From assembly GCF_003667705.1 (NCBI RefSeq), contig NZ_CP033019.1:3410001-3474000 (forward strand): 64,000 nucleotides of DNA, in the 5' to 3' direction. Below the pieces are notes generated by a model that was not told the origin of the DNA, made no database searches, and saw only the letters and a list, made by a program, of their open reading frames with translations. Within the stretch, counting starts at the first letter, position 1. Every line of letters starts with the position of its first letter. This DNA comes from Janthinobacterium agaricidamnosum (GTDB taxonomy: Bacteria > Pseudomonadota > Gammaproteobacteria > Burkholderiales > Burkholderiaceae_D). The position numbers were made by a program, and so were the translations under genes. Of the stretch, positions 1 through 64,000 are shown in pieces.

Positions 1-41
1 GCCGATCACCGTCACGGCAAGATAAACCAGCGTCGCCCGCC

Positions 42-82
42 AACGGGGCGCAGCGGGACACACGTCCGCTGCGCCCCGTTTT
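42..82 (+). terminator. Rho-independent terminator of a gene left of the window
   Basis: A perfect 15-bp stem (42-56 with 66-80) encloses a 9-base loop and ends in TTTT. In one forward frame a stop codon lies at 23-25, 16 bases before the stem, so the first bases may be the last codons of a plus-strand gene. The stem probably ends that transcript before the toxin-antitoxin promoter. Confidence 0.8.
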
Positions 83-97
83 GCATGCGCGCGGCCG

Positions 98-126
98 TTG
101 CAACGAATCCGAAAAAGGAGTATAAA
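98..126 (+). promoter_or_regulatory. Predicted sigma70 promoter of the toxin-antitoxin pair
   Basis: TTGCAA (98-103) and TATAAA (121-126) are separated by exactly 17 bp in a locally AT-richer stretch, 36 bp before the antitoxin start codon. Both hexamers are close to the sigma70 consensus. This is a prediction from sequence only. Confidence 0.6.
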
Positions 127-128
127 TA

Positions 129-156
129 GTCCTTAAACAGAGTTTTATTGAAGGAC
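129..156. promoter_or_regulatory. Inverted repeat between promoter and antitoxin start
   Basis: GTCCTT (129-134) is mirrored by AAGGAC (151-156), just downstream of the -10 box. The right arm contains the ribosome binding site GAAGGA (150-155) of the antitoxin gene. It could be the operator bound by the Xre-type antitoxin, as is usual for autoregulated toxin-antitoxin operons, or a hairpin that masks the ribosome binding site. Confidence 0.4.
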
Positions 157-161
157 ATATC

Positions 162-599
162 ATGCATCTCGCCTATGCCTATCCCAAGAGCCGCTTCGAG
201 CCGGCCGTGCTCGTCGACCTGAACGCCAAAGCCGAGCGCGAACGATTGTCGCAAGCGGCACTGAAGGGGTTTTTCAAGCTGGCCGCCGCGTGGAAACTGC
301 GCGACGACGATGCGCGCGAATTGCTGGGCGGCCTGTCCAGCAGCGCCTGGTACGAGTGGAAGAAGCACCCGGACCGCGTGCTGGAAGTGGACCGCATCAC
401 GCGCATTTCCTATTTGCTGGGCATCTACAAGGCCTTGCACATCCTGTACGGCGACAAGCTGGCCGACGAATGGGTAAGTTTGCCCAACAAGAACCCGATC
501 TTTGGCGGCCGCACGCCCCTGTCGCAGATGCTGGCCGGCGGCTTGCTGGCCATGCAGACCGTGCGCAAGCTGCTCGACGCGCGCCGCGGAGGGCTGTGA
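162..599 (+). CDS. Xre/MbcA/ParS-type antitoxin
   Basis: A 145-residue antitoxin of the Xre/MbcA/ParS (DUF2384) family, expected to bind and neutralise the RES toxin encoded next and to repress the shared promoter. Residues about 30-66 form the helical N-terminal part, and residues about 75-142 match the toxin-binding C-terminal domain, with the typical run RISYLLGIYKALHILYGD followed by a WV...N..F.G..PL segment. The start is supported by GAAGGA six bases upstream. The next gene begins inside its stop codon (GTGA at 596-599), so the two are translationally coupled. Family membership is clear by pattern; DNA binding is inferred. Confidence 0.88.
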   Translation: MHLAYAYPKSRFEPAVLVDLNAKAERERLSQAALKGFFKLAAAWKLRDDDARELLGGLSSSAWYEWKKHPDRVLEVDRITRISYLLGIYKALHILYGDKLADEWVSLPNKNPIFGGRTPLSQMLAGGLLAMQTVRKLLDARRGGL

Positions 600-1309
600 T
601 CGTGCCGGCCGCCGCGAATTCCCTGCTGCCGCCGCTGGCCGCCTTGCGCCAGATCGACACCTGCCGCCTGATCCCGTCGCGCTTCGCCGACATGGAGGAT
701 TCCGTGCTGGCACCGCTGGCCGAAGACGACGACCACCTGCGCGAGCTGTTCGAGCTCGATAACGCCACCAACGCGCGCCTGGTGGCCGAGTACGGCGGCG
801 CGCCAGGAATTGGCGTGGACGAGCTGGTTTTTGGCGTGCCGCACTTTCGCATCATCAACGCCGCCTACACGTATGCCCGCCCGGAAGGGGCGCGTTTCAA
901 CGATGGCGAACGGGGTGCCTGGTATTGCGCCTTCGACATGAAAACGGCGCTGGCCGAGATCATTTTCCACAAGACCGTGGAATACCAGGAAATCGACTAT
1001 TTCGACGACAGCGTCAGCTACCAGTCGCTGCTGGCCGATTTTTCCGCCAGCTTCCACGACCTGCGCGGCCAGGAGCGCTACCAGGCTTGCCTGGACCCGG
1101 CCAGCTACATCGCCTCGCAAGACCTGGCCGCCATCCTGCTCGACGCGGGTTCCATGGGCGTCATCTTCCCCAGCGTCCGGCACGCCAGCGGCACCAACCT
1201 GGCCTGCTTCCGCCCTGCCCTGGTGGGCAATGTTCGCAAAGGCGTCGCCTATCGGTTAACATGGCAGGGTACGCCGACGCCGCAGGTGGAAGCCTTGCCA
1301 GGCAAATAA
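596..1309 (+). CDS. RES-domain toxin
   Basis: A 237-residue RES-family protein; characterised members degrade NAD+ or ADP-ribosylate targets and cause growth arrest. Family landmarks: EGARFND with Arg100, the ALAEI segment with Glu121, the PASYIASQDLA block, and FPSVRH with Ser193. These correspond to the Arg-Glu-Ser residues after which the domain is named. The chosen start is a GTG that overlaps the antitoxin stop by four bases; no ATG lies near the expected N-terminus (the next is at codon 33). No truncation is seen, so the toxin is probably active. The pairing with an Xre-type antitoxin is the canonical arrangement. Confidence 0.88.
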   Translation: MIVPAAANSLLPPLAALRQIDTCRLIPSRFADMEDSVLAPLAEDDDHLRELFELDNATNARLVAEYGGAPGIGVDELVFGVPHFRIINAAYTYARPEGARFNDGERGAWYCAFDMKTALAEIIFHKTVEYQEIDYFDDSVSYQSLLADFSASFHDLRGQERYQACLDPASYIASQDLAAILLDAGSMGVIFPSVRHASGTNLACFRPALVGNVRKGVAYRLTWQGTPTPQVEALPGK

Positions 1310-1353
1310 ACCGCGCGCATCGGCATCCGACTCACCGAACATTGATATTTCGC

Positions 1354-1674
1354 ATGCAAACCAATCCTGAAAAAGACACCGAACTGCGCCTCAAAGTAAA
1401 CAGCGAAACGGCCCGCCTGGCCTGGAGCGAACTCGAAAAGCACTTCGCCCAAGGCAATGTCGTCTGGATCGCCAACGAGCTGGACCTGGTCGAAGTGGCC
1501 GTGCGCATCTCGCACGACGACAAGGCCACCATCACGCAATGGATGGTCGACGGCAAGGTCGCCAAGGTCTCGGACCAGCAGGCGCTGGACTGGCAGGCGG
1601 CCGATGCGGCCCTGTGGGCCGTCGTCGTCAGCCCGTTCATTCTGGTGCAGCAGGAAAAGCCGACGAAACACTAA
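1354..1674 (+). CDS. DUF2288 family protein
   Basis: A 106-residue acidic cytoplasmic protein with no signal peptide or membrane segment. It resembles the DUF2288 family over its whole length (TARLAWSELEKHFAQG, VVWIANELDLVEVA, and a C-terminal WVVV-type segment). No biochemical role is known to me. It lies 44 bp after the RES gene and may be read from the same transcript, but the family is widespread without toxin-antitoxin neighbours, so a functional link is doubtful. Confidence 0.75.
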   Translation: MQTNPEKDTELRLKVNSETARLAWSELEKHFAQGNVVWIANELDLVEVAVRISHDDKATITQWMVDGKVAKVSDQQALDWQAADAALWAVVVSPFILVQQEKPTKH

Positions 1675-1711
1675 AGACTGCGTTCGAACAGCAGGCGCAG
1701 CGCGGCAAGTT

Positions 1712-1738
1712 TGACAATGCGCAGCAAGCGCATTGTCA
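1712..1738. terminator. Hairpin between convergent genes
   Basis: An 11-bp perfect stem (1712-1722 with 1728-1738) with the loop AGCAA lies between the DUF2288 gene and the end of the liv operon on the other strand. There is no strong T-run on either side, so it is a weak bidirectional terminator at best. Confidence 0.5.
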
Positions 1739-1756
1739 GCGCATTCTCAACTTGCC

Positions 1757-2479
1757 TCAGTGCCCGCCCCCCAGATACGCCGCGATCACCTTCGGATCGG
1801 TTTTCAGGCTCTCCGCCGGCCCGTGCACGGAAATGCTGCCGTTTTCCAGCACGTAGCCGTAATCGGCCACGTTCAGGGCGGCGGCGGCGAATTGCTCGAC
1901 CAGCAGCATGGTCACGCCTTCGGCCTTCAATCGCGTGATGATGCGGAAGACTTCTTCGACCAGGATCGGCGCCAGGCCCATCGACGGCTCGTCCAGCAGG
2001 ATCACTTCCGGGTTCAGCATCACGGCGCGGGCCATGGCCAGCATCTGCTGCTCGCCGCCCGACAAGGTGCCGGCCAGCTGGTCACGCCGCTCCTTCAGGC
2101 GGGGGAACAGTTCCAGGGCCTTGTCCAAATCTCCCTTGATGTCGCCTTTCGGGCGCGCGCGCGTAAAGCGGGGGAAGGCGCCCAGCAGCAGGTTGTCCGT
2201 CACCGACATCGAGGCGAACACGCGCCGCCCTTCCGGCGAATGGGCCAGGCCGGCGCGCGCGATGCGGTGCGAGTCGAGCCCCGTGACATCCTTGCCGCCC
2301 AGGGTGACGGTACCGGATTTGGGTTTGAGCATGCCCGAAATGGCGCGCATGGTGGTGGTCTTGCCGGCGCCGTTCGAGCCGATCAGGGTCACCAGCTTGC
2401 CCTTCGGGACTTCGAGCGAAATCCCGTGCAGGACTTCGACTTTGCCGTAGGCGGCGTGCAGATTGTTAATGGTCAGCAT
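1757..2479 (-). CDS. livF: Branched-chain amino-acid ABC transporter ATPase LivF
   Basis: A 240-residue ABC ATPase of the LivF type, one of two ATPases powering a branched-chain amino-acid/amide importer. Walker A is GSNGAGKTT, the signature is LSGGEQQMLAMARA, Walker B is VILLDEPSMGL, and the switch region is VEQ, with the Gln usual in LivF. It is the last gene of a minus-strand operon, 10 bp after the fused permease-ATPase gene, with AGAGGAA as ribosome binding site. The length is normal. Substrate cannot be told from the ATPase. Confidence 0.93.
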   Translation of the reverse strand: MLTINNLHAAYGKVEVLHGISLEVPKGKLVTLIGSNGAGKTTTMRAISGMLKPKSGTVTLGGKDVTGLDSHRIARAGLAHSPEGRRVFASMSVTDNLLLGAFPRFTRARPKGDIKGDLDKALELFPRLKERRDQLAGTLSGGEQQMLAMARAVMLNPEVILLDEPSMGLAPILVEEVFRIITRLKAEGVTMLLVEQFAAAALNVADYGYVLENGSISVHGPAESLKTDPKVIAAYLGGGH

Positions 2480-2489
2480 GGTCTTCCTC

Positions 2490-4433
2490 TCAGTGCGCCG
2501 CAGGGCTCAGGGTGTCGGCGCTGCCGCCCAAATAGGCTTCGATCACTTTCGGATCGCTTTGGACAAGCGCGGGTGCGCCTTCGGCGATCTTCTGGCCGAA
2601 GTCCAGCACCGTCACCACGTCCGACAGGGCCATCACCACGTCCATGTGGTGCTCGATCAGGATGATGGTGATGCCATGCTCGCGGATCTTGCGGATGATG
2701 GCCATCAGTTCCTTGATGTCGGGCGCCGTCAGGCCCGCCGCCGGCTCGTCGAGCAGCAGCAAACGCGGGTTGAGGCCCAGCGCGCGGCCGATTTCCAGCA
2801 AGCGCTGCTTGCCATACGGCAGATTGCGCGCCTCTTCGTTGGCCAGGTCGGCCAGGCCCACGAACTCGAGGATGCTGGCCGCCCGCTCGCGCGCCGCCGT
2901 CTCTTCGCGCTTGTAGCGCGGCGTATGCAGCATCACGTCCAGCACATTCGACTTGAACGTATTGTGCAAGCCCACCAGCACGTTCTCGGTGGCCGTCATC
3001 TCGCCGAACAGCTGCACGTTCTGGAAGGTGCGCGCCACGCCGCCCAGCGCGATTTCGGACGGCGTACGCCCGGAAATGACGGCGCCCGCAAATTCCACCT
3101 TGCCCGCCGTCGGCTTGTAGATCCCCGTCAGCACGTTCATCATCGTGCTCTTGCCCGAGCCGTTCGGCCCGATCAAGCCGTGCACGGAGCCTTGCGTGAC
3201 GTTCAGGTCCACCTGGTTCAGCGCTTTCAGGCCGCCGAACTGCATCAGCGCCTGCTCCACGCGCAGCAGGGTCGCGCCCTGCTGCCCGCCTTGGGCGTGG
3301 TCGAACGGCGCCACGCCGTGCGAAGCGACGGCCTGCACATGGCGCCGGCCCTTGCCGATAAAGCTCATCAAAAAGCCCACGATGCCGTCCTGCAGGTAGT
3401 ACACGACAAACAGGGTCATCAGGCCGAAGATGGTCAAACGCCAGTCGACCATGTTTTCCAGCTTGTAGGAAAACGCGGCCAGGCCGATGGTGGCCGCCAG
3501 GGGCACGAGCACGCCGCGCACGGTGGAGCGTTTTTTCGCCAGCATGAAGGCGGAGCCGATCACGCCCAGCACGGCGGCGGACACGGCAATCTTGCGGAAC
3601 AATTCGATGTCCGACAAGAGGCTGGGCAGCATGACGACGATCAGGGCACCGATCAGCGCGCCCGAACGCGTCTTGCGTCCGCCCATGATGACGGCCAGCA
3701 GGAACAGGATCGTCAGCTCGAAGTTATAGGTATTGGGCGAAATATACTCTTCCGAATACGCATACAGGCTGCCGGCCAGGCCCGCGAAACCGGCGCTGAT
3801 GACGAAGGCATACACCTTGTAGCGGTAGACGGACACGCCCATGCAGTCCGAGGCGATGGGACTGTCGCGCAGCGCTTCGAACGCGCGGCCCAGGTTCGAC
3901 TTCAGGATGCGGTGCACCACCACCAGCGAGATCACCAGCAGCGCGGCGACCATGTAGTAGTACTCCACTTCCGTCAGCTTGTGGCCGAACAGGACGGGCT
4001 TGTGGATCTTGATGCCCATCGGCCCTTCCGTCAGGAAGCTCATCTCGTTGATCAGGATTTGCACGATGGTGCCGAAGGCCAGGGTCACCATGGCCAGGTA
4101 GGGCCCCGTCACGCGCAGGGCCGGCAAGGCCAGGATGGCGCCAAACAGAGCCGCGCCCGCGATACTGGCGGGGATGGCCAGCCAGAACGACACGCCCAGC
4201 TTGAACACCAGCACGCCCGTGGCATATGAACCGATGCCGAACAGGCCCGCATGGCCGAGCGACACCTGCCCCGTGTAGCCGACGACGATATCGAGGCCGA
4301 ACAGCAGAATGGCGTAGATCAGGATAGTCTCGGCCAGGTGAATGTAGTACGGGTTCGGGATAACGATGGGGAACAGCGCGAGCGCGGCCAGGCCCGCCGC
4401 GCTCAGCGCCAGCATGGTGATTTTCTTGTTCAT
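2490..4433 (-). CDS. Fused LivM permease - LivG ATPase
   Basis: A 647-residue fusion of two importer subunits that are separate proteins in Escherichia coli. Residues 1-360 are a LivM-type permease with about nine to ten membrane helices and the LivM landmark GYTGQVSLGHAGLFGIGSYA near residue 52. A linker at about 361-387 leads to a LivG-type ATPase with Walker A GPNGSGKST at 422-430, signature LPYGKQRLLEIGRAL, Walker B LLLLDEPAAGL and switch IEHH. There is no stop or frameshift at the join, and the linker reads as ordinary coding sequence. GAGGA next to the upstream livH stop codon serves as ribosome binding site (7-bp gap). The fusion fixes the stoichiometry of one permease with one ATPase. 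Confidence 0.9.
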   Translation of the reverse strand: MNKKITMLALSAAGLAALALFPIVIPNPYYIHLAETILIYAILLFGLDIVVGYTGQVSLGHAGLFGIGSYATGVLVFKLGVSFWLAIPASIAGAALFGAILALPALRVTGPYLAMVTLAFGTIVQILINEMSFLTEGPMGIKIHKPVLFGHKLTEVEYYYMVAALLVISLVVVHRILKSNLGRAFEALRDSPIASDCMGVSVYRYKVYAFVISAGFAGLAGSLYAYSEEYISPNTYNFELTILFLLAVIMGGRKTRSGALIGALIVVMLPSLLSDIELFRKIAVSAAVLGVIGSAFMLAKKRSTVRGVLVPLAATIGLAAFSYKLENMVDWRLTIFGLMTLFVVYYLQDGIVGFLMSFIGKGRRHVQAVASHGVAPFDHAQGGQQGATLLRVEQALMQFGGLKALNQVDLNVTQGSVHGLIGPNGSGKSTMMNVLTGIYKPTAGKVEFAGAVISGRTPSEIALGGVARTFQNVQLFGEMTATENVLVGLHNTFKSNVLDVMLHTPRYKREETAARERAASILEFVGLADLANEEARNLPYGKQRLLEIGRALGLNPRLLLLDEPAAGLTAPDIKELMAIIRKIREHGITIILIEHHMDVVMALSDVVTVLDFGQKIAEGAPALVQSDPKVIEAYLGGSADTLSPAAH

Positions 4434-4440
4434 GTGGTCC

Positions 4441-5331
4441 TCAGACTTTCTTGATCGCGGCTTTGCCGAACAGGCCGGACGGCTTGACGGCCAGCACCAG
4501 CAGCAAGAGCAGCAGGCCGGGCACTTCCTTGTAGCCGGTAGAAATGTAGTAGCCGGTGGTCGTTTCCGCGATGCCCAGGATCAGGCCGCCGACGATGGCG
4601 CCCACGCCCGAGGTCAGCCCGCCGATGATGGCCACGGCAAACGCTTTCAGGCCCAGCGAGGCGCCCATGGTGGCCCCCGTCAATGTCAGCGGCGCCACCA
4701 GCACGCCCGCGAAGGCCGCCGTGGCCGACGACAGCGCATAGGAAAAGGTGATGACCATGCCCGTGTTGATGCCCATCAAACCGGCCGCGTCGCGGTCGTT
4801 GGCCGTCGCCACGACGGCCTTGCCGTAGATCGATTTGCGGTTGAATACTTCGACGGCCAGCATGATGGCCAGCGCGCCGACGATGACGGCCACCTGCATC
4901 TGCTGCACGTTGGCGCCAAACACCTGGAACGGCGCGGCCGACAGGGGCGACGGGAACATCAGGTCATCCTTGCCCCAGATGTTTTCCGCCACGTTCTTGA
5001 AAATGATGGCCAGCGCGATGGTCGACATGATCCAGCCGAATTCGGACTTGATCTTGATGGCGGGCCGCACGCCTATCCATTCGACGAACACGCCCTGCAA
5101 GGCGCCGAAGACGATGACGATGGGGATCATCAGCAGGTAGCTCATGTAGGGCCCGCCGTGGATGGTGCCCACCAGCGACAGGCCCACGAGCGCGCCCAGC
5201 ATCAGCGATTCGCCCTGGCCGAAGTTGAGGGTGCCGGACGTGGCAAAGGTCAGCTGGTAGCCGAAGGCGATGACGGCATAGATCATGCCCAGCGCGATGC
5301 CGCTGAAGACGAGCTGCAGGAAGATTTCCAT
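4441..5331 (-). CDS. livH: Branched-chain amino-acid ABC transporter permease LivH
   Basis: A 296-residue inner-membrane permease of the LivH type with about eight hydrophobic segments. The N-terminal FLQLVFSGIALGMIYAVIAFG and the following GTLNFGQGESLMLGA segment are typical of LivH. It pairs with the LivM half of the downstream fusion protein. It is preceded by an 85-bp gap from the binding-protein gene that holds a terminator-like hairpin, which would make the permease less abundant than the binding protein. Confidence 0.92.
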   Translation of the reverse strand: MEIFLQLVFSGIALGMIYAVIAFGYQLTFATSGTLNFGQGESLMLGALVGLSLVGTIHGGPYMSYLLMIPIVIVFGALQGVFVEWIGVRPAIKIKSEFGWIMSTIALAIIFKNVAENIWGKDDLMFPSPLSAAPFQVFGANVQQMQVAVIVGALAIMLAVEVFNRKSIYGKAVVATANDRDAAGLMGINTGMVITFSYALSSATAAFAGVLVAPLTLTGATMGASLGLKAFAVAIIGGLTSGVGAIVGGLILGIAETTTGYYISTGYKEVPGLLLLLLVLAVKPSGLFGKAAIKKV

Positions 5332-5355
5332 GGTGTTCCCCGAAGGATGGGAGAT

Positions 5356-5392
5356 AAAAAAATGGCCAGTCCTGATTCCTCAAGGCTGGCCA
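5356..5392 (-). terminator. Intra-operon terminator-like hairpin
   Basis: On the minus strand, TGGCCAG (5386-5392) and CTGGCCA (5363-5369) form a stem, with further partial pairing inside the 16-base loop, and a run of seven T follows. It sits between the binding-protein gene and livH. It probably lets only part of the transcripts continue into the membrane genes, giving excess binding protein. Confidence 0.6.
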
Positions 5393-5416
5393 CTGCGCGG
5401 CGAATGTCTGCCAGGC

Positions 5417-6580
5417 TTATTTCGCGAGGACGACTTTGCCGTCCTTGACTTCGCCGAAGACCGTCAGGTCGGCCGTGATCGCTTCATGGTTGGTCTTGCT
5501 GAACGGCTTGTTGTAGGTGGTGACGGCGCCTTCCACCTTCTCATTCAGGTTTTCCAGCGCGGCGCGCACTTTCGGACCATCCGTGCCGCCCGCCTGCTTG
5601 AAGGCGGCGGCCAGCAGGTAAATGGAATCGTAGCCTTGCGCGGCCGAGACGGCCGACGGCATGCGTCCGCCCGACGGCTTGTAGGCGGCCACATAGGCGT
5701 CGATGAAGGCCTTGCGCTTCGGCGTGCTGGCGTCCTGGATGAAGGTTTGCGGCATGCGCGTGCCGTTGCCGTTCTTGCCCGCGTTGTCGATGAAATTGCC
5801 CATGGCCAGGGTCCAGCTGCCGATCAGCGGCACTTTCCAGCCCAGTTTTTCCATGCCGTTGGCGATCTGCGCCAGTTCCGGGCCGATGCCGTAGGTCAGC
5901 ACGACTTCCGCCCCCGCCTGCTTGGCTTTCAGCAGCTGGGCCGTCATGTCGACGTCCTTGATGTTGTATTTTTCAACGACGACGGGCTTGATGCCCTTCT
6001 TGTCGAGCGCCTTTTCCAGGTCTTCACGGCCCAGCTGGCCATAGTTGGTGGAATCGGCCAGGATCGCCACTTTCTTGAACTTGCGGTTCTCGATCGCTTC
6101 ATGCACGATCATGCCGGACTGGATCGTGTCATTGGCCGCATTGCGGAAGATGTAGTTTTCCGGCTGGTCGGCGAATTGCTTGGTGACGATGGAGCCCGTC
6201 GCCACATTGTTCATGACGGGAATTTTCGCTTCCTGGTAGAAGCGCTGCGAAGCGAGGGCCACGCCCGTGTTGATGTAGCCGACCGTGGCGGCGACCTTTT
6301 CCTTGTTGATCAGTTCCTGGGCGATCTGCACGCCGCGTTCGTTCTTCGCTTCGTCATCGCGCTCGATCAGCAGCAAGGAACGGCCCAGTACGCCACCCTT
6401 GGCATTGATTTCCGCGACAGCCAGCTTGACGCCGTCGCGCATCGACACGCCCATCGGCGCGGAACCGCCCGTAAACGGTCCGGACACGCCGATCTTGATG
6501 GGGTCGGCTGCGACTGCCGCCTGCGAGAAACCCAAAACCAAACTTGCCACGAGCAATTTCTGTTTCAAATTCATTGTCAT
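5417..6580 (-). CDS. Periplasmic binding protein of the branched-chain amino-acid transporter
   Basis: A 387-residue type I periplasmic binding protein (LivK/LivJ class) that captures the substrate and delivers it to the LivH/LivM permease. Residues 1-24 are a signal peptide ending AAVAADP. The mature start PIKIGVSGPFTGGSAPMG and the later YDSIYLLAAAFKQAGG block are typical. It is the first gene of the operon, with AGGAGA as ribosome binding site and a predicted promoter 75-100 bp upstream. Family is sure; the ligand could be leucine-type amino acids or another small amide or acid. Confidence 0.9.
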   Translation of the reverse strand: MTMNLKQKLLVASLVLGFSQAAVAADPIKIGVSGPFTGGSAPMGVSMRDGVKLAVAEINAKGGVLGRSLLLIERDDEAKNERGVQIAQELINKEKVAATVGYINTGVALASQRFYQEAKIPVMNNVATGSIVTKQFADQPENYIFRNAANDTIQSGMIVHEAIENRKFKKVAILADSTNYGQLGREDLEKALDKKGIKPVVVEKYNIKDVDMTAQLLKAKQAGAEVVLTYGIGPELAQIANGMEKLGWKVPLIGSWTLAMGNFIDNAGKNGNGTRMPQTFIQDASTPKRKAFIDAYVAAYKPSGGRMPSAVSAAQGYDSIYLLAAAFKQAGGTDGPKVRAALENLNEKVEGAVTTYNKPFSKTNHEAITADLTVFGEVKDGKVVLAK

Positions 6581-6940
6581 CTCCTCTGCTACAACGTTTT
6601 AAATGCCACTTATTTTTATTGTCGTACGCTGGATAACCGCCCCATCGATAAATCATTGTAGGTGAGTAAACATGCACCAGCAACAACTACATATGACGCG
6701 TCGCAACATGCAGAAAAGAGCTAATTGCTGGCCCGATGTCAGTCTTTTGTAAGGAAAATATGACGCAAATTGGAACACACTGCACCATTTGGCAACAGCC
6801 CTGGCGCCGATACGGGGCCGCCAGGCGACTTCACAGCGAGCTGATCTGGCGCAATACTGCGACTGCCCAGCATGCTAACGTCGGCCATGCCAGCGCGTGC
6901 GCGCCGGCCCCGTCAGCCACTGCTACCGCATGGAGGCCAT
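6581..6940. other. Divergent intergenic region (liv operon / lipoprotein gene)
   Basis: A 360-bp non-coding stretch. The left part is AT-rich and holds the liv promoter. The right part becomes GC-rich toward the lipoprotein gene. No repeat or RNA gene was recognised, and no convincing promoter for the plus-strand gene was found. Confidence 0.5.
6655..6683 (-). promoter_or_regulatory. Predicted promoter of the liv operon
   Basis: On the minus strand, TTGCTG (6678-6683) and TACAAT (6655-6660) are spaced by 17 bp, about 75 bp before the binding-protein start. The -10 box matches five of six consensus bases. Confidence 0.5.
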
Positions 6941-7849
6941 ATGCAGCGCCCGTCGAACTCGTCCATTTCCACCCTGCTTCTTTGCGCCAGCGCCAGCCTG
7001 CTGCTGGGCGGCTGCGCCGCCAACCTGGCGCCCGTGCGCAGCTTCGCCGAACAGACGCAAAAGGTGTCGCTGCACTTCGAACCCATGCTGGCAGGCGGCG
7101 TCCGCAGCTGCATGGACAAGGCCATGCGCAAGCGTCTGATCCTGGCCGAGCGTTTCGATGCGCAAGCGAGCGAACAGGCGGCGCGCGCCGATTGCGCCGC
7201 GATCGCGCAAGCCAGCGCGTCGATCGCCAGCCTGAACGACGTCCTGCTGCGCTATGCCCAGACCATGGCGGCGCTGGCCGATGACAAGCTGCCCGTCTAC
7301 AAGGAAGAGTTTTCCGGCCTCGGCGATGCGCTGGGCAGCCTCGCGCAGCCGGGCGCCGGCGCGCCCCTGCTCGATGCGGACAAGCTGGCCAAGGTCGTCA
7401 AACTGAGCGAGCATCTGAGCCGGCTGGCCACGCAGCGCCGGCAGAAATCGGCCTTGCGCGAATTGCTCGACGAGCAGGAAGCCGTCGATATCGTCAGCAA
7501 TGCGCTCAAGGAGTATGCGCAACGCAGTTACCGGGCCGGCTTGCAGGATGAATTGCGCGACCTGGATCTGCTGCGCGGCGCCGTCGATAACGCCGCGCCG
7601 CGCGAACCGCTGGCCGCCAACTACATCCGCACGCGCTTGCACCTGGAAGGCCGGCAGTTGCAGGAAAGGGAAAAGATCGTCGCCGCGTATGTCGCCGCCG
7701 TCGACGCGCTGCAAGCGAGCGTGGCCTCGCTGCGGGCCAATCTCGACCGCCTGCAGGCGCCGGAACTGGAGCGGCAGCTGGCGCAATTTTCACGCGACGT
7801 CGACACGCTGCAGCGGCAAGCGGCGTTCTATGCCCCCGCCCGCTGGTAA
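6941..7849 (+). CDS. Predicted lipoprotein of unknown function
   Basis: A 302-residue protein with a lipoprotein signal: a hydrophobic segment at about 11-24 and lipobox LGGC with Cys25. The mature part is highly charged and almost entirely predicted helical, with heptad-like stretches at about 190-290, so a coiled coil is likely. I recognise no enzyme motif. GGAGG lies five bases before the chosen ATG; an upstream in-frame start would spoil the signal peptide. It is followed after 24 bp by a small helical protein that probably belongs to the same transcript. Confidence 0.75.
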   Translation: MQRPSNSSISTLLLCASASLLLGGCAANLAPVRSFAEQTQKVSLHFEPMLAGGVRSCMDKAMRKRLILAERFDAQASEQAARADCAAIAQASASIASLNDVLLRYAQTMAALADDKLPVYKEEFSGLGDALGSLAQPGAGAPLLDADKLAKVVKLSEHLSRLATQRRQKSALRELLDEQEAVDIVSNALKEYAQRSYRAGLQDELRDLDLLRGAVDNAAPREPLAANYIRTRLHLEGRQLQEREKIVAAYVAAVDALQASVASLRANLDRLQAPELERQLAQFSRDVDTLQRQAAFYAPARW

Positions 7850-7873
7850 GCGGCGCGCACACAGGAGTATCCC

Positions 7874-8296
7874 ATGGCCCCACTGACCGAACTGAGCGAA
7901 CTGACGAAAGACCAAAGCTACGCCATCGCCGACAACCTGGCGCAGGCGTCGAGCCTGGTGCTGGAATTGCGCATCCGCGAACGCGAGGCGCTGGCGCCGG
8001 ACGAGCGCGCGCTGCTGGAACAATATGAAAATCACCTGGACCAGATGGTCGCGCTGTTCCGTGCGTATGGCATTTACCTGACGGCCGAAGGCGCCGAGCA
8101 GGCGCGCGTCGACATCGAGGGCGCCATCGCCAAGGGCAAGTCGCAGCTCAAGCGCATCGCCGACATCAAGGCGGCCATCGGCACGGCGGCACGGCTGGTC
8201 GACCTGGGCGCCGCCATTTTGTCGCGCGACCCGTTCGCCATCGGCGAGGCGGCGGCCAGCTTGCGGGCCAAGCCTAAAAAAGACGCTCAGGCTTGA
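7874..8296 (+). CDS. Small helical protein of unknown function
   Basis: A 140-residue protein without signal peptide, charged and predicted mostly helical. A segment at about 106-125 (IGTAARLVDLGAAILSRDPFAIG) is weakly hydrophobic. AGGAGT precedes the ATG. It seems paired with the upstream lipoprotein gene, and the two might form a cytoplasmic/periplasmic couple, but no family was recognised. Confidence 0.65.
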   Translation: MAPLTELSELTKDQSYAIADNLAQASSLVLELRIREREALAPDERALLEQYENHLDQMVALFRAYGIYLTAEGAEQARVDIEGAIAKGKSQLKRIADIKAAIGTAARLVDLGAAILSRDPFAIGEAAASLRAKPKKDAQA

Positions 8297-8317
8297 CCCG
8301 GCCGCCAGGCAAGCGGC

Positions 8318-11300
8318 TTACTCGATGCTGAGCACGCCCTGGTCCGAGCTCAGATACGTTCCTGCGCCATCGGCCGCTTCGGCCAGGCTCCAGGCGTAGC
8401 CGCCGGCCGCCGGTGCCGACGTCAACGCGTAGTGCGCGCCCGGTTTCAGTCCTGTCGCCAGGATGGCGCCGCCGGCATGGGTAGAGACCCAGTCCATGCG
8501 GGCGGCGGGCGCCACGTCGCGGTTGAACAGCACATGCAGCTGACTGCCCAGCAACAGCGCCTCGGTGTTGGCCGCGGCAGCCAGGCGTAAGGCGCTCGGC
8601 GCAGCGGCCGGTCCCGTGCCGCCGTCATTGTCGGCAACGGCCAGCACATGCAGGAAGTACTCGGGCGCGTTCAGGGCGGGCGCCGCGGGCGCCGCCACTT
8701 CCAGGCGCCAGACGCCGACATCGCTGGTCGACGATTGCTGCTTGCTGACCAGCGGCGTCTGATTGCGCCACAGGTAACTGCCATCGGCCTGGCGCCGGCG
8801 CACAGTGAAGCGGCAATCGGCGCCGTTGCCGGCAACAGCACCAGTTTCGAGATCGGTCTGCGCGCAGCCATTGCCCCCCTCCTGCGCACCGCCCACCTTG
8901 CGCACGCTGGCATTGAGCGGCAGGATCGTCTGCGCCGTCAGCATACCGCCGCCATTGCGAATGGTGGCGATGCGCTCCTGGCCGGCCTTGTAGCCCAGCT
9001 GGTACTGGCCATTGCCCAGCGCCGTCACGCCCGACGCGCCCGATACGGGATCATTTGCCGTGTGCAGCAGGAAGGTGGCCGGCAAGGCCTGCTTGCTGCG
9101 CACGCTATCGAAGACGACAGTGACCGGCTTGCCCCAGAACGATGGCGAGCGCAGGAACAGCACATTGCGCACGAAACCGTTGGCCATATCGAGCTTGCTG
9201 GACGCATAGGCCTTGCTTGCATTGCCGCTGGTGTAGGTGTACTGCGGCGTATTTTCGTAGCGGACGATGCCGTCGAGCGCATTCGGTCCCGCAGGGCTGA
9301 TTTCCTCGATCGTCGGATAGCCCTGTCTCGGCGCATAGAACCATTGGCCGCCGTCATTGCTGAATTCCCTGTCTCCGCGCGTGAACCGCTCGTTCTTGTC
9401 AAATATCAGCAGCGTATTGTGGGCAATGCTGCGCGTGTAGTAATTCCACCAGTGGCTGCTGCCATATTCTTCATACAAGCCCGTGTCGAGCAGCAGCGGA
9501 GCCTTGTAATTGAGCGAAAAACTGTTCTGGTCGAAGTGCTGGTGATTTTCCGCGATAAAGGACGTCGATTTGAATTCCAGTAACGTGGCATTCGCATAGT
9601 CCCAGCTATCACGCATCAGCACCTGGCCCGACGTCCTGAAATGGCGCGACAGTTCCAGCGATTCCAGCGGCGCCGCCGGCAGTTGAACGGGCCACAACAG
9701 CCGTTCCAGTATCAAGGCATCGTGCGCGCTGCGCGACGCCACGACATGCTCGCGATAAAACTTCCCTGCCACGCCATCGGCCGTATCCGTCACCGCGCCC
9801 AGCGCCAGCTGCCCGATCAATGTGCTGCCGAGCGGCGTTGTGAAATTGTCGCCGCTGGCGGGAAAGCTGCCGTCATGGCGCAAGCCGTAGATATACGGAT
9901 AAATCAGCCTGGCTTGCCAGTCGGCCTGCAACAGGGGCGCCGTGCCCGTACTTTCCAGCGCGCTGCGCCACAGGAGCAGGCGCTCGGGAATGCTCGATAC
10001 ACCATAGGCAAAGCCCATATGGTGGCCGCCGTCGACCGAAATCAGGGCGCGTGCCGCAAGAAAGCCCTTTTCGTAGTGCGCATACGACGTTTCAATCATC
10101 GGCAACACTTCCGGATGCTCGTCGACGATGGCCAGCAAGCCGACGGTGACATTATTGACGGCGCTGAACGGGTGGCCGCTGATATAGAAACCGGCGATGG
10201 ACGGCTTCGATTCGCTGCGGTCCCACTGTTCATACACGGGCTTCTTCTTGCAATCAAAACTGGTGCTGGTGATATATAACTGCTGATAGCCGCACATCGA
10301 GACAAACAGATTCTCGTGCCCCTGGCCCGTATCGGCGGCGATCGTTTCCTTGATTCGCTGCGCCGTCAGGTCGCGGTAGGTGCCGAAGCCCACGGCGTCG
10401 GGCACGGCGCGCGCGCCCGTTTCGGCAAACAGCCAGTCGTACAGGATGCCCATGGCGCCGACGCGCCCGCCCGACGACCACTCGCCGCCGGCCACGGGGG
10501 GCGTCACCAGCAGCTTGTCGAGGTAATTCAGGGCGCCATTCAGATATTTCGCATTGCCCGTCAGGCGGTAGGCCATGGCCAGCATCTGCGCAGTTTCATA
10601 AATCGTGCCGCGGCTGCCGGTGGCCACGTTGCACAGCTCCGGCACGCCGCTGGCAGGGGGAATCAGCGGGCAGGCTTGAAGCGTGCTCACCCGTACGTCG
10701 ACACGCTCCATGAAGCCGTACCAGGCCTTGTTGAGCAAAGCATCCATCGCCGGTGCTTGCCACAATTCATGGCCAGCGCCATCGAGCAAACGGAAATTGC
10801 GCATGGTTTCGTTGCGCCGCATGCCTATCCTGCTGATCTGCCCATCCGCCTTCCATTCCATCGGTAGCGTGGCGCTGGTGCCGTCGACCGTTCTCCAGCC
10901 CGTGGGCACGGCAACGCCATTGACTCTCAAGTCAACTTTATGGGTCTGGCTGTTCCATGACAACTGGATGTTCGACCAGACATCGGGTTTCAAATCGATC
11001 CTGGCGACAGACAGATACTGGTCCAGTCCATTGACCTGGAAACCGACCTGGAAACCGAGGCTTTCCCCCGCCGCGCCGGCAGGGCTATCGTAGGAATCGA
11101 CGTGGCGGATAAAAAAGCCGTTGCGGCTCGGACTGAATTCGCCAAAAATCGGCTGGTTGACGCTATCGAGCGGATCCTTGCGCCCGGCGAACAGCTCCAG
11201 GCTGATGCTGCCGCCTGCGGCTGGGAATGCGGCCGGCAGATTTGGCAATTGCGGTTTCAGCGCATCGAAACTGGCTTGATTCAGGAATAGCCGCGGATGG

Positions 11301-11425
11301 CCTTGCTTGATCGGCGCTGGCAATTGCGCCATCGCGGTAGAGGCAAGCAGGCAAAACATGCCGAGCATGGCATGCGCCATTTTCCTCGGCAAGAACGGTA
11401 TACCGCTTCGGCGATGGTGAAACAT
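8318..11425 (-). CDS. Secreted heparinase II/III-like polysaccharide lyase
   Basis: A large secreted protein of about 1035 residues. A signal peptide ends AMLGMFCLLASTAMA-Q. Residues about 60-190 look like a LamG/concanavalin-type jelly roll, followed by an alpha/alpha-toroid and a heparinase II/III-type beta-sandwich carrying NHQHFDQNSFSLNYK and the downstream RSIAHNTLLIFD. These two blocks hold the His/Asp/Tyr residues expected for polysaccharide lyases and recur in the second enzyme near 36-39 kb. The start is uncertain: in-frame ATGs exist at 11476, 11446, 11425 and 11380 and none has a good ribosome binding site. 11425 gives a plausible basic n-region. The substrate is unknown, probably a uronic-acid-containing polymer. 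Confidence 0.8.
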   Translation of the reverse strand: MFHHRRSGIPFLPRKMAHAMLGMFCLLASTAMAQLPAPIKQGHPRLFLNQASFDALKPQLPNLPAAFPAAGGSISLELFAGRKDPLDSVNQPIFGEFSPSRNGFFIRHVDSYDSPAGAAGESLGFQVGFQVNGLDQYLSVARIDLKPDVWSNIQLSWNSQTHKVDLRVNGVAVPTGWRTVDGTSATLPMEWKADGQISRIGMRRNETMRNFRLLDGAGHELWQAPAMDALLNKAWYGFMERVDVRVSTLQACPLIPPASGVPELCNVATGSRGTIYETAQMLAMAYRLTGNAKYLNGALNYLDKLLVTPPVAGGEWSSGGRVGAMGILYDWLFAETGARAVPDAVGFGTYRDLTAQRIKETIAADTGQGHENLFVSMCGYQQLYITSTSFDCKKKPVYEQWDRSESKPSIAGFYISGHPFSAVNNVTVGLLAIVDEHPEVLPMIETSYAHYEKGFLAARALISVDGGHHMGFAYGVSSIPERLLLWRSALESTGTAPLLQADWQARLIYPYIYGLRHDGSFPASGDNFTTPLGSTLIGQLALGAVTDTADGVAGKFYREHVVASRSAHDALILERLLWPVQLPAAPLESLELSRHFRTSGQVLMRDSWDYANATLLEFKSTSFIAENHQHFDQNSFSLNYKAPLLLDTGLYEEYGSSHWWNYYTRSIAHNTLLIFDKNERFTRGDREFSNDGGQWFYAPRQGYPTIEEISPAGPNALDGIVRYENTPQYTYTSGNASKAYASSKLDMANGFVRNVLFLRSPSFWGKPVTVVFDSVRSKQALPATFLLHTANDPVSGASGVTALGNGQYQLGYKAGQERIATIRNGGGMLTAQTILPLNASVRKVGGAQEGGNGCAQTDLETGAVAGNGADCRFTVRRRQADGSYLWRNQTPLVSKQQSSTSDVGVWRLEVAAPAAPALNAPEYFLHVLAVADNDGGTGPAAAPSALRLAAAANTEALLLGSQLHVLFNRDVAPAARMDWVSTHAGGAILATGLKPGAHYALTSAPAAGGYAWSLAEAADGAGTYLSSDQGVLSIE

Positions 11426-11679
11426 TGTTTTTTGTTGGCGAATCATTTGACTTTGCACACGGGCTCCCGGAATCATCCAGTTAATAAAAAAACCATATGC
11501 CGAATACTGCCATACAATTTTTTAAAAAAGCCAATAGTGACTATCAAATAACAAATTATTGAAAGAAAATATAAGCAGTCAGAATGATCACGAAGAATTA
11601 ATCTTTCCGATCAAAAACAAACAATTCCTTCAACACATTCCAATTGCAACAGGCCTGCCCCAGGCAGCCGGCCATGCCC

Positions 11680-12168
11680 TCAAGGCTCAGGCGGACGGTG
11701 CCCCATAGCATGCGTGGCCATCTTCAGATACAGGAACGATTGCTCCTCACTGTGCGCGTAGCCCATCTGTCCTTCGGCCAGGGCGACGGATTTCTGCTGC
11801 AGCGCTTCCGGGTATTCGAGGTCGCAGGCAGCGTCGAGCCAGTAGCGCGCCCTGGCTTCGTCGGTATCGAGCAGCAGGTTCGCCACGATGAACATGGCGG
11901 GCGCCACGCCCCGCTGCGCGGCAAGTTCCAGCCAGCGCAGCGCGGCGCCGCCGTCCTGCGGTCCGCCCATGCCGTTCTTGAGCATCAAACCCAGGTAATA
12001 CGCGGCGGGACCGCTGCCCTGCCCCGCCTCGCGTTCAAACAGGATGCGCGCCTGCGGCTGGGCCGCGACTCCCGCGCGCATCAGGGTCTTGGCCTGGGCC
12101 GTCAGGTCCGGCCCTGCCGATGCCAGCGGCGATGCGGCCAGGGCGATGGCACACAACCATGCCTTCAT
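11680..12168 (-). CDS. Exported Sel1-like repeat protein
   Basis: A 162-residue protein with a signal peptide (cleavage near ASA-G at residue 19). The mature part has Sel1/TPR-like helical repeats (AAYYLGLMLKNGMGGPQDGGAALRW, then APAMFIVANLLLD...ARYWLDAAC). Such repeats usually bind other proteins in the periplasm. Its ATG overlaps the stop codon of the upstream nucleotidase gene (ATGA at 12165-12168), so the two are translated together. The shared job is unknown. Confidence 0.8.
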   Translation of the reverse strand: MKAWLCAIALAASPLASAGPDLTAQAKTLMRAGVAAQPQARILFEREAGQGSGPAAYYLGLMLKNGMGGPQDGGAALRWLELAAQRGVAPAMFIVANLLLDTDEARARYWLDAACDLEYPEALQQKSVALAEGQMGYAHSEEQSFLYLKMATHAMGHRPPEP

Positions 12169-14210
12169 TTCGACAAGTCGAGCTGGTACAGCGCAAAGCC
12201 CTTGCCTGCGCCATCGTCAGCTTTCAGCTGCGTGACGTTGTCGATGCCGGCCGCTTTCGCCAGGTCGATCACGCCCGGCGCCGAATGGAACACCACCGGG
12301 CCTTTGGTGGCAGCTTTGGCGAAGCGCCAGCTGCGCGCCGAACCGTTTTTCGCGCGCGTCAGGTTTTTCTGCTGCGTCACATACGCGATCAAGAGTTCGC
12401 GGTTGTTGTCGGGCGAGGCCACCACCGTCTTGCTGCCGTCGAGGCCAGGGAAATTGCCGCCGCCGCTGGCGCGGTAGTTATTCGTCGCGATGAGGAACTC
12501 CTGGCTGGAATCCACGGGCTTGCCCTTGTACGTCAGCGCCTGGATGCGCCGGCCCGGCGGCTGCGTGACGTCGATCTGGTAGCGCACGTCGGCGCTGGTG
12601 ATGGCGTCAAAGTTGTAGCTTGGATGGGCCGTGTTGACCAGTTCCTGCGCTTCCAGCTTGTGCGGATCGATGGTATTGAAGCGCCGCGCCGACTGTTCCA
12701 GCCAGGCCTTCAGCTCCGCGCCATTCATCTTCACGCCGTACAGCGCGTTCGGATACAAATACAGGTCGGCCGCATTGTTCAGCGCCACATTGCCCGCCTT
12801 CACGTCCGTGTAGTCGGACACGCCGGCCGAGCCGCTCTTGAACGGCGACGACATCGACAGCACGGGCAAGTGCGCGTACTGCGGCAGGTTCGCCTTCACA
12901 TACGCGGCCAGATAGCTCGATTGCGCCTGGTTCACGACCTCGATGGCGCTGACGTCGCCCACGTCGGCGAAATACGTCGACATGCGGAAATCCGTGGCGC
13001 CGACCGGTGTCTGTACGTAGGCGATCGTGGCCGCGTGCTCCTCGGCCACCAGTGTGGCGATGGCTGCATCGGGCTGCACGTAACTCTTGTCCGCGTTCTG
13101 GATGCCGCGCGCTTCCACCGTCGTGGCGCTCTTGTCGACCACCCACTGCTTGCCGTCGTGACGCAGGCGCAAGCCGATCACGCCCAGGTGCTTGCCCCAC
13201 AAATTGGCCATCACGGTGGGCACGCCGTTGACCAATCCTTTGACCTTGTCGACGCCGGGCAAATTAAACTGCGGCACCGTGCTGGCCGCGTTCGGAAACA
13301 GCTGGTGCGAGTGGCCGATCAGCATGGCGTCCACGCCCGGCACTTGCGACAGATAGTAATTACCGTTTTCCATGGTGGCCGAATACGGGCTGTCATCGAG
13401 ACCGCCGTGCGAAATGGCCACCACCAGTTCGGCGCCTTTCGCGCGCATCTCGGGAATGAATTTTTCCGCCGTCTCGCGCACGCCCTGCGTATAGACGCGC
13501 CCTTCCAGCCAACGCTTGTCCCAGGCCATGATGGTGGGCGGCGCGAAGCTGATGATGCCCACCTTCACGCTGCTGGTCACCGGTTTTCCATCGGGACCGG
13601 TGGCCGTGATCTGCTTGTCGATGATGTGATACGGTGCAAACAGGGGCTTGCCCGTCCTGGTGCTGTAGACGTTGGCCAGCACTTGCGGGAACGCGGGACC
13701 GGCGCAGCGCGGCTTGCCGGCATCGACGCTGTCGACGTCGAAGCGGTTGCCCGTCACCTGGCTCAAAAATGCGAGGCCGTAGTTGAATTCATGGTTGCCG
13801 ATGCCGCCGCCGTCCACTTTCAGCAAATTCATCGCCTTGTAGATGGCCAGGGTCTGGTCGCAGGCGAGCGGTTTTACCAGTGCCTGGTAGTCGGCCAGCG
13901 CCGTGCCCTGGATGGTGTCGCCGTTGTCGAGCAGCAAATTGTTCGGGAATTGGGCACGCGCCTGGGCGATCAGGGCCGCCGTGCGTTCCAGGCCGATCGA
14001 CGGTTCCGCCTGCAGCTTGTAGTAGTCATAACTGAGCACATTCGCGTGCAAGTCCGTCGTCTCCAGCAGGGCCAGGGTGGCGCTGCTGCCGGCCGGCGCG
14101 GCCGAAGGCGCCCGCGCGGGTCCCATGGCGGCGGGCGGCAAGGCGCCGCAGCCGGCCAGCAGCAACGGTAACAAGGCGAGACGGGGCAGTTGACGCAGGG
14201 GGTGGCGCAT
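12165..14210 (-). CDS. cpdB: 2',3'-cyclic-nucleotide 2'-phosphodiesterase/3'-nucleotidase, lipoprotein form
   Basis: A 681-residue CpdB-type enzyme that hydrolyses 2',3'-cyclic nucleotides and 3'-nucleotides outside the cytoplasm. The metallophosphatase domain shows TTDLHANV, NHEFNYG and IGHSHQLF, and the C-terminal half is a 5'-nucleotidase-type substrate domain (ATNNYRASGGGNFPGL). The chosen start gives a lipoprotein signal with LAGC and Cys21, so it is probably membrane-anchored, whereas E. coli CpdB is a soluble periplasmic protein. AGGAAC precedes this ATG. Its stop overlaps the start of the Sel1-like gene. Confidence 0.9.
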   Translation of the reverse strand: MRHPLRQLPRLALLPLLLAGCGALPPAAMGPARAPSAAPAGSSATLALLETTDLHANVLSYDYYKLQAEPSIGLERTAALIAQARAQFPNNLLLDNGDTIQGTALADYQALVKPLACDQTLAIYKAMNLLKVDGGGIGNHEFNYGLAFLSQVTGNRFDVDSVDAGKPRCAGPAFPQVLANVYSTRTGKPLFAPYHIIDKQITATGPDGKPVTSSVKVGIISFAPPTIMAWDKRWLEGRVYTQGVRETAEKFIPEMRAKGAELVVAISHGGLDDSPYSATMENGNYYLSQVPGVDAMLIGHSHQLFPNAASTVPQFNLPGVDKVKGLVNGVPTVMANLWGKHLGVIGLRLRHDGKQWVVDKSATTVEARGIQNADKSYVQPDAAIATLVAEEHAATIAYVQTPVGATDFRMSTYFADVGDVSAIEVVNQAQSSYLAAYVKANLPQYAHLPVLSMSSPFKSGSAGVSDYTDVKAGNVALNNAADLYLYPNALYGVKMNGAELKAWLEQSARRFNTIDPHKLEAQELVNTAHPSYNFDAITSADVRYQIDVTQPPGRRIQALTYKGKPVDSSQEFLIATNNYRASGGGNFPGLDGSKTVVASPDNNRELLIAYVTQQKNLTRAKNGSARSWRFAKAATKGPVVFHSAPGVIDLAKAAGIDNVTQLKADDGAGKGFALYQLDLSK

Positions 14211-14370
14211 GAGATGTTCCTGTGGAAAGACAATATCGCCAGCATCATACGCAGCACGATAGCCATCATCAAGGCAAAAATATTGTCGCAAATACAGCAA
14301 AATACGCATTTTATTGCCCCGCGCGGCCGCAATTGCGCTGCGGCGGCAGCGGAAACGCGCCGCGCTCGCG

Positions 14371-14376
14371 TATAAT
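14371..14376 (+). promoter_or_regulatory. Possible -10 box of prfB
   Basis: A perfect TATAAT lies 37 bp before the prfB start codon in the divergent region with cpdB. No clear -35 partner was found. Confidence 0.35.
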
Positions 14377-14412
14377 TCAGGGTTTGATTTCACCATAGAA
14401 GACCAGAACATT

Positions 14413-15517
14413 ATGGAAGCCGAACGCATCAATATCATCTCCGCCCTGCTCAACGACCTGACGGTCCGCGAAGCCGAACTTCGGAGGTATCTTTGACTTC
14501 ACTGTCAAGTCGGAGAAACTAGAGCAAGTCAACGAAGAGCTGGAAGATCCCACCGTCTGGAACGATCCCAAGCGCGCCCAGGACCTCGGTAAAGAGAAGA
14601 AGGCGCTGGAAGCGATCGTCTTCACGCTGACCAAGGCCGATGCCGACCTGCGCGACACCCGCGACCTGTTCGACATGGCCCGTGAAGAAGGCGACGACGA
14701 GACCCTGGAAGCGATCGAGCAGGACGTGCAGGAAATCCGCAAGGTCATCGAAAGCATGGAATTCCGCCGGATGTTCAACAATCCGATGGACCCGAACAAC
14801 TGCTTCATCGACATCCAGGCCGGCGCCGGCGGCACGGAAGCCCAGGACTGGGCTTCGATGCTGCTGCGCCAGTACCTGCGCTATTGCGAACGCAAGGGTT
14901 TTAAAGTTGAAATCCTCGAGCAGTCCGACGGCGAAGTCGCTGGCATCAAGACGGCCACCCTGAAGGTCGAGGGCGATCACGCCTACGGCTTCCTGCGCAC
15001 GGAAACGGGCGTGCACCGCCTGGTGCGCAAGTCGCCGTTCGACTCGGCCAACGGCCGCCACACGTCGTTCACGTCGCTGTTCGTGTATCCGGAAGTCGAC
15101 GATTCGATCGAGATCGACGTCAACCCGGCCGATATCCGCGTCGATACCTACCGCGCGTCGGGAGCCGGCGGTCAGCACATCAACAAGACCGACTCCGCCG
15201 TCCGCATGACCCACGCACCGACCGGCATCGTGGTGCAGTGCCAGAACGACCGTTCGCAGCACCGCAACCGCGCCGAAGCGATGGAAATGTTGAAAGCGAA
15301 ACTGTACGAGCATGAACTGCGCAAGCGCATGAGCGAACAGCAAAAGCTGGAAGACTCGAAGACGGATGTGGGCTGGGGTCACCAGATCCGCTCCTACGTG
15401 CTGGACCAGTCCCGCATCAAGGACTTGCGCACCGGTTTCGAGACGGGCAATACCAAGGGCGTGCTCGATGGCGACATCGACGACTTCATCTCCGCCTCGC
15501 TCAAGCAAGGCGTATAA
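14413..15517 (+). CDS. prfB: Peptide chain release factor 2, made by +1 programmed frameshift
   Basis: Release factor 2, which terminates translation at UGA and UAA. The gene is in two frames: 27 codons end at CTT (14491-14493) followed by an in-frame TGA (14494-14496). Reading resumes in the +1 frame at GAC (14495), giving 367 residues, like E. coli RF2 (365). The stop-recognition SPF tripeptide is at residues 207-209 and the catalytic GGQ at 252-254 ([15 protein letters not shown]). The HAD phosphatase gene follows after 2 bp and lysS after that, so the three probably form an operon. This is not a pseudogene; low RF2 causes the frameshift and so restores RF2. Confidence 0.96.
14482..14497 (+). 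promoter_or_regulatory. RF2 autoregulatory frameshift site
   Basis: The site reads CGGAGG TAT CTT TGA C. GGAGG (14483-14487) is the internal Shine-Dalgarno sequence three bases before CTT, and the slippery codon CTT is followed by TGA and C, a weak termination context. The ribosome slips from CTT to TTT. All elements of the E. coli signal are present. Confidence 0.93.
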
Positions 15518-15519
15518 GG

Positions 15520-16221
15520 ATGAACGCATCCGCTCCGGCACTGGCGCAGCGCGCCTTCCTGTTCGACATGGATGGCACGATCGTCGACAACATGGCCTTC
15601 CACACGACATCGTGGCTGGCGTTCTTTGAACGCCACGGCCATGCGCTGGATGCGGACGCCTTTTTCCGCGACACGGCGGGACGGCAGGGACACGAAATCA
15701 TCGCCAAGTATCTGGGCGAGGATGCCGACCACGTCACCCTGCTGGCGGAAAAGGAAGTCGTCTACCGCGAACTGTATGGCCCGCACCTGGCCACGGTGCT
15801 TGGCTTCGACCGGCTGATCGCCAGCGCGCGCCAGCATGGCGTGGGGCTGGTGGTGGGCACGGCCGCGCCAAACGAGAATATCGCGTTCACGCTCGACGGC
15901 CTGGACCTGCGCCACCGCTTCGACGCCATCGTCGGCGCCGCCGACGTGGAACGGGGCAAGCCGCACCCGGACGTGTTCCTGAAAGGCGCACAGCTGGCCG
16001 GCGCGCTGCCGCAAGACTGCATCGTCTTCGAAGATGCGCCCCTGGGCGTGGAAGCGGCGCGCCGTGCCGGCATGCGCGTCGTGGTACTCACCACCACCCT
16101 GCCGGCCGAGGCGTTTGCCGCATTCGACAACATCATTGCCATCGTGCCGAATTTCTCCGCACTCGACGTCGACGCACTGTTTGCCAGCGTGGCGCCAGCG
16201 CCGGCACCACATCATCAATAA
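15520..16221 (+). CDS. HAD-superfamily phosphatase (phosphoglycolate phosphatase/phosphoglucomutase-like)
   Basis: A 233-residue HAD hydrolase of the subfamily with a helical cap. Motif I is FLFDMDGTIVDN (Asp15, Asp17), motif II is VVGTAAP, the motif III lysine is in RGKPHPDVF, and motif IV is VFEDAPLGVEAARRAG. It acts on a small phosphorylated metabolite; phosphoglycolate, beta-phosphoglucose and related sugar phosphates are all possible. It sits between prfB (2-bp gap) and lysS (18-bp gap). Confidence 0.88.
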   Translation: MNASAPALAQRAFLFDMDGTIVDNMAFHTTSWLAFFERHGHALDADAFFRDTAGRQGHEIIAKYLGEDADHVTLLAEKEVVYRELYGPHLATVLGFDRLIASARQHGVGLVVGTAAPNENIAFTLDGLDLRHRFDAIVGAADVERGKPHPDVFLKGAQLAGALPQDCIVFEDAPLGVEAARRAGMRVVVLTTTLPAEAFAAFDNIIAIVPNFSALDVDALFASVAPAPAPHHQ

Positions 16222-16239
16222 TCACCAACGAAGAACACC

Positions 16240-17769
16240 ATGACTACGGATATCCAAGAACAAGCCGCCGCCCCCGATGAAAACAAGATCATCGCCGAGC
16301 GCCGCGTCAAGCTGGCCGCACTGCGCGAACAAGGCGTCGCCTTCCCGAACGATTTCCGCCCCGAACACAAGGCGGCCGATCTGCACGCGCAATACGGCGG
16401 CAAGACGCGCGAAGAACTGGAAGCCGAACCTGTCACCGTGGTGCTGGCCGGCCGCATGATGCTCAAGCGCGAAGCGGGCAAGAAAGCCGCCTTCGCCACC
16501 CTGCAAGACGCTTCCGGCCCGAAGGCCGACGGCCGCATCCAGATCTACGCCACGCTTGATCTCACCGGCGAAGCGGCCATGGCCGCCCTGCACCACTATG
16601 ACCTGGGCGATATCCTGGGCGTGACGGGCACCCTGTTCAAGACCAAGACGGACGAACTGACCATCAAGGTCACCGAACTGCGCCTGATCACCAAGTCGCT
16701 GCGCCCGCTGCCGGACAAATTCCACGGCCTGGCCGACCAGGAAACGAAGTACCGCCAGCGCTACGTCGATCTGATCATGAACGAAGAGACGCGCCGCACC
16801 TTCAAGGCGCGTACCGCCGCCATCTCGTCGATCCGCCGCTTCATGGAAAAGAACGAGTTCATGGAAGTGGAAACGCCGATGCTGCACACGATTCCGGGCG
16901 GCGCTGCGGCCAAGCCGTTCATCACGCACCACAATGCGCTCGACATGCAGATGTTCCTGCGCATCGCGCCCGAGCTGTACCTGAAGCGCCTGGTCGTGGG
17001 CGGCTTCGACCGCGTGTTCGAGATCAACCGTAACTTCCGCAACGAAGGCGTGTCGATCCGTCACAACCCGGAATTCACGATGATGGAATTCTACGCGGCC
17101 TACACCGACTACAAATGGCTGATGGATTTCACGGAAGCCGTCATCCGCCAGGCCGCCATCGACGCGCACGGCACCGCCACCCTGACCTACGGCGGCCGCG
17201 AACTCGATTTGGCAAAACCGTTCCACCGCCTGACCATCGTCGAAGCGATCAACAAGTACGCGCCGGGCTACACGCCGGAGCAGTTGAACGATGCGGAATT
17301 CATCAAGGAAGAGCTGAAGAAATTCGGCGTCAAGCCGTTCGCCACGGCCGGCCTGGGCGCGCTGCAACTGGCGCTGTTCGAAGAGACGGCTGAAGCGCAG
17401 CTGTGGGAACCGACCTACATCATCGACTACCCTGTTGAAGTGTCGCCACTGGCGCGCGCTTCCGACACGGTGGCCGGCATCACCGAACGTTTTGAACTGT
17501 TCATGGTGGGCCGCGAGATCGCCAACGGCTTCTCCGAGTTGAACGACGCGGAAGACCAGTCGGCACGCTTCCTGGCGCAAGTGGCCGCCAAGGACGCCGG
17601 CGATGAAGAGGCGATGTTCTACGACGCCGACTACATCCGCGCGCTGGAATACGGCATGCCGCCAGCCGGCGGCTGCGGCATCGGCATCGACCGCCTGATG
17701 ATGATCATCACGGATTCTCCGAACATCCGCGACGTCCTGCTGTTCCCTCACTTGCGCCGCGAAGAGTGA
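16240..17769 (+). CDS. lysS: Lysyl-tRNA synthetase, class II
   Basis: A 509-residue class II lysyl-tRNA synthetase that charges tRNA-Lys. The N-terminal OB fold (about 60-160) binds the anticodon. The catalytic domain shows the class II signatures: motif 1 around [21 protein letters not shown], motif 2 [20 protein letters not shown] and motif 3 [11 protein letters not shown]. It ends the prfB operon and is followed by a palindromic element and a strong bidirectional terminator. Length and motifs are standard. Confidence 0.97.
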
Positions 17770-17775
17770 TGAACA

Positions 17776-17885
17776 CCTGAAAAATCTACTGCGCGTCGCG
17801 ATTTGCGGCCTGCGATGCTCACTGTGCTATAGCACAGTTGCGCTTCTTAGCCGCAACTCCCATCCGCTCGCTACGATTTTTCAGG
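17776..17885. repeat. Long palindromic intergenic element, copy 1
   Basis: A 110-bp imperfect inverted repeat starting six bases after lysS. Outer arms CCTGAAAAATC and GATTTTTCAGG are perfect complements, inner arms TTGCGGC and GCCGCAA pair, and the centre is the perfect palindrome ACTGTGCTATAGCACAGT (17821-17838). A second copy lies at 55598-55697 with clear sequence identity over about 100 bp. It has no coding capacity and is probably a dispersed REP/MITE-like element or a structured 3' UTR. Confidence 0.75.
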
Positions 17886-17903
17886 CGTTCGATGCTTCAA
17901 GGC

Positions 17904-17945
17904 AAAAAAAAAGCCGCCTGATTTTTTTAATCAGGCGGCTTTTTT
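17904..17945. terminator. Bidirectional terminator between lysS and the sugar-acid operon
   Basis: A perfect 12-bp stem (17912-17923 with 17929-17940), loop TTTTT, with a T-run on the plus strand and a run of nine A (T on the minus strand) on the other side. It ends lysS and the convergent nine-gene operon. Confidence 0.92.
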
Positions 17946-17962
17946 ACTTATGCGGCCTGCCG

Positions 17963-18964
17963 TCAGCCGGCCAGGGTCACGCGCTGGTGGCTGCGGCTGG
18001 CCTGCTGCGCCGCCAGCGCCGTCGCCAGCGCGCGCATGCCGTCGTCGCCCGTGGCGGCCGGCTGCCCTTCGCCGCACATGGCGCGCTGGAAGGCACGCAC
18101 CGAGCGCACGTACAGGTTCTCGTGCTCGACGGGGATGTCGACGCTGCCGCCGTCGCGCGTCAGGCTGATGGTGCCGACGGGGCGCTGCGTCATCACGCCG
18201 GTGGCGAAGATGGTGCCCTTGGTGCCGATGATTTCCACGCCGGACAGCGAATACGGCGCGTTGAACGCGTCGTGCACCTGCACCAGTGTGCCGTTGTCGA
18301 ATTCGATGACGGCCATCAGCCCCTCTTCCAGCCCGGCCACCGTCATGCCGCCGCTGGTGGCGCAGGCGGTGACGTGGCGCGGTTCCGAATCCAGCAGGAA
18401 GCGCAGGGTGTCGACATCGTGCACGAACATGTCGAGCGTGACGCCGCCCGATTCCGGCGCATCCAGGCGCCAGCCGCGCAAGTGCTGCGGCAGGTTGTTC
18501 GCGTGCAGTACGCGGCCATACAGGGGCTGGCCGATCTCGCCCGCGCGTATCAGCTCGCGCACCTTGCCGTGGCTGGCCGCGTTGCGCAGGTGGTGGTTAA
18601 TCCCCAGCACCACGCCCGCCTCGGCGCAGCCGTCGAGCATGCGGCGGGCGTCGTCCAGGTTCAGTGCCAGCGGTTTTTCGCACAGCACGTGCTTGCCCGC
18701 GCGCGCCGCCTGCAAGGTCTGCGCCATGTGCCATTCGTTGGTGGTGCTGATGTACACGGCATCCGCGCCCGGATGGGCCAGCGCCGCATCGAGGTCGGTA
18801 TAACTGGCGGCGATGCCGAATTGCGCCGCAAAGGCGGCGCCGCGCACAGCATCGCGGCTGACCACGGCCAGCACCTCGGCGTCGCCCTGCTGACGGATCG
18901 CGTCGACCATCCATTCGCGCGCCACGGTGCTGGCGCCGACCAAAATCCATCCGGTTTTCTTCAT
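17963..18964 (-). CDS. Gfo/Idh/MocA-family sugar dehydrogenase
   Basis: A 333-residue NAD(P)-dependent oxidoreductase of the Gfo/Idh/MocA family. The N-terminal Rossmann fold begins GWILVGASTVAREW, the EKP motif is in VLCEKPLALN, and the catalytic-type block GGVTLDMFVHDVDTLRF carries the usual Asp/His. It is the last gene of the sugar-acid operon, 12 bp after the porin gene, so it probably oxidises the imported sugar acid or a relative into the form used by the kinase. The standard Pseudomonas kgu operon lacks this gene. The exact substrate is unknown. Confidence 0.85.
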   Translation of the reverse strand: MKKTGWILVGASTVAREWMVDAIRQQGDAEVLAVVSRDAVRGAAFAAQFGIAASYTDLDAALAHPGADAVYISTTNEWHMAQTLQAARAGKHVLCEKPLALNLDDARRMLDGCAEAGVVLGINHHLRNAASHGKVRELIRAGEIGQPLYGRVLHANNLPQHLRGWRLDAPESGGVTLDMFVHDVDTLRFLLDSEPRHVTACATSGGMTVAGLEEGLMAVIEFDNGTLVQVHDAFNAPYSLSGVEIIGTKGTIFATGVMTQRPVGTISLTRDGGSVDIPVEHENLYVRSVRAFQRAMCGEGQPAATGDDGMRALATALAAQQASRSHQRVTLAG

Positions 18965-18976
18965 TCGATTCTCCCG

Positions 18977-19999
18977 TTAAAAAGTGTGGCGCAGGCCCAG
19001 GTTCCAGGCCTGGTTGCCGGTGCCGTTGTCGGTGGCATTGCCCACCAGGTAGGCGGCGCCGTTGCGGTTGTCGATGTGCGCGTAGGCCGCGTACAAGGTG
19101 CTGCGTTTCGACAGCGCATACGTGTAACCGATGCCAATTTGAGAAGCGTCGCCGTTGGCGGCGCGCCGGTCGTCGCGCCGCACGTACGAGAACAGGATGC
19201 GGTGCGGGCCCACGGGCACGGTGGCGCCCAGCATCAGGTCCGCGCTGTCGACCGTGGTGGCGGCACCGGCCGTACTCTTGCTGACGGCGACGGCGCCATG
19301 CGCCTTGACCACGCCGAAGTCCCAGGTGGCGCCCAGCACCGTGTTGCGCGCCCGCCCCGTCAACAGCGCGCTTGACAGGGTGTTGGCGTCCTGGTGCGCC
19401 ATGCGCACGTACAGCGGCCCGCTGGCATAGGTGGCCGCCGCGCCCATGTAGCGCTTTGCCGACGCGTCGCCCGGCACTTCGCCGAAGCCGTACGCCAGTT
19501 CGCCGGACAGTCCCCCGCGCACGGGCGAGCTGTAGGTGATGCTGTTGTCGACCCGGCTGATGTAGCCGGCCGTGAAGACATTGCTCATCCTGCCCGCAAA
19601 ACCCAAGTAAAACGGGTCCAGCACGCCCAGGCTGCTATCGATGAACGTGTACTGGCGGCCCAGCCGCAAGGTGCCCGCCGCGCCGGCGAGGCCGACGAAG
19701 GCCTGGCGCCCGAACAGCAGGCCGCCCTGGGCCGAAGCGCCCGTGTCGGCCAGGATGCCCGCATCCATCGTAAAGATCGCCGTCATGCCGCCGCCCAGGT
19801 CTTCGCTGCCCTTGAAACCGAGCCGCGAGCCGTTGGCGATGCCGCTCGTCAGCTTGAGCACCCTGCCTCCGGGGCCGCCGCTCTCGGACACCATGCCCAG
19901 GTCCGCGATGCCGTACATGGCCACGTTCGACTGCGCCGCGCACAGGCCGCCGCAGGCGCCCGCGCCGATGATCATTGCCCTTGCTACCTTGTTCTTCAT
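18977..19999 (-). CDS. Outer-membrane porin (general bacterial porin family)
   Basis: A 340-residue porin with signal peptide (cleavage near CAAQS), the mature start VAMYGIADLGMV, alternating beta-strand pattern throughout and a C-terminal Phe (GLRHTF), all typical of 16-strand betaproteobacterial porins. PR residues near the constriction are not resolved by eye. It lies inside the sugar-acid operon and probably provides the outer-membrane entry route for the same substrate. Confidence 0.9.
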   Translation of the reverse strand: MKNKVARAMIIGAGACGGLCAAQSNVAMYGIADLGMVSESGGPGGRVLKLTSGIANGSRLGFKGSEDLGGGMTAIFTMDAGILADTGASAQGGLLFGRQAFVGLAGAAGTLRLGRQYTFIDSSLGVLDPFYLGFAGRMSNVFTAGYISRVDNSITYSSPVRGGLSGELAYGFGEVPGDASAKRYMGAAATYASGPLYVRMAHQDANTLSSALLTGRARNTVLGATWDFGVVKAHGAVAVSKSTAGAATTVDSADLMLGATVPVGPHRILFSYVRRDDRRAANGDASQIGIGYTYALSKRSTLYAAYAHIDNRNGAAYLVGNATDNGTGNQAWNLGLRHTF

Positions 20000-20034
20000 T
20001 TCTTTCCCTGTCTGTCTTTTTATGGATACCGTTC

Positions 20035-20994
20035 TTAGCTGACCAGGTGGCGCGGGCGCTCGCCGCGCAGGCCGGCCAGCAGGTTGTCCACGGCCTGCTG
20101 CGCCATGGCGTAGCGCGTTTCATGCGTGGCCGAGCCGATATGCGGCAGCGCCACCACGTTGGCCATGCCCGGCAGCGGATTGTCCGGCGCCAGCGGTTCG
20201 CGCTCGAACACGTCCAGGCCGGCACCGTGGATGGTGCCCTGCTGCAGGGCCTCGATCAGCGCCGCCTCATCGACGATGCGCCCGCGCGAACCATTGATGA
20301 AGATGGCGCCGGGGCGCATCAGCGCGAATTCGCGCCGCCCCATCATGCGTTCCGTCTGCGCCGTCAGCGGCAGGACCACGCAGACGAAATCGGAGCCGGC
20401 CAGCAGCTCGTCGAGCGCCACCTGTCGCGCGCCCAGCGCCGCTTCCACCTCGGGCACCGCTTCGCCGTTCACGTACAGCACCTGCATGCCGAAACCCAGC
20501 GCGGCGCGGCGGGCGACGGCGCGGCCGATGCGGCCCATGCCCAGCATGCCGATGGTCTTGCCGTGCACGTTGACGCCGTACTGGCTTTCGCCCACGCTGC
20601 GCGTCCAGCGTCCCGCCTTGACGAATTCGGCCAGTTCAACGACCCTCCGCGCGCTGGCGAGGATCAGCGCGAAGATCGTGTCGGCCGTCGTTTCCGTCAG
20701 CACGTCCGGCGTATTGGCCAGCAAAATACCCCGTTCGCGCAGGTAGTCGACGTCGAACTGGTCGACGCCCACCGAAATGGTGGAAATGATGCGCAGGTCG
20801 ACGGCCGGGTCCAGCAGTTCGCGGTCCAGGCGCACGCTGGCGCCCAGCAAGCCATGCGCGCCGCGGATGGCGGCGGCGAATGCGGCGCGGTTGCCCGCGT
20901 CGATCGCCTCGAAATACGTCACATCGCATTCGGCGCGCAGGCGCGCCAGCAGCGGCTCGGCCAGCTTTTTATACACAAGCACATGTTTTTTCAC
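20035..20994 (-). CDS. kguD: D-2-hydroxyacid dehydrogenase, probable 2-keto-6-phosphogluconate reductase KguD
   Basis: A 319-residue NAD(P)H-dependent D-isomer-specific 2-hydroxyacid dehydrogenase. The dinucleotide site is GMLGMGRIGRAVA, and the catalytic Arg, Glu and His lie in NGSRGRIVDEAAL, DVFEREPL and LPHIGSAT. The start is a GTG with AGGGGA upstream; a longer frame exists but lacks family similarity. With the adjacent kinase and isomerase-like genes it matches kguD of the Pseudomonas 2-ketogluconate pathway, which reduces 2-keto-6-phosphogluconate to 6-phosphogluconate. A glyoxylate/hydroxypyruvate reductase is the alternative by sequence alone. Confidence 0.8.
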   Translation of the reverse strand: MKKHVLVYKKLAEPLLARLRAECDVTYFEAIDAGNRAAFAAAIRGAHGLLGASVRLDRELLDPAVDLRIISTISVGVDQFDVDYLRERGILLANTPDVLTETTADTIFALILASARRVVELAEFVKAGRWTRSVGESQYGVNVHGKTIGMLGMGRIGRAVARRAALGFGMQVLYVNGEAVPEVEAALGARQVALDELLAGSDFVCVVLPLTAQTERMMGRREFALMRPGAIFINGSRGRIVDEAALIEALQQGTIHGAGLDVFEREPLAPDNPLPGMANVVALPHIGSATHETRYAMAQQAVDNLLAGLRGERPRHLVS

Positions 20995-21013
20995 GAGTGT
21001 TCCCCTGTTCGGT

Positions 21014-21988
21014 TCAAGATTGGCCCAGCGCGTCGAGTTGGGCGCGGGTCGGCAAGCCTTCCATGTCGCCGGCCACCTGGATGGCGAAGGCACCGACTCG
21101 GTTGCCGCGCCGTACCGCCTGGGCCAGCGGCAAGCCTTCCAGCAAGGCGCTGACCAGGCCGGCCGCGAAGCCGTCGCCGGCGCCTACCGTGTCGACCACC
21201 TTGTCCACGCGCTCGCCCGGCACCATGCCGCTGTCGCCGTCGGCCGTGCGGTAATAGGCGCCCTCTGCGCCCAGCTTGATGACCACCAGGCGCGCACCCT
21301 GCTGCAGATAAAAGCCGGCGACGTCGCGCGGCAGGTCGTGACCGGTGAGGATTTTTCCCTCCCCCAGGCCAGGCAACACCCAGTCGGCCCTGGCGGCGAG
21401 ACGGTTGATCTGTTCGACCATGACGGCTTGCGACGGCCACAGCGAGGGCCGCAGATTCGGATCGAACGACACGGTCCGGCCATGCTTGCGCATGAAGTCG
21501 ATTGCCTGGCCGGCGAACGCCAGGCTGGTGGCGGACAGCGCCGCGGCCACGCCCGTGGCGTGCAGGTGGCGCGCGGACAGGAAATAGGCGGGGTCGAAGT
21601 GCTCGGGCGCCAGCCGGCTGGCGGCGGAACCCTTGCGGAAGTACTCGACCAGCGGATCGGCGCCGTTCTCGGCCTTCTCCTTGAGCAGGAAGCCGCTGGA
21701 CTGGCCGGCGACGGCCGCGACCCGGCTGCAATCGACGCCTTCGGCCTGCACGCTGGCGCGGATGAAGCGGCCGAACGAGTCATCGCCCACGCGGCTCAGC
21801 CAGCCGACTTTCAAACCGAGGCGCGCCAGGCCGATGGCGACATTCGTCTCGGCGCCGGCCAGGCGGCGCGTGAAATGCGCCACGGCCGCCAGGTCGCCCG
21901 TTTCCTCGGCAACGAACATCGCCATCGCTTCGCCGTAGGTGACGACGTCGAGCGCATGCGCTCCATGCATTATTTCGTGTTCCGTCAT
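21014..21988 (-). CDS. kguK: PfkB-family sugar-acid kinase, probable 2-ketogluconate kinase KguK
   Basis: A 324-residue ribokinase/PfkB-family kinase. The N-terminal GEAMAMFVAEETGDLAAVAHF and RRLAGAETNVAIGLARLG segments are those of ketogluconate and 2-keto-3-deoxygluconate kinases, and the C-terminal DTVGAGDGFAAGL holds the catalytic Asp and anion hole. It would phosphorylate the imported sugar acid at C6. The start overlaps the isomerase-like gene by four bases. Gene order next to a KguE-like and a KguD-like gene favours 2-ketogluconate over 2-keto-3-deoxygluconate. Confidence 0.83.
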   Translation of the reverse strand: MTEHEIMHGAHALDVVTYGEAMAMFVAEETGDLAAVAHFTRRLAGAETNVAIGLARLGLKVGWLSRVGDDSFGRFIRASVQAEGVDCSRVAAVAGQSSGFLLKEKAENGADPLVEYFRKGSAASRLAPEHFDPAYFLSARHLHATGVAAALSATSLAFAGQAIDFMRKHGRTVSFDPNLRPSLWPSQAVMVEQINRLAARADWVLPGLGEGKILTGHDLPRDVAGFYLQQGARLVVIKLGAEGAYYRTADGDSGMVPGERVDKVVDTVGAGDGFAAGLVSALLEGLPLAQAVRRGNRVGAFAIQVAGDMEGLPTRAQLDALGQS

Positions 21989-22731
21989 GCGGCCTCCAGC
22001 ATCTGGATGTAGCGGCCCGTTTCGGCCACCAGGTCGGTAGCCTCGAGCGGGAATTCGATGGCCCGCTGCACGCCCGGCGCAAAGTGCGCGAAGACGGCGC
22101 GCCAGGCCGGATCGGCGGCGGAGACGGCGCAGGCGGACAGCCGGCCCCCGTCATCCTGGACGGCCTTGCAGTGCACATAGCGCACATACGGCGCCAGCAG
22201 GCGGGCCGCCTGCTGCGCATCCTCGCCCACCCAGCGCCAGTTGCCGATGTCAAAGGTCAGGCCCACGGGCAGCCCGATGTCGCGCGCCGCCGCCAGGAAG
22301 CGCGCCATCGTCGCCAGCTTGCCGCCATGGGCCGTCTGGTCGTTTTCCACCAGCAGCGCCACGGGCGCGGCCGCCAACTGGGCGCTCAAGGCGTGCACGT
22401 CCGGCGCGGCCGGGTAATGGCCCAGCGACACCTTCAGGTAGCGCGCCCCGAGGTGCGCCGCCTCGTCCAGCATCTGCTGCAGCAACTCGTGCCGCAGCAG
22501 CCCGTCCGCGTCCCACAATTCGATGGGCGTGGAATACACGCAGTACAGGCCGCGCGCAGCCACCGCCGCGCCCATGCGCGCCAGGTCCGGCAAGTCGGAG
22601 GTGAACAGTTCGCGGCGGATCTCGATGCCGGCGCCGCCCGCATCGGCCACCACGTCGATGAAATGGCTTTGCCCCAGCTGCCTTACCCTGCTTGCGCCAT
22701 AAGCAGACGCCGCTACCAGGACGGGGCTCAT
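21985..22731 (-). CDS. kguE: TIM-barrel sugar isomerase/epimerase-like protein, KguE-like
   Basis: A 248-residue member of the sugar phosphate isomerase/epimerase (AP endonuclease family 2) fold. Metal-ligand candidates are the Glu of VALLVENDQTAHGG and the Asp/His of LTFDIGNWRW and VRYVHCKAV. It overlaps both neighbours by four bases. KguE, of unproven reaction, occupies the same place in the Pseudomonas 2-ketogluconate operon. The assignment rests on family and context. Confidence 0.75.
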   Translation of the reverse strand: MSPVLVAASAYGASRVRQLGQSHFIDVVADAGGAGIEIRRELFTSDLPDLARMGAAVAARGLYCVYSTPIELWDADGLLRHELLQQMLDEAAHLGARYLKVSLGHYPAAPDVHALSAQLAAAPVALLVENDQTAHGGKLATMARFLAAARDIGLPVGLTFDIGNWRWVGEDAQQAARLLAPYVRYVHCKAVQDDGGRLSACAVSAADPAWRAVFAHFAPGVQRAIEFPLEATDLVAETGRYIQMLEAA

Positions 22732-23462
22732 TTGATCGCTCCCGCGCCGACGAACTGGCGCGCTTCAGGCGTTTGCGGATTGCTGAAAAACGCTTCCGAC
22801 GGCCCGCTTTCCCACACCAATCCCTGGTGCATGAAGACGGTGACGTCGGCCATGCGCCGCGCGAACTCCATCTCGTGCGTCACCAGCAGCATCGTCATGC
22901 CCGCCTGCGCCAGCTCTTCCATCACCTTCAGCACTTCCTGCGTCAGTTCCGGGTCGAGCGCCGACGTCACTTCGTCGAACAGCATCACCTGCGGCTCCAT
23001 CGCCAGCGAACGGGCGATCGCCACGCGCTGCTGCTGGCCGCCCGACAGCTGCTCGGGATAGGCTTCGCGCTTGTGGTCCAGGCCCACCTGCTTGAGCACG
23101 CGCAGCGCCGTGGCGCGGCCCTGGGCGTCGGGCACCTTCTTGACGATGCGCGGCGCCAGCATGACGTTTTCTTCCACGGTCAGGTGGGGGAACAGGTTGT
23201 AGCTCTGGAAGACCATGCCGACGTCCTTGCGCAAGTCGAGCAGGTGTTCCTGGCGCGCCGTCAGCGTGTGGCCGGCGACGACGATGCTGCCGCTGTCGAT
23301 GGTTTCCAGGCCGTTGATACAGCGCAGCATGGTGCTCTTGCCGGAGCCGCTGCGGCCGATCACGGCGATCACCTGGCCCCGCTCGACAGCGAACGAAACG
23401 CCCTTGAGCACGTGATTGGCGCCGAAGCTCTTGCTGATATTGTCGATTTCAACGATGGGCAT
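22728..23462 (-). CDS. Polar-amino-acid-type ABC transporter ATPase
   Basis: A 244-residue ABC ATPase of the GlnQ/HisP class. Walker A is GRSGSGKST, signature LSGGQQQRVAIARSLA, Walker B VMLFDEVTSALDPEL, switch VTHEM. It energises the two membrane proteins encoded just upstream, overlapping the nearer one by 14 bp and the kguE-like gene by four. This importer class normally takes polar amino acids, so its place inside a sugar-acid operon is unusual. Confidence 0.93.
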   Translation of the reverse strand: MPIVEIDNISKSFGANHVLKGVSFAVERGQVIAVIGRSGSGKSTMLRCINGLETIDSGSIVVAGHTLTARQEHLLDLRKDVGMVFQSYNLFPHLTVEENVMLAPRIVKKVPDAQGRATALRVLKQVGLDHKREAYPEQLSGGQQQRVAIARSLAMEPQVMLFDEVTSALDPELTQEVLKVMEELAQAGMTMLLVTHEMEFARRMADVTVFMHQGLVWESGPSEAFFSNPQTPEARQFVGAGAIK

Positions 23463-24099
23463 GGAATTTCCTTTCCAGTGAATGGCTGTAGCGCGACAGC
23501 GGATAGCACAGCGCGAAGTAGATCAGGGCGACGACGGGGAAGACGATGAAAGGCAGGAAGGTCGCATTGCTGACCAGTTGCCCTGCCCGCGTCAATTCCA
23601 CCACGCCGATGATCGAGGTGATCGAAGTGTTCTTGATGATCTGCACCATGAAGCCCACGGTCGGCGGCAGCGAATGGCGCAGCGCCTGCGGCAGGATGAC
23701 GTAGCGCAGCTGCTGGTAGCGGTTCAGCGCCAGCGCGGCCGACGCTTCCCACTGCTGCCGCTGCACGCCTTCGATGCAGCCGCGCCAGATCTCGCCCAGG
23801 TAGGCGCTGGCAAAGATCGTCATCGCCGCGCCGGCCGCGATGACCGGCGACAGCTTGTAGCCGAACAGGGCCAGGCCGTAATAGGTCAAAAACAGCACGA
23901 TCAGCACGGGCGTGCCCTGGACCAGCTGAATGTACAGGGCGCTGATACAGCGCAGGAGCGGGCTGCGCGCCGTGCGCAGCAGCGCCACGGCGAAGCCGGC
24001 GATGCCGCCCGTGATGAAGACGATCAGCGACAGGCCGATGGTCCAGCGCGTGGCCTCGAGCAGGAATTGCAGGTTATCCCAGGAAAAGTCACTGATCAT
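23449..24099 (-). CDS. Polar-amino-acid-type ABC transporter permease
   Basis: A 216-residue permease of the His/Glu/Gln/Arg/opine class with about five membrane helices. The N-terminus (WTIGLSLIVFITGGIAGFAVALLR) and the QLVQGTPVLIVLFLTYYG and EAS-ALALNRYQQLRYVILPQALR segments (the loop that contacts the ATPase) are typical. It is separated from the other permease gene by one base. Confidence 0.92.
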   Translation of the reverse strand: MISDFSWDNLQFLLEATRWTIGLSLIVFITGGIAGFAVALLRTARSPLLRCISALYIQLVQGTPVLIVLFLTYYGLALFGYKLSPVIAAGAAMTIFASAYLGEIWRGCIEGVQRQQWEASAALALNRYQQLRYVILPQALRHSLPPTVGFMVQIIKNTSITSIIGVVELTRAGQLVSNATFLPFIVFPVVALIYFALCYPLSRYSHSLERKFHAHR

Positions 24100-24100
24100 G

Positions 24101-24793
24101 TCAAGCTCCCATGCGCGCCGCGCCCAGACGGCGGCGGCGTTTGAAGACGATCTGGCCCAGCACCCAGAAGCCGAAGCGGAACAGCAGGGCCAGCACGATG
24201 TACAGCACCATCACGACGATGTAGATCTCGAAGCTGCGGAAGGTTTCCGCGTCGAGCAGATGGGCGGCGGCGGTCAGCTCTTCGGCGGAAATGGCCGACA
24301 CGACGCTCGAGGCCAGCATCATCAAGGTGAACTGGCTGGCCAGCGCCGGATAGACTTTTTCCAGCGCCGGCAGCAGCACCACGTGGCGCATCACTTGCCA
24401 GCGCGTCATGCCCAGCGCCTGCGCCGCCTCGAGCTGCGACGGATGCACGGCGCCGATGCCGGCGCGCACGATCTCCGCCGCGTAGGCGCCCAGGTTGACC
24501 GTCATGGCGACGAGCGCGGCGCCGTTCGCGTCGAGCTGCAGGCCCAGCGACGGCAAGCCGAAGTAGATGATGAACAGCTGCACCAGGAAGGGCGTGCTGC
24601 GGATCACCTCGACATACGCGCGCACCACGGCGCGGGCATAGGCGGGACCGTTCTTCAGGATGACGGCGGCACAGACACCCACCGCCAGCCCCAGCACCAT
24701 CGCCAGGGCGCTCAGGCGTATCGTCAGCGCCGCGCCCCACAAGAGGCGGTCCAGCGATTGCATGACGAGTTCGAAATGAAATTCATACGGCAT
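24101..24793 (-). CDS. Polar-amino-acid-type ABC transporter permease
   Basis: A 230-residue partner permease of the same class, with VIRSTPFLVQLFIIYFG and EAAQALGMTRWQVMRHVVLLPAL as the conserved segments. The start used here has AGGAG eight bases upstream; a longer reading frame adds 23 residues without family similarity. It would form a heterodimeric channel with the neighbouring permease. Confidence 0.92.
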   Translation of the reverse strand: MPYEFHFELVMQSLDRLLWGAALTIRLSALAMVLGLAVGVCAAVILKNGPAYARAVVRAYVEVIRSTPFLVQLFIIYFGLPSLGLQLDANGAALVAMTVNLGAYAAEIVRAGIGAVHPSQLEAAQALGMTRWQVMRHVVLLPALEKVYPALASQFTLMMLASSVVSAISAEELTAAAHLLDAETFRSFEIYIVVMVLYIVLALLFRFGFWVLGQIVFKRRRRLGAARMGA

Positions 24794-24883
24794 ACTCAAC
24801 TCCTTGTCTGCGTGCGCGTCCCCGGCCGCGCCACCATGGCGGCGCGCCGTGCGGACGGGCACTTTCCTATGCGGCTTGCGGTA

Positions 24884-25690
24884 TCAGAAAGTCGGCAGCG
24901 CCGGCAGCGGCGCGCCGCTCCACTTGCGCGCGATGGCGTCGAGTTCGCCGTTCAGCTTGACGTAGTAGATGAAGTTGTTGAGCCACTGATGCAGCTCGAA
25001 GTCGCCGCGGCGCACCGCCATCGAGTTCGGCTGCAGCGAGTAGGTGAAGCGGACCTCGATCTTGCCCGCGCCGCGCGTCTTGATGATGTCGAGCGCCATC
25101 GTGCTGGGAATCGAGACGGCGTCGACCTGCTTGCTGAGCAAGGCCTGGGTGACGGTGGCATCATCCTCGAAACGCACGATATTGGTGCCGGCCGGCGCCA
25201 GGCGGCTCAAGGCCGTATCGTTGGTGGTGCCGCGCGTCACGCCCACTTTCTTGCCCTTCAACTCGGCCAGGGCCTTGAATTTGCCGCCGACCGGCGCCAC
25301 GATGGCCAGTTCGAACGCGCTGTAAGGCATGGTGAACATCAGGGTCTTGGCCCGTTCCGGCGTGGGCGCCAGGGTCGCCACGAGGAAATCGACCTTGCCC
25401 GACTCCAGCGACGGCACACGCGACGGCGCCGTCAACGGGACTATTTCCACGGGCAGGTTCATGTATTTGCCGATCAGGTTGGCGACGTCGACGTCATAGC
25501 CGACGGGCGCGCCCTTGGCGTCGATGCTGCCGAACGGCGGCGTGCCGCTGACCACGCCGATGGTCAGCTTGCCTTTCTTGATCAGGTCGCCAAGCGTCTG
25601 GGCGCCGGCATCGGCCGCCGCACCCAGGGCAAACGTTGCTGCGAGCGCGCACGCCACGATCTTCGAATACAACAGTGTAGTCATCTTCAT
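24884..25690 (-). CDS. Family 3 periplasmic solute-binding protein
   Basis: A 268-residue binding protein of the polar-amino-acid class with a signal peptide (cleavage near AGA-Q). The mature part shows KLTIGVVSGTPPFGSID, GAPVGYDVDVANLIGKY and APTPERAKTLMFTMPYSAFE; the Arg of PERA corresponds to the residue that grips the ligand carboxylate in this family. A ligand with a carboxylate, such as an amino acid, a sugar acid or an amino sugar acid, fits. It is the first gene of the operon, and a LacI-type operator lies on the predicted promoter. Confidence 0.9.
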   Translation of the reverse strand: MKMTTLLYSKIVACALAATFALGAAADAGAQTLGDLIKKGKLTIGVVSGTPPFGSIDAKGAPVGYDVDVANLIGKYMNLPVEIVPLTAPSRVPSLESGKVDFLVATLAPTPERAKTLMFTMPYSAFELAIVAPVGGKFKALAELKGKKVGVTRGTTNDTALSRLAPAGTNIVRFEDDATVTQALLSKQVDAVSIPSTMALDIIKTRGAGKIEVRFTYSLQPNSMAVRRGDFELHQWLNNFIYYVKLNGELDAIARKWSGAPLPALPTF

Positions 25691-25847
25691 GCTTCAGTCT
25701 CCTGTGATCCCGGTACCGGCCTCGTCGAGGCACTGCCGGGAATATTGTCAAATGGACGATTCGGATCGTCTCTTGCCGTGTCATTTCAACTTCATGCCAA
25801 CCATTGCCCTGCCTGACTATCCGCGCTCCTTTCCCAGGTGAATACCA

Positions 25848-25877
25848 TTTATGAAACCGGTTCCATAGCTGTCTCAA
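25848..25877 (-). promoter_or_regulatory. Predicted promoter of the sugar-acid operon
   Basis: On the minus strand, TTGAGA (25872-25877) and CATAAA (25848-25853) are spaced by 18 bp. The operator at 25852-25865 fills the spacer and touches the -10 box, so a bound repressor would block RNA polymerase. Confidence 0.45.
25852..25865. promoter_or_regulatory. PtxS/LacI-type operator of the sugar-acid operon
   Basis: TGAAACCGGTTCCA differs by one base from the palindrome TGAAACCGGTTTCA that I recall as the PtxS operator of Pseudomonas. It lies between the regulator gene and the binding-protein gene. Confidence 0.8.
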
Positions 25878-25905
25878 AAAAAAGGGCAAGGCCCTCTTCC
25901 CTTCC

Positions 25906-26976
25906 TCAAGCGTCGCCGCCCTTGCGTACTTCGCTACCTTGGGTGGAATTACGCACAATCAACTTGCCGGGCAACAGCACCTCGCGCGGCGGGCATTGAT
26001 CGCCCTGCAGGCGCGACAGCATGCACGTCATCGCCGAAAAGCCGATGTCATAGGTCTGCTGCTCGATCGTGCTCAGGCCCGCCAGCGGCGACCACGGCAA
26101 CTCGTCAAAGCCCAGCAAGCCCACGTCCTGCGGCATGCGCAGGGCCAGGCGCTGCAGCATCAGCGCCAGCTCCAGCGCCACCATGCCGTTCGAGGCCAGC
26201 AGCGCCACGCGGCGGCCGCGCCACTGCGCCAGGCATAGACGCACCTGCGCGTCGATGGCGGGCCGGTCGTCCAGGTCCACGGCCAGCACTTCGCCCACGC
26301 AGCCCGGATGCTCGGCCATCACGGCCTGGAAACCGTCGGCGCGCATCAGCCGCGAGCTGACGCCCGTCAATGGCGGCGCGACGAAGGCGATGGCGTCGAA
26401 ACCCTGTTCGATCAGATGCGCGGTGGCCAGCCGGCCCGCCTGCACATTGTCCAGGCCCACGAGGTCGAAATCGGCGCCCTCGATGCGGCGGTCGACCAGC
26501 ACGATGGGTATGTCCGCCTGCTGCAAGTCGGACGACTGAATATTGCGCCCCTGCGTATTGACGATCAACCCTTCCACGCTGTACGAGCGCAGCGCGGCCA
26601 GCGACTGGCGTTCGCGCTGTTCGTCATTGCCGGTATTGCACAAAATCAAGGTATAGCCATGCTGCTGGCAAGCCGCTTCGACGCCTTGCAGCACGGCCAC
26701 CGTGTAGGGATTGAGCATGTCGGCCACGACCATGCCGATCAGGCGCGTGCGTCCCCGCTTGAGACCGCGCGCCATCTGGTTCGGCTGGTAGCCGAGACGC
26801 GCGATGGTGCTGGCGATCTGCTGGCGGATGTTCTCGGACAGGGCATCGAGTTCGCCGCCGAGAAAGCGCGACACGCTCGTTTTCGACACGCCCGCCTCGC
26901 GCGCCACCTGGGCGATGGTCACGGGCCGGGCCGGTTCGCCGGAAACTGTTTTTTTGCTGCCGCGTACTGAATCCAA
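25906..26976 (-). CDS. ptxS: LacI-family repressor, PtxS-like
   Basis: A 356-residue LacI-family regulator. The helix-turn-helix and hinge are TIAQVAREAGVSKTSVSRFLGG and GYQPNQMARGLKRGRTRLIGM, followed by a periplasmic-binding-protein-like effector domain. The GVSKTSVSRF recognition helix and the MARGLKRGRTRLIGM-VAD run closely resemble Pseudomonas PtxS, which responds to 2-ketogluconate. The start is TTG with GGAGAG six bases upstream. Operators on its own promoter and on the operon promoter suggest that it represses both, with release by the sugar acid. Confidence 0.85.
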   Translation of the reverse strand: MDSVRGSKKTVSGEPARPVTIAQVAREAGVSKTSVSRFLGGELDALSENIRQQIASTIARLGYQPNQMARGLKRGRTRLIGMVVADMLNPYTVAVLQGVEAACQQHGYTLILCNTGNDEQRERQSLAALRSYSVEGLIVNTQGRNIQSSDLQQADIPIVLVDRRIEGADFDLVGLDNVQAGRLATAHLIEQGFDAIAFVAPPLTGVSSRLMRADGFQAVMAEHPGCVGEVLAVDLDDRPAIDAQVRLCLAQWRGRRVALLASNGMVALELALMLQRLALRMPQDVGLLGFDELPWSPLAGLSTIEQQTYDIGFSAMTCMLSRLQGDQCPPREVLLPGKLIVRNSTQGSEVRKGGDA

Positions 26977-27014
26977 GGGTGCTCTCCACTACCTGTTGAT
27001 CTGCATATTTTTAT

Positions 27015-27032
27015 TTTGGAACCGGTTCCAAA
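27015..27032. promoter_or_regulatory. PtxS/LacI-type operator of the regulator gene
   Basis: TTTGGAACCGGTTCCAAA is an 18-bp perfect palindrome. Its 14-bp core matches the recalled PtxS palindrome at 12 positions and the operon operator at 13. It sits directly downstream of the predicted -10 box, about 40 bp before the regulator start codon. Confidence 0.8.
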
Positions 27033-27059
27033 GATAGCACCCACGCATCGATGACGCAA
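27031..27059 (-). promoter_or_regulatory. Predicted promoter of the LacI-type regulator gene
   Basis: On the minus strand, TTGCGT (27054-27059) and TATCTT (27031-27036) are spaced by 17 bp, with an extended TGC just before the -10 box. The 18-bp operator overlaps its downstream edge. Confidence 0.45.
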
Positions 27060-27120
27060 GCGATTTGATTGCCTGTGGCGGCGAAGGAACACGATGGGGG
27101 CATGGATGGGAACGCGGATG

Positions 27121-27164
27121 AAAAAACGCCGCCCGCCCCTTGCAAACGCAGGAGGCGGGCGGCG
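27121..27164 (-). terminator. Terminator of ppnN
   Basis: An 11-bp GC-rich stem (27127-27137 with 27154-27164) with a 16-base loop is followed on the minus strand by six T. It lies 16 bp after the ppnN stop codon. Confidence 0.85.
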
Positions 27165-27180
27165 CTGGCTGGAAAACGGC

Positions 27181-28551
27181 TTACTGGACCACGGTGTAGC
27201 ACGGCACGTAGGCCGTGCCCGCCAGTTTCATGCGGTGCTGCGCGACGAACGAGGCCAGCAGCGCATCCATGGGGCCGGCGATGGATTTGTCGCCATGGAT
27301 CTCGAAGTTGCCGTGCTTTTCGATCGAGCGGATGCCGTCATCCTTGACGTTGCCCGCCACCACGCCCGAGAACGCGCGGCGCAGCTGGGCCGCCAGCAAG
27401 TGCGTGGGCTGGTTCTTGTGCAGGCTCAGGTTGCGCATGTTTTCATGCGTGGGCTGGAACGGCTTCTGGAACTCGTGGTCGATTTTCAAGAGCCAATTGA
27501 AGTAATACGCGTCGCTGTGCGCCTTGCGGAATTCGCGCACCTGGCGTATGCCTTCGAGCATTTCGCGCGCCACCAGTTCCGGGTCGTCGATGATGATTTT
27601 ATAGCGCTGCTGCGCTTCCGGGCCCAGCGTGTCGTGGATGAACTGGTTGATCTGCACGAAGTACTCGCGCGACGTTTCCGGGCCCGTGAAGATCAGCGGG
27701 AACGGAATCTCCGCATTGTCCGGGTGCAGCAGGATGCCGAGGATGTACAGAATCTCTTCGGCCGTGCCCGCGCCGCCGGGGAAGACGACGATGCCATGAC
27801 CGGCGCGCACGAACGCTTCCAGGCGCTTTTCGATGTCCGGCATGATGACGAGGTCATTGACGATGGGGTTCGGCGACTCGGCCGCGATGATGCCCGGCTC
27901 AGTGATGCCGAGATAGCGGCCATTGTGCAAACGCTGCTTGGCATGGCCGATGGTGGCGCCCTTCATGGGGCCCTTCATGGCGCCCGGGCCGCAGCCCGTG
28001 CAGATGTCGAGGCCGCGCAAGCCCAGCTGGTAGCCCACTTCCTTCGAATAATTGTATTCGGCGCGGTTGATCGAGTGGCCGCCCCAGCAGACGACCAGGT
28101 TCGGGTTGAGCTGGGTTTGCAGCACGTTGGCGTTGCGCAGGATGTGGAAGACGGCGTCCGTCACGCCTTCCGTGCTCTGCAAGTCGAATTTCGGGTTGCC
28201 CGTCACTTCGTCGCTGACGAAGATGATGTCGCGCAGCACGGCGAACAGGTGCTCGTGGATGCCCTTGATCATCTTGCCGTCGACGAAGGCGATGGCTGGC
28301 GCGCCCTTGATGTCGAGCTTGATGCCGCGCTCGCGCTGGATGATGGAGATTTCAAACGACTGGTAGCGCTCCAGCAGGGCGCGGCCATCGTCGATGGTGC
28401 TGCCGCAATTCAAGACCGCCAGCGCGCAGCGGCGGAAAGTGTTGTACAGGCCGCCCTGGCTGGTGTCGAGCAGTTTGTTGACTTCAGTCTTGGAGAGCAC
28501 GTCCAGGCGGCCTTCCGGTGAAACCAGAGTATCGATAACGTCGTGTTCCAT
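27181..28551 (-). CDS. ppnN: Nucleotide 5'-monophosphate nucleosidase PpnN (YgdH)
   Basis: A 456-residue LOG-family enzyme that cleaves purine and pyrimidine nucleoside monophosphates into base and ribose 5-phosphate; the E. coli enzyme (454 residues) is activated by (p)ppGpp. The central LOG fold has CGPGAMKGPMKGA and the active-site motif FPGGAGTAEEI. The extra N-terminal domain (VSPEGRLDVLSKTEVNKLLD) and C-terminal domain of the long PpnN type are present, separating it from the short cytokinin-forming LOG proteins. It is a single-gene unit with its own terminator. Confidence 0.93.
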   Translation of the reverse strand: MEHDVIDTLVSPEGRLDVLSKTEVNKLLDTSQGGLYNTFRRCALAVLNCGSTIDDGRALLERYQSFEISIIQRERGIKLDIKGAPAIAFVDGKMIKGIHEHLFAVLRDIIFVSDEVTGNPKFDLQSTEGVTDAVFHILRNANVLQTQLNPNLVVCWGGHSINRAEYNYSKEVGYQLGLRGLDICTGCGPGAMKGPMKGATIGHAKQRLHNGRYLGITEPGIIAAESPNPIVNDLVIMPDIEKRLEAFVRAGHGIVVFPGGAGTAEEILYILGILLHPDNAEIPFPLIFTGPETSREYFVQINQFIHDTLGPEAQQRYKIIIDDPELVAREMLEGIRQVREFRKAHSDAYYFNWLLKIDHEFQKPFQPTHENMRNLSLHKNQPTHLLAAQLRRAFSGVVAGNVKDDGIRSIEKHGNFEIHGDKSIAGPMDALLASFVAQHRMKLAGTAYVPCYTVVQ

Positions 28552-28861
28552 AATGCGAAAAATCCTTTAAAAATCGATGCTCGAAGGTCTTGCAGCCTTA
28601 ATATACGACAAGTCAGGCAAGTTGTGCTGTGCCGCCGCAAAATCGCCCGGGCCGTTCTTGCCTGCAAACCGGTTTGACTAATATGAAACAGTCATTCTTG
28701 CTAATGCGAATCGAAACCTTCGCTCCGCGCAATTTGTAGATTAGAATGCCAGCCTATTGGAATTCCCGTGCGTACGGTTCTTCATGAGAGTCCCCGCCGC
28801 CCGCAGGCTTCCATAAGTTCGTTGTATCGATTGACTATAATAATTTTTCAGGAGGAACCGC
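28552..28861. other. Divergent intergenic region (ppnN / peptide transporter)
   Basis: 310 bp without a gene. The right end contains TATAAT (28836-28841) near the peptide transporter start and a strong GGAGG ribosome binding site (28851-28855). No clear -35 partner, repeat or RNA structure was recognised. Confidence 0.5.
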
Positions 28862-30367
28862 ATGAGCGGTGCGACTACGCCCAACAAGGAAGCCGTTATT
28901 CCCGAGTTCAAGCAGATTATGGGCCATCCAAGCCCATTGTGGATGTTGTTCATGACTGAATTCTGGGAACGCTTCGCGTTCTACGGAGTTCGCTGGGCGC
29001 TGGTACTGTACATCGTGGCCCAGTTCCACGGCGGCGACGGTTCGGGACAGGCAGCGGCCAACCTGACCTACGGTTCCTTCCTCGCGCTGGTGTACGCCGG
29101 CGCCCTGTTCGGCGGTTACATCGCCGACCGGGTCATCGGTTACCAGCGTTCCATCCTGCTGGGCGCCATCTTCATGGCTGCCGGCCTGTTCTGCATCTCC
29201 GTGCCGAACCAGGACATCTTCAACCTGGGCCTGGCCACGATGATCGTCGGTAACGGCATGTTCAAGCCGAACATCTCGACCATGGTCGGCAAGCTGTACA
29301 CGACCGCCGATCCGCGCCGCGACAGTGGTTTCACGATCTTCTACATGGGCATCAACATGGGCGCCATGGTCGCGCCTGTCTTCACGCAATGGCTGGCCGA
29401 GTCGATCTTCGGCACCAGCGCCATGCCGTCGTACAAGATGGTCTTCATGGCCTCCGGTTTCGGCATGCTGATCAGCCTGGTATGGTTCTTCATCGGCCGC
29501 CGCGCCCTGAAGGGCATCGGCGCTCCGGAAGCCGGTTCCGGCAACCCGATGCGCGTCGTCTGGGTGGCCGTCGGCTCCCTGTGCGTAATCCCGCTGATGT
29601 ATTTCCTGCTGACCGTCGGCGCTGAAAAGCTGCAAATCGTCCTGACCGTGCTGTTCGTCGGTCTGGCCGTCATGCTGATGATCGAAGGCATCCGCAACGG
29701 CAAAGTGGCGCGCGACCGCGTCATCGCCATGCTGCTGATCTTCGTCTTCAACATCCTGTTCTGGATGTTCTTCGAACAGGCTGGCAGCTCGTTTACTTTC
29801 CTGGCTGACAAGATCGTCAACCGCGACCTGGGCTTCTGGATCTTCCCGACCGCCTACTTCCAGACCGTCAATTCGGTCGCCATCATCGTCTTCGCGCCGA
29901 TCATCGCCGCCGTCTGGGTCTTCCTGGCGCGCCACAACGTCAACCCGTCGATCCCGCGCAAATTCGGCCTGGGCTTGCTGGGCAATGCGCTGGCCTTCGG
30001 CCTGCTGATCTTCGCTCTGTCGAGCCTGGTTGGCGCCGATAACAAGATCCCGTTCTGGACCCTGACCACCGTCTACGTGCTGCAATCGATCGGCGAGCTG
30101 TGCCTGTCGCCTATCGGCCTGTCCATGGTCACCAAGCTGGCGCCGGTGCGCCTGGTGGGCCTGGGCATGGGCGGCTGGTTCCTGTCGACCGGCATCGGCA
30201 ACAACCTGTCGGGCATCTTCGCCAGCCACGTCAGCGGCACGAGCGGCATGTCGGTGCAGTCGGCCCTGTCCGGCTATACCTTCGGCTTCTGGTCCCTGCT
30301 GGGCGCCGGCGTCGTGTTGTTCCTGATCGCACCGCTGATCAACAAACTGATGCACGGCGTGAAGTAA
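28862..30367 (+). CDS. POT-family proton-coupled peptide transporter
   Basis: A 501-residue inner-membrane protein with about 14 membrane helices, which imports di- and tripeptides with protons. The family motif for proton coupling is EFWERFAFYGVRWAL near residue 31, followed by GGYIADRVIGYQRSI and the second POT signature around FYMGINMGAMVAP. A C-terminal IGELCLSPIGLSMVTKLAP block is also typical. It resembles DtpA/DtpB, but the symbol cannot be fixed. GGAGG precedes the start, and a strong terminator follows. Confidence 0.93.
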   Translation: MSGATTPNKEAVIPEFKQIMGHPSPLWMLFMTEFWERFAFYGVRWALVLYIVAQFHGGDGSGQAAANLTYGSFLALVYAGALFGGYIADRVIGYQRSILLGAIFMAAGLFCISVPNQDIFNLGLATMIVGNGMFKPNISTMVGKLYTTADPRRDSGFTIFYMGINMGAMVAPVFTQWLAESIFGTSAMPSYKMVFMASGFGMLISLVWFFIGRRALKGIGAPEAGSGNPMRVVWVAVGSLCVIPLMYFLLTVGAEKLQIVLTVLFVGLAVMLMIEGIRNGKVARDRVIAMLLIFVFNILFWMFFEQAGSSFTFLADKIVNRDLGFWIFPTAYFQTVNSVAIIVFAPIIAAVWVFLARHNVNPSIPRKFGLGLLGNALAFGLLIFALSSLVGADNKIPFWTLTTVYVLQSIGELCLSPIGLSMVTKLAPVRLVGLGMGGWFLSTGIGNNLSGIFASHVSGTSGMSVQSALSGYTFGFWSLLGAGVVLFLIAPLINKLMHGVK

Positions 30368-30386
30368 GCGTTCTGCCTTAGCTGAA

Positions 30387-30413
30387 AACGGCGGCCTGCG
30401 GGCCGCCGTTTTT
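30387..30413 (+). terminator. Terminator of the peptide transporter gene
   Basis: A 10-bp perfect stem (30387-30396 with 30401-30410), loop TGCG, followed by a T-run, 19 bp after the stop codon. Confidence 0.93.
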
Positions 30414-30498
30414 CATTCCGGCGCCGGTTATTGCCTTGGCGGGCGGTACAATACCGCCAGGGCCACCGGCCACTCCCCCCACATCACCAAAGAATATT

Positions 30499-31185
30499 AT
30501 GTCCAGCATCTCCACCACCTCGCCCCTCTCCGACGACGAATACGCCGAACTCGACACCCTGCTGGCCGCGCCCGCGCTGGAAGGCCGCGCCATGGACGTG
30601 TCGATGCTCGAAGGTTTTCTCACGGCCGTCGCCCTGAACCCGAAGCAGATCGCGCCGGAACAGTGGTTGCCATGGGTATGGGACAAGGCGGCCGGCAGCG
30701 CCGCGCCCGCAGCGGATGCTGCCAGCGAACGGGCGGCCAGCCTGGCCCGCCGCCACCACGCCTACATGGTCGAATGGCTGGCGAAGGATCCGGACAGCTT
30801 CGAGCCCATCTACGTCTGCGGCCCCGAATGGAGCGTGCCCGCCTGGTGCGCCGGTTTTGTGCTGGGCACCAGCCTGGACAAGCCCCAGTGGGCGGCCCTG
30901 GCCGTCAGCCATCCTGATTACCTGGCGCCGTTCCAGCACCTGGCCAGCGCCAGCGAACTCGATGACGACGCGGCCGAAACGGCCATGGATGGCGTGATTC
31001 CCGCCGTGATCGCCATCAACGCCGCCTGGGCGCGCCAGCGCCACCTGAAAAGCCAGGTGCAAAGCCAGCCCGGCGCCACCGTGCTGCGCGAACTGCCGAA
31101 AACAGGCCGCAACGACCCGTGCCACTGCGGCAGCGGTAAAAAATACAAGAAATGCTGCGCCGACGCCGATAGCGCGGCCGGCTAA
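30499..31185 (+). CDS. UPF0149/YecA-family protein with SEC-C metal-binding tail
   Basis: A 228-residue cytoplasmic protein. Residues about 10-195 match the YecA/UPF0149 helical domain ([31 protein letters not shown]). The tail [18 protein letters not shown] is a zinc-binding SEC-C motif, shared with SecA. Proteins of this build are thought to bind SecA or ribosomes, but the role is not established. The chosen ATG starts the conserved domain; a longer frame begins in the terminator region. Confidence 0.85.
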
Positions 31186-31197
31186 GGCGATTACTCC

Positions 31198-32901
31198 TTG
31201 CGCAAGCTGCTGACGGCCATCCTGCGCTTCCTGCTGCGCCACGCGCTGCAGTTCGCCCTGTTCATCGTCATCCTGCTGGCCGGCCGATTGCTGCTGGCCG
31301 AATGGCGCAGCTACAGCGCCGGCAGCGAGGCTGTCGCCGCCCTGCGCCAGGCTTCCGGCAGCGCCGATAGCCATGGTGCCAGCCTGGCCACTGCCGCCAC
31401 GGACCGCATCAACGCCCTGCGGCTAGCATCACAAGCAAGCATCGCCACGCGCCTGACAGAAGTACAAGCGCAATTGACGGCCTTGCGCGCGCGGCAGCAA
31501 CCGTCGCTGTTTACTATTCCCCTGCCCGACACGCACACCCTGGCCTTGCATGCGCAAGACGAAGCCACGCGCCGCGTGGAAATCGAAGTGCTGGCGCAGG
31601 AAGCCCGTTACCTGAGCGCCCTGCAGGCGGCGATCGGCGGCGAAGATGCACGCCAGACGCTGGCGCGCCTGCATGCGGAACATGTGCGCGCGTATGCCGC
31701 GCTGCAAAATAATGGGCGCCAGCGCCGGCAGCTGGAAGCGCAGCATCCCGTGGCGGCGCGCCTGCCCGGCAGCGACGCCTACGCGCAGCTGTCGCAGCTC
31801 GACGCGGAGGGCCAGCGCTTGCGCGACACCAATCTGCAAGCCTATCAGGCCTGGCTGGCGCAGCGCGCGCGCACCAGCAACGCCACCAACATCACCCGCC
31901 CCGCGCCATTCGCCGTCGATAATGCGGCGCTGGCCGGCGCGCTGGCGCCCGTACAAAAGGCGATTGCGGCAGGCGAAGAACAACTGGCGCGCAACTGGAT
32001 CGCCCGCTGGCGCGCTCCCGTGCTCGACGTGGCGCCCACGGCCGCCTTGCTGGTGCTGTCGGCCATCCTGCTGCCCGCCGCCATCAAGGCCTTCTTTTAC
32101 TTCGTGCTGGCGCCCATCGCTTCGCGCCTGAAGCCCTTGTCCATCGCGCACGCGCTGGGCGTGACGGCCACTGCGCTCCCCCTGCCGCCCGATGGCCAGT
32201 CCCGCATTTCCGCCGTCTCGCAGGGCTTGCTGCTGCAGCCCGGCCAGCGCATGCTGATCCATCCCGAATACCTGCAATCGTCGCCCGTCGGCACGCATAA
32301 ACGCACGCAGTGGCTGCTGGACTGGCGGTTCCCGTTCACCAGCCTGGCCGCCGGCATGGCGGCGCTGACGCGGCTGGAAAGCGACGTGACCGCATCCGTG
32401 ACGATTTCCGCCAGCGACGACCCGCTGCTGGAAGTGGCCGTCGTCCACCTGCCAGCCGGCAGCGCGCTCGTGTTCCAGCCGCGGGGCCTCGTGGGCCTGG
32501 TCTGTGACGCGGGCCAGCCGCTGGCGATATCGAGCCACTGGCGCCTGGGCAGCCTGCACGCCTGGCTCACCCTGCAGCTGCGCTTCATCGTGTTTCGCGG
32601 CCCCGTCACCCTGATCGTGCGCGGCTGCCGCGGCGTGCGCCTGGAACGGGCGGGCCAGGGCCGCTCCATCAGCCAGTCCGCCACCCTGGGTTTCAGCACC
32701 GACGTGCTGTACTCGACGATGCGCAGCGAAACCTTCCTGCCCTACCTGCGCGGCCAGCAAGCCTTGCTCAACGACCGCTTCGACGGCGGCAACGGCGTCT
32801 ACCTGTACGAAGAAACCCCGCGCCACGGCAAGCAGCCGGGCAAGGTAGGCAGCTGGTTCGAGGGTTTTACGGACGCGATCCTGAAAGTGTTCGGCATCTA
32901 G
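31198..32901 (+). CDS. Two-helix membrane protein of unknown function
   Basis: A 567-residue protein with a TTG start, the only credible start after an in-frame stop 13 bases upstream. It has an N-terminal membrane helix (about 12-33), a long charged helical region (about 35-260, coiled-coil-like), a second membrane helix (about 275-305) and a beta-rich C-terminal domain (about 315-560). The C-terminal domain, with LLLQPGQRMLIHPEYLQSSP and SALVFQPRGLVGLVCD, vaguely recalls AIM24-type domains, but I cannot assign it. It follows the SEC-C gene by 12 bp and precedes a small unknown gene by 13 bp. Confidence 0.7.
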   Translation: MRKLLTAILRFLLRHALQFALFIVILLAGRLLLAEWRSYSAGSEAVAALRQASGSADSHGASLATAATDRINALRLASQASIATRLTEVQAQLTALRARQQPSLFTIPLPDTHTLALHAQDEATRRVEIEVLAQEARYLSALQAAIGGEDARQTLARLHAEHVRAYAALQNNGRQRRQLEAQHPVAARLPGSDAYAQLSQLDAEGQRLRDTNLQAYQAWLAQRARTSNATNITRPAPFAVDNAALAGALAPVQKAIAAGEEQLARNWIARWRAPVLDVAPTAALLVLSAILLPAAIKAFFYFVLAPIASRLKPLSIAHALGVTATALPLPPDGQSRISAVSQGLLLQPGQRMLIHPEYLQSSPVGTHKRTQWLLDWRFPFTSLAAGMAALTRLESDVTASVTISASDDPLLEVAVVHLPAGSALVFQPRGLVGLVCDAGQPLAISSHWRLGSLHAWLTLQLRFIVFRGPVTLIVRGCRGVRLERAGQGRSISQSATLGFSTDVLYSTMRSETFLPYLRGQQALLNDRFDGGNGVYLYEETPRHGKQPGKVGSWFEGFTDAILKVFGI

Positions 32902-32914
32902 CCGATGAGACCAT

Positions 32915-33298
32915 ATGAACGACTTCCTGTTTGCCGATTTTCTCGAAGATCAGGCCGCGTACGCGGCGGCTGAGGCCTACTGGCAGGCCCGCCTGGCCTT
33001 CCTCGACGGCCAGTGCACGCCGTATCTGCGCACCGCGTTTGCCAACGGCCAGCCATTTTATGACGGCAATCCCATCGTCAACCTGGCGGACCGCAACGCC
33101 GGCAAGGCGGCGCGCATCGTGCAGCAATGCCCGCAGGAGTGCGGTCCCTGCTACACGAGCTTCGGGCAAGCCATCGAGCTGGCCGGTAGCGATGGGCAGC
33201 ATCGCCCGGCGCAGGAAATGGTCATCGTGCTCACGTTGACCGAAGACTCGGCGCAGAAGGCCGTCGATGAACTGCGCGCGTGGTTTGCGCCAGCATAA
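32915..33298 (+). CDS. Small cytoplasmic protein of unknown function
   Basis: A 127-residue protein without signal peptide or membrane segment. Two Cys lie close together in QQCPQECGPCYTSFG, a CPxxCxxC arrangement that could bind a metal or form a disulfide. It is the last gene of the group that starts with the SEC-C protein. No family was recognised. Confidence 0.6.
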   Translation: MNDFLFADFLEDQAAYAAAEAYWQARLAFLDGQCTPYLRTAFANGQPFYDGNPIVNLADRNAGKAARIVQQCPQECGPCYTSFGQAIELAGSDGQHRPAQEMVIVLTLTEDSAQKAVDELRAWFAPA

Positions 33299-33307
33299 GG
33301 ATGCCGG

Positions 33308-33535
33308 CTACGCCGCAATCGAATGCGACACCGTCAGCCACTCGCCCGGCTGCAAATTCGCCGCCGCCTCGCGCGCGGCCAGCACGCTATCCGGGTCCAG
33401 GTCGGACCGGTTCAGCTTGTAGGAATAGGCGAAATCGTCGGCATCGAATGCCTGCCCCGCCTTCACGTAATACTTGAAGCCGACAAACGAGTCGGGATTG
33501 GTGACGACCGAATACTCAAGCGTGACGGTGTTCAT
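33308..33535 (-). CDS. Small protein of unknown function
   Basis: A 75-residue protein on the opposite strand, convergent with the previous gene (9-bp gap). The start MNTVTLEYSVVTNPD gives a compact protein with alternating hydrophobic residues and an acidic centre (AFDADDFAYSYKLNRSDLDPD). A longer frame adds 11 residues without support. Function unknown. Confidence 0.55.
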   Translation of the reverse strand: MNTVTLEYSVVTNPDSFVGFKYYVKAGQAFDADDFAYSYKLNRSDLDPDSVLAAREAAANLQPGEWLTVSHSIAA

Positions 33536-33679
33536 GGCGGGCCTCGTCGGCGATGGTGATACAGCCATTATGCGTCAATTCCCGCGGCAGCGACGCGGCG
33601 GCCAATCCTTGCGGTAAGTCAATAGCCCTGCCGATGGCCGGCGCTACAGTAGCCTGAGCCAACCACCGGATGGAAAGCC

Positions 33680-34873
33680 ATGCGCGCCTTGCTCGCGAAA
33701 CTCAGGAATACTCTTGCGCCGCAGGCGGGCCTGCCGGCGGCGGCGCGCATGGAGCGGCTGTCGGACCGGCGCGGCCTGCCCGCCTTTGATCCCGGGCCGC
33801 AAGCCGTCGTCAAGGCCTGCACGGCCTGGCTATGCGCGGCGCAAGACCATTCCGGCTCCAACGACGGCGGCGTCGCGCGCGATTACAGCCTGCTGACGGG
33901 CTGGGCTAGCTCCTATCCCGAAACCACCGGCTACATCATCCCCACCGTCATCGCCCTGGCGCAGCGAACGGGCGACGAGGGCGGGGATGATGCGCTGCAC
34001 GAGCGGGCGCGCCGCATGCTCGACTGGTGCGTGGCCATCCAGTTCCCGGAAGGCGGTTTCCAGGGCGGGAAGATCGATTCGACGCCGCGCGTGCCCGTCA
34101 CCTTCAACACGGGCCAGATCCTGCTTGGCCTGGCGGCCGGCGTGGCAGCGTACGGCGGGGCCTACGAGGACGCCATGCACCGCGCGGCACGCTGGCTGCG
34201 CGACAGCCAGGATGCCGACGGCTGCTGGCGCCGCCATCCGACGCCGTTCGCCAGCGCCGGCGACAAGGCCTATGAAACGCACGTGGCGTGGGGCTTGTTC
34301 GAAGCAGACCGCGTCGCGCCGGGCCACGGCTATGGCGCGGCGGGCCTGCGCCAGGTCGACTGGGCGTTGACGAAGCAGCGCCCCAATGGCTGGTTCGCCT
34401 CGAACTGCCTGGACAACCCGCTGCTGCCACTGACCCACACCATCGGCTACGCCTTGCGCGGCGTGCTCGAAGCGCACCGCTTTTCGGCGCGCGCCGACCT
34501 GCTGGAGGCCGCCGCGCGCACCGGCACGAGCGTCGCCAGGGCCGTGGCGGCAGACGGCTACCTGCCTGGCCGTCTTGGACCCGACTTCCAGCCGGGGGCC
34601 GGCTACGCCTGCCTTACCGGTTCCGCGCAAAACGCGCATTGCCTGTTCCTGCTGTACCAGCTGACGGGCGAGCGGCGCTACCTCGACGCGGCGCGCCGCC
34701 TGAATCGTTACGTGCGACGCGCGGTCAGCATCGACGGCCCCGCGCACGCGCGCGGCGGCGTCAAGGGCTCGTTTCCCGTCGATGGCGACTACGGCACCTG
34801 GGCTTACCTGAACTGGGCCGCCAAGTTCTGCATCGATGCCAACCTGCTGGAATTGGAGTCAGGCCATGCTTGA
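33680..34873 (+). CDS. Alpha/alpha-barrel protein of polysaccharide-gene type
   Basis: A 397-residue soluble protein made of repeated helical hairpins with Gly/Trp turns (FPEGGFQGG, DADGCWRRHP, PNGWFASN, ADGYLPGRL). These resemble the repeats of terpene-cyclase-like or LanC-like alpha/alpha barrels. Proteins of this build are often encoded in exopolysaccharide clusters, where their role is not known to me. It overlaps the acetyltransferase gene by eight bases and lies beside a secreted polysaccharide lyase, which supports a carbohydrate context. Confidence 0.7.
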   Translation: MRALLAKLRNTLAPQAGLPAAARMERLSDRRGLPAFDPGPQAVVKACTAWLCAAQDHSGSNDGGVARDYSLLTGWASSYPETTGYIIPTVIALAQRTGDEGGDDALHERARRMLDWCVAIQFPEGGFQGGKIDSTPRVPVTFNTGQILLGLAAGVAAYGGAYEDAMHRAARWLRDSQDADGCWRRHPTPFASAGDKAYETHVAWGLFEADRVAPGHGYGAAGLRQVDWALTKQRPNGWFASNCLDNPLLPLTHTIGYALRGVLEAHRFSARADLLEAAARTGTSVARAVAADGYLPGRLGPDFQPGAGYACLTGSAQNAHCLFLLYQLTGERRYLDAARRLNRYVRRAVSIDGPAHARGGVKGSFPVDGDYGTWAYLNWAAKFCIDANLLELESGHA

Positions 34874-35786
34874 CGGGGCCAGGCGCACCGCCAGGGCAGC
34901 GCTGCAAGCGTGGCGCCGCGCCGCCAGCGCCCGCAACATGCGCCACGGCGCGCGCCACGTGACGCGCACCGGACTGGCCGCCGATCTGGCGCGGCTGGGC
35001 ATCGCGCATGGAGACACGCTGTTCGTGCACTCTTCGCTGAAAAGCCTGGGCTACGTGGAAGGCGACGCGGCGGCCGTGATTGGCGCCCTGCAGGACGCCG
35101 TCGGCCCGCAAGGCACCCTGCTGCTGCCCACCTACTATCTGCCGGGCGGCACCGTGCGCGCCACCTGCGACATGAAAGACTATGTGTTCGACCCGCGCCG
35201 CCATGGCACGCACATGGGGCGCCTGCCCGAAGCGTTCCTCGCCAGCGCCGGTGTCCGGCGCAGCATCCACCCGACCCACTCCGTGTCCGCGTGGGGCCGC
35301 CATGCCGCCGCGCTCACCGAGGCGCATCACCGCGCGCCGTCGATCTTCGGCGTGGATTCGCCCTGGCAGCGCTTCATCGGCTGCGAGCAGGCCAAGGTGC
35401 TTGGCCTGGGCATTTCCATGGGACCGGTGACGTTCTATCACGCGCTGGAAGACGCCATGGGCGACGCCTTTCCCGTGCCCGTGTGGGAAGGCGAGACAAA
35501 GCTGCTGGCCTGCCTGGACCACGCCGGCCGGCGCTGGGACGTGCCCGTGCGCTCCTTCGATCCCGCCATCGCGCAGCGCCGCATCGACCATCCCGGGCGC
35601 GGCGACCTGCGCGACTACTTTCACCGGGAGTTCGACGCCGCCGGCCTGCGCGTCAACGGGCACGTGGGCGATGCGGCGTCATGGTGCATACCGGCGCAGG
35701 CATTTTATGACCACCTGCGCCAAATGGCGTCCGAACACGTGACGATCTACGCAAGCGCTGCGCAACTGGCGGCGCGGCCTGTCTAG
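34866..35786 (+). CDS. AAC(3)-family N-acetyltransferase
   Basis: A 306-residue acetyl-CoA-dependent acetyltransferase of the AAC(3)/YokD family. Landmarks are LFVHSSLKSLGYVEGDAAAV, TLLLPTYY, RSIHPTHSVSAWG (active-site His) and LGLGISMGPVTFYHALED. Despite the family name it is probably not an antibiotic-resistance gene: its neighbours suggest that it acetylates an amino sugar or sugar-linked amine of a surface polysaccharide. The start overlaps the upstream stop (ATGCTTGA), so the two are co-translated. Confidence 0.85.
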   Translation: MLDGARRTARAALQAWRRAASARNMRHGARHVTRTGLAADLARLGIAHGDTLFVHSSLKSLGYVEGDAAAVIGALQDAVGPQGTLLLPTYYLPGGTVRATCDMKDYVFDPRRHGTHMGRLPEAFLASAGVRRSIHPTHSVSAWGRHAAALTEAHHRAPSIFGVDSPWQRFIGCEQAKVLGLGISMGPVTFYHALEDAMGDAFPVPVWEGETKLLACLDHAGRRWDVPVRSFDPAIAQRRIDHPGRGDLRDYFHREFDAAGLRVNGHVGDAASWCIPAQAFYDHLRQMASEHVTIYASAAQLAARPV

Positions 35787-35795
35787 CCTGGCCTT

Positions 35796-38672
35796 TCACG
35801 GCACGGCCGGTGACGCTGGCAACGCCGCCGCGCGCCCGGCGCCGCTTGCGCTGCGCTGCAGGTCGTACGCACCGCCGCCATTGGCGACAAAATACAAGGC
35901 ACCGCCGTCGTCACTCACCTCATCCTCGATGGGGCCGCCCGACCCGCGCTTGCGGACAGTCCAGCTTCCCGCCTGCAAATCCGTCACCAGCACCTGCATG
36001 GAGGCGCTTTGTGCCGGCAGCTCGAAGGTGACGGTCCCGCCCAGCGGCAAGCCGCTCCTGGAAAACAGCACCACGCGGTCCTTGATCTGCACGCCGGCCA
36101 GCAGCGGCGAAGCGATGGCCGTCGTGGGCAGCGCTGGCAGCGCGCTGCCGGCATCCATCACCTGCATGACATTGAGGAACAAGTCCGTTTCGCTGGCGGC
36201 CGGCGGCGACACTTCCAGCCGCCAGGCGCCCGCTTCCTCGGTCGAATAGTCCGCTTCAGGCTGGATGGAATAGTTGATGCCGCCGACGCTGAATTCATTG
36301 CCGCTGCCGCCCACCTTGGCCAGCACGGCATTCGTTGGCAACACGGTGCGATTGATCAGCTTGCCGTTGTACTGCAAGGTGCTGTTGTAGTCCCAATCCG
36401 TACGCTGGATGACCACCGTGTCGCCGCTGATTTCCGGCTCGGACTGGCTGTGCAACAGCCAGGTCTTCCTGAACCCCGCATCGCTGGCGCTGACCTTGTC
36501 GAACACGATCAGCGCGGCCGGGTGGTTCGCATCGTTGAGGTTCAAGAACACGAACGAGCGCTGAAACTGGCGCACCTTGCTGCTGTAGGCCGCCGTCAGG
36601 TCGCCCTTGATGTAGCTGAAGTCCGGCGCCTGCACCTGGGGGCCGGACTGGTGCCGCAGGACCGTGGCCACCTTGTAGCCGTTGGCCAGTTCCGCCAGGC
36701 TTTGCGGCTCCTCGCCAGGAAAGCGCTGTCCGCCGTCATTGGCATAGCCGTCAAAATTCTCGCCCGGGTCATACACCAGCATGGTGTTGTGCGCGATGCT
36801 GCGCTTGTGATAGTTCATGTCGTGCGCACTGCCGTATTCGAGCGGAATGGCGGGATCGGTCACATCCCTGCCGCTATAAATACCCGAATCGATGGCCAGC
36901 CCGCCCTTGTAGTAAATCTGGAAATGCCCGGCGTCATAATGCTCGTGGTTGCCGAACCAGTCGCCGCCCAGCTTCGTCGTCGCCACGACATTGCCCGACT
37001 CGACATGTATGCCATCGGTCCAGCCCGTGCGGGCGATCATCAAGCCGGCGGGATCGGGGAAATACTTGGTCAAGGGCAAGGTGGCCGGATTGGGCGTGCT
37101 GTCCATGCCTGTATTGCCAAGCAAAATAGGCCAGATGCTGTCCTTGGCATGGATAAAACTGGTCGACTGCTGCAGCGACTGCTTCAAATACTCATGCTTC
37201 AAGGTGGAATTGTTATAGTAGGTCGCGGGCAACATGAAGGCCAGCGGTTCGCTCCAGGTCTGCCTGCTGTTGGTATAGGAGGAATGATAGACGTCGCCAT
37301 CACGCATCCATTGCCCGTCGGGGCGGCGCGTGTAGAGCCAATGATACGGCGTCATCTGCTGCACGGGATCGAACACGGGGGCAGCGCCCATGCGCCGGAA
37401 CAGCCAGGCGGCGTACATGTCCGCCAGGAAACGCACCGTGCCATAGGACGCGCCCTGGTGATAGGCTTGCGCGGCGTAGGCATAGTTACGCGGCGCGATA
37501 TAGTCGGCAAAGAAGCGCCCGGCAACGATGTTGTAGACCAGCGGCGCCTCGTCATAAAAGGCGATGGCGGCCGCTAGCTGGTCACGCAGCAGCTGGTTGT
37601 CGCTGCCATGGCCCACGACGGCGCCTTGCCGCGATGGCGGAAAGCCGATTTCCATCGTGGCCGCAATCTGCGTAAAGCGCGTGACCACATAGGCGCGCTG
37701 CTGCGCGCTCATCAGATGGAAGCACCAGTCATACACCATGGCGCTGGCCAGGATGATGTCGCCTTTTTCGTTCGGGTGGCTATACCCGGGCGAAAAGCGC
37801 ACGGCCGCCAGGTAGTCGAGCAGCATTTGCACGGCTTCACCGCCCCGCTGCGCCGACGCCGGCGCGCCACCGCCTTCATACAGCAGCGAGAACAGCGCCT
37901 TCGCCTTGATCGTGCTTACCACGTCGACCTGGTGGTTGCTCCCGGCGGGGCCGCCTGGCACGAACACGGGTAGCGCCACGACCGCCGGTGATGCGATAAA
38001 CCCATTCAGGACAGCGCGATGCGTAGCCATCTCCTGTGCATCAGATTCGAACCGGCTGCGTATGGCCGCCAGGTCGCCCACCCGGGCAAACAGGCGCGGA
38101 TGCTCGCCTGGCGGCGGCAGCACGGTGGGCAGCGGGTACGCGCCATAGCCCTGCGGCACAAAATCGGCGAGCGCCGTCACCAGCAGGCAATCGATGCCCA
38201 CGCCGCCCTCGCGGTACTGGAGCTTCAGTTCGCGTTCGCCCGCGGCCAGCCAGCGGGTGACGGGCACCCAGGTCCACTGCGCGACCTGGCCGGCAATGAA
38301 CGGCACGGAGACGCTGGCATAGGCGCCATTGTCGAGCGCCAGGTACAGCGATGCGGCGTCCGCCGCCGGCGCCAACACGCGCAGCCAGACCGTGTAGTTG
38401 CCGTCGCGGGGCACGGCCACCGTGTACGACAACTCGGCCGCCGCACCCGGCGTATCGGCGCGCGCCAGGTCCGACGGCGTGGACAGGTAGCTGCCGCCGG
38501 AAATCACATTACTGCCAAGATACTCTTGCGTCCAGGGACCGCCCGGCGCCCCGGCTTCCGCCTCGAACATGGCCTCGACGGGAAATGCCGCCGCATGCAG
38601 GGGGGGACTGGCCGCCAGCAAGGCGACATGGATCAAATATTGCAACTTGTGACGGCATCGCAGCTTGAACAT
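35796..38672 (-). CDS. Secreted heparinase II/III-like polysaccharide lyase with carbohydrate-binding domain
   Basis: A 958-residue secreted enzyme. After a signal peptide (cleavage near LHA-A) comes a carbohydrate-binding beta-sandwich of CBM6/35 type (about 30-145; FEAEAG...GNYTVWLRVLAP, ending in a conserved D-CLLV strand). Then follow an alpha/alpha-toroid and the heparinase II/III beta-sheet domain with GNHEHYDAGHFQIYYKGGLAID and KRSIAHNTMLVYD. The His/Asp/Tyr residues match those of the 8-11 kb enzyme. The start has GGAG upstream; an earlier in-frame start lies in the intergenic region. It converges with the acetyltransferase gene (9-bp gap). Confidence 0.85.
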   Translation of the reverse strand: MFKLRCRHKLQYLIHVALLAASPPLHAAAFPVEAMFEAEAGAPGGPWTQEYLGSNVISGGSYLSTPSDLARADTPGAAAELSYTVAVPRDGNYTVWLRVLAPAADAASLYLALDNGAYASVSVPFIAGQVAQWTWVPVTRWLAAGERELKLQYREGGVGIDCLLVTALADFVPQGYGAYPLPTVLPPPGEHPRLFARVGDLAAIRSRFESDAQEMATHRAVLNGFIASPAVVALPVFVPGGPAGSNHQVDVVSTIKAKALFSLLYEGGGAPASAQRGGEAVQMLLDYLAAVRFSPGYSHPNEKGDIILASAMVYDWCFHLMSAQQRAYVVTRFTQIAATMEIGFPPSRQGAVVGHGSDNQLLRDQLAAAIAFYDEAPLVYNIVAGRFFADYIAPRNYAYAAQAYHQGASYGTVRFLADMYAAWLFRRMGAAPVFDPVQQMTPYHWLYTRRPDGQWMRDGDVYHSSYTNSRQTWSEPLAFMLPATYYNNSTLKHEYLKQSLQQSTSFIHAKDSIWPILLGNTGMDSTPNPATLPLTKYFPDPAGLMIARTGWTDGIHVESGNVVATTKLGGDWFGNHEHYDAGHFQIYYKGGLAIDSGIYSGRDVTDPAIPLEYGSAHDMNYHKRSIAHNTMLVYDPGENFDGYANDGGQRFPGEEPQSLAELANGYKVATVLRHQSGPQVQAPDFSYIKGDLTAAYSSKVRQFQRSFVFLNLNDANHPAALIVFDKVSASDAGFRKTWLLHSQSEPEISGDTVVIQRTDWDYNSTLQYNGKLINRTVLPTNAVLAKVGGSGNEFSVGGINYSIQPEADYSTEEAGAWRLEVSPPAASETDLFLNVMQVMDAGSALPALPTTAIASPLLAGVQIKDRVVLFSRSGLPLGGTVTFELPAQSASMQVLVTDLQAGSWTVRKRGSGGPIEDEVSDDGGALYFVANGGGAYDLQRSASGAGRAAALPASPAVP

Positions 38673-38780
38673 GGATGGAACTCCAGTTTGTTGTATTTTA
38701 AATATTGCTAACAATATACCGCCCTGAGCCAATCCGATTGCATTTTTACAACAAATACTGGCTGCAGCAGCCTGCACGGC

Positions 38781-38814
38781 GCAAAAAAAACCGCCCGGTA
38801 TCACCCGGGCGGTT
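38781..38814 (-). terminator. Terminator of the OPT transporter gene
   Basis: A 10-bp stem (38789-38798 with 38805-38814) followed on the minus strand by eight T, about 28 bp after the OPT stop codon. It also isolates the downstream lyase gene, which must have its own promoter. Confidence 0.9.
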
Positions 38815-38842
38815 TTGGCTGGCAATGCGGATCGGTCGCGTG

Positions 38843-41104
38843 CTAGGCCTGCGATGCCTTCTTCTCGCGCGCCACGATATACAGCAGCACGATGATGACG
38901 GCATACGGCAGCAGGGACAGCGCATCCGCGTTCAAGCCCGCGTAGAACGGGTTGCCGTGCTCGGCCCAGTCGGCCATCATCTGGTCGAAGTGCGTGAGCA
39001 CGCCGGCCGTGATCGCAATGATGATGCCGGCCAGCGCGCCGCCGGCGATGTAGCCGGACGCCAGCAGCACGCCGGAGCTGCGGTCGCCCGCCAGCTGGCG
39101 CTCTTCTTCATTCAGCTTGGCGTTGTGTTCCAGCTTGTTGTTGCGGCGGTCCGCCAGCCAGCGCACCAGGCCGCCGACGAAGATCGGCAAGGTCGACGAC
39201 AGCGGCAGGTACACGCCCACCGAAAACGCCAGTGACGGAATGCCGGCCATTTCCAGCACCACGGCGATCATCACACCGAACAGCACCAGGGTCCATGGCA
39301 GCTGCTGGTCGAGGATGCCCTTGATGATGTAGGACATCAGCACGGCCTTCGGCGCATCGTATTTCTTTACTTCCGAACCGTCCGGACGCTTGCTGTAGTG
39401 GCCATTGATGCCCGGATCGACCAGATAAGCGAGCTGACCATCTTCCTTGACGAAGTATTTGCCGGCCGGGCCGCCCACGGTATCGGTCTTTTGCCAGACT
39501 TTGTACGTATTGTGGTCGGCCTCGGCTTGCGGGCCATGCAGCTCGCCCGTCACCGTCAGCTTCGATGCATCGACCGTCAGGCCGGGTGCCACCTGCGCGG
39601 CCGGCACGTAGACGGTGCTCGCCTCGTTCAGTTTCAGCAGGATCGGACCGAGGATCAGCGCGGACGACAAGGCGCCCGCCAAAATCGCGTACTGCTGCAG
39701 GCGCGGCGTGGCGCCCACCAGGTAGCCCGTTTTCAAGTCTTGCGAGGTGGTGCCCGCATTGCTGGCGGCGATGCAGACGATGGCGCCCACCGACAGGGCC
39801 GTCACATAGTAACGCCCGCCCGTCCAGCCCATGATCAGGAAGATCAGGCAAGTAAACAGCAGGGTGGCTACGGCCATGCCGGAGATCGGGTTCGACGAGG
39901 AGCCGATTTCGCCCGTCAGGCGCGACGAGACGGTGGCGAACAGGAAGCCGAAGACGAGGATCAGCAGCGCGCCGAGGAAATTCATGTGCAGCGGCGTGGC
40001 AAACGTGATCACGGCGATGATGGACAGGCAGCCGATGACGACCCACTTCAGAGGGATATCCTGGTCCGTGCGCAAGGTGGAATCGGTCTTGACGCCCTTG
40101 CCGATACCTTTCAGGCCGGCCGACAGGCTGCGCCAGATCATGGGCATGGCGCGCACCAGCGAAATCAGGCCGCCGGCCGCCACGGCGCCCGCGCCGATGT
40201 ACAGCACGTAGGCGCTGCGCACGTCGTCGGCGCCCATTTCGCTGATCAATTTGGTGCCCGGCGAGAGCACGGTGGTCAGGCTGTCGCCGAAGAACTTGAT
40301 CATCGGGATCAACAGCAAATACGACAGCACGCCGCCGGCGGCCATGGTGGCGGCGATGCGCGGGCCGATGATGTAGCCCACGCCCAGCAATTCAGGGGAA
40401 ATCTCGGCGCCGATGGAGCCGCCCTTGAGCGGCGCGGCAAATTCCACGCCCGGCGTGTCCTTCCAGCCCTTGAACGAGATATTGAAGACCTTATACAGCA
40501 AGCCGACGGCAAAACCGCCGAAGATGATCTTGGCGCGGCGCTTGGCGTCCAGCGCTGCGGCCGAATCCTTCTCGATGCTTTCGCCGGCGGCGATGCGCGA
40601 TTCTTCCGTGGCGGCCGCCTTGAGCACTTCGGCGCACGCCGTGCCTTCGGGGAATTTGAGTTCCTTGTGCTGGTCGACGATCATGGTGCGGCGCATCGGG
40701 ATCATCATCAGGATGCCCAGCAGGCCGCCGAGGATACCGACCAGCATGACTCTGGAGATTTCCAGGTCGAAGCCGAGGATCAAAATGGCGGGCATGGTCA
40801 CACCCAGGCCGAATGCCAGCGACTCGCCAGCCGAACCGGCCGTCTGCGTGATGCTGTTTTCCAGGATCGACGAATCCTTGCCTCCCACCTTCTTGGCCAG
40901 GCCGAACAGGGTGATGGCGATCACGGCGACGGGAATCGAGGCGCTGACGGTCAGGCCCACCTTCAGCACCAGGTACAGCGAGGAGGCGCCAAAGACCATC
41001 CCCAGGATGACGCCCATGAACAGCGCGCGGAAGGTCATCTCGGGCAGCTTCGCATCGGCCGGGATGTACGGCTTCACGGCGCTCGGCATTGCATCTTTTG
41101 CCAT
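38843..41104 (-). CDS. OPT-family oligopeptide/metal-chelate transporter
   Basis: A 753-residue inner-membrane protein with about 14-16 membrane helices. Landmarks of bacterial OPT proteins are LPEMTFRALFMGVILGMVFGASSLYLVLKVG at the N-terminus, LKFPEGTACAEVLKA and GGLVRWLADRR near the C-terminus. The family moves oligopeptides or iron-siderophore and related metal complexes; the substrate cannot be read from sequence. AAGGA lies eight bases before the ATG. A possible hairpin is in the leader. Confidence 0.92.
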   Translation of the reverse strand: MAKDAMPSAVKPYIPADAKLPEMTFRALFMGVILGMVFGASSLYLVLKVGLTVSASIPVAVIAITLFGLAKKVGGKDSSILENSITQTAGSAGESLAFGLGVTMPAILILGFDLEISRVMLVGILGGLLGILMMIPMRRTMIVDQHKELKFPEGTACAEVLKAAATEESRIAAGESIEKDSAAALDAKRRAKIIFGGFAVGLLYKVFNISFKGWKDTPGVEFAAPLKGGSIGAEISPELLGVGYIIGPRIAATMAAGGVLSYLLLIPMIKFFGDSLTTVLSPGTKLISEMGADDVRSAYVLYIGAGAVAAGGLISLVRAMPMIWRSLSAGLKGIGKGVKTDSTLRTDQDIPLKWVVIGCLSIIAVITFATPLHMNFLGALLILVFGFLFATVSSRLTGEIGSSSNPISGMAVATLLFTCLIFLIMGWTGGRYYVTALSVGAIVCIAASNAGTTSQDLKTGYLVGATPRLQQYAILAGALSSALILGPILLKLNEASTVYVPAAQVAPGLTVDASKLTVTGELHGPQAEADHNTYKVWQKTDTVGGPAGKYFVKEDGQLAYLVDPGINGHYSKRPDGSEVKKYDAPKAVLMSYIIKGILDQQLPWTLVLFGVMIAVVLEMAGIPSLAFSVGVYLPLSSTLPIFVGGLVRWLADRRNNKLEHNAKLNEEERQLAGDRSSGVLLASGYIAGGALAGIIIAITAGVLTHFDQMMADWAEHGNPFYAGLNADALSLLPYAVIIVLLYIVAREKKASQA

Positions 41105-41133
41105 AAATAAATCCTTAATTGTATAAATTAAAC

Positions 41134-41155
41134 AGCCCGGATCGATGCCCGGGCT
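41134..41155 (-). promoter_or_regulatory. Leader hairpin of the OPT transporter gene
   Basis: AGCCCGG (41134-41140) pairs with CCGGGCT (41149-41155) about 30 bp before the OPT start codon. No T-run follows. It may be a transcript-stabilising or regulatory hairpin; no riboswitch class was recognised. Confidence 0.3.
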
Positions 41156-41259
41156 ATTTGCTTGAAGCCGAGACTATCGCACAGCCGCGTTTCGATGAAA
41201 AGGTTTTTTGCAGCCGATCCCGGCGCCCGGCCCGCACGGGAAGCGCCGCAGCATTGGTC

Positions 41260-41265
41260 TATAAT
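41260..41265 (+). promoter_or_regulatory. Possible -10 box of the PBP1A-like gene
   Basis: A perfect TATAAT in the context TTGGTCTATAAT, 38 bp before the start codon. The same GGTCTATAAT context occurs before mfd. No good -35 box was found. Confidence 0.35.
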
Positions 41266-41303
41266 CGCTGCCACCGTGCCCTGCACGCTCATGTGAGACT
41301 GCC

Positions 41304-43631
41304 TTGACTGCCAAACGATCCGGATTCCCCTGGCCCTCCCGCCGCGCCACCGTGCGCGGCTTCATCATCGCCGGCTGCGCCGCGCTGGCCGCCGCCGTGC
41401 TGCTGGCCGCTTATCTGTTCCTGTACGTGCGTCCCCGCCTGCCCGAGCTGGGCGTCATCACCGATTACCAGCCGAAGATCCCGCTGCGCGTATACACGGC
41501 CGACAATGTGCTGATCGGCGAATTCGGCGAAGAGCACCGCGATTTCGTGCCGATTGCGCAAGTGCCGGAAATGATGAAGAAAGCCCTGCTGGCCATCGAG
41601 GACAGCCGCTTCTACGAACACCACGGCATCGACTTCGTGCGCGCCGGCGGCGCCGTCCTGTCGAACCTGCGCCACGGCTTCGGCCATGGCGGCGGCTCCA
41701 CCATCACCATGCAGGTGGCGCGCAACTTCTTCCTGACGCGCGAAAAAGTCGCCTCGCGCAAGCTCAATGAGATCATGCTGGCCCTCAAAATCGAGGCGGC
41801 CCTGTCGAAAGAGCAGATTCTCGAGCTGTACATGAACCAGATGTACCTGGGCCAGCGCTCGTTCGGCTTCGGCAGCGCGGCGCAGACGTATTTCGGCAAA
41901 CCCTTGTCGGAACTGTCGATCGCGGAAATGGCCATGCTGGCCGGCTTGCCGCAAAACCCGTCGCGCCACAACCCGATCAGCAACCCGAAAAAGGCGCACG
42001 CGCGCCAGCAGCTGGTCTTGAAACGCATGCGTGAACTCGATTACATCAGCGAAGGCCAGTACCGGCAGGCGCTGGCGCAGCCGCTGCATATCAATACGCG
42101 CGGCAAACAGGGTTTCGACACGCACGCCGAATACGTGGCCGAACTGGCGCGCCAGGCCGTGTTTGCGCAATTCAAGGAAGACAGCTACACCAAGGGCATC
42201 AGCGTCTACACGACGATCCTGAAGGCGGATCAGGACGCGGCCTACGCCTCGACGCGCCGCAACGTCATCGCCTACGACCAGCGCCACGGCTACCGCGGCC
42301 CGGAAACCTTCATCGACATGCCGGCCGATCCCGAGCAGCGCGACGACGCCATCGATGCTGCGCTGCAAAAACGTCCGGACAGCGACGGCCTGATCGCCGC
42401 CGTCGTCACGGAAGTGGCCAGCGGCAAGGTGGTGGCCGACACGGGCGACGGCGACGCCAAGGCCATCACGGGCGACGGCTTGCGCTTTGCCGCCCCGGCC
42501 CTGTCCGCCAAGGCGAGCGCCGGCATCAAGTTGCGCCCGGGCGCCGTGATCCGCATCAGCCAGGACGCCAAGGGTAACTGGGCCATCACGCAAGTGCCGC
42601 TGGTGGCCGCCGCCTTCGTTTCGCTGGATGCGGACACGGGCGCCTACCACGCCATGGTGGGCGGCTTCGACTACAACCTGCAAAAGTTCAACCACGTCAC
42701 GCAGGCGTGGCGCCAGCCCGGTTCGGCCATGAAGCCCTTCGTGTATTCGGCGGCGCTGGAAAAAGGCTTTTCGCCGGCCACCCTGATCAACGACGTGCCC
42801 CTGGAAATGCAGGCGGGCGGCAAGGTGTGGGCGCCGCAGAATGACGACTTCAAGTTCGACGGCCCCATCACCATGCGCTACGCGCTGGCGCAGTCGAAGA
42901 ACGTGGCCTCGGTGCGCATCCTGCGCGCGCTGGGCGTGTCGTACACGCACGACTTCCTGGAAAAATTCGGCTTCGATCCGGCCCGCCAGCCCAGCAATCT
43001 GACCATGGCGCTGGGCACGGGTTCCGTCACGCCCGTGCAGATGGCGGGCGCCTACGCCCTGTTCGCCAATGGCGGCCACCAGGTGGAACCATACCTGATC
43101 GACCGCATCGTCGACGCCAGGGGCACCATCCTGATGCAGACCAAGCCGCCCGCGCCGAACGACGACAAGACCCTGGCGCTGGACCCGCGCAACGCCTTCG
43201 TGATGGACAGCATGCTGCGCGAAGTGGCCCGCACGGGCACGGGCGCGGCGGCGACGAAAAAACTGGGCCGCAGCGACATCGCCGGCAAGACGGGTACCAC
43301 CAGCGACGCCGTCGACGGCTGGTTCGCCGGCTACAGCGGCGGCATCGTGGCGGTGGCGTGGATGGGCTACGACGAACCCAAATCGCTGGGCGGACGCGAA
43401 TTCGGTTCGACCCTGGCCATGCCGATCTGGATCGACTACATGCGCACGGCGCTTTCCACGCGCCCGCAAGTCACGCGCGACGTGCCGGCGGGCCTGAGCC
43501 AGGTCGACGGCGAATGGCTGTACGATGAATTCATCGACATGAATGGCGTGAAGACGCTGGATATGGAGGCGGAGACGCCGACGGACCCGGCAGCACTGCC
43601 GGAGACGCTGCCGGTGGAAACCACGAACTGA
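41304..43631 (+). CDS. Penicillin-binding protein 1A-like bifunctional peptidoglycan synthase
   Basis: A 775-residue class A PBP that polymerises and cross-links peptidoglycan. One N-terminal membrane helix (about 18-41) anchors it. The glycosyltransferase domain has catalytic Glu99 in AIEDSRFYEHHGID and the GGSTITMQVARN block. The transpeptidase domain has Ser474 in SAMK (474-477), SKN in AQSKNVAS and KTGTT at 662-666. The start is TTG: an in-frame stop lies 42 bases upstream and no ATG fits. The Pro/Glu-rich tail is short. It is transcribed alone. Confidence 0.92.
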   Translation: MTAKRSGFPWPSRRATVRGFIIAGCAALAAAVLLAAYLFLYVRPRLPELGVITDYQPKIPLRVYTADNVLIGEFGEEHRDFVPIAQVPEMMKKALLAIEDSRFYEHHGIDFVRAGGAVLSNLRHGFGHGGGSTITMQVARNFFLTREKVASRKLNEIMLALKIEAALSKEQILELYMNQMYLGQRSFGFGSAAQTYFGKPLSELSIAEMAMLAGLPQNPSRHNPISNPKKAHARQQLVLKRMRELDYISEGQYRQALAQPLHINTRGKQGFDTHAEYVAELARQAVFAQFKEDSYTKGISVYTTILKADQDAAYASTRRNVIAYDQRHGYRGPETFIDMPADPEQRDDAIDAALQKRPDSDGLIAAVVTEVASGKVVADTGDGDAKAITGDGLRFAAPALSAKASAGIKLRPGAVIRISQDAKGNWAITQVPLVAAAFVSLDADTGAYHAMVGGFDYNLQKFNHVTQAWRQPGSAMKPFVYSAALEKGFSPATLINDVPLEMQAGGKVWAPQNDDFKFDGPITMRYALAQSKNVASVRILRALGVSYTHDFLEKFGFDPARQPSNLTMALGTGSVTPVQMAGAYALFANGGHQVEPYLIDRIVDARGTILMQTKPPAPNDDKTLALDPRNAFVMDSMLREVARTGTGAAATKKLGRSDIAGKTGTTSDAVDGWFAGYSGGIVAVAWMGYDEPKSLGGREFGSTLAMPIWIDYMRTALSTRPQVTRDVPAGLSQVDGEWLYDEFIDMNGVKTLDMEAETPTDPAALPETLPVETTN

Positions 43632-43640
43632 CACAGGTAA

Positions 43641-43740
43641 CTTGTCGGATGACGCTTCGCTAATCCGACCTGCCTCTTACCGCATCAATCACCAGTCGTA
43701 GGTCGGGTTAGCCGGGACGGCGTAACCCGACAAGTGCCGC
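43641..43740. repeat. Tandem palindromic repeat, unit 1
   Basis: A 100-bp unit made of two related hairpins head to head: GTCGGAT...ATCCGAC and GTCGGGTTA...TAACCCGAC. The ends CTTGTCGG (43641-43648) and CCGACAAG (43727-43734) are complementary, so the whole unit can fold on itself. It is about 96% identical to unit 2. It resembles the mosaic REP/BIME elements between convergent genes and may act as a terminator for the PBP1A-like and TetR genes. Confidence 0.8.
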
Positions 43741-43757
43741 AGCGATTTACACCGTAT

Positions 43758-43857
43758 CTTGTCGGATTACGCTTCGCTAATCCGACCTACCTCTTACTGC
43801 ATCGATCACCAGTCGTAGGTCGGGTTAGCCGGGACGGCGTAACCCGACAAGTGCCGC
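43758..43857. repeat. Tandem palindromic repeat, unit 2
   Basis: Second copy with four differences from unit 1, at a period of 117 bp. Hairpin 1 is improved here (GTCGGATT pairs fully with AATCCGAC). It ends six bases before the stop codon of the TetR gene. Confidence 0.8.
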
Positions 43858-43863
43858 CGAGGT

Positions 43864-44559
43864 TTACGCGGCGGTCATGCTCAAATATCCGCGCACCGTA
43901 CCGACTACGCTGTCGGCAAAATCGTCGACATTGACCTTCGCCGCGCGGTACTTCCAGCGTTTCACGTACCAGTCCTGGAACAGGGCCAGGCAGTGCGCCG
44001 CCAGCAGGGTGGGATCGCCCTGCGGCTTCGGTTCGATTTCGGCGATGGTGGCGGCGATCAGGGTCTGCACATACAGCTCGGAATTTTTCGCCATGCTGCG
44101 CTGCTCCACCTGCAGCACGCGCGAATCCATGAAGACGAAATAAAACCACGGCTGCAGCACTTCGGACAGGTAGATCGACGAGCATATCATCGCCTCCAGG
44201 CGGTCCAGCGGCGACTTCACGTCAACGAACAGCAGCGGCAAGGCTTGCGTGGCGTGGCGCACCACGTCCTCGATCATTTCGGCCAATTGATCCTTGCTGG
44301 TGATGTAGCCATACAGGCCGCCCATCGACAGCCCCGTTTCGCGGCACAGGTCGCGCAAGCTCATGGCGCGGAAACCCACGTCATTGGCCAGGCGGAAGGT
44401 GGCGACGAAGATGCGTTCGAGATTTTCCAGCGCCGGCTTGCGGCGTTTGACGCCGATGCGCTCCGCGTGGCGGTCAAGAATATATTCCCAGATGTTTTCG
44501 CCATTCAAAGGCGTCATCTGCTGAAACTGTTCAAAATTAAAATGGGTCGACAAGTGCAT
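43864..44559 (-). CDS. TetR-family transcriptional regulator
   Basis: A 231-residue TetR/AcrR regulator. The DNA-binding region at about 45-95 has the TetR pattern (ATFRLANDVGFRAMSLRDLCRETGLSMGGLYGYITSKDQL). About 40 extra residues precede it, longer than usual. The C-terminal helical domain is a ligand pocket of unknown specificity. ATG at 44559 is preferred; a TTG at 44583 in the same frame is possible. It is divergent from the lipase-foldase operon and may control it. Confidence 0.87.
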   Translation of the reverse strand: MHLSTHFNFEQFQQMTPLNGENIWEYILDRHAERIGVKRRKPALENLERIFVATFRLANDVGFRAMSLRDLCRETGLSMGGLYGYITSKDQLAEMIEDVVRHATQALPLLFVDVKSPLDRLEAMICSSIYLSEVLQPWFYFVFMDSRVLQVEQRSMAKNSELYVQTLIAATIAEIEPKPQGDPTLLAAHCLALFQDWYVKRWKYRAAKVNVDDFADSVVGTVRGYLSMTAA

Positions 44560-45789
<1,230 letters not shown>

Positions 45790-45799
45790 GGAGGCTGCG

Positions 45800-46726
45800 A
45801 TGCGCACGAACGCGAGATGGCTCATCGGCGGCAGCCTGGCGGCCCTGGTCCTGTACCTGGCATTGCGGCCGGGGGAGCCGCCCGCTCCGCCGCCGGAGAA
45901 GGCGGAACCGGACCTGTTCGCGTTCGTGCGCTCGATGGAAGGCACGCGGCCCGACGGCAACGTGACGGTGGCCGCCGGCGACAAGCTGGTGGTCGACGCG
46001 GAACTGGGCCACCTGTTCGACTACTACCTGGCGGGCCTCGGTGAAAAACCGCTGACCGCCATCCGCAGCCAGATCGAAGCAGAACTGGACCGGCGCCTCG
46101 CGCCCGTCCCCGCCCGCGAAGCCAAGCGCCTGCTGGGCGCTTACCTGGCATACAAGCAGACGCTGGCCAGCGCGGAACAGGCCTTGCCGGCGCAGGCCGA
46201 TCCCGCCGTGGCGGCGCGCGCGCGCCTGCAAGCGATGCGCGCCCTGCGCGGCAATTATTTTACGCCCGAGGAAAGCGCAGGCCTGTTCGGCGCCAGCGAC
46301 GCATATGACGACGATGCCGTGGCGCGCATGGCTATCCTCGGCGACACCTCGCTCGACGAGGCGCAGCGCCAGGCGCAACTGGCCGTGCTGGACCAGAAAA
46401 TGTCGCCCGCCCAGCGCGATGCGCGCGACGCACCCGCCAGGGTGGCGCAGCTGGACGCCTCGGTGAAGGCGTTGCGGGCCCAGGGCGGCGGCGAGAATGA
46501 AGTCTACCGCCTGCGTGCCAGCACCTTCACGCCGGCGGCAGCGGCGCGCCTGGCGGAACTGGACCGCGAGGAATCGCAGTGGCAGCAGCGCATCATCGCG
46601 TATCAGGCGCAGAAGGCGCAGCAGGCCATCCTGCCCGGCGGCGCGCAGGATGCGGCAGCCCTGCAGCAGCTGCGCGACGCCAGTTTCACGCCGGAGGAAC
46701 AGCGCCGGCTGGGTGCCTACGAATAG
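45800..46726 (+). CDS. lifO: Lipase-specific foldase (LifO/Lif)
   Basis: A 308-residue membrane-anchored steric chaperone that folds the lipase in the periplasm. One N-terminal helix (about 7-22) is followed by a proline-rich linker (PPAPPPEK) and the foldase domains. The signature normally RxxFDY-LSAxGE appears as GHLFDYYLAGLGEKPL. AAGGAGG overlaps the lipase stop codon, so the pair is co-translated. The rest is helical, as in other lipase foldases. It ends 3 bp from the convergent regulator gene. Confidence 0.9.
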   Translation: MRTNARWLIGGSLAALVLYLALRPGEPPAPPPEKAEPDLFAFVRSMEGTRPDGNVTVAAGDKLVVDAELGHLFDYYLAGLGEKPLTAIRSQIEAELDRRLAPVPAREAKRLLGAYLAYKQTLASAEQALPAQADPAVAARARLQAMRALRGNYFTPEESAGLFGASDAYDDDAVARMAILGDTSLDEAQRQAQLAVLDQKMSPAQRDARDAPARVAQLDASVKALRAQGGGENEVYRLRASTFTPAAAARLAELDREESQWQQRIIAYQAQKAQQAILPGGAQDAAALQQLRDASFTPEEQRRLGAYE

Positions 46727-46729
46727 CCA

Positions 46730-49519
46730 TCAAGCCAGCTGCGCCAGCAACCGCGCCAGCAAAGCTGCTGCCGCCATCACGTCCGTGGTGTCGCGCCCCT
46801 GCCGGTAGCCGGCATGGACCGGGGCCAGCATGGCATGCGCGGCGGCGCCGTAGCCTTGCGCCTGCATCACGGCCGCCAGGCTGGTGGCGCAGCGCAGCTC
46901 CCAGCCCGGCGCCTGCTGGCCCCGGGCAAGCTGCAGCGCTTCTTCCAGCTGCACGCGCACCGCTTCCAGGCCGGCCGCATCGTCTTGCGCCAGCGCCCGC
47001 CAGCGGTGGTGCGCGTCGCGGCGCAGCACTTCCGGCGCGCTCCATGGCGCCAGTCCCGTGCGTGCGCGCCGCAGCGCCTGGCTATCGGCGGCCGCGTCGT
47101 GCAGCGTGGCCATCAAATCGATCTGTATCGGCCAGCTGCGCACGGCAGGCCAGGGAAATTCCGTCAGCGTATCGCCCGCGTCGAGCAGCCGCTGGTAGGC
47201 GGCGCCCCAGGCGCTCCAGTACATCAAGCCATAGCGGGCCGCGTGCTCGCACAGCAGGCAAGTCCAGGCATGCGCCAGTCCCCGCTGCCCGCACCACAGG
47301 GCGACGGGAATGGCATTGATGGCCAGCGCCACGCACAGCGTGACGCCATTGTGCTCGAAGCCCACCGTCACCGCCTCGCGCGCCAGCGCCAGTGCGTCGT
47401 CGGCGCGGCCCTGCATCCACAGGCAGCGCGCCAGCGTGCCGCGCAGGCAAACCTGGTGATCGGCCAGCAAGGCGTTGTTGAAGCCAAGCTGCCCGGCGCC
47501 CTCGGGATGCGCGAGCACCATGCGCGCCAGCGCCGCCGATTCAGCGTAGCGTCCGCGCAAGTACTCGCCCGCCGAGCGCATGCGCGCCAGCACCAGCCGC
47601 ATCGCCGTGTCGTCGCGCGCTTCGCACAGGAGGGCCAGCTGGGCCACGTAACTGTCGGCGCGCTGGAAATCGGCGAGCTGCAGGCTGCAGATCCACATGC
47701 CGCAAATCGCTTCCGCACGGCGGCTGTCATCGTCCGTGCGCATGGCCAGCGCATAGCCGCGCTGGAACGAACGCAGCATGGTGCCGGTGACGCCCTGCGT
47801 ATGCAGCAGCAGGTGTGCCTGCGAGGCATGCAGCTGCATCTCGCTGTCGGGGTCATCCACTGCCTGCGCGGCCATGCACTCGAGCGCCCGCGCGACGCGC
47901 ACGCGGTATTCATCCATCAGCGACAGCTGATAGAACAGGGGTTGCGCGGCCAGAGTCAGGGCCACGCCCAGCGCCACGTCGCCCTCCTCGCCGAAGGTCC
48001 AGTCGATGGCGGCCCGCAGGTCATCCACATGGCGGCCGTAGCGCGCGCTCCAGTGCGCCGGCGGCATGCTCTCCCAGTCGGCGGCGATGCGTCCGGCCAG
48101 GCCAAGGCAATGGCGCGCATGGCGCCGCAGCACGGCGCTGGCGTCCCCGCCCGCCGCCAGCTGCGCGCTAGCATACGCGCGCGTGGTGTCGAGCAGGCGG
48201 TAATACACGTGCTGGCAGCAAAATTCGATGCTGACGAGGGACTTGGCCGCCAGATCGGCCAGCGTGTCGAACACGTCGCAACCCGCCACGGCGCTGGCCG
48301 ACTCCAGGCGGAAGCGGCTCTTGAACACGCTCAGCGCCTGCAGCACCTGGCGCTCTTGCGCGTCGAGCAGGCAGTAGCTCCAGTCCAGGGTGGCGCGCAG
48401 GGTCTGGTGCCGCAAGGGCATGTTGCGCGCCCCGCGCGTGAGCAGGCGAAAGCGGTCGTCGAGCTGGCGGCGCAATTCATGCAAGCCGAAATGGCCGATG
48501 CGCCCGGCCGCCAGCTCCAGCGCCAGCGGGATACCGTCGAGCCGCCGGCAAATGTCCACCACCACGGGCACATCGGCGTCGGCCAGCACGAAAGCATCGT
48601 CGACGGCCGCGCAGCGTTCGCAAAACAGCTGCACCGCGGCGAAATGCCGGGCTGCCGCCGCATCGGGCACGGCATCGGCCGGCGGCAATTCCAGCGCGGG
48701 CAGGCGCTGCAGCTGCTCGCTGGTGATGCGCAGCGGCTCGCGGCTGGTGGCCAGCACGTGCAGCAACGGCGCGCCCTTGAGCAAGGCGTCGGCCAGCATG
48801 GCGGCCGCGCCGATCACGTGCTCGCAGTTATCGAGCACGATCAGCATGTGGCGCGGGCGCAGGTAGGCCAGCAGGACCGGCATGGCGTCGCCGGCCGGTA
48901 CCGCCACCCCCAGCGCCGTGGCCAGCGCCAGCGGCACCAGGCGGGCCTCGTCCAGCGGCGCCAGGTCGACGAAACACACGCCATCGGCATAGCGGCGCAG
49001 CACGCGCGTGGCCAGGACGACAGCCAGCGTGGTCTTGCCGATACCGCCCGGACCGGCAATGCACAGCAGACGCAATTGCAGCAGCTGGTTGGCCATCGTT
49101 TGCAGCGCCTCGGCGCGGCCCAGCATGCGCGTCAGCATGACGGGCAGGTTGTGCCGCGGCTCGACGCCGGCCGTTCCGGGCGCCGGCTGGCCCGTGTGCG
49201 CCAGCGGCGCCAGGAAGCCATAGCCGCGCCCGGGAACGGTGGTGATGTAGCGCTGGCCATCGCGGCCATCGCCGAGCGCCTTGCGCAGCGCCGCCAGGTG
49301 CACGCGCAAGGTCGCGTCGTCCACCACGGCATTGGGCCAGACAATGGCCACCAGTTCATGCTTGTCGACGATGTCGCCTGCGCGCTCCAGCAGGGCCAGC
49401 AGCAAGTCCATGGCCCGGCTGCCCAGGCGCAGCGCGCGATCGCCCTCGAACAGCACGCGTTCTAGCGGCAAAAGGCGAAACGGGCCGAAGACATAGGCCG
49501 GGACGGGACTGTTTATCAT
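46730..49519 (-). CDS. Winged-helix regulator with NB-ARC-type ATPase and TPR-like tail
   Basis: A 929-residue regulator. Residues 8-105 are an OmpR-type winged helix (GSRAMDLLLALLERAGDIV, ATLRVHLAALRKAL, YITTVPGRGYGF). An ATPase follows with Walker A GPGGIGKTT at 156-164 and Walker B HMLIVLDNCEHV, of the STAND/AfsR class. The remaining about 500 residues are helical repeats that probably sense a ligand or partner. Such proteins switch genes on when nucleotide and signal are bound. No candidate target is evident, although the lipase operon converges from one side and signalling genes lie on the other. Confidence 0.87.
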   Translation of the reverse strand: MINSPVPAYVFGPFRLLPLERVLFEGDRALRLGSRAMDLLLALLERAGDIVDKHELVAIVWPNAVVDDATLRVHLAALRKALGDGRDGQRYITTVPGRGYGFLAPLAHTGQPAPGTAGVEPRHNLPVMLTRMLGRAEALQTMANQLLQLRLLCIAGPGGIGKTTLAVVLATRVLRRYADGVCFVDLAPLDEARLVPLALATALGVAVPAGDAMPVLLAYLRPRHMLIVLDNCEHVIGAAAMLADALLKGAPLLHVLATSREPLRITSEQLQRLPALELPPADAVPDAAAARHFAAVQLFCERCAAVDDAFVLADADVPVVVDICRRLDGIPLALELAAGRIGHFGLHELRRQLDDRFRLLTRGARNMPLRHQTLRATLDWSYCLLDAQERQVLQALSVFKSRFRLESASAVAGCDVFDTLADLAAKSLVSIEFCCQHVYYRLLDTTRAYASAQLAAGGDASAVLRRHARHCLGLAGRIAADWESMPPAHWSARYGRHVDDLRAAIDWTFGEEGDVALGVALTLAAQPLFYQLSLMDEYRVRVARALECMAAQAVDDPDSEMQLHASQAHLLLHTQGVTGTMLRSFQRGYALAMRTDDDSRRAEAICGMWICSLQLADFQRADSYVAQLALLCEARDDTAMRLVLARMRSAGEYLRGRYAESAALARMVLAHPEGAGQLGFNNALLADHQVCLRGTLARCLWMQGRADDALALAREAVTVGFEHNGVTLCVALAINAIPVALWCGQRGLAHAWTCLLCEHAARYGLMYWSAWGAAYQRLLDAGDTLTEFPWPAVRSWPIQIDLMATLHDAAADSQALRRARTGLAPWSAPEVLRRDAHHRWRALAQDDAAGLEAVRVQLEEALQLARGQQAPGWELRCATSLAAVMQAQGYGAAAHAMLAPVHAGYRQGRDTTDVMAAAALLARLLAQLA

Positions 49520-49569
49520 TCTTGCGTGGGGGAGAAGTGTTAAAGCATGCGGCTTGCAGTGGCCATATT

Positions 49570-50616
49570 TTACTGAGCATCCACGCCAGGCCGCATGGCG
49601 CCATGTTTCGGCACTGTTACAAGGCCGGCCGGCGCACCGTCGGCCAGCAGTGCGGCCACGTCGGCCGCGGACGCCGGGCGGTGCAGGTAAAAGCCCTGCA
49701 CCTGGGGGCAGCCCAGCCGCCGCAGCCGCGCCAGCTGCTCGCCGTTTTCCACGCCTTCGGCCAGCACCTGCAAGCCCAGGCCGCGCGCCAGCGCAATGGT
49801 CGAGGCGACGATCACAGTGTCACTATCTGCGCTGCCTGCGCTGCCCAGGTCGCGGATGAAGCAGCGGTCGATCTTGATGGTGTGAATCGGCAGCATCCTG
49901 ACATGGCTGAGCCCCGAATGACCGGTGCCATAGTCATCGAGCGAAATGGCCAGGCCCAGCGCGCGCAGCCGGCGCAAGACCTGCGTCGCCTGCGCCATGT
50001 CGTCGATGCAGCAGCTTTCCGTCACTTCCAGCTCCAGCAGGCCAGGCACGATGGCGTGCCGCCGCAGGCAGCGCAGCACGAAGTCCGGCAAGTGCGGCTG
50101 GCACAGCTGGCGCGCCGAGACATTCACCGCGACAGGCACCAAGGGCAGGCCCGCCGCGCGCCACTGCGCCAGCTGGCGGCAGGCGGCATCGATACCCCAG
50201 TTGCCCAGCGCGACGATGGCGTCGGTCTGCTCGGCCAGGCCGATGAATGCATTCGGGTAGATCAGGCCGTGGCGCGGGTGGTCCCAGCGCAGCAGCGCTT
50301 CCAGGCCCACCAGGCGCAGTTGCGCCGTATCAAACTTGCCCTGGTAGTGAAAACAGAATTCGCCGTCGCCGATGGCGCTGTCCAGGCGCGCCTGCAGCTC
50401 CCGGCTGCGCGCCGACGCCATGCGCGTGCCGCCGCGCCCATTCAGCGCCCGCCACAGCATGGCGCAACCCGGCGCCAGCGCCGCCAGTCCCGCCAGCGCC
50501 ACGTGACGCGGCTGCGCATCGTCCAGCCAGATGCCCAACGGCAGGCAGACGGCCAGCGCAGCGCACAGCAGCGACCGCGCGCGCGGGCCGTGCCAGAACC
50601 TTGCCAGGCGCGCCAC
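49570..50616 (-). CDS. Membrane-bound EAL-domain cyclic-di-GMP phosphodiesterase
   Basis: A 348-residue protein with two N-terminal hydrophobic segments (about 14-32 and 39-57) and an EAL domain from residue 75. EALLRW starts at 106, and NVSARQL, ELEVTES, SLDDYGTGHSG and IKIDRCFI supply the metal and base residues, and EGVEN is also kept, so the enzyme should be active in hydrolysing cyclic di-GMP. The start is GTG and overlaps the stop codon of the upstream chemoreceptor gene (TAGTG), an arrangement that couples translation. Confidence 0.9.
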   Translation of the reverse strand: MARLARFWHGPRARSLLCAALAVCLPLGIWLDDAQPRHVALAGLAALAPGCAMLWRALNGRGGTRMASARSRELQARLDSAIGDGEFCFHYQGKFDTAQLRLVGLEALLRWDHPRHGLIYPNAFIGLAEQTDAIVALGNWGIDAACRQLAQWRAAGLPLVPVAVNVSARQLCQPHLPDFVLRCLRRHAIVPGLLELEVTESCCIDDMAQATQVLRRLRALGLAISLDDYGTGHSGLSHVRMLPIHTIKIDRCFIRDLGSAGSADSDTVIVASTIALARGLGLQVLAEGVENGEQLARLRRLGCPQVQGFYLHRPASAADVAALLADGAPAGLVTVPKHGAMRPGVDAQ

Positions 50617-52193
50617 TAGGCCAGCAGGCGCGGCAAGGCGTGCGCCGGCCCCTGCTGCAGGCGAAACACGCTGACCACCTGCAGCAGGTTCGCCGCCTCG
50701 CCTTCCAGCGATTGCGACGCGGCCGCAGCCTCCTCCACCAGGGCGGCGTTCTGCTGCGTCACCTCGTCCATCTGCACGACGGCCTGGCTGACCTGGCCGA
50801 TGCCCGTGCTTTGCTCGGCGCTGGCAGCCGTGATGTCGGCCACCATCTGGCTCACGCGCCCCACGGCCGCCACCACTTCCTGCATGGTGGCGCCGGCCTG
50901 TGCGACCAGGGCCGCGCCCGCGTCGACCTGCTGGGTGGAATTGGCGATCAGGGCGCGGATATCGCGCGCCGCCGCGGCGCTGCGCTGCGCCAGGCTGCGC
51001 ACTTCCGTTGCCACGACGGCAAAGCCGCGCCCCTGCTCGCCCGCGCGCGCCGCTTCCACGGCCGCGTTCAAGGCCAGGATATTCGTCTGGAAGGCCAGCA
51101 TGTCGATCACGCCGATGATGTCGGCAATCTGCGCCGATGACGCGCTGATGGCGTCCATGGTGTGGATCACCTGGCCCACGGCTTGCCCGCCGGCGCCGGC
51201 GATGTTTGCCGCCTCGACGGCCAGGATGCTGGCATGGCGGGCATTGTCCGCGTTCTGCTGCACGGTGGAGCTGAGCTCCTCCATGGCCGACGCGGTCTGT
51301 TCGAGCGAACTGGCCTGCTCCTCGGTGCGCGACGACAGGTCGCTATTGCCGGCCGCGATCTGCGACGAGGCCGTGGCGATGGTGTCGGTGCCGCTGCGTA
51401 CCCGCTGCACGATCTCGAGCAGGTTGCCGTTCATGATGCACAGCGCGTCGAGCAGCTTGCCCGTTTCATCGCCGCCGTGGCGGCCGAAGGTCGATGTCAG
51501 GTCGCCGGCGGCCACGGTCTGCGCGACGGTCAAGGCATGGCGCAACGGATGGACGATGCTGCGCGTGACCAGCCATGCCGTCACCAGCGAGAAACCGATG
51601 GCCAGGGCGCTCAGCGCCAGCATCATGGTGCGCGCCGACAGATATTCTGCGTGCACCTGGGCGCCCGCTTCTTCCATGCGGTCATGCTGGTGCGTGATGA
51701 GGCTTTCCAGCGCCGCCATGTAGCGCAGCTGGTCGTTGCGCACGGTACCGAGCAGCAGCTCCGCCGCCTCGTCGCGCGCATCGGCCTCGAGCAGGGCCAG
51801 CACCTTGTCGCGGCCCTCGTTGAAGGTGGCGCGCGCCTGCGTCACGGCCGCCATCAGCGCGCGTCCCTGCTCCGACAGCACGATGCGTTCGAGCTGCGCC
51901 AGGCGCTGCTCCGTGTCCGCGCCCGCCCTGGCGATGCTCGCGCGCTCCAGCGCCAGCTGCTGCGGCTCCGTCATCAGCAGCAGGTTGCGCGAGGAACGCG
52001 CGATGATGTTGACATTCTTGATGATGTCGTTGGCCAGCACGGTTTTCGGATATTTGTCATCGATCACGTCGCGCATGCGCAGCTCCAGGCTGGACAGGTG
52101 CAACATGCCCAGCGCGGCAGTCGCCAGCAGCAGCAAGGTCAACAACGCAAAAGAGCAGCGCAGGCGCGTGCCGATTTTCATATTTGCCATCAT
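50616..52193 (-). CDS. Methyl-accepting chemotaxis protein 1
   Basis: A chemoreceptor of about 525 residues. Membrane helices at about 8-30 and 190-210 enclose a periplasmic four-helix-bundle sensor of the 4HB_MCP type. A HAMP region and the signalling domain with [39 protein letters not shown] follow. There is no CheR-binding C-terminal pentapeptide (it ends PRLLA). Several ATGs cluster at the start; the one at 52193 is nine bases from GAAGG. Its stop codon overlaps the EAL gene start. Confidence 0.92.
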
Positions 52194-52354
52194 TATTCGC
52201 ATCCTTCAATGTGGTGCATCATCGGTCACCGCGTCGGGCTCGCATGCAAGGCTGACGGCAATGGCTGCCGCCTGCCACGAATGGCTGGACGCAGCAGGCG
52301 GAGGGGTCAGCCGGGATGTGGCCGAGGCGGGAACAAGGGTGGTACGGCAGGCAG

Positions 52355-52370
52355 TGTGAGTTATCTCACA
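52355..52370. promoter_or_regulatory. CRP-like binding site upstream of the chemoreceptor-EAL operon
   Basis: TGTGAGTTATCTCACA matches the CRP consensus TGTGA-N6-TCACA exactly. It lies about 160 bp before the chemoreceptor start, in a region that is otherwise AT-richer. Confidence 0.5.
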
Positions 52371-52482
52371 AGCAATGTCGCGTTAAGTTTTGAAAAGATT
52401 TGCTTAGATGACAAAACAGCTATTTTTATAACGCTGTTTTTTTAGTAAGTAGTAACCGCAGTGCGGGCTTGGGCGCACATGC

Positions 52483-52507
52483 AAAAACGGCCGCACAGGG
52501 CGGCCGT
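52483..52507 (-). terminator. Terminator of chemoreceptor 2 gene
   Basis: An 8-bp GC stem (52487-52494 with 52500-52507), followed on the minus strand by TTTTT, 40 bp after the stop codon. Confidence 0.85.
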
Positions 52508-52546
52508 CCGGTCAGCGCATCCTGGCGCCGTCAATCCGTCAATCCG

Positions 52547-54322
52547 TCAGAACACTTCCCACTCGTCGTCGCGCGATGCGCTCTGGCGCTGGGACGGCAC
52601 GGCGCGCAAGGCCGGGCGGCCTGCAGCGGGGCGTGATGCGGGAGGCGATGCCGGACCCGGTGCGGGACGCCTGGGCGCGGCGCTGGCCACCGCGGCGCGC
52701 GGCGTGGCAGGCTTCGCGGGCACGGCTGGCGCCTGTGCGCCATCGAGCTTGAAGACGCTGACCACCTGGGCCAGCTGGCCCGATTGCTCCTGCAGCGATT
52801 CGGCCGCGGCGGCCGCCTCTTCCACCAGGGCCGCGTTTTGCTGCGTCACCTGGTCCATCTGGCCGATGGCCTGGTTGATCTGGTCGATGCCCGAGCTTTG
52901 CTCCTGCGTCGCCAGGCTGATCTCCGCCATGATGTCCGTCACGCGCTGCACGCTGGAGACGATTTCGGCCATCGTGCTGCCCGCCTCGGCCACCAGCTTG
53001 CTGCCCGTGTCGACGGCCACGACGGAGTCGCCGATCAGGGTCTTGATTTCCTTGGCGGCCGCCGCCGAGCGTTGCGCCAGATTGCGCACCTCGGTCGCCA
53101 CCACGGCAAAGCCGCGTCCCTGCTCGCCCGCGCGCGCCGCTTCCACGGCCGCATTCAGGGCCAGGATATTCGTCTGGAAGGCGATGCCGTCGATGACGGA
53201 AATGATGTCGACGATCTTGCGCGACGAGTCGTTGATGGCGTCCATGGTTTCGACCACCTTGCCCACCACGGCGCCGCCCTTCACTGCCACGCCCGAGGCG
53301 GAGAGCGCCAGCTGATTCGCTTGCTGGGCGTTGTCGGCGTTCTGCCGCACGGTCGACGTCAGCTCTTCCATCGACGATGCCGTCTCTTCCAGCGAACTGG
53401 CCTGTTCTTCCGTGCGCGAGGACAGGTCCAGGTTGCCGCTGGCAATTTCCGACGACGCCGTGGCAATCGTCTCCGTGCCGCTGCGCACCTGGCCGACGAT
53501 GTTCACGAGGCTGGTGTTCATGTCTTTCAGCGCCTGCAGCAGCTGGCCCGTTTCTTCCGTCGTGTGCACTTCGATGTGGCTGGTCAGGTCGCCCGAGGCC
53601 ACCGTTTGCGCCACTTTCACGGCCGAATTGATCGGCTGCGTGATGGCCCGCGTGATGTAGGCGGCGCAGCCGATGCCCAGCGCGGAAGCCAGCAAGCCGA
53701 GGATGACCATCAGGCTTTCCGAGCGGATCACGGCGGCGCTGCCTTCCTTGACGCTGGCATCGGCCACGCCGTTATTGAGCTTGATGATCTCGTTGAGCGT
53801 GGCTTCGGCCTTGCTGAACAGGCTGCGCGAATCCTGGTACTGCTTGTAAAACGCCACGAACAGCTCTTTCTGCCGCGGCTCGTCGCGGTTGTCGGCCAGC
53901 TGGCGCAGGATGGCGCGCACCTTGTCGTCATCGCCCTTCCAAGCCGCCCATTCGTCCAGGAAGCGCTTCCACAGCACGGCTTCCTCGGGGGTTTGCGGCA
54001 GCGGCTCGTACAGCTTGCGGCCTGCCTCGATATTGCTCCAGGCCTTGGTGCGCAGCTGCAGCGCTTCCGCGAACTTGTCCTGTGCCTGGTAATTGTTTTC
54101 ATAGATGGCGGCCGTCAGGGTGGCGGCGGCGACGGCCGTCTGGCCCTCGTTCATCATCATCAGGCCCTGGATCGACGGCAGGCGCACCACGCCGATCTCA
54201 TTGACGGCGGTCCCCACGGTGGCGATGCCCGTGTAGCCGCTGATGCCCACCACCAGCAAGGCCACCATCATCACGGCAACGAGCGTCGCCAGCTTCCATT
54301 TGATCAGTAAATTCTTAAACAT
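52547..54322 (-). CDS. Methyl-accepting chemotaxis protein 2, with CheR-docking tail
   Basis: A 591-residue chemoreceptor. Membrane helices lie at about 10-30 and 190-212 around a 4HB-type sensor, followed by HAMP and a signalling domain with [39 protein letters not shown]. An Ala/Pro-rich linker leads to the C-terminal DDEWEVF, which looks like the xWxxF pentapeptide (NWETF in E. coli) that recruits the methyltransferase CheR. AAGGA lies eight bases before the chosen ATG; a longer frame adds 25 residues without support. Confidence 0.92.
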   Translation of the reverse strand: MFKNLLIKWKLATLVAVMMVALLVVGISGYTGIATVGTAVNEIGVVRLPSIQGLMMMNEGQTAVAAATLTAAIYENNYQAQDKFAEALQLRTKAWSNIEAGRKLYEPLPQTPEEAVLWKRFLDEWAAWKGDDDKVRAILRQLADNRDEPRQKELFVAFYKQYQDSRSLFSKAEATLNEIIKLNNGVADASVKEGSAAVIRSESLMVILGLLASALGIGCAAYITRAITQPINSAVKVAQTVASGDLTSHIEVHTTEETGQLLQALKDMNTSLVNIVGQVRSGTETIATASSEIASGNLDLSSRTEEQASSLEETASSMEELTSTVRQNADNAQQANQLALSASGVAVKGGAVVGKVVETMDAINDSSRKIVDIISVIDGIAFQTNILALNAAVEAARAGEQGRGFAVVATEVRNLAQRSAAAAKEIKTLIGDSVVAVDTGSKLVAEAGSTMAEIVSSVQRVTDIMAEISLATQEQSSGIDQINQAIGQMDQVTQQNAALVEEAAAAAESLQEQSGQLAQVVSVFKLDGAQAPAVPAKPATPRAAVASAAPRRPAPGPASPPASRPAAGRPALRAVPSQRQSASRDDEWEVF

Positions 54323-54662
54323 GGCTAGGTCCTTTATAAAGTCACGACGACTGCTGGCGAAGTTGGGGCTGGCATGTTCGAGTAAAACAGCTGACACTTG
54401 TATAAAGGTGGCGGGGATAGGGCGTACGCTTCGTTACAATTGGCGAGATTTCATAAGTGAAAGCATAGTGGAAAATACGCTCGCTGGCTGCTACATACTT
54501 GATACAAAACAAGATTTCTTTCTTTACTGTGGCGCATATTGCACAGGGGACAGAAAAAACGGCCTGGCGCCCCGCTTTGGTGCAAAAAATCCAGATACGC
54601 CACTATTGGCTACGCAGTTGATAGTCGTATAAGATGAGCAACAAGCAAACAACAGGCAGACC
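54323..54662. other. Divergent intergenic region (chemoreceptor 2 / nucleotidase)
   Basis: 340 bp without a gene, AT-richer than the flanks at 54440-54560. It should contain both promoters. No repeat, operator or RNA gene was recognised. Confidence 0.5.
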
Positions 54663-55598
54663 ATGGCTTATCCTATCGAACACAAACTGGTGATCGGGGT
54701 CGCTTCCAGCGCCCTGTTCGACCTGGCAGAATCGCACCAGGTCTACCTCGACAGCGGCCCCGAGGAATACCGCAAGTACCAGGAAGCGCATATCGACACG
54801 GTCCTGCCGCGCGGCGTGGCCTTCCCCTTCATTCGCCGCTTCCTGAACATCAACAAGCACTACCCGCGCCAGTCGCCCGTCGAAGTGGTGCTGTTTTCGC
54901 GCAATTCGCCGGAAACGGGCTTGCGCGTCATGCATTCCATCGCCCACTACGGCCTCGATATCTCGCGCGCCGCCTTCATGACGGGCAAGTCGCCCTACCC
55001 TTACCTGCCCGCCTTCAACGCCTCGCTCTTTCTCAGCGCGAACGAAGACGACGTGCGCAGCGCGCTGGCGTGCGACTATCCGGCCGGCCTGGTGCTGCCA
55101 TCGCGCACGGAAGACGACGAAAACGACGAGGAACTGCGCGTGGCCTTCGATTTCGACGGTGTGATCGCCGACGACGAGGCGGAAACCGTGTTCAAGCGCA
55201 ACAATGACGTCGATGAATTCCACGCCCATGAAACCCTGAACGTGGGCACGCCGCACCGCCCCGGCCCGCTGGCCGACCTGTTCCAGAAGCTGGCCACCAT
55301 GCAGCGCCTGGAAGAAAAGGCGCAGCGGCGCGACCCCGGCTACAAAAAGATCCTGCGCATCGCCATCATCACGGCGCGCAACGCGCCCTCGCACGAGCGC
55401 GTCGTGACGACCCTGAAAAGCTGGGGCGTGGCGGCCGACGAGACGTTTTTCCTCGGCGGCATGGACAAATCGCGCGTGTTGTCCGTGTTCAAGCCGCATA
55501 TCTTCTTCGACGACCAGTTGAGCCACCTGAAATCGGCGGGCGGCACGATACCCATGGTGCATGTCCCATTCGGCATTGCGAATGTCCGCGCAGGATAA
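54663..55598 (+). CDS. Cytosolic 5'-nucleotidase of the NT5C1 type
   Basis: A 311-residue 5'-nucleotidase resembling the eukaryotic cytosolic 5'-nucleotidase IA/IB family and its bacterial homologues. The N-terminal LVIGVASSALFDLAES holds the first motif (with Ser replacing the nucleophilic Asp region by alignment to this family), and RVAFDFDGVIADDEAE gives the HAD-like acidic pair. ITARNAPSHERVV and IFFDDQLSHL complete the core. It dephosphorylates nucleoside monophosphates. It is monocistronic; a palindromic element starts at its stop codon. Confidence 0.85.
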   Translation: MAYPIEHKLVIGVASSALFDLAESHQVYLDSGPEEYRKYQEAHIDTVLPRGVAFPFIRRFLNINKHYPRQSPVEVVLFSRNSPETGLRVMHSIAHYGLDISRAAFMTGKSPYPYLPAFNASLFLSANEDDVRSALACDYPAGLVLPSRTEDDENDEELRVAFDFDGVIADDEAETVFKRNNDVDEFHAHETLNVGTPHRPGPLADLFQKLATMQRLEEKAQRRDPGYKKILRIAIITARNAPSHERVVTTLKSWGVAADETFFLGGMDKSRVLSVFKPHIFFDDQLSHLKSAGGTIPMVHVPFGIANVRAG

Positions 55599-55697
55599 AA
55601 CCTGCTGCGCGTCGCGCCTTGCGGCCTGCGATGCTCACCGTACTAGCGTACGGCTGCGCTTCTTGACCACAAATCGCTGCCGCTCGCGACGGTTTTC
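55598..55697. repeat. Long palindromic intergenic element, copy 2
   Basis: A 100-bp element homologous to copy 1 after lysS, in the same orientation relative to the upstream gene. The shared core is CTGCGCGTCGCG, TTGCGGCCTGCGATGCTCAC and TGCGCTTCTT. The central stem is CCGTAC-TAGC-GTACGG here, with two compensating base-pair changes relative to copy 1. Outer arms AAAACC and GGTTTT also pair. Confidence 0.75.
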
Positions 55698-55725
55698 TCA
55701 AGCGCGGAGGTGCGGGCGATGGTCT

Positions 55726-55731
55726 ATAATC
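55726..55731 (+). promoter_or_regulatory. Possible -10 box of mfd
   Basis: A perfect TATAAT in the context TGGTCTATAAT, 85 bp before the mfd start. No good -35 partner is visible. Confidence 0.35.
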
Positions 55732-55816
55732 TCGCCTGTCAGCGCCGTCACTGGCGGCGCGGCGCGCATCACAGCTGTTCCACTCAACTGCCTCTGCCAC
55801 TAGTGTCATCGCCTGC

Positions 55817-58800
55817 ATGTCCTTAGACTTAACGAAAGCCCTCCCCAAGCCCGGCAACCGCTATGCGCTGCCCGCCCTGTATGGTTCATCCGACGCCTAT
55901 GCCCTGGCGCTGGCCGCACTGGAATTGAAAGCGCGGGGCCAGATGCTGGCCGTTGTGGTGGCGCAGGCCAGCGACGGCCAGCGCCTGCTCGATGAAATCC
56001 CGTGGTTTGGCGGCAAGGAACTGCGCTGCCATCTGCTGCCGGACTGGGAAACCCTGCCCTACGACGCCTTTTCGCCGCACCAGGATCTGGTCTCCGAGCG
56101 CCTGGCCACGCTGCACGAAATCCAGACGCGCCAGTGCGACGTGCTGATCGTGCCGGCCACCACGGCGCTGGTGCGCCTGGCGCCGCCGTCCTTCCTGGCC
56201 GCCTACACCTTCTTCTTCAAGAAGGGTGAAACCCTGGACGAGGCGCGCCTGAAGTCGCAGCTGACCCTGGCCGGCTACAGCCATGTGTCGCAAGTGATGT
56301 CGCCGGGCGAATACTCGGTGCGCGGCGGCCTGCTCGACCTGTTCCCCATGGGGTCCGCCCTGCCCTACCGGCTCGACCTGTTCGGCGACACCATCGAAAC
56401 CATCCGCACCTTCGACGCCGACACCCAGCGCTCGCTCTACCCCGTGCATGAAGTGCGGCTGCTGCCGGGCCGCGAATTTCCCATGGACGAAGCGGCGCGC
56501 ACCACCTTCCGCAACCGCTGGCGCGAGCAATTCGAAGGCGACCCGTCGCGCTCCGTCGTCTACAAGGACATCAGCAGCGGCATCGCCTCGGCCGGTATCG
56601 AATACTATCTGCCCCTGTTCTTCGAGCAGACGGCGACCCTGTTCGACTACCTGCCGCCCGACGCCTCGCTGGCCCTGGTGGGCGAGATCGACGCCGCCAT
56701 CGGCCGCTTTTGGACCGACACGCAGTCGCGCTACCGCTTCCTGAAGGCGGACCGCGAGCGGCCGATCCTGCCGCCCGAATCGCTGTTCCTGTCCGACGAG
56801 CAGTTCTTTGGCCTGGCCAAGCCCTACCCGCGCCTGGCAATCGCCAAATCGAACGATGCGCTGGCGTCCGAACTGTCGGCGCCGATTCCCAACATCGCCG
56901 TCAACCGCCGCGCCGACGACCCGCTGGCCAACCTGCGCAGCTATCTGCTGCAAGCGGGCCGCCGCGTGATGATCTGCGCCGAATCGAACGGCCGCCGCGA
57001 AACCCTGCAGCAGTACTTCAGCGAATACGACCTGCACCTGACACCGGTGGAAGGCAGCGACGGTTTTCTGCAGTCCGACGCCAAGCTGATGCTGGGCGTG
57101 GCGCCGCTGCACGCGGGTTTCGAGCTGTTTACGCCGGAAGGAAATCTATCCTTCATCACCGAGACGGAGCTGTATGCCGGTTCCGGCCGCCGGGTCGGCA
57201 GCAAGAAACAGGAAGGCGTGACGCAGGTCGAGTCGATGGTGCGCGACCTGTCCGAGCTGAAAATCGGCGACCCCGTCGTGCACATCAACCACGGCATCGG
57301 GCGCTACATGGGCCTGACCAGCATGGACCTGGGCGAAGGCGAGACGGAATTTTTGCACCTCGAGTATGCGAAGGACACGAAACTGTATGTGCCCGTGTCG
57401 CAGCTGCATGTGATCTCGCGCTATTCGGGCGCCTCGCCGGAAGACGCGCCGCTGCATTCGCTCGGCTCGGGCCAGTGGGAAAAGGCGAAAAAGCGCGCCG
57501 CCGAACAGGTGCGCGACACGGCCGCCGAACTGCTCAACCTGTACGCGCGCCGCGCGCTGCGCCAGGGCCACTCGTTCGAATTCTCGTCGCACGACTACCA
57601 GCGCTTCGCCGACAGCTTCGGCTTCGACGAGACGCCGGACCAGGCCGAGGCGATCCACAACGTCATCAAGGACATGACGTCCGGTAAACCGATGGACCGC
57701 CTCGTGTGCGGCGACGTCGGCTTCGGCAAGACGGAAGTGGCGCTGCGCGCCGCCTTCATCGCCGTCATGGGCGGCAAGCAGGTGGCGATACTGGCGCCCA
57801 CCACCCTGCTGGCCGAACAACACGCACAAACCTTCGCCGACCGTTTCGCCGACTGGCCCGTGCGCATCGCCGAGCTGTCGCGCTTCCGCACCGGCAAGGA
57901 GATCACGCAGGCGTTCAAGGGCATGGCCGACGGCACCATCGACATCGTCATCGGCACACATAAACTGCTGTCGGACGACGTGAAATTCACGCGCCTGGGC
58001 CTCGTCATCATCGACGAGGAACACCGGTTCGGCGTGCGCCAGAAGGAGGCATTAAAGGCCTTGCGCGCGGAAGTGGACGTGCTGACCCTGACGGCCACGC
58101 CGATCCCGCGCACCCTGGGCATGGCGCTGGAAGGCTTGCGCGACTTTTCCATCATCGCCACGGCGCCGCAAAAGCGCCTGGCCATCAAGACTTTTGTCCG
58201 CAGCGAGGGCGAAGCCATCATCCGCGAAGCGTGCTTGCGCGAACTCAAACGCGGCGGCCAGATCTACTTCCTGCACAACGAGGTGGAAACCATCCAGAAC
58301 CGCCTGGCCATGCTGACGGAACTGCTGCCCGAGGCGCGCATCGCCGTGGCGCACGGCCAGATGCACGAGCGCGACCTGGAAAAGGTCATGCGCGACTTCG
58401 TCGCCCAGCGCTTCAATATTTTGCTGTGCACGACGATCATCGAGACGGGTATCGACGTGCCGACGGCGAACACCATCATCATGCACCGCGCCGACAAGTT
58501 CGGCCTGGCGCAGCTGCACCAGCTGCGCGGCCGCGTGGGCCGCTCGCATCACCAGGCCTACGCCTACCTGCTGGTGCACGACGTGCAGGGTCTGACGAAA
58601 CTGGCGCAGCGCCGCCTGGACGCCATTCAGCAGATGGAAGAGCTGGGCAGCGGCTTTTACCTGGCCATGCACGACCTGGAAATCCGCGGCGCCGGCGAGG
58701 TGCTGGGCGAGAGCCAGTCGGGCGAGATGACGGAAATCGGCTTCCAGCTGTATTCGGACATGCTCAACGAAGCCGTGCGCTCGCTGAAGGCCGGCAAGGA

Positions 58801-59260
58801 GCCGGACCTGGCCGCGCCGCTGGCCTCGACCACCGAGATCAACCTGCACGTGCCGGCCCTGCTGCCGGCGGACTTCTGCGGCGACGTGCACGAGCGCCTG
58901 TCGATCTACAAGCGCCTGGCCAACTGCGCCACGCAAGAGAAAATCGACGATATCCAGGAAGAGCTGATCGACCGCTTCGGCAAGCTGCCCGACGCCGTCA
59001 AAGCCCTGGTCGAGACGCACCGATTGCGCATCGCGGCGAAAACCGTGGGCATCGTCAAGATCGACGTGCATGGCGAGGCGGCGACCCTGCAATTCATGGC
59101 CAAGCCGCCCATCGACCCGATGCGCATCATCGGCCTGATCCAGAAGAACCGCCATATCAAGCTGCATGGCCAGGACAAGCTGAAAATCACGGCAGCCATG
59201 CCGGACCTGGCCGCGCGCGTGACGCAGATCAAGACCACCATCAAGCAATTGACGGTGTAG
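55817..59260 (+). CDS. mfd: Transcription-repair coupling factor Mfd
   Basis: A 1147-residue DNA translocase that removes stalled RNA polymerase from lesions and recruits UvrA. The N-terminal UvrB-like domain (about 20-340) is followed by the RNA polymerase-interacting domain (about 470-550, GDPVVHINHGIGRYMGL) and the translocase with Walker A GDVGFGKT at 632-639 and DEEH at 733-736. Helicase motif VI region is QLHQLRGRVGRS, and the C-terminal TRCF domain (about 990-1090) is intact. Length equals that of E. coli Mfd within a residue or so. Confidence 0.97.
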   Translation: MSLDLTKALPKPGNRYALPALYGSSDAYALALAALELKARGQMLAVVVAQASDGQRLLDEIPWFGGKELRCHLLPDWETLPYDAFSPHQDLVSERLATLHEIQTRQCDVLIVPATTALVRLAPPSFLAAYTFFFKKGETLDEARLKSQLTLAGYSHVSQVMSPGEYSVRGGLLDLFPMGSALPYRLDLFGDTIETIRTFDADTQRSLYPVHEVRLLPGREFPMDEAARTTFRNRWREQFEGDPSRSVVYKDISSGIASAGIEYYLPLFFEQTATLFDYLPPDASLALVGEIDAAIGRFWTDTQSRYRFLKADRERPILPPESLFLSDEQFFGLAKPYPRLAIAKSNDALASELSAPIPNIAVNRRADDPLANLRSYLLQAGRRVMICAESNGRRETLQQYFSEYDLHLTPVEGSDGFLQSDAKLMLGVAPLHAGFELFTPEGNLSFITETELYAGSGRRVGSKKQEGVTQVESMVRDLSELKIGDPVVHINHGIGRYMGLTSMDLGEGETEFLHLEYAKDTKLYVPVSQLHVISRYSGASPEDAPLHSLGSGQWEKAKKRAAEQVRDTAAELLNLYARRALRQGHSFEFSSHDYQRFADSFGFDETPDQAEAIHNVIKDMTSGKPMDRLVCGDVGFGKTEVALRAAFIAVMGGKQVAILAPTTLLAEQHAQTFADRFADWPVRIAELSRFRTGKEITQAFKGMADGTIDIVIGTHKLLSDDVKFTRLGLVIIDEEHRFGVRQKEALKALRAEVDVLTLTATPIPRTLGMALEGLRDFSIIATAPQKRLAIKTFVRSEGEAIIREACLRELKRGGQIYFLHNEVETIQNRLAMLTELLPEARIAVAHGQMHERDLEKVMRDFVAQRFNILLCTTIIETGIDVPTANTIIMHRADKFGLAQLHQLRGRVGRSHHQAYAYLLVHDVQGLTKLAQRRLDAIQQMEELGSGFYLAMHDLEIRGAGEVLGESQSGEMTEIGFQLYSDMLNEAVRSLKAGKEPDLAAPLASTTEINLHVPALLPADFCGDVHERLSIYKRLANCATQEKIDDIQEELIDRFGKLPDAVKALVETHRLRIAAKTVGIVKIDVHGEAATLQFMAKPPIDPMRIIGLIQKNRHIKLHGQDKLKITAAMPDLAARVTQIKTTIKQLTV

Positions 59261-59291
59261 ACCATTTCGACCATTTATGCAGGCCTGACCC

Positions 59292-60158
59292 ATGACCAAT
59301 ACCACAACCATCACCATGAACCTGATCCTGCAGGGTCTCGACGGCGATAGCGCGCGCCTCGAACGCATCGCCGCGCTGGCCGCACCCACGTCCGTCACGC
59401 GCCTCGGTCCGAATGCCGTGCGCTGCGAGCAGATCGCCTATTCGCCAGCCCTGCGCCCCACCATCGAAGTGGCGGCCCAGGCGGCGCAGCTGGACGCGAC
59501 CTACATGATGGGCCAGCGCGAACTTGCCGAATTCAAGCTGGTGGCGATGGACATGGATTCGACGCTGATCACCATCGAGTGCATCGATGAAATCGCCGAC
59601 ATGCAAGGCCTCAAACCGCAAGTGGCGGCCATCACGGAAGCGGCCATGCGCGGCGAACTCGATTTCGCGGCCAGCCTGAAGCAGCGCGTGGCCCTGCTCG
59701 AAGGCCTCGATGCCTCGGCCCTGCAGCGCGTCTACGACGAGCGCCTGAAACTGTCGCTGGGCGCCGAGAAGATGCTGGCGGCCGTGCAGGCGGCCGGCCT
59801 GAAAACCCTGCTGGTATCGGGCGGTTTTACCTTCTTCACCGAGCGCCTGAAAGAGCGCCTCGGCCTCGACTACACGCACGCGAACGAACTGCAAATCGTT
59901 GACGGCAAGCTGACGGGCAAAGTCTTAGGGGGCATCGTCGACGCCGAGGAAAAACAGCGTACGGTGGAACGCGTGTGCGCGGAGATGGGCATTTCCCCAT
60001 CGCAGGCCATCGTCATGGGCGACGGCGCCAACGACTTGAAAATGATGGGCATCGCCGGCCTGTCCGTGGCCTTCCGCGCCAAGCCCGTGGTGCGCTCGCA
60101 GGCCGACGTGGCGCTGAACTTTGTGGGACTCGATGGCTTGCTCAACGTCTTGAGCTGA
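59292..60158 (+). CDS. serB: Phosphoserine phosphatase SerB
   Basis: A 288-residue HAD phosphatase performing the last step of serine synthesis. An N-terminal ACT-like domain (about 1-75) precedes the catalytic core with VAMDMDSTLI (nucleophile Asp87, Asp89), the substrate Glu in ECIDEIAD, LLVSGGFTFFTE (motif II) and MGDGANDLKMM (motif IV). It follows mfd by 31 bp and may share its transcript. Confidence 0.96.
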   Translation: MTNTTTITMNLILQGLDGDSARLERIAALAAPTSVTRLGPNAVRCEQIAYSPALRPTIEVAAQAAQLDATYMMGQRELAEFKLVAMDMDSTLITIECIDEIADMQGLKPQVAAITEAAMRGELDFAASLKQRVALLEGLDASALQRVYDERLKLSLGAEKMLAAVQAAGLKTLLVSGGFTFFTERLKERLGLDYTHANELQIVDGKLTGKVLGGIVDAEEKQRTVERVCAEMGISPSQAIVMGDGANDLKMMGIAGLSVAFRAKPVVRSQADVALNFVGLDGLLNVLS

Positions 60159-60202
60159 GCCGGGGCCAAGTTCGCGGCGCCGGACGGTGCGCGCACGGTT
60201 GC

Positions 60203-60228
60203 ATAAGTTTGCTATATTGCAAACTTAT
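60203..60228. promoter_or_regulatory. AT-rich inverted repeat upstream of the DUF692 operon
   Basis: ATAAGTTTGC and GCAAACTTAT form a perfect 10-bp inverted repeat around TATATT, in an otherwise GC-rich gap of 90 bp. Its position about 20 bp before the first start codon suits an operator or a leader hairpin. No matching regulator is nearby. Confidence 0.5.
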
Positions 60229-60248
60229 ATTCACCCCGCCCGCCCACC

Positions 60249-60992
60249 GTGAAAGAACACCGCATGCCGCCATCGCTGCCAGAAGAAATACAACTCCACC
60301 TGGATGTGTTCGTCGCCGCCGCGCAAACGGCCTTCGGCGCCGACCTTGCCGCCGCCGTGCTGTTTGGCTCGGCCGCCGACGGCCAGTTGCGCGCCACGTC
60401 CGACGTCAACCTGCTGTTGCTGCTCAAGCGCTTTACGCCGCAGGCGGCCGATGCGCTGCGCGGCCCCTTGCGCCTGGCGCACGCCGCCATCGACTTGCAG
60501 GTGATGTTCCTGCTCGAGAGCGAATTGACGCAGGCCGCCGACGCCTTCGCCGTCAAGTTCGCCGACATCATCGCGCGCCACCGCGTCCTGCTGGGCAATG
60601 ATCCTTTCGCCAGCCTGCACACGAGCCGCGATGCCGTGCTGCGCCGGCTGCGGCAAGTGCTGCTGAACCAGCAGGTGCGCATGCGCGAACGCTATATGCT
60701 ATTGAGCCTGAATGAAGAACAGCTGGCCGGCGCCATCGCCGACGCCGCCGGTCCCTTGCGCTCGGCCGCCGCCTCGCTGGCGCAGCTGGAGGGCAAGTCT
60801 GCGCTGTCCGGCAAGCAGGCGCTCGAAGCGTTTGTCGACCAGCTGGGCGAACCGTCGCTGCACGCAGCCTTGCAAGCGATGTCGGCGGCGCGCGAAACGG
60901 CGCGCCTGGCGCCGGGGCAAGCCCTGCCCGCCTTCACCAGCCTGATGACGATGACCGAACGCCTGCGCGAGCACGCGGAGCAGATGCGGTGA
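60249..60992 (+). CDS. Nucleotidyltransferase-like protein with altered active site
   Basis: A 247-residue protein. Residues about 18-120 resemble the minimal nucleotidyltransferase fold (AAVLFGSAADGQLRATSDVNLLLL). The catalytic pair usually GSxxxG...SDxDL appears here as SDVNL, so the second metal-binding Asp is Asn; the later IDLQVMF supplies a possible third Asp. The rest is helical, with a C-terminal coiled-coil-like end. The start may be GTG at 60249 or ATG at 60264; neither has a strong ribosome binding site. It overlaps the next gene by four bases. The role is unknown. Confidence 0.7.
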   Translation: MKEHRMPPSLPEEIQLHLDVFVAAAQTAFGADLAAAVLFGSAADGQLRATSDVNLLLLLKRFTPQAADALRGPLRLAHAAIDLQVMFLLESELTQAADAFAVKFADIIARHRVLLGNDPFASLHTSRDAVLRRLRQVLLNQQVRMRERYMLLSLNEEQLAGAIADAAGPLRSAAASLAQLEGKSALSGKQALEAFVDQLGEPSLHAALQAMSAARETARLAPGQALPAFTSLMTMTERLREHAEQMR

Positions 60993-61915
60993 ACGGTCTC
61001 AATCCCTTTGACTGGAGCGGACCGTGGTTCCTGCTGGCCTATCTGATCTTCGGCGCGCTTGTGTACTACGGCGTGCGCGAGCTGCTGATCCGCCAGGAAT
61101 TGCGCAATCCGCATGCCCAGCTGACACTCGCCGACGATCCCTACCGCATCGCCTTCTTGCGCGGCGGCGCCCTCGAAGCCGTGAAGATCGCCGCCATCGT
61201 GCTGGTCGACCGCGGCTTGCTGCGCGCCGATGGCCCGCTGCTGGAAACGGCCAGCGCCGACAGCCTGCGCTTCGCCAGCCACGACATCGAACGCGACGTG
61301 CTGCGGCTGTACCTGGGCCGCCAGGGCCATAGCAAGGAACTGGCCGTGCAGGCCGGGATGCTGCCATCGTGCCGCGCCTACCAGGAGACCTTGACGCAGC
61401 AGGAATTGCTGGTCGGCCCGCCGCTGCTGCGCCGGCGCGAACGCATCACCTGGGCCGCGCACTGGCTGCTGGTGACGGTGGCCGGCGTCAAGGCCGTCAT
61501 CGCCATCAGCCGCCAGCACTACAACCTGCTGTTCCTGGCAGTCCTGCTGGCGATTTTTCTCCTCATGCTGCGCGGCCTGCGCACCCAGGCGACCAGCTGG
61601 AGCGCGCAGCGGCTGCTGACCGACTTGCGCATGCTGTTTGGCCGCCTGAACATGCGCTCGGCGCGCCTGCAGGCAGGCAGCAGCAGCGCGGACATGGCAC
61701 TGCTGGCCGCCATCTTCGGCATCGGCGCCCTGCCCTTGTCCGTGTACGGATATGTCGCCGAGCTGTACCCGGCGCCCCGGCACAGTTCGGGCGGCGACTC
61801 GTCGTCCGGCGGCACGGGCGACTCGGGCGGCTCTTCATCGGGCGGCGACGGCGGCGGTGATGGCGGCGGCAGCGGCTGCGGCGGGTGCGGCGGTGGCGGC
61901 GGCTGTGGCAGTTAG
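60989..61915 (+). CDS. TIGR04222-type membrane protein with Gly/Ser/Cys-rich tail
   Basis: A 308-residue membrane protein. Hydrophobic segments lie at about 12-28, 155-168, 178-194 and 235-258. The N-terminal globular region (AFLRGGALEAVKIAAIVLVDRG) matches the TIGR04222 domain, which is known to occur with low-complexity tails and DUF692 neighbours. From residue 265 the tail is almost only Gly, Ser and Asp and ends GSGCGGCGGGGGCGS, with three Cys within 10 residues. The start is GTG inside the upstream stop codon, and the DUF692 gene starts 11 bases before this gene ends. The tail is a candidate substrate for that enzyme. Confidence 0.85.
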   Translation: MNGLNPFDWSGPWFLLAYLIFGALVYYGVRELLIRQELRNPHAQLTLADDPYRIAFLRGGALEAVKIAAIVLVDRGLLRADGPLLETASADSLRFASHDIERDVLRLYLGRQGHSKELAVQAGMLPSCRAYQETLTQQELLVGPPLLRRRERITWAAHWLLVTVAGVKAVIAISRQHYNLLFLAVLLAIFLLMLRGLRTQATSWSAQRLLTDLRMLFGRLNMRSARLQAGSSSADMALLAAIFGIGALPLSVYGYVAELYPAPRHSSGGDSSSGGTGDSGGSSSGGDGGGDGGGSGCGGCGGGGGCGS

Positions 61916-62759
61916 CCAGGCAAGCGCGCGCGACCGCGTCGGCCTGGGCTGGCGCGGCGAACTGGCCGCCGGCATCCTGTCCCACCTGGCGCGGATCGAC
62001 GTGCTGGAAGTGATCGCCGACGATTACTACCATGCCCCGCGCGCCGGCATCGCCGCCCTGCGCCGCCTGGCGCGCCAGGTGCCCGTCAGCCTGCACGGCG
62101 TGGGCATGGGGCTGGCCTCGACGATACCCGCCGACCCGCGCCGGCTGCAGGCGATGGCGCGCCTGATGAAGGCGGTGCGGGCGGAATCGTGGTCCGAACA
62201 CCTGAGCTTTGTGCGCGCCGGCGGCATCGAAATCGGCCACCTGGCGGCGCCGCCGCGCACGCCGCTCAGCGCCGCCGGCGCCGTCGCCAATATCGCGCTG
62301 GCCACGCGCATCGTCGGCAGCGCGCCGCTGATGGAAAACATCGCCACCCTCGTCGCCCCGCCGGCCAGCACCATGGACGAAGCCGAGTGGCTGGCGCGGA
62401 TTATCCATGGCGCGCAAGTGCCGCTGCTGCTCGACCTGCATAATCTGTATGCGAACGCCGTCAATATTGGAGAGCGGCCGGAACAACTGCTGCTGCGCCT
62501 GCCGCTGGACAGGGTCGGCGCCGTGCACCTGAGCGGCGGCCACTGGATCGCTGCGCCGGGCGGCGGCCAGCGCCTGCTGGACGACCACCTGCACGACGTG
62601 CCGCCCGAAGTCTTCGCTTTATTGACCCTGCTGGCGCGCCATGCACCGCAACCGTTGACGGTGATCGTCGAACGCGACGGCAATTACCCGTCGTTCGGGC
62701 ATGTGCTGGGCCAGCTGGAGCTGGCGCGCGCGGCCTTGCGCGCGGGGCGTGGCGCATGA
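61905..62759 (+). CDS. DUF692 family protein (MNIO-type multinuclear iron enzyme)
   Basis: A 284-residue TIM-barrel protein of the DUF692 family, whose studied members are multinuclear non-haem iron oxidative enzymes that modify Cys-containing peptides. VGLGWRGELAAGIL begins the family domain; metal-ligand candidates are VSLHGVGMGL (His), the acidic Glu of MENIATLV, LLDLHNLYAN (Asp/His), VHLSGGHW and the C-terminal VERDGNYPS (Glu). The GTG start is chosen because the frame upstream is the low-complexity tail of the previous gene read in another frame. It overlaps both neighbours, so the operon is tightly coupled. Confidence 0.88.
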   Translation: MAVSQASARDRVGLGWRGELAAGILSHLARIDVLEVIADDYYHAPRAGIAALRRLARQVPVSLHGVGMGLASTIPADPRRLQAMARLMKAVRAESWSEHLSFVRAGGIEIGHLAAPPRTPLSAAGAVANIALATRIVGSAPLMENIATLVAPPASTMDEAEWLARIIHGAQVPLLLDLHNLYANAVNIGERPEQLLLRLPLDRVGAVHLSGGHWIAAPGGGQRLLDDHLHDVPPEVFALLTLLARHAPQPLTVIVERDGNYPSFGHVLGQLELARAALRAGRGA

Positions 62760-63013
62760 GCTCTCCCGCACTGGAAACCTATCTGGCCAGGCTGTACACG
62801 GACGACGCCGTGCGCGAAGCCTTCCTGCTCGCGCCCCGCGCGCAAGCCTTGCTGCACGGCTTGTCGCCGCAGGAAGCGGACGCGATGGCGGCGATGGACC
62901 GCGTCGGCCTGCAGATGGCGGCGGCCAGCTATCGCGCCAAGCGGGCCGGGCACGGTAGCAGGGCCACGCCGGCGCAACCCTGGTGGCGCCGGCTGCTGGC
63001 CGCCTGGACCTGA
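62756..63013 (+). CDS. Small helical partner protein of the DUF692 enzyme
   Basis: An 85-residue protein whose ATG overlaps the DUF692 stop (ATGA). The segment LYTDDAVREAFLLAPRAQALLHGLSPQEADAMAAMDRVGLQMAA has the look of small helical domains found with DUF692 and related RiPP enzymes, which present the substrate. No Cys is present, so it is not itself a Cys-rich substrate. The basic C-terminus may bind nucleic acid or membrane. The assignment as a partner is from position only. Confidence 0.75.
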   Translation: MSSPALETYLARLYTDDAVREAFLLAPRAQALLHGLSPQEADAMAAMDRVGLQMAAASYRAKRAGHGSRATPAQPWWRRLLAAWT

Positions 63014-63017
63014 CCGC

Positions 63018-64000
63018 CTACATCTGCCACAGCCGCAGCGGCAGCAAGCCCCACCAGGCCAGCACCAGCAGCAGTTGCAAGGCCGCCAGCAAGGCCACCC
63101 AATCCCATTTCGCCCACGAGCCCGCCTCGGCCGCCGTACCGCGGCTGCGCCAGCAGCGGGCCAGGCCGAACGCCGTGGCCAGCGGCAGCGCGCCCGTCGC
63201 CAATGTCAGCAGCACGCTGGCCACGGTGACGTCGCCCAGGCGCAGATAGGACTGGAAATAGAAAAACGGCAGCGGCAAGAGCAGCGCCAGCAGCGACAAC
63301 AGGGGCGCGAACAGATGGTCGCCCCGTCCCAGGCTGCGCAGCGCGGCGCGCCAGACGCCCACCACCAGCACGTACAGCAAGCCGGCGGCACCCAGGGCCA
63401 GGCTGCCCCACAGCACCAGCATGCGCAGCATCGACGCGCGCTCGTAGCTGCGCAAGCCGTCGCTGAGCACATGCTTGCCATCTTCCTGCATCAGCACATG
63501 CGACGCGGTGCTGCGGTCGCTGGCGCGGAACAGCAAGCCGCCCACCGGTTCCAGCTCCTTCGGCTCCCCCTGGAACGGGATCAGGAACAGCGATTCGCCA
63601 TCCCATTTGAGGCGCGTAAAGCCGAAGACGGCATCGACCCAGGCCATGCTGGCCATGGCGCTGGGCGACGGCACGTAGACGCCCTGCCAGTTTTCCACCG
63701 TGGGCGCGGGCGTGCCCTGCGGGGCCGGCGCGCGCAGGGGCAGTTCCAGGTCGCGCAGCAGCAGGCGGTTGAAGCGTTCATAGTCGGCCCGCTCCGCATC
63801 CGTGTTGAAGGCCACGAAGAAGGCGCTGTCCTGCTCCGGATAGATGCACAGCATGGCGCGGAAACCCACGGCCGTGCCAGGGTGGCAGGCGCCCACGACA
63901 TTGTGGCGGTCGCGCACGGCCAGCGCCAGACCGTGGCCCGTCGCCAGGCCCGCCTGCGCCGCATCCGTGCCGGCCGGTTCGGACAAGGCGCCCATCAGGG
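63018..64000 (-). CDS. Membrane-anchored serine hydrolase (beta-lactamase-like), C-terminal part only
   Basis: The right edge cuts this gene; about 327 C-terminal residues are visible. The beginning of the visible part (GHGLALAVRDRHNVVGACHPGTAVGFRAMLCIYPEQDSAFFVAFNTD) matches the end of the serine beta-lactamase/class C-like catalytic domain. A soluble segment follows, then about four C-terminal membrane helices. The Ser-x-x-Lys and Tyr-x-Asn residues lie outside the window. Such proteins act on peptidoglycan or esters; the substrate is unknown. Convergent with the small DUF692 partner gene (4-bp gap). Confidence 0.75.
   Translation of the reverse strand, partial: LMGALSEPAGTDAAQAGLATGHGLALAVRDRHNVVGACHPGTAVGFRAMLCIYPEQDSAFFVAFNTDAERADYERFNRLLLRDLELPLRAPAPQGTPAPTVENWQGVYVPSPSAMASMAWVDAVFGFTRLKWDGESLFLIPFQGEPKELEPVGGLLFRASDRSTASHVLMQEDGKHVLSDGLRSYERASMLRMLVLWGSLALGAAGLLYVLVVGVWRAALRSLGRGDHLFAPLLSLLALLLPLPFFYFQSYLRLGDVTVASVLLTLATGALPLATAFGLARCWRSRGTAAEAGSWAKWDWVALLAALQLLLVLAWWGLLPLRLWQM

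Follow-up and report, generated by a model that had tools for sequence, protein, structure and literature searches.

An operon for a membrane protein with a glycine-cysteine tail, very probably rewritten by an iron enzyme

The operon described here lies in a 64,000-nucleotide stretch of Janthinobacterium agaricidamnosum DNA (the window), and very probably makes a membrane protein with a glycine-cysteine tail that is rewritten by an iron enzyme. The TIGR04222 protein would be a membrane-anchored, RiPP-like substrate, the DUF692 (MNIO) protein would be the modifying enzyme, and an 85-aa protein would be the minimal partner. We consider it probable that this explanation as a whole, leading to a tethered metal-binding tail, is correct. 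Some TIGR04222 tails were already proposed as MNIO substrates, with no product proposed in the accessible part of that paper (Antoine et al., 2025; PMC12452194). The new result is a dedicated SbtM-like radical-SAM protein in four TIGR04222-bearing genomes with no detected MNIO.

Results and discussion

According to the ORF coordinates, the four genes are all on the plus strand and overlap by 4, 11 and 4 bases (Table 1), as the sequence-only reading had stated for 60249..63013. Of the 23 Burkholderiaceae loci, 22 have a homologue of the nucleotidyltransferase-like gene 5' of TIGR04222, and the remaining locus (L007/L091) sits at a contig start. No homologue was detected outside the Burkholderiaceae loci by tblastn at E 1e-4, where many loci are short-flanked. 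TIGR04222 is found over its cut-off in 23 of 294 genomes of the window's family, and an MNIO gene is present downstream in 23/23; thus, the pairing is not due to chance. A scan of six proteins encoded at window positions 59292-63995, including the four operon proteins, gave no DUF2282 or DUF2063 match. The combination that marks a bufferin system, a DUF2282 or similar secreted precursor with a DUF2063 partner, was not detected in the operon.

Table 1. Features of the operon, with positions in the window
Feature	Position	Strand	Basis
Nucleotidyltransferase-like protein, 247 aa, operon gene 1	60249..60992	+	Polbeta / MntA-type matches, weak and under the cut-offs
TIGR04222 membrane protein, 308 aa	60989..61915	+	TIGR04222, 65.1 bits (NCBIfam cut-off 43)
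C-terminal motif GSGCGGCGGGGGCGS with three Cys-Gly pairs, putative site of modification	61868..61912	+	Sequence
DUF692 / MNIO enzyme, 284 aa, GTG start within the end of the TIGR04222 gene	61905..62759	+	PF05114, 200 bits
Small partner protein, 85 aa, helical, basic Trp-containing C terminus	62756..63013	+	ATGA overlap with the MNIO gene

The TIGR04222 protein consists of TM1, a soluble domain (about residues 46-140), TM2 and TM3, followed by a final hydrophobic segment of borderline strength (about 233-257) and a Gly/Ser/Asp/Cys tail (about 264-308) ending in ...GGGDGGGSGCGGCGGGGGCGS; helices were assigned to membrane spans by a reading of hydropathy. The AlphaFold2 model has a mean pLDDT of 75, with values below 50 for residues 264-308, and splits the last hydrophobic segment into two short helices. 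For this segment, the median of the best 19-residue Kyte-Doolittle mean is 1.51, and 40% of the proteins (n = 123) reach 1.6. In the predicted topology, the tail is fairly likely to be outside the membrane. No meaningful PDB fold match was obtained (best E 0.64, probability 0.10), and the winged-helix-like appearance of residues 46-110, seen in the secondary structure of the model, was not confirmed.

The window tail is short and contains three Cys within about 15 residues; therefore, the display of a polymer, which the sequence-only reading had proposed, is not supported. The ending CGGC(G)nCGS is shared by all 20 TIGR04222-bearing members of the window's genus, and a single Gly run of variable length is the sole difference in it. 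In 16 members with an identical 12-residue ending, the first Cys codon is TGC in eight and TGT in eight, and the last Ser codon is AGT in ten and AGC in six. These endings were chosen for the identical peptide, so that only synonymous differences could appear; the mixed codons indicate that the tail DNA has had time to vary.

Profile models found 365 TIGR04222-bearing ORFs. The linkage table (169 genomes) was made of loci from TIGR04222 searches with a noted genome, not cut by the locus end, and with duplicates removed. It holds 123 genes directly 5' of an MNIO gene and 68 with no MNIO near, as well as 26 with an MNIO gene up to 3 kb away or in another arrangement (at least two tail Cys in 18/26) and ten with too short a flank (8/10). 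Left out were 80 MNIO-ascertained loci (the genome of L103 enters by its TIGR04222 match), weak matches below the cut-off (e.g. L027-L030 and L044-L048), and, as their genes extend to contig ends, G394 and G434. Tail Cys were defined by a G/S/C-rich surround in the last 90 residues, and with this definition, which was set after viewing the tails, at least two were present in 122 of the 123 adjacent genes versus 24 of the 68 unlinked genes (Fisher p 1.4e-24), in a table whose actinomycete loci are a non-random sample (the best-scoring 30 per search and about every second remaining match). The proposed covariation is thus seen in these counts, although not as an exact rule. A DUF692-adjacent TIGR04222 gene with no tail Cys, which would speak against modification of the tail, was sought among the 123 and was absent; the one exception has a single Cys. 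In the last 60 residues of the adjacent genes, 479 of 539 Cys precede Gly, against a Gly background of 41%. These results make it highly likely that the tail is the MNIO substrate.

In 14 of the 24 Cys-tailed unlinked genes, the genome holds an MNIO elsewhere that is not of bufferin type, a label given by score alone to MNIOs of at least 324 bits against PF05114. Counted per genome, with MNIO presence resting on the locus or on genome MNIO searches, the Cys tail is present in 129/133 genomes with a non-bufferin MNIO versus 6/28 with none found. A strict rule that the Cys tail occurs only with MNIO therefore fails. Only two of these six have an adjacent SbtM-like gene; Cys-tailed TIGR04222 with no maturase found occurs in G448, in G1026 and G1069 of the mycobacterial order, and in G342, where the contig ends. 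In five Pseudomonadota genomes with Cys tails, the sole MNIOs are unlinked and high-scoring.

The window MNIO exceeds the gathering score of 25 of Pfam PF05114 (DUF692, now MbnB_TglH_ChrH). It is well under the equivalog cut-offs of BufB (NF050167, 167.6 bits versus 310) and HvfB (NF003818, 120.1 bits versus 360); thus, its chemistry may differ. Alignment with 3bww, TglH (8hci) and MbnB (7dz9) shows conserved positions in common. The His, (Glu/Asp)-His, Glu, Asp, His, Asp-X-His and Glu positions are shared by the window MNIO and 7dz9, and are invariant in the five aligned sequences. We take these to be the iron ligands. In the tree, TIGR04222-linked and unlinked MNIOs are on separate branches, and the window MNIO belongs to the Burkholderiaceae clade of TIGR04222-linked MNIOs, separate from the unlinked ones with high scores. 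The seven genus members with no TIGR04222 match show no linked-like MNIO score, only MNIOs of at least 324 bits.

The four genomes with the radical-SAM protein belong to one class of Pseudomonadota. In two of them, the radical-SAM gene starts 3 bases past the stop of a TIGR04222 gene with a CGGCGG tail, and in the other two, the TIGR04222 and radical-SAM genes sit at contig ends. The best NCBIfam match of the L082 and L083 proteins is SbtM of the thio(seleno)oxazole maturases (TIGR04082), at 114.5 and 142.3 bits, far below the equivalog cut-off of 350. The match spans positions 196-515 of the 516-position profile, leaving the N-terminal region of the profile uncovered. Below-cut-off TIGR04082 matches occur in 41/52 genomes and 11/14 controls; since scores of 20 to 80 bits are a common radical-SAM background, only the orthologue set was used. 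A radical-SAM protein of G330 (L377, 123 bits) was rejected as a fifth case, as it shares only 27-28% identity with the four linked proteins and no TIGR04222 gene was recognised upstream. The plasmid collection searched for such radical-SAM pairs gave eight records, three of them named mycofactocin maturase.

SbtM is reported to make thiooxazole from cysteine, the same ring as that of MNIO-PME1 pairs. The replacement of MNIO by an SbtM-like enzyme therefore favours a membrane-anchored thiooxazole tail. The MNIO would oxidise the Cys of the Cys-Gly motifs, before or during placement of the tail outside the membrane, most likely to 5-thiooxazoles, and we regard thiooxazole as the probable product. 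Of the proposal that the tail is modified in place to a thiol- or heterocycle-containing polymer, the substrate part (122/123 adjacent genes) and the heterocycle from cysteine (radical-SAM replacement) are thus supported, and the polymer is not. A different product of the tail Cys, such as an oxazolone-thioamide or the result of backbone or carbon excision, is unlikely. MNIOs of other clades perform other chemistry, according to a table in PMC12452194, and the low BufB score of the window MNIO points the same way; against this, the Cys-Gly context matches that of the studied thiooxazole substrates, and an SbtM-like enzyme takes the place of MNIO.

The partner protein was modelled by AlphaFold2 as helical (pLDDT 86). 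Its NCBIfam match to an Os1348/NHLP-type family is weak (E 8e-4, 19.4 bits versus a cut-off of 40). Its nearest folds by Foldseek are Os1348 and SonA (probability 0.96-0.98), which are not significant by E-value (0.2-0.4). Neither 3dee nor TglI chains are present among the 50 of 64 Foldseek matches listed, and the partner was rejected as a DUF2063 or TglI relative as no such match was found. The alignment of 16 relatives shows invariant L, F, K and R columns and a nearly invariant D. The partner may be of PME-type 2: its position after MNIO, its helices and its lack of DUF2063 agree with this, although the 3dee- or TglI-like structure of that type was not seen among the listed matches. At 161/194 linked MNIO stops, a frame of at least 50 codons begins in an ATGA or GTGA overlap, compared with 2/68 TIGR04222 stops with no MNIO near, where such frames may include spurious ORFs in GC-rich DNA. 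An earlier partner-ORF count took the start nearest to a 4-base overlap and was biased towards overlap; the 161/194 count is free of that choice. We suggest that the partner binds MNIO, possibly keeping it near the membrane through the basic, often Trp-containing C terminus.

The partner resembles a leader domain of RiPP precursors, and some MNIOs are described in PMC12452194 as modifying Asp, Asn or Phe. The MNIO might accordingly act elsewhere, for example on the partner or on a non-Cys residue, with the Cys tail binding metal or forming disulfides by itself and the genes co-inherited for other reasons. Cys tails in genomes with no MNIO found are in accord with a function of their own. This explanation is also unlikely, slightly more so than a different Cys product, as just 1/123 adjacent genes has fewer than two tail Cys, the window partner contains no Cys, and the radical-SAM replacement keeps the tail, while no gene for a partner could be recognised downstream of the radical-SAM gene of L083.

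Phylogenetic proof of the covariation was attempted, and the independent pairs were too few. Six contrasts on the TIGR04222 tree lie on supported branches (tail Cys the same way 2.6, opposite 0.1, equal 3.3; not significant), and contrasts with per-genome MNIO presence gave 3 to 5 pairs and no support ('any MNIO', 0.7 the same way versus 0.4 opposite). Although this leaves room for lineage history, in which one Cys-tailed subfamily travels with MNIO without an enzyme-substrate link, we consider it very improbable, since gene order is alike in two phyla, start-stop overlaps join MNIO and the next gene, tail Cys are kept in every TIGR04222-bearing genus member, and a second, unrelated peptide-type maturase occurs at the same position.

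Modification of the tail by MNIO agrees with the TIGR04222-MNIO clusters of PMC12452194, which have the same gene pair, a Gly/Ser tail rich in Cys near the C terminus, in some cases short PME-type 2 partners, and membrane proteins proposed to be MNIO-modified. In the accessible text, tail Cys are not tallied by MNIO linkage, SbtM is absent, and radical SAM appears in the references only. Many of those clusters are described as apparently partnerless, whereas most linked MNIO genes in the present set are followed by a small ORF that overlaps them. In the 'captophorins' (bufferins, oxazolin, fontiphorin and bulbicupramide), MNIO acts on Cys-Gly, as proposed here, and the products are reported to bind copper. 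Thiooxazole sites in Cys-Gly are reported for a fontiphorin peptide and, tentatively by its authors, for bulbicupramide. Captophorins have small precursors and DUF2063 (PME1) partners; in contrast, the operon has a polytopic membrane protein as the presumed substrate, a partner without a DUF2063 match and an MNIO in a separate clade. Unlike the RiPP precursors with the Os1348 / borosin-binding domain (6lk7, SonA), the partner carries no fused Cys core peptide, and its gene comes after the MNIO gene. The product would be a membrane-tethered tail binding a soft metal, probably Cu(I), like a captophorin still attached to the cell; the chances of metal binding by the modified tail seem to us about even.

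More tentatively, and with somewhat less confidence than for metal binding, TIGR04222 may be a membrane scaffold for thiooxazoles with an exchangeable maturase acting on the Cys-Gly tail, either an oxygen-using MNIO (Actinomycetota and Burkholderiaceae) or an unrelated SbtM-type radical-SAM enzyme (another class of Pseudomonadota). If so, a single substrate family would receive the same peptide ring from two unrelated enzyme families, and a captophorin could be a protein held at the cell membrane, not a peptide. Thiooxazole metal binding would then extend beyond small precursor peptides to the displayed membrane proteins of many actinomycetes. The enzyme replacement predicts that the TIGR04222-MNIO product has lost 4 H per Cys, absorbs near 305 nm and binds Cu(I), and it offers two enzyme systems for testing this.

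In the alphaproteobacterial sample of 289 genomes, G542 alone is above the TIGR04222 cut-off. Weak actinomycete TIGR04222 matches with ...GGGGGGGGGGSW tails are not part of the linkage table.

Organization of the operon

The operon (60249..63013, + strand) encodes a nucleotidyltransferase-like protein, a TIGR04222 membrane protein, a DUF692/MNIO enzyme and a small partner. The ORF coordinates agree exactly with the four genes and overlaps described in the sequence-only reading. A homologue of the nucleotidyltransferase-like protein accompanies 22 of 23 Burkholderiaceae loci, the exception being located at a contig start, and none was found in the other collected loci, many of which have only short flanks. 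The protein reads GSAADG...SDVNLL, and the second Asp of the usual DxD motif is replaced by Asn. A convergent gene (window 63018-63995, - strand), which reaches the window edge, weakly matches the final part of a beta-lactamase-type domain and continues with hydrophobic segments.

Features of the operon and of the compared loci
Feature	Location	Strand	Remarks
Nucleotidyltransferase-like protein	window 60249-60992	+	first of operon; overlaps TIGR04222 gene
TIGR04222 membrane protein	protein 2	+	65.1 bits (cut-off 43); C-terminal end GSGCGGCGGGGGCGS
DUF692/MNIO enzyme	protein 3	+	PF05114, 200 bits; GTG start inside 3' end of gene 2
Partner	protein 4	+	85 aa; start codon in ATGA at MNIO stop
Tandem TIGR04222 arrays ahead of one MNIO	L273, L275, L277, L285, L304, L306		some distal copies without tail Cys
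SbtM-like radical-SAM gene	L082:4123-5175	-	in MNIO's place after Cys-tailed TIGR04222
SbtM-like radical-SAM gene	L083:4012-5052	-	in MNIO's place after Cys-tailed TIGR04222
SbtM-like radical-SAM gene	L376, L379		listed with L082 and L083 as MNIO replacements

The operon is real, conserved and of an already published kind. According to Antoine et al. (2025, PMC12452194), TIGR04222 proteins account for 40% of more than 1,000 Cys proteins without a signal peptide encoded before MNIO genes, and selected tails are Ser/Gly-rich with Cys. The C-proximal Cys is absent in more than a quarter of TIGR04222 proteins, and MNIO genes are absent from a third of TIGR04222 genomes. Helical, non-DUF2063 partners (PME-type 2) are encoded in at least 10% of the TIGR04222-MNIO clusters, and many clusters apparently have no partner gene. 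A subset of TIGR04222 proteins was proposed to be MNIO-modified, the modification and its role being left open. The core idea of the sequence-only reading, that the tail is the MNIO substrate, is right in substance and was already proposed there.

Tail cysteines and the MNIO gene

TIGR04222 genes were gathered by family search, not via MNIO, from 294 genomes of the window's family, 398 of the phylum, 159 of Actinomycetota and two actinomycete orders (249 and 150 genomes). Profiles built for this analysis were used to score the DNA surrounding some of the matches. Tail Cys are cysteines in G/S/C-rich surroundings within the last 90 residues. Immediately upstream of MNIO, 122 of 123 TIGR04222 genes encode at least two tail Cys, and the remaining one encodes a single tail Cys. 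At least two were found in 24 of the 68 genes without MNIO nearby; for 14 of the 24, the genome has a non-bufferin MNIO at another place. By genome, Cys-tailed TIGR04222 was found in 129/133 with a non-bufferin MNIO, in 5/8 with only an unlinked bufferin-type MNIO (a label given by PF05114 score alone, at least 324 bits, not by gene neighbourhood) and in 6/28 with none found. In this covariation test, which the sequence-only reading had proposed, the association is nearly exact in one direction, an adjacent MNIO implying tail Cys, and not in the reverse.

The counts show strong clustering by lineage. Only six independent pairs with branch support contrast in MNIO adjacency on the TIGR04222 tree, and the result is not significant; on average, tail Cys follows adjacency in 2.6 pairs, opposes it in 0.1 and shows no difference in 3.3. 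Contrasts by genome-level MNIO presence gave no support for covariation of tail Cys. In several tandem arrays, the copy adjoining MNIO is Cys-tailed and some distal copies are not. Within the last 60 residues encoded by MNIO-adjacent genes, 479 of the 539 cysteines precede a Gly (background Gly, 41%).

Some other loci were observed. The Pseudomonadota TIGR04222 genes of L076-L081 encode CGGCG-type tails, and neither MNIO nor another maturase was recognised within about 11 kb. Sub-threshold relatives at L190, L191 and L193-L195 end in GGGGGGGGGGSW, with at most one Cys, and are perhaps a sister family with a different tail. A Tsukamurella plasmid ORF near mshC (L074:2034-3965) has two TIGR04222 domains. 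An Arg-rich stretch lies at the possible Gly-tail site of its first copy, as if a frame change had fused two tandem genes.

Radical-SAM enzyme in place of MNIO

Thirteen genomes of Pseudomonadota outside the window's family carry TIGR04222 over the cut-off. MNIO was found around the gene in none of the 13, three of the searched stretches ending at the TIGR04222 gene or shortly past it. In seven of the 13, no MNIO was found anywhere in the genome; two of these seven are only 77% and 80% complete. At L082 and L083, both among these seven, a radical-SAM/SPASM gene starts with GTG 3 bases past the TIGR04222 stop codon. Among NCBIfam families, both products match the thio(seleno)oxazole maturase SbtM (TIGR04082) best, with E-values of 5.6e-33 and 2.1e-41 and scores under the equivalog cut-off; the 'ACGX system' radical-SAM family comes second.

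In the class of L082 and L083, TIGR04222 occurs in 6 of 48 genomes. A TIGR04082 search of 34 of the 48 detected one radical-SAM set in four genomes, all of them TIGR04222 genomes. Identity within the set is 38-66%. To the other radical-SAM proteins compared it does not exceed 28.4% in alignments longer than 100 residues, although two fragments some 50 residues long reach 39-42%. In the third case (G394), the first bases of the radical-SAM contig encode GCGGGGD followed by a stop, which precedes the radical-SAM ATG by 3 bases, and the TIGR04222 gene runs off the end of a different contig. In G434, the fourth case, both genes are at the ends of contigs. Of the other two TIGR04222 genomes, G477 has neither tail Cys nor an SbtM-like enzyme, and G342 carries a Cys-tailed gene at the end of a contig and lacks an SbtM-like enzyme.

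SbtM is reported to convert a Cys substrate to a thiooxazole in vitro (review, PMC11002830). Characterised pairs of MNIO and DUF2063 partner (PME1) form 5-thiooxazole (PMC13097082), a ring also assigned, tentatively, to bulbicupramide (PMC12538549). Among the present results, the strongest evidence for the fate of the tail is the swap to an unrelated enzyme linked to the same ring, at the same tail. Such a replacement leads to a specific chemical prediction for the TIGR04222 tail. Counting against it, the putative maturases are distant from SbtM in sequence, and there are just four known cases, from a single class. In four genomes with a Cys tail (G448, G342, and G1026 and G1069 of the mycobacterial order), neither an MNIO nor an SbtM-like gene above 100 bits was found. 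These count against the MNIO reading, as do the five Cys-tailed genomes with only unlinked bufferin-type MNIO. No mention of the radical-SAM replacement was found in searches of open-licence papers, and SbtM does not appear in PMC12452194.

Partner protein and MNIO enzyme

An ATGA/GTGA overlap opening a frame at least 50 codons long is present at 161/194 stops of TIGR04222-linked MNIO genes versus 2/68 TIGR04222 stops without MNIO nearby. At unlinked MNIO stops it is present in 14/31, with longer frames (median 256 codons versus 119 after linked MNIO). At these unlinked loci (e.g. L049-L069), the median is as long as DUF2063 partners are reported to be. The partner alignment (n = 16) spans both phyla and has invariant columns L, F, K and R. 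Five partner relatives gave no convincing match in Pfam and NCBIfam. The window partner model (pLDDT 86) is most like Os1348 and SonA (Foldseek E 0.2-0.4), which are RiPP-precursor leader/borosin-binding domains. The Os1348-like modelled fold is in line with the weak Os1348 sequence match of the partner.

Among 145 partner ORFs selected for a 4-base overlap, the last 20 residues include four or more Arg/Lys in 134 (versus 27% of other windows), and 73 have an added Trp besides the basic end (versus 10% of other windows). The C-terminal tail would be membrane-seeking, bringing MNIO to its membrane substrate. Alternatively, the basic tail may bind the acidic substrate tail; the last 35 residues of 123 TIGR04222 proteins contain 10 K+R versus 189 D+E.

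The window's genome carries two further MNIO genes, with 348 and 328 bits against PF05114 compared with 200 for the operon enzyme, so that both count as bufferin-type by score. In the seven members of the genus that lack a TIGR04222 match, all MNIOs score at least 324 bits, none near 200. A tree was built by FastTree, with long-branch warnings, from 93 of 227 MNIO domains (all Pseudomonadota and every fourth of the rest). In this tree, the 23 TIGR04222-linked Burkholderiaceae enzymes lie on one side of a branch, and the 24 unlinked bufferin-type enzymes on one side of another. The MNIO catalytic positions are kept in the alignment with the MbnB and TglH structures.
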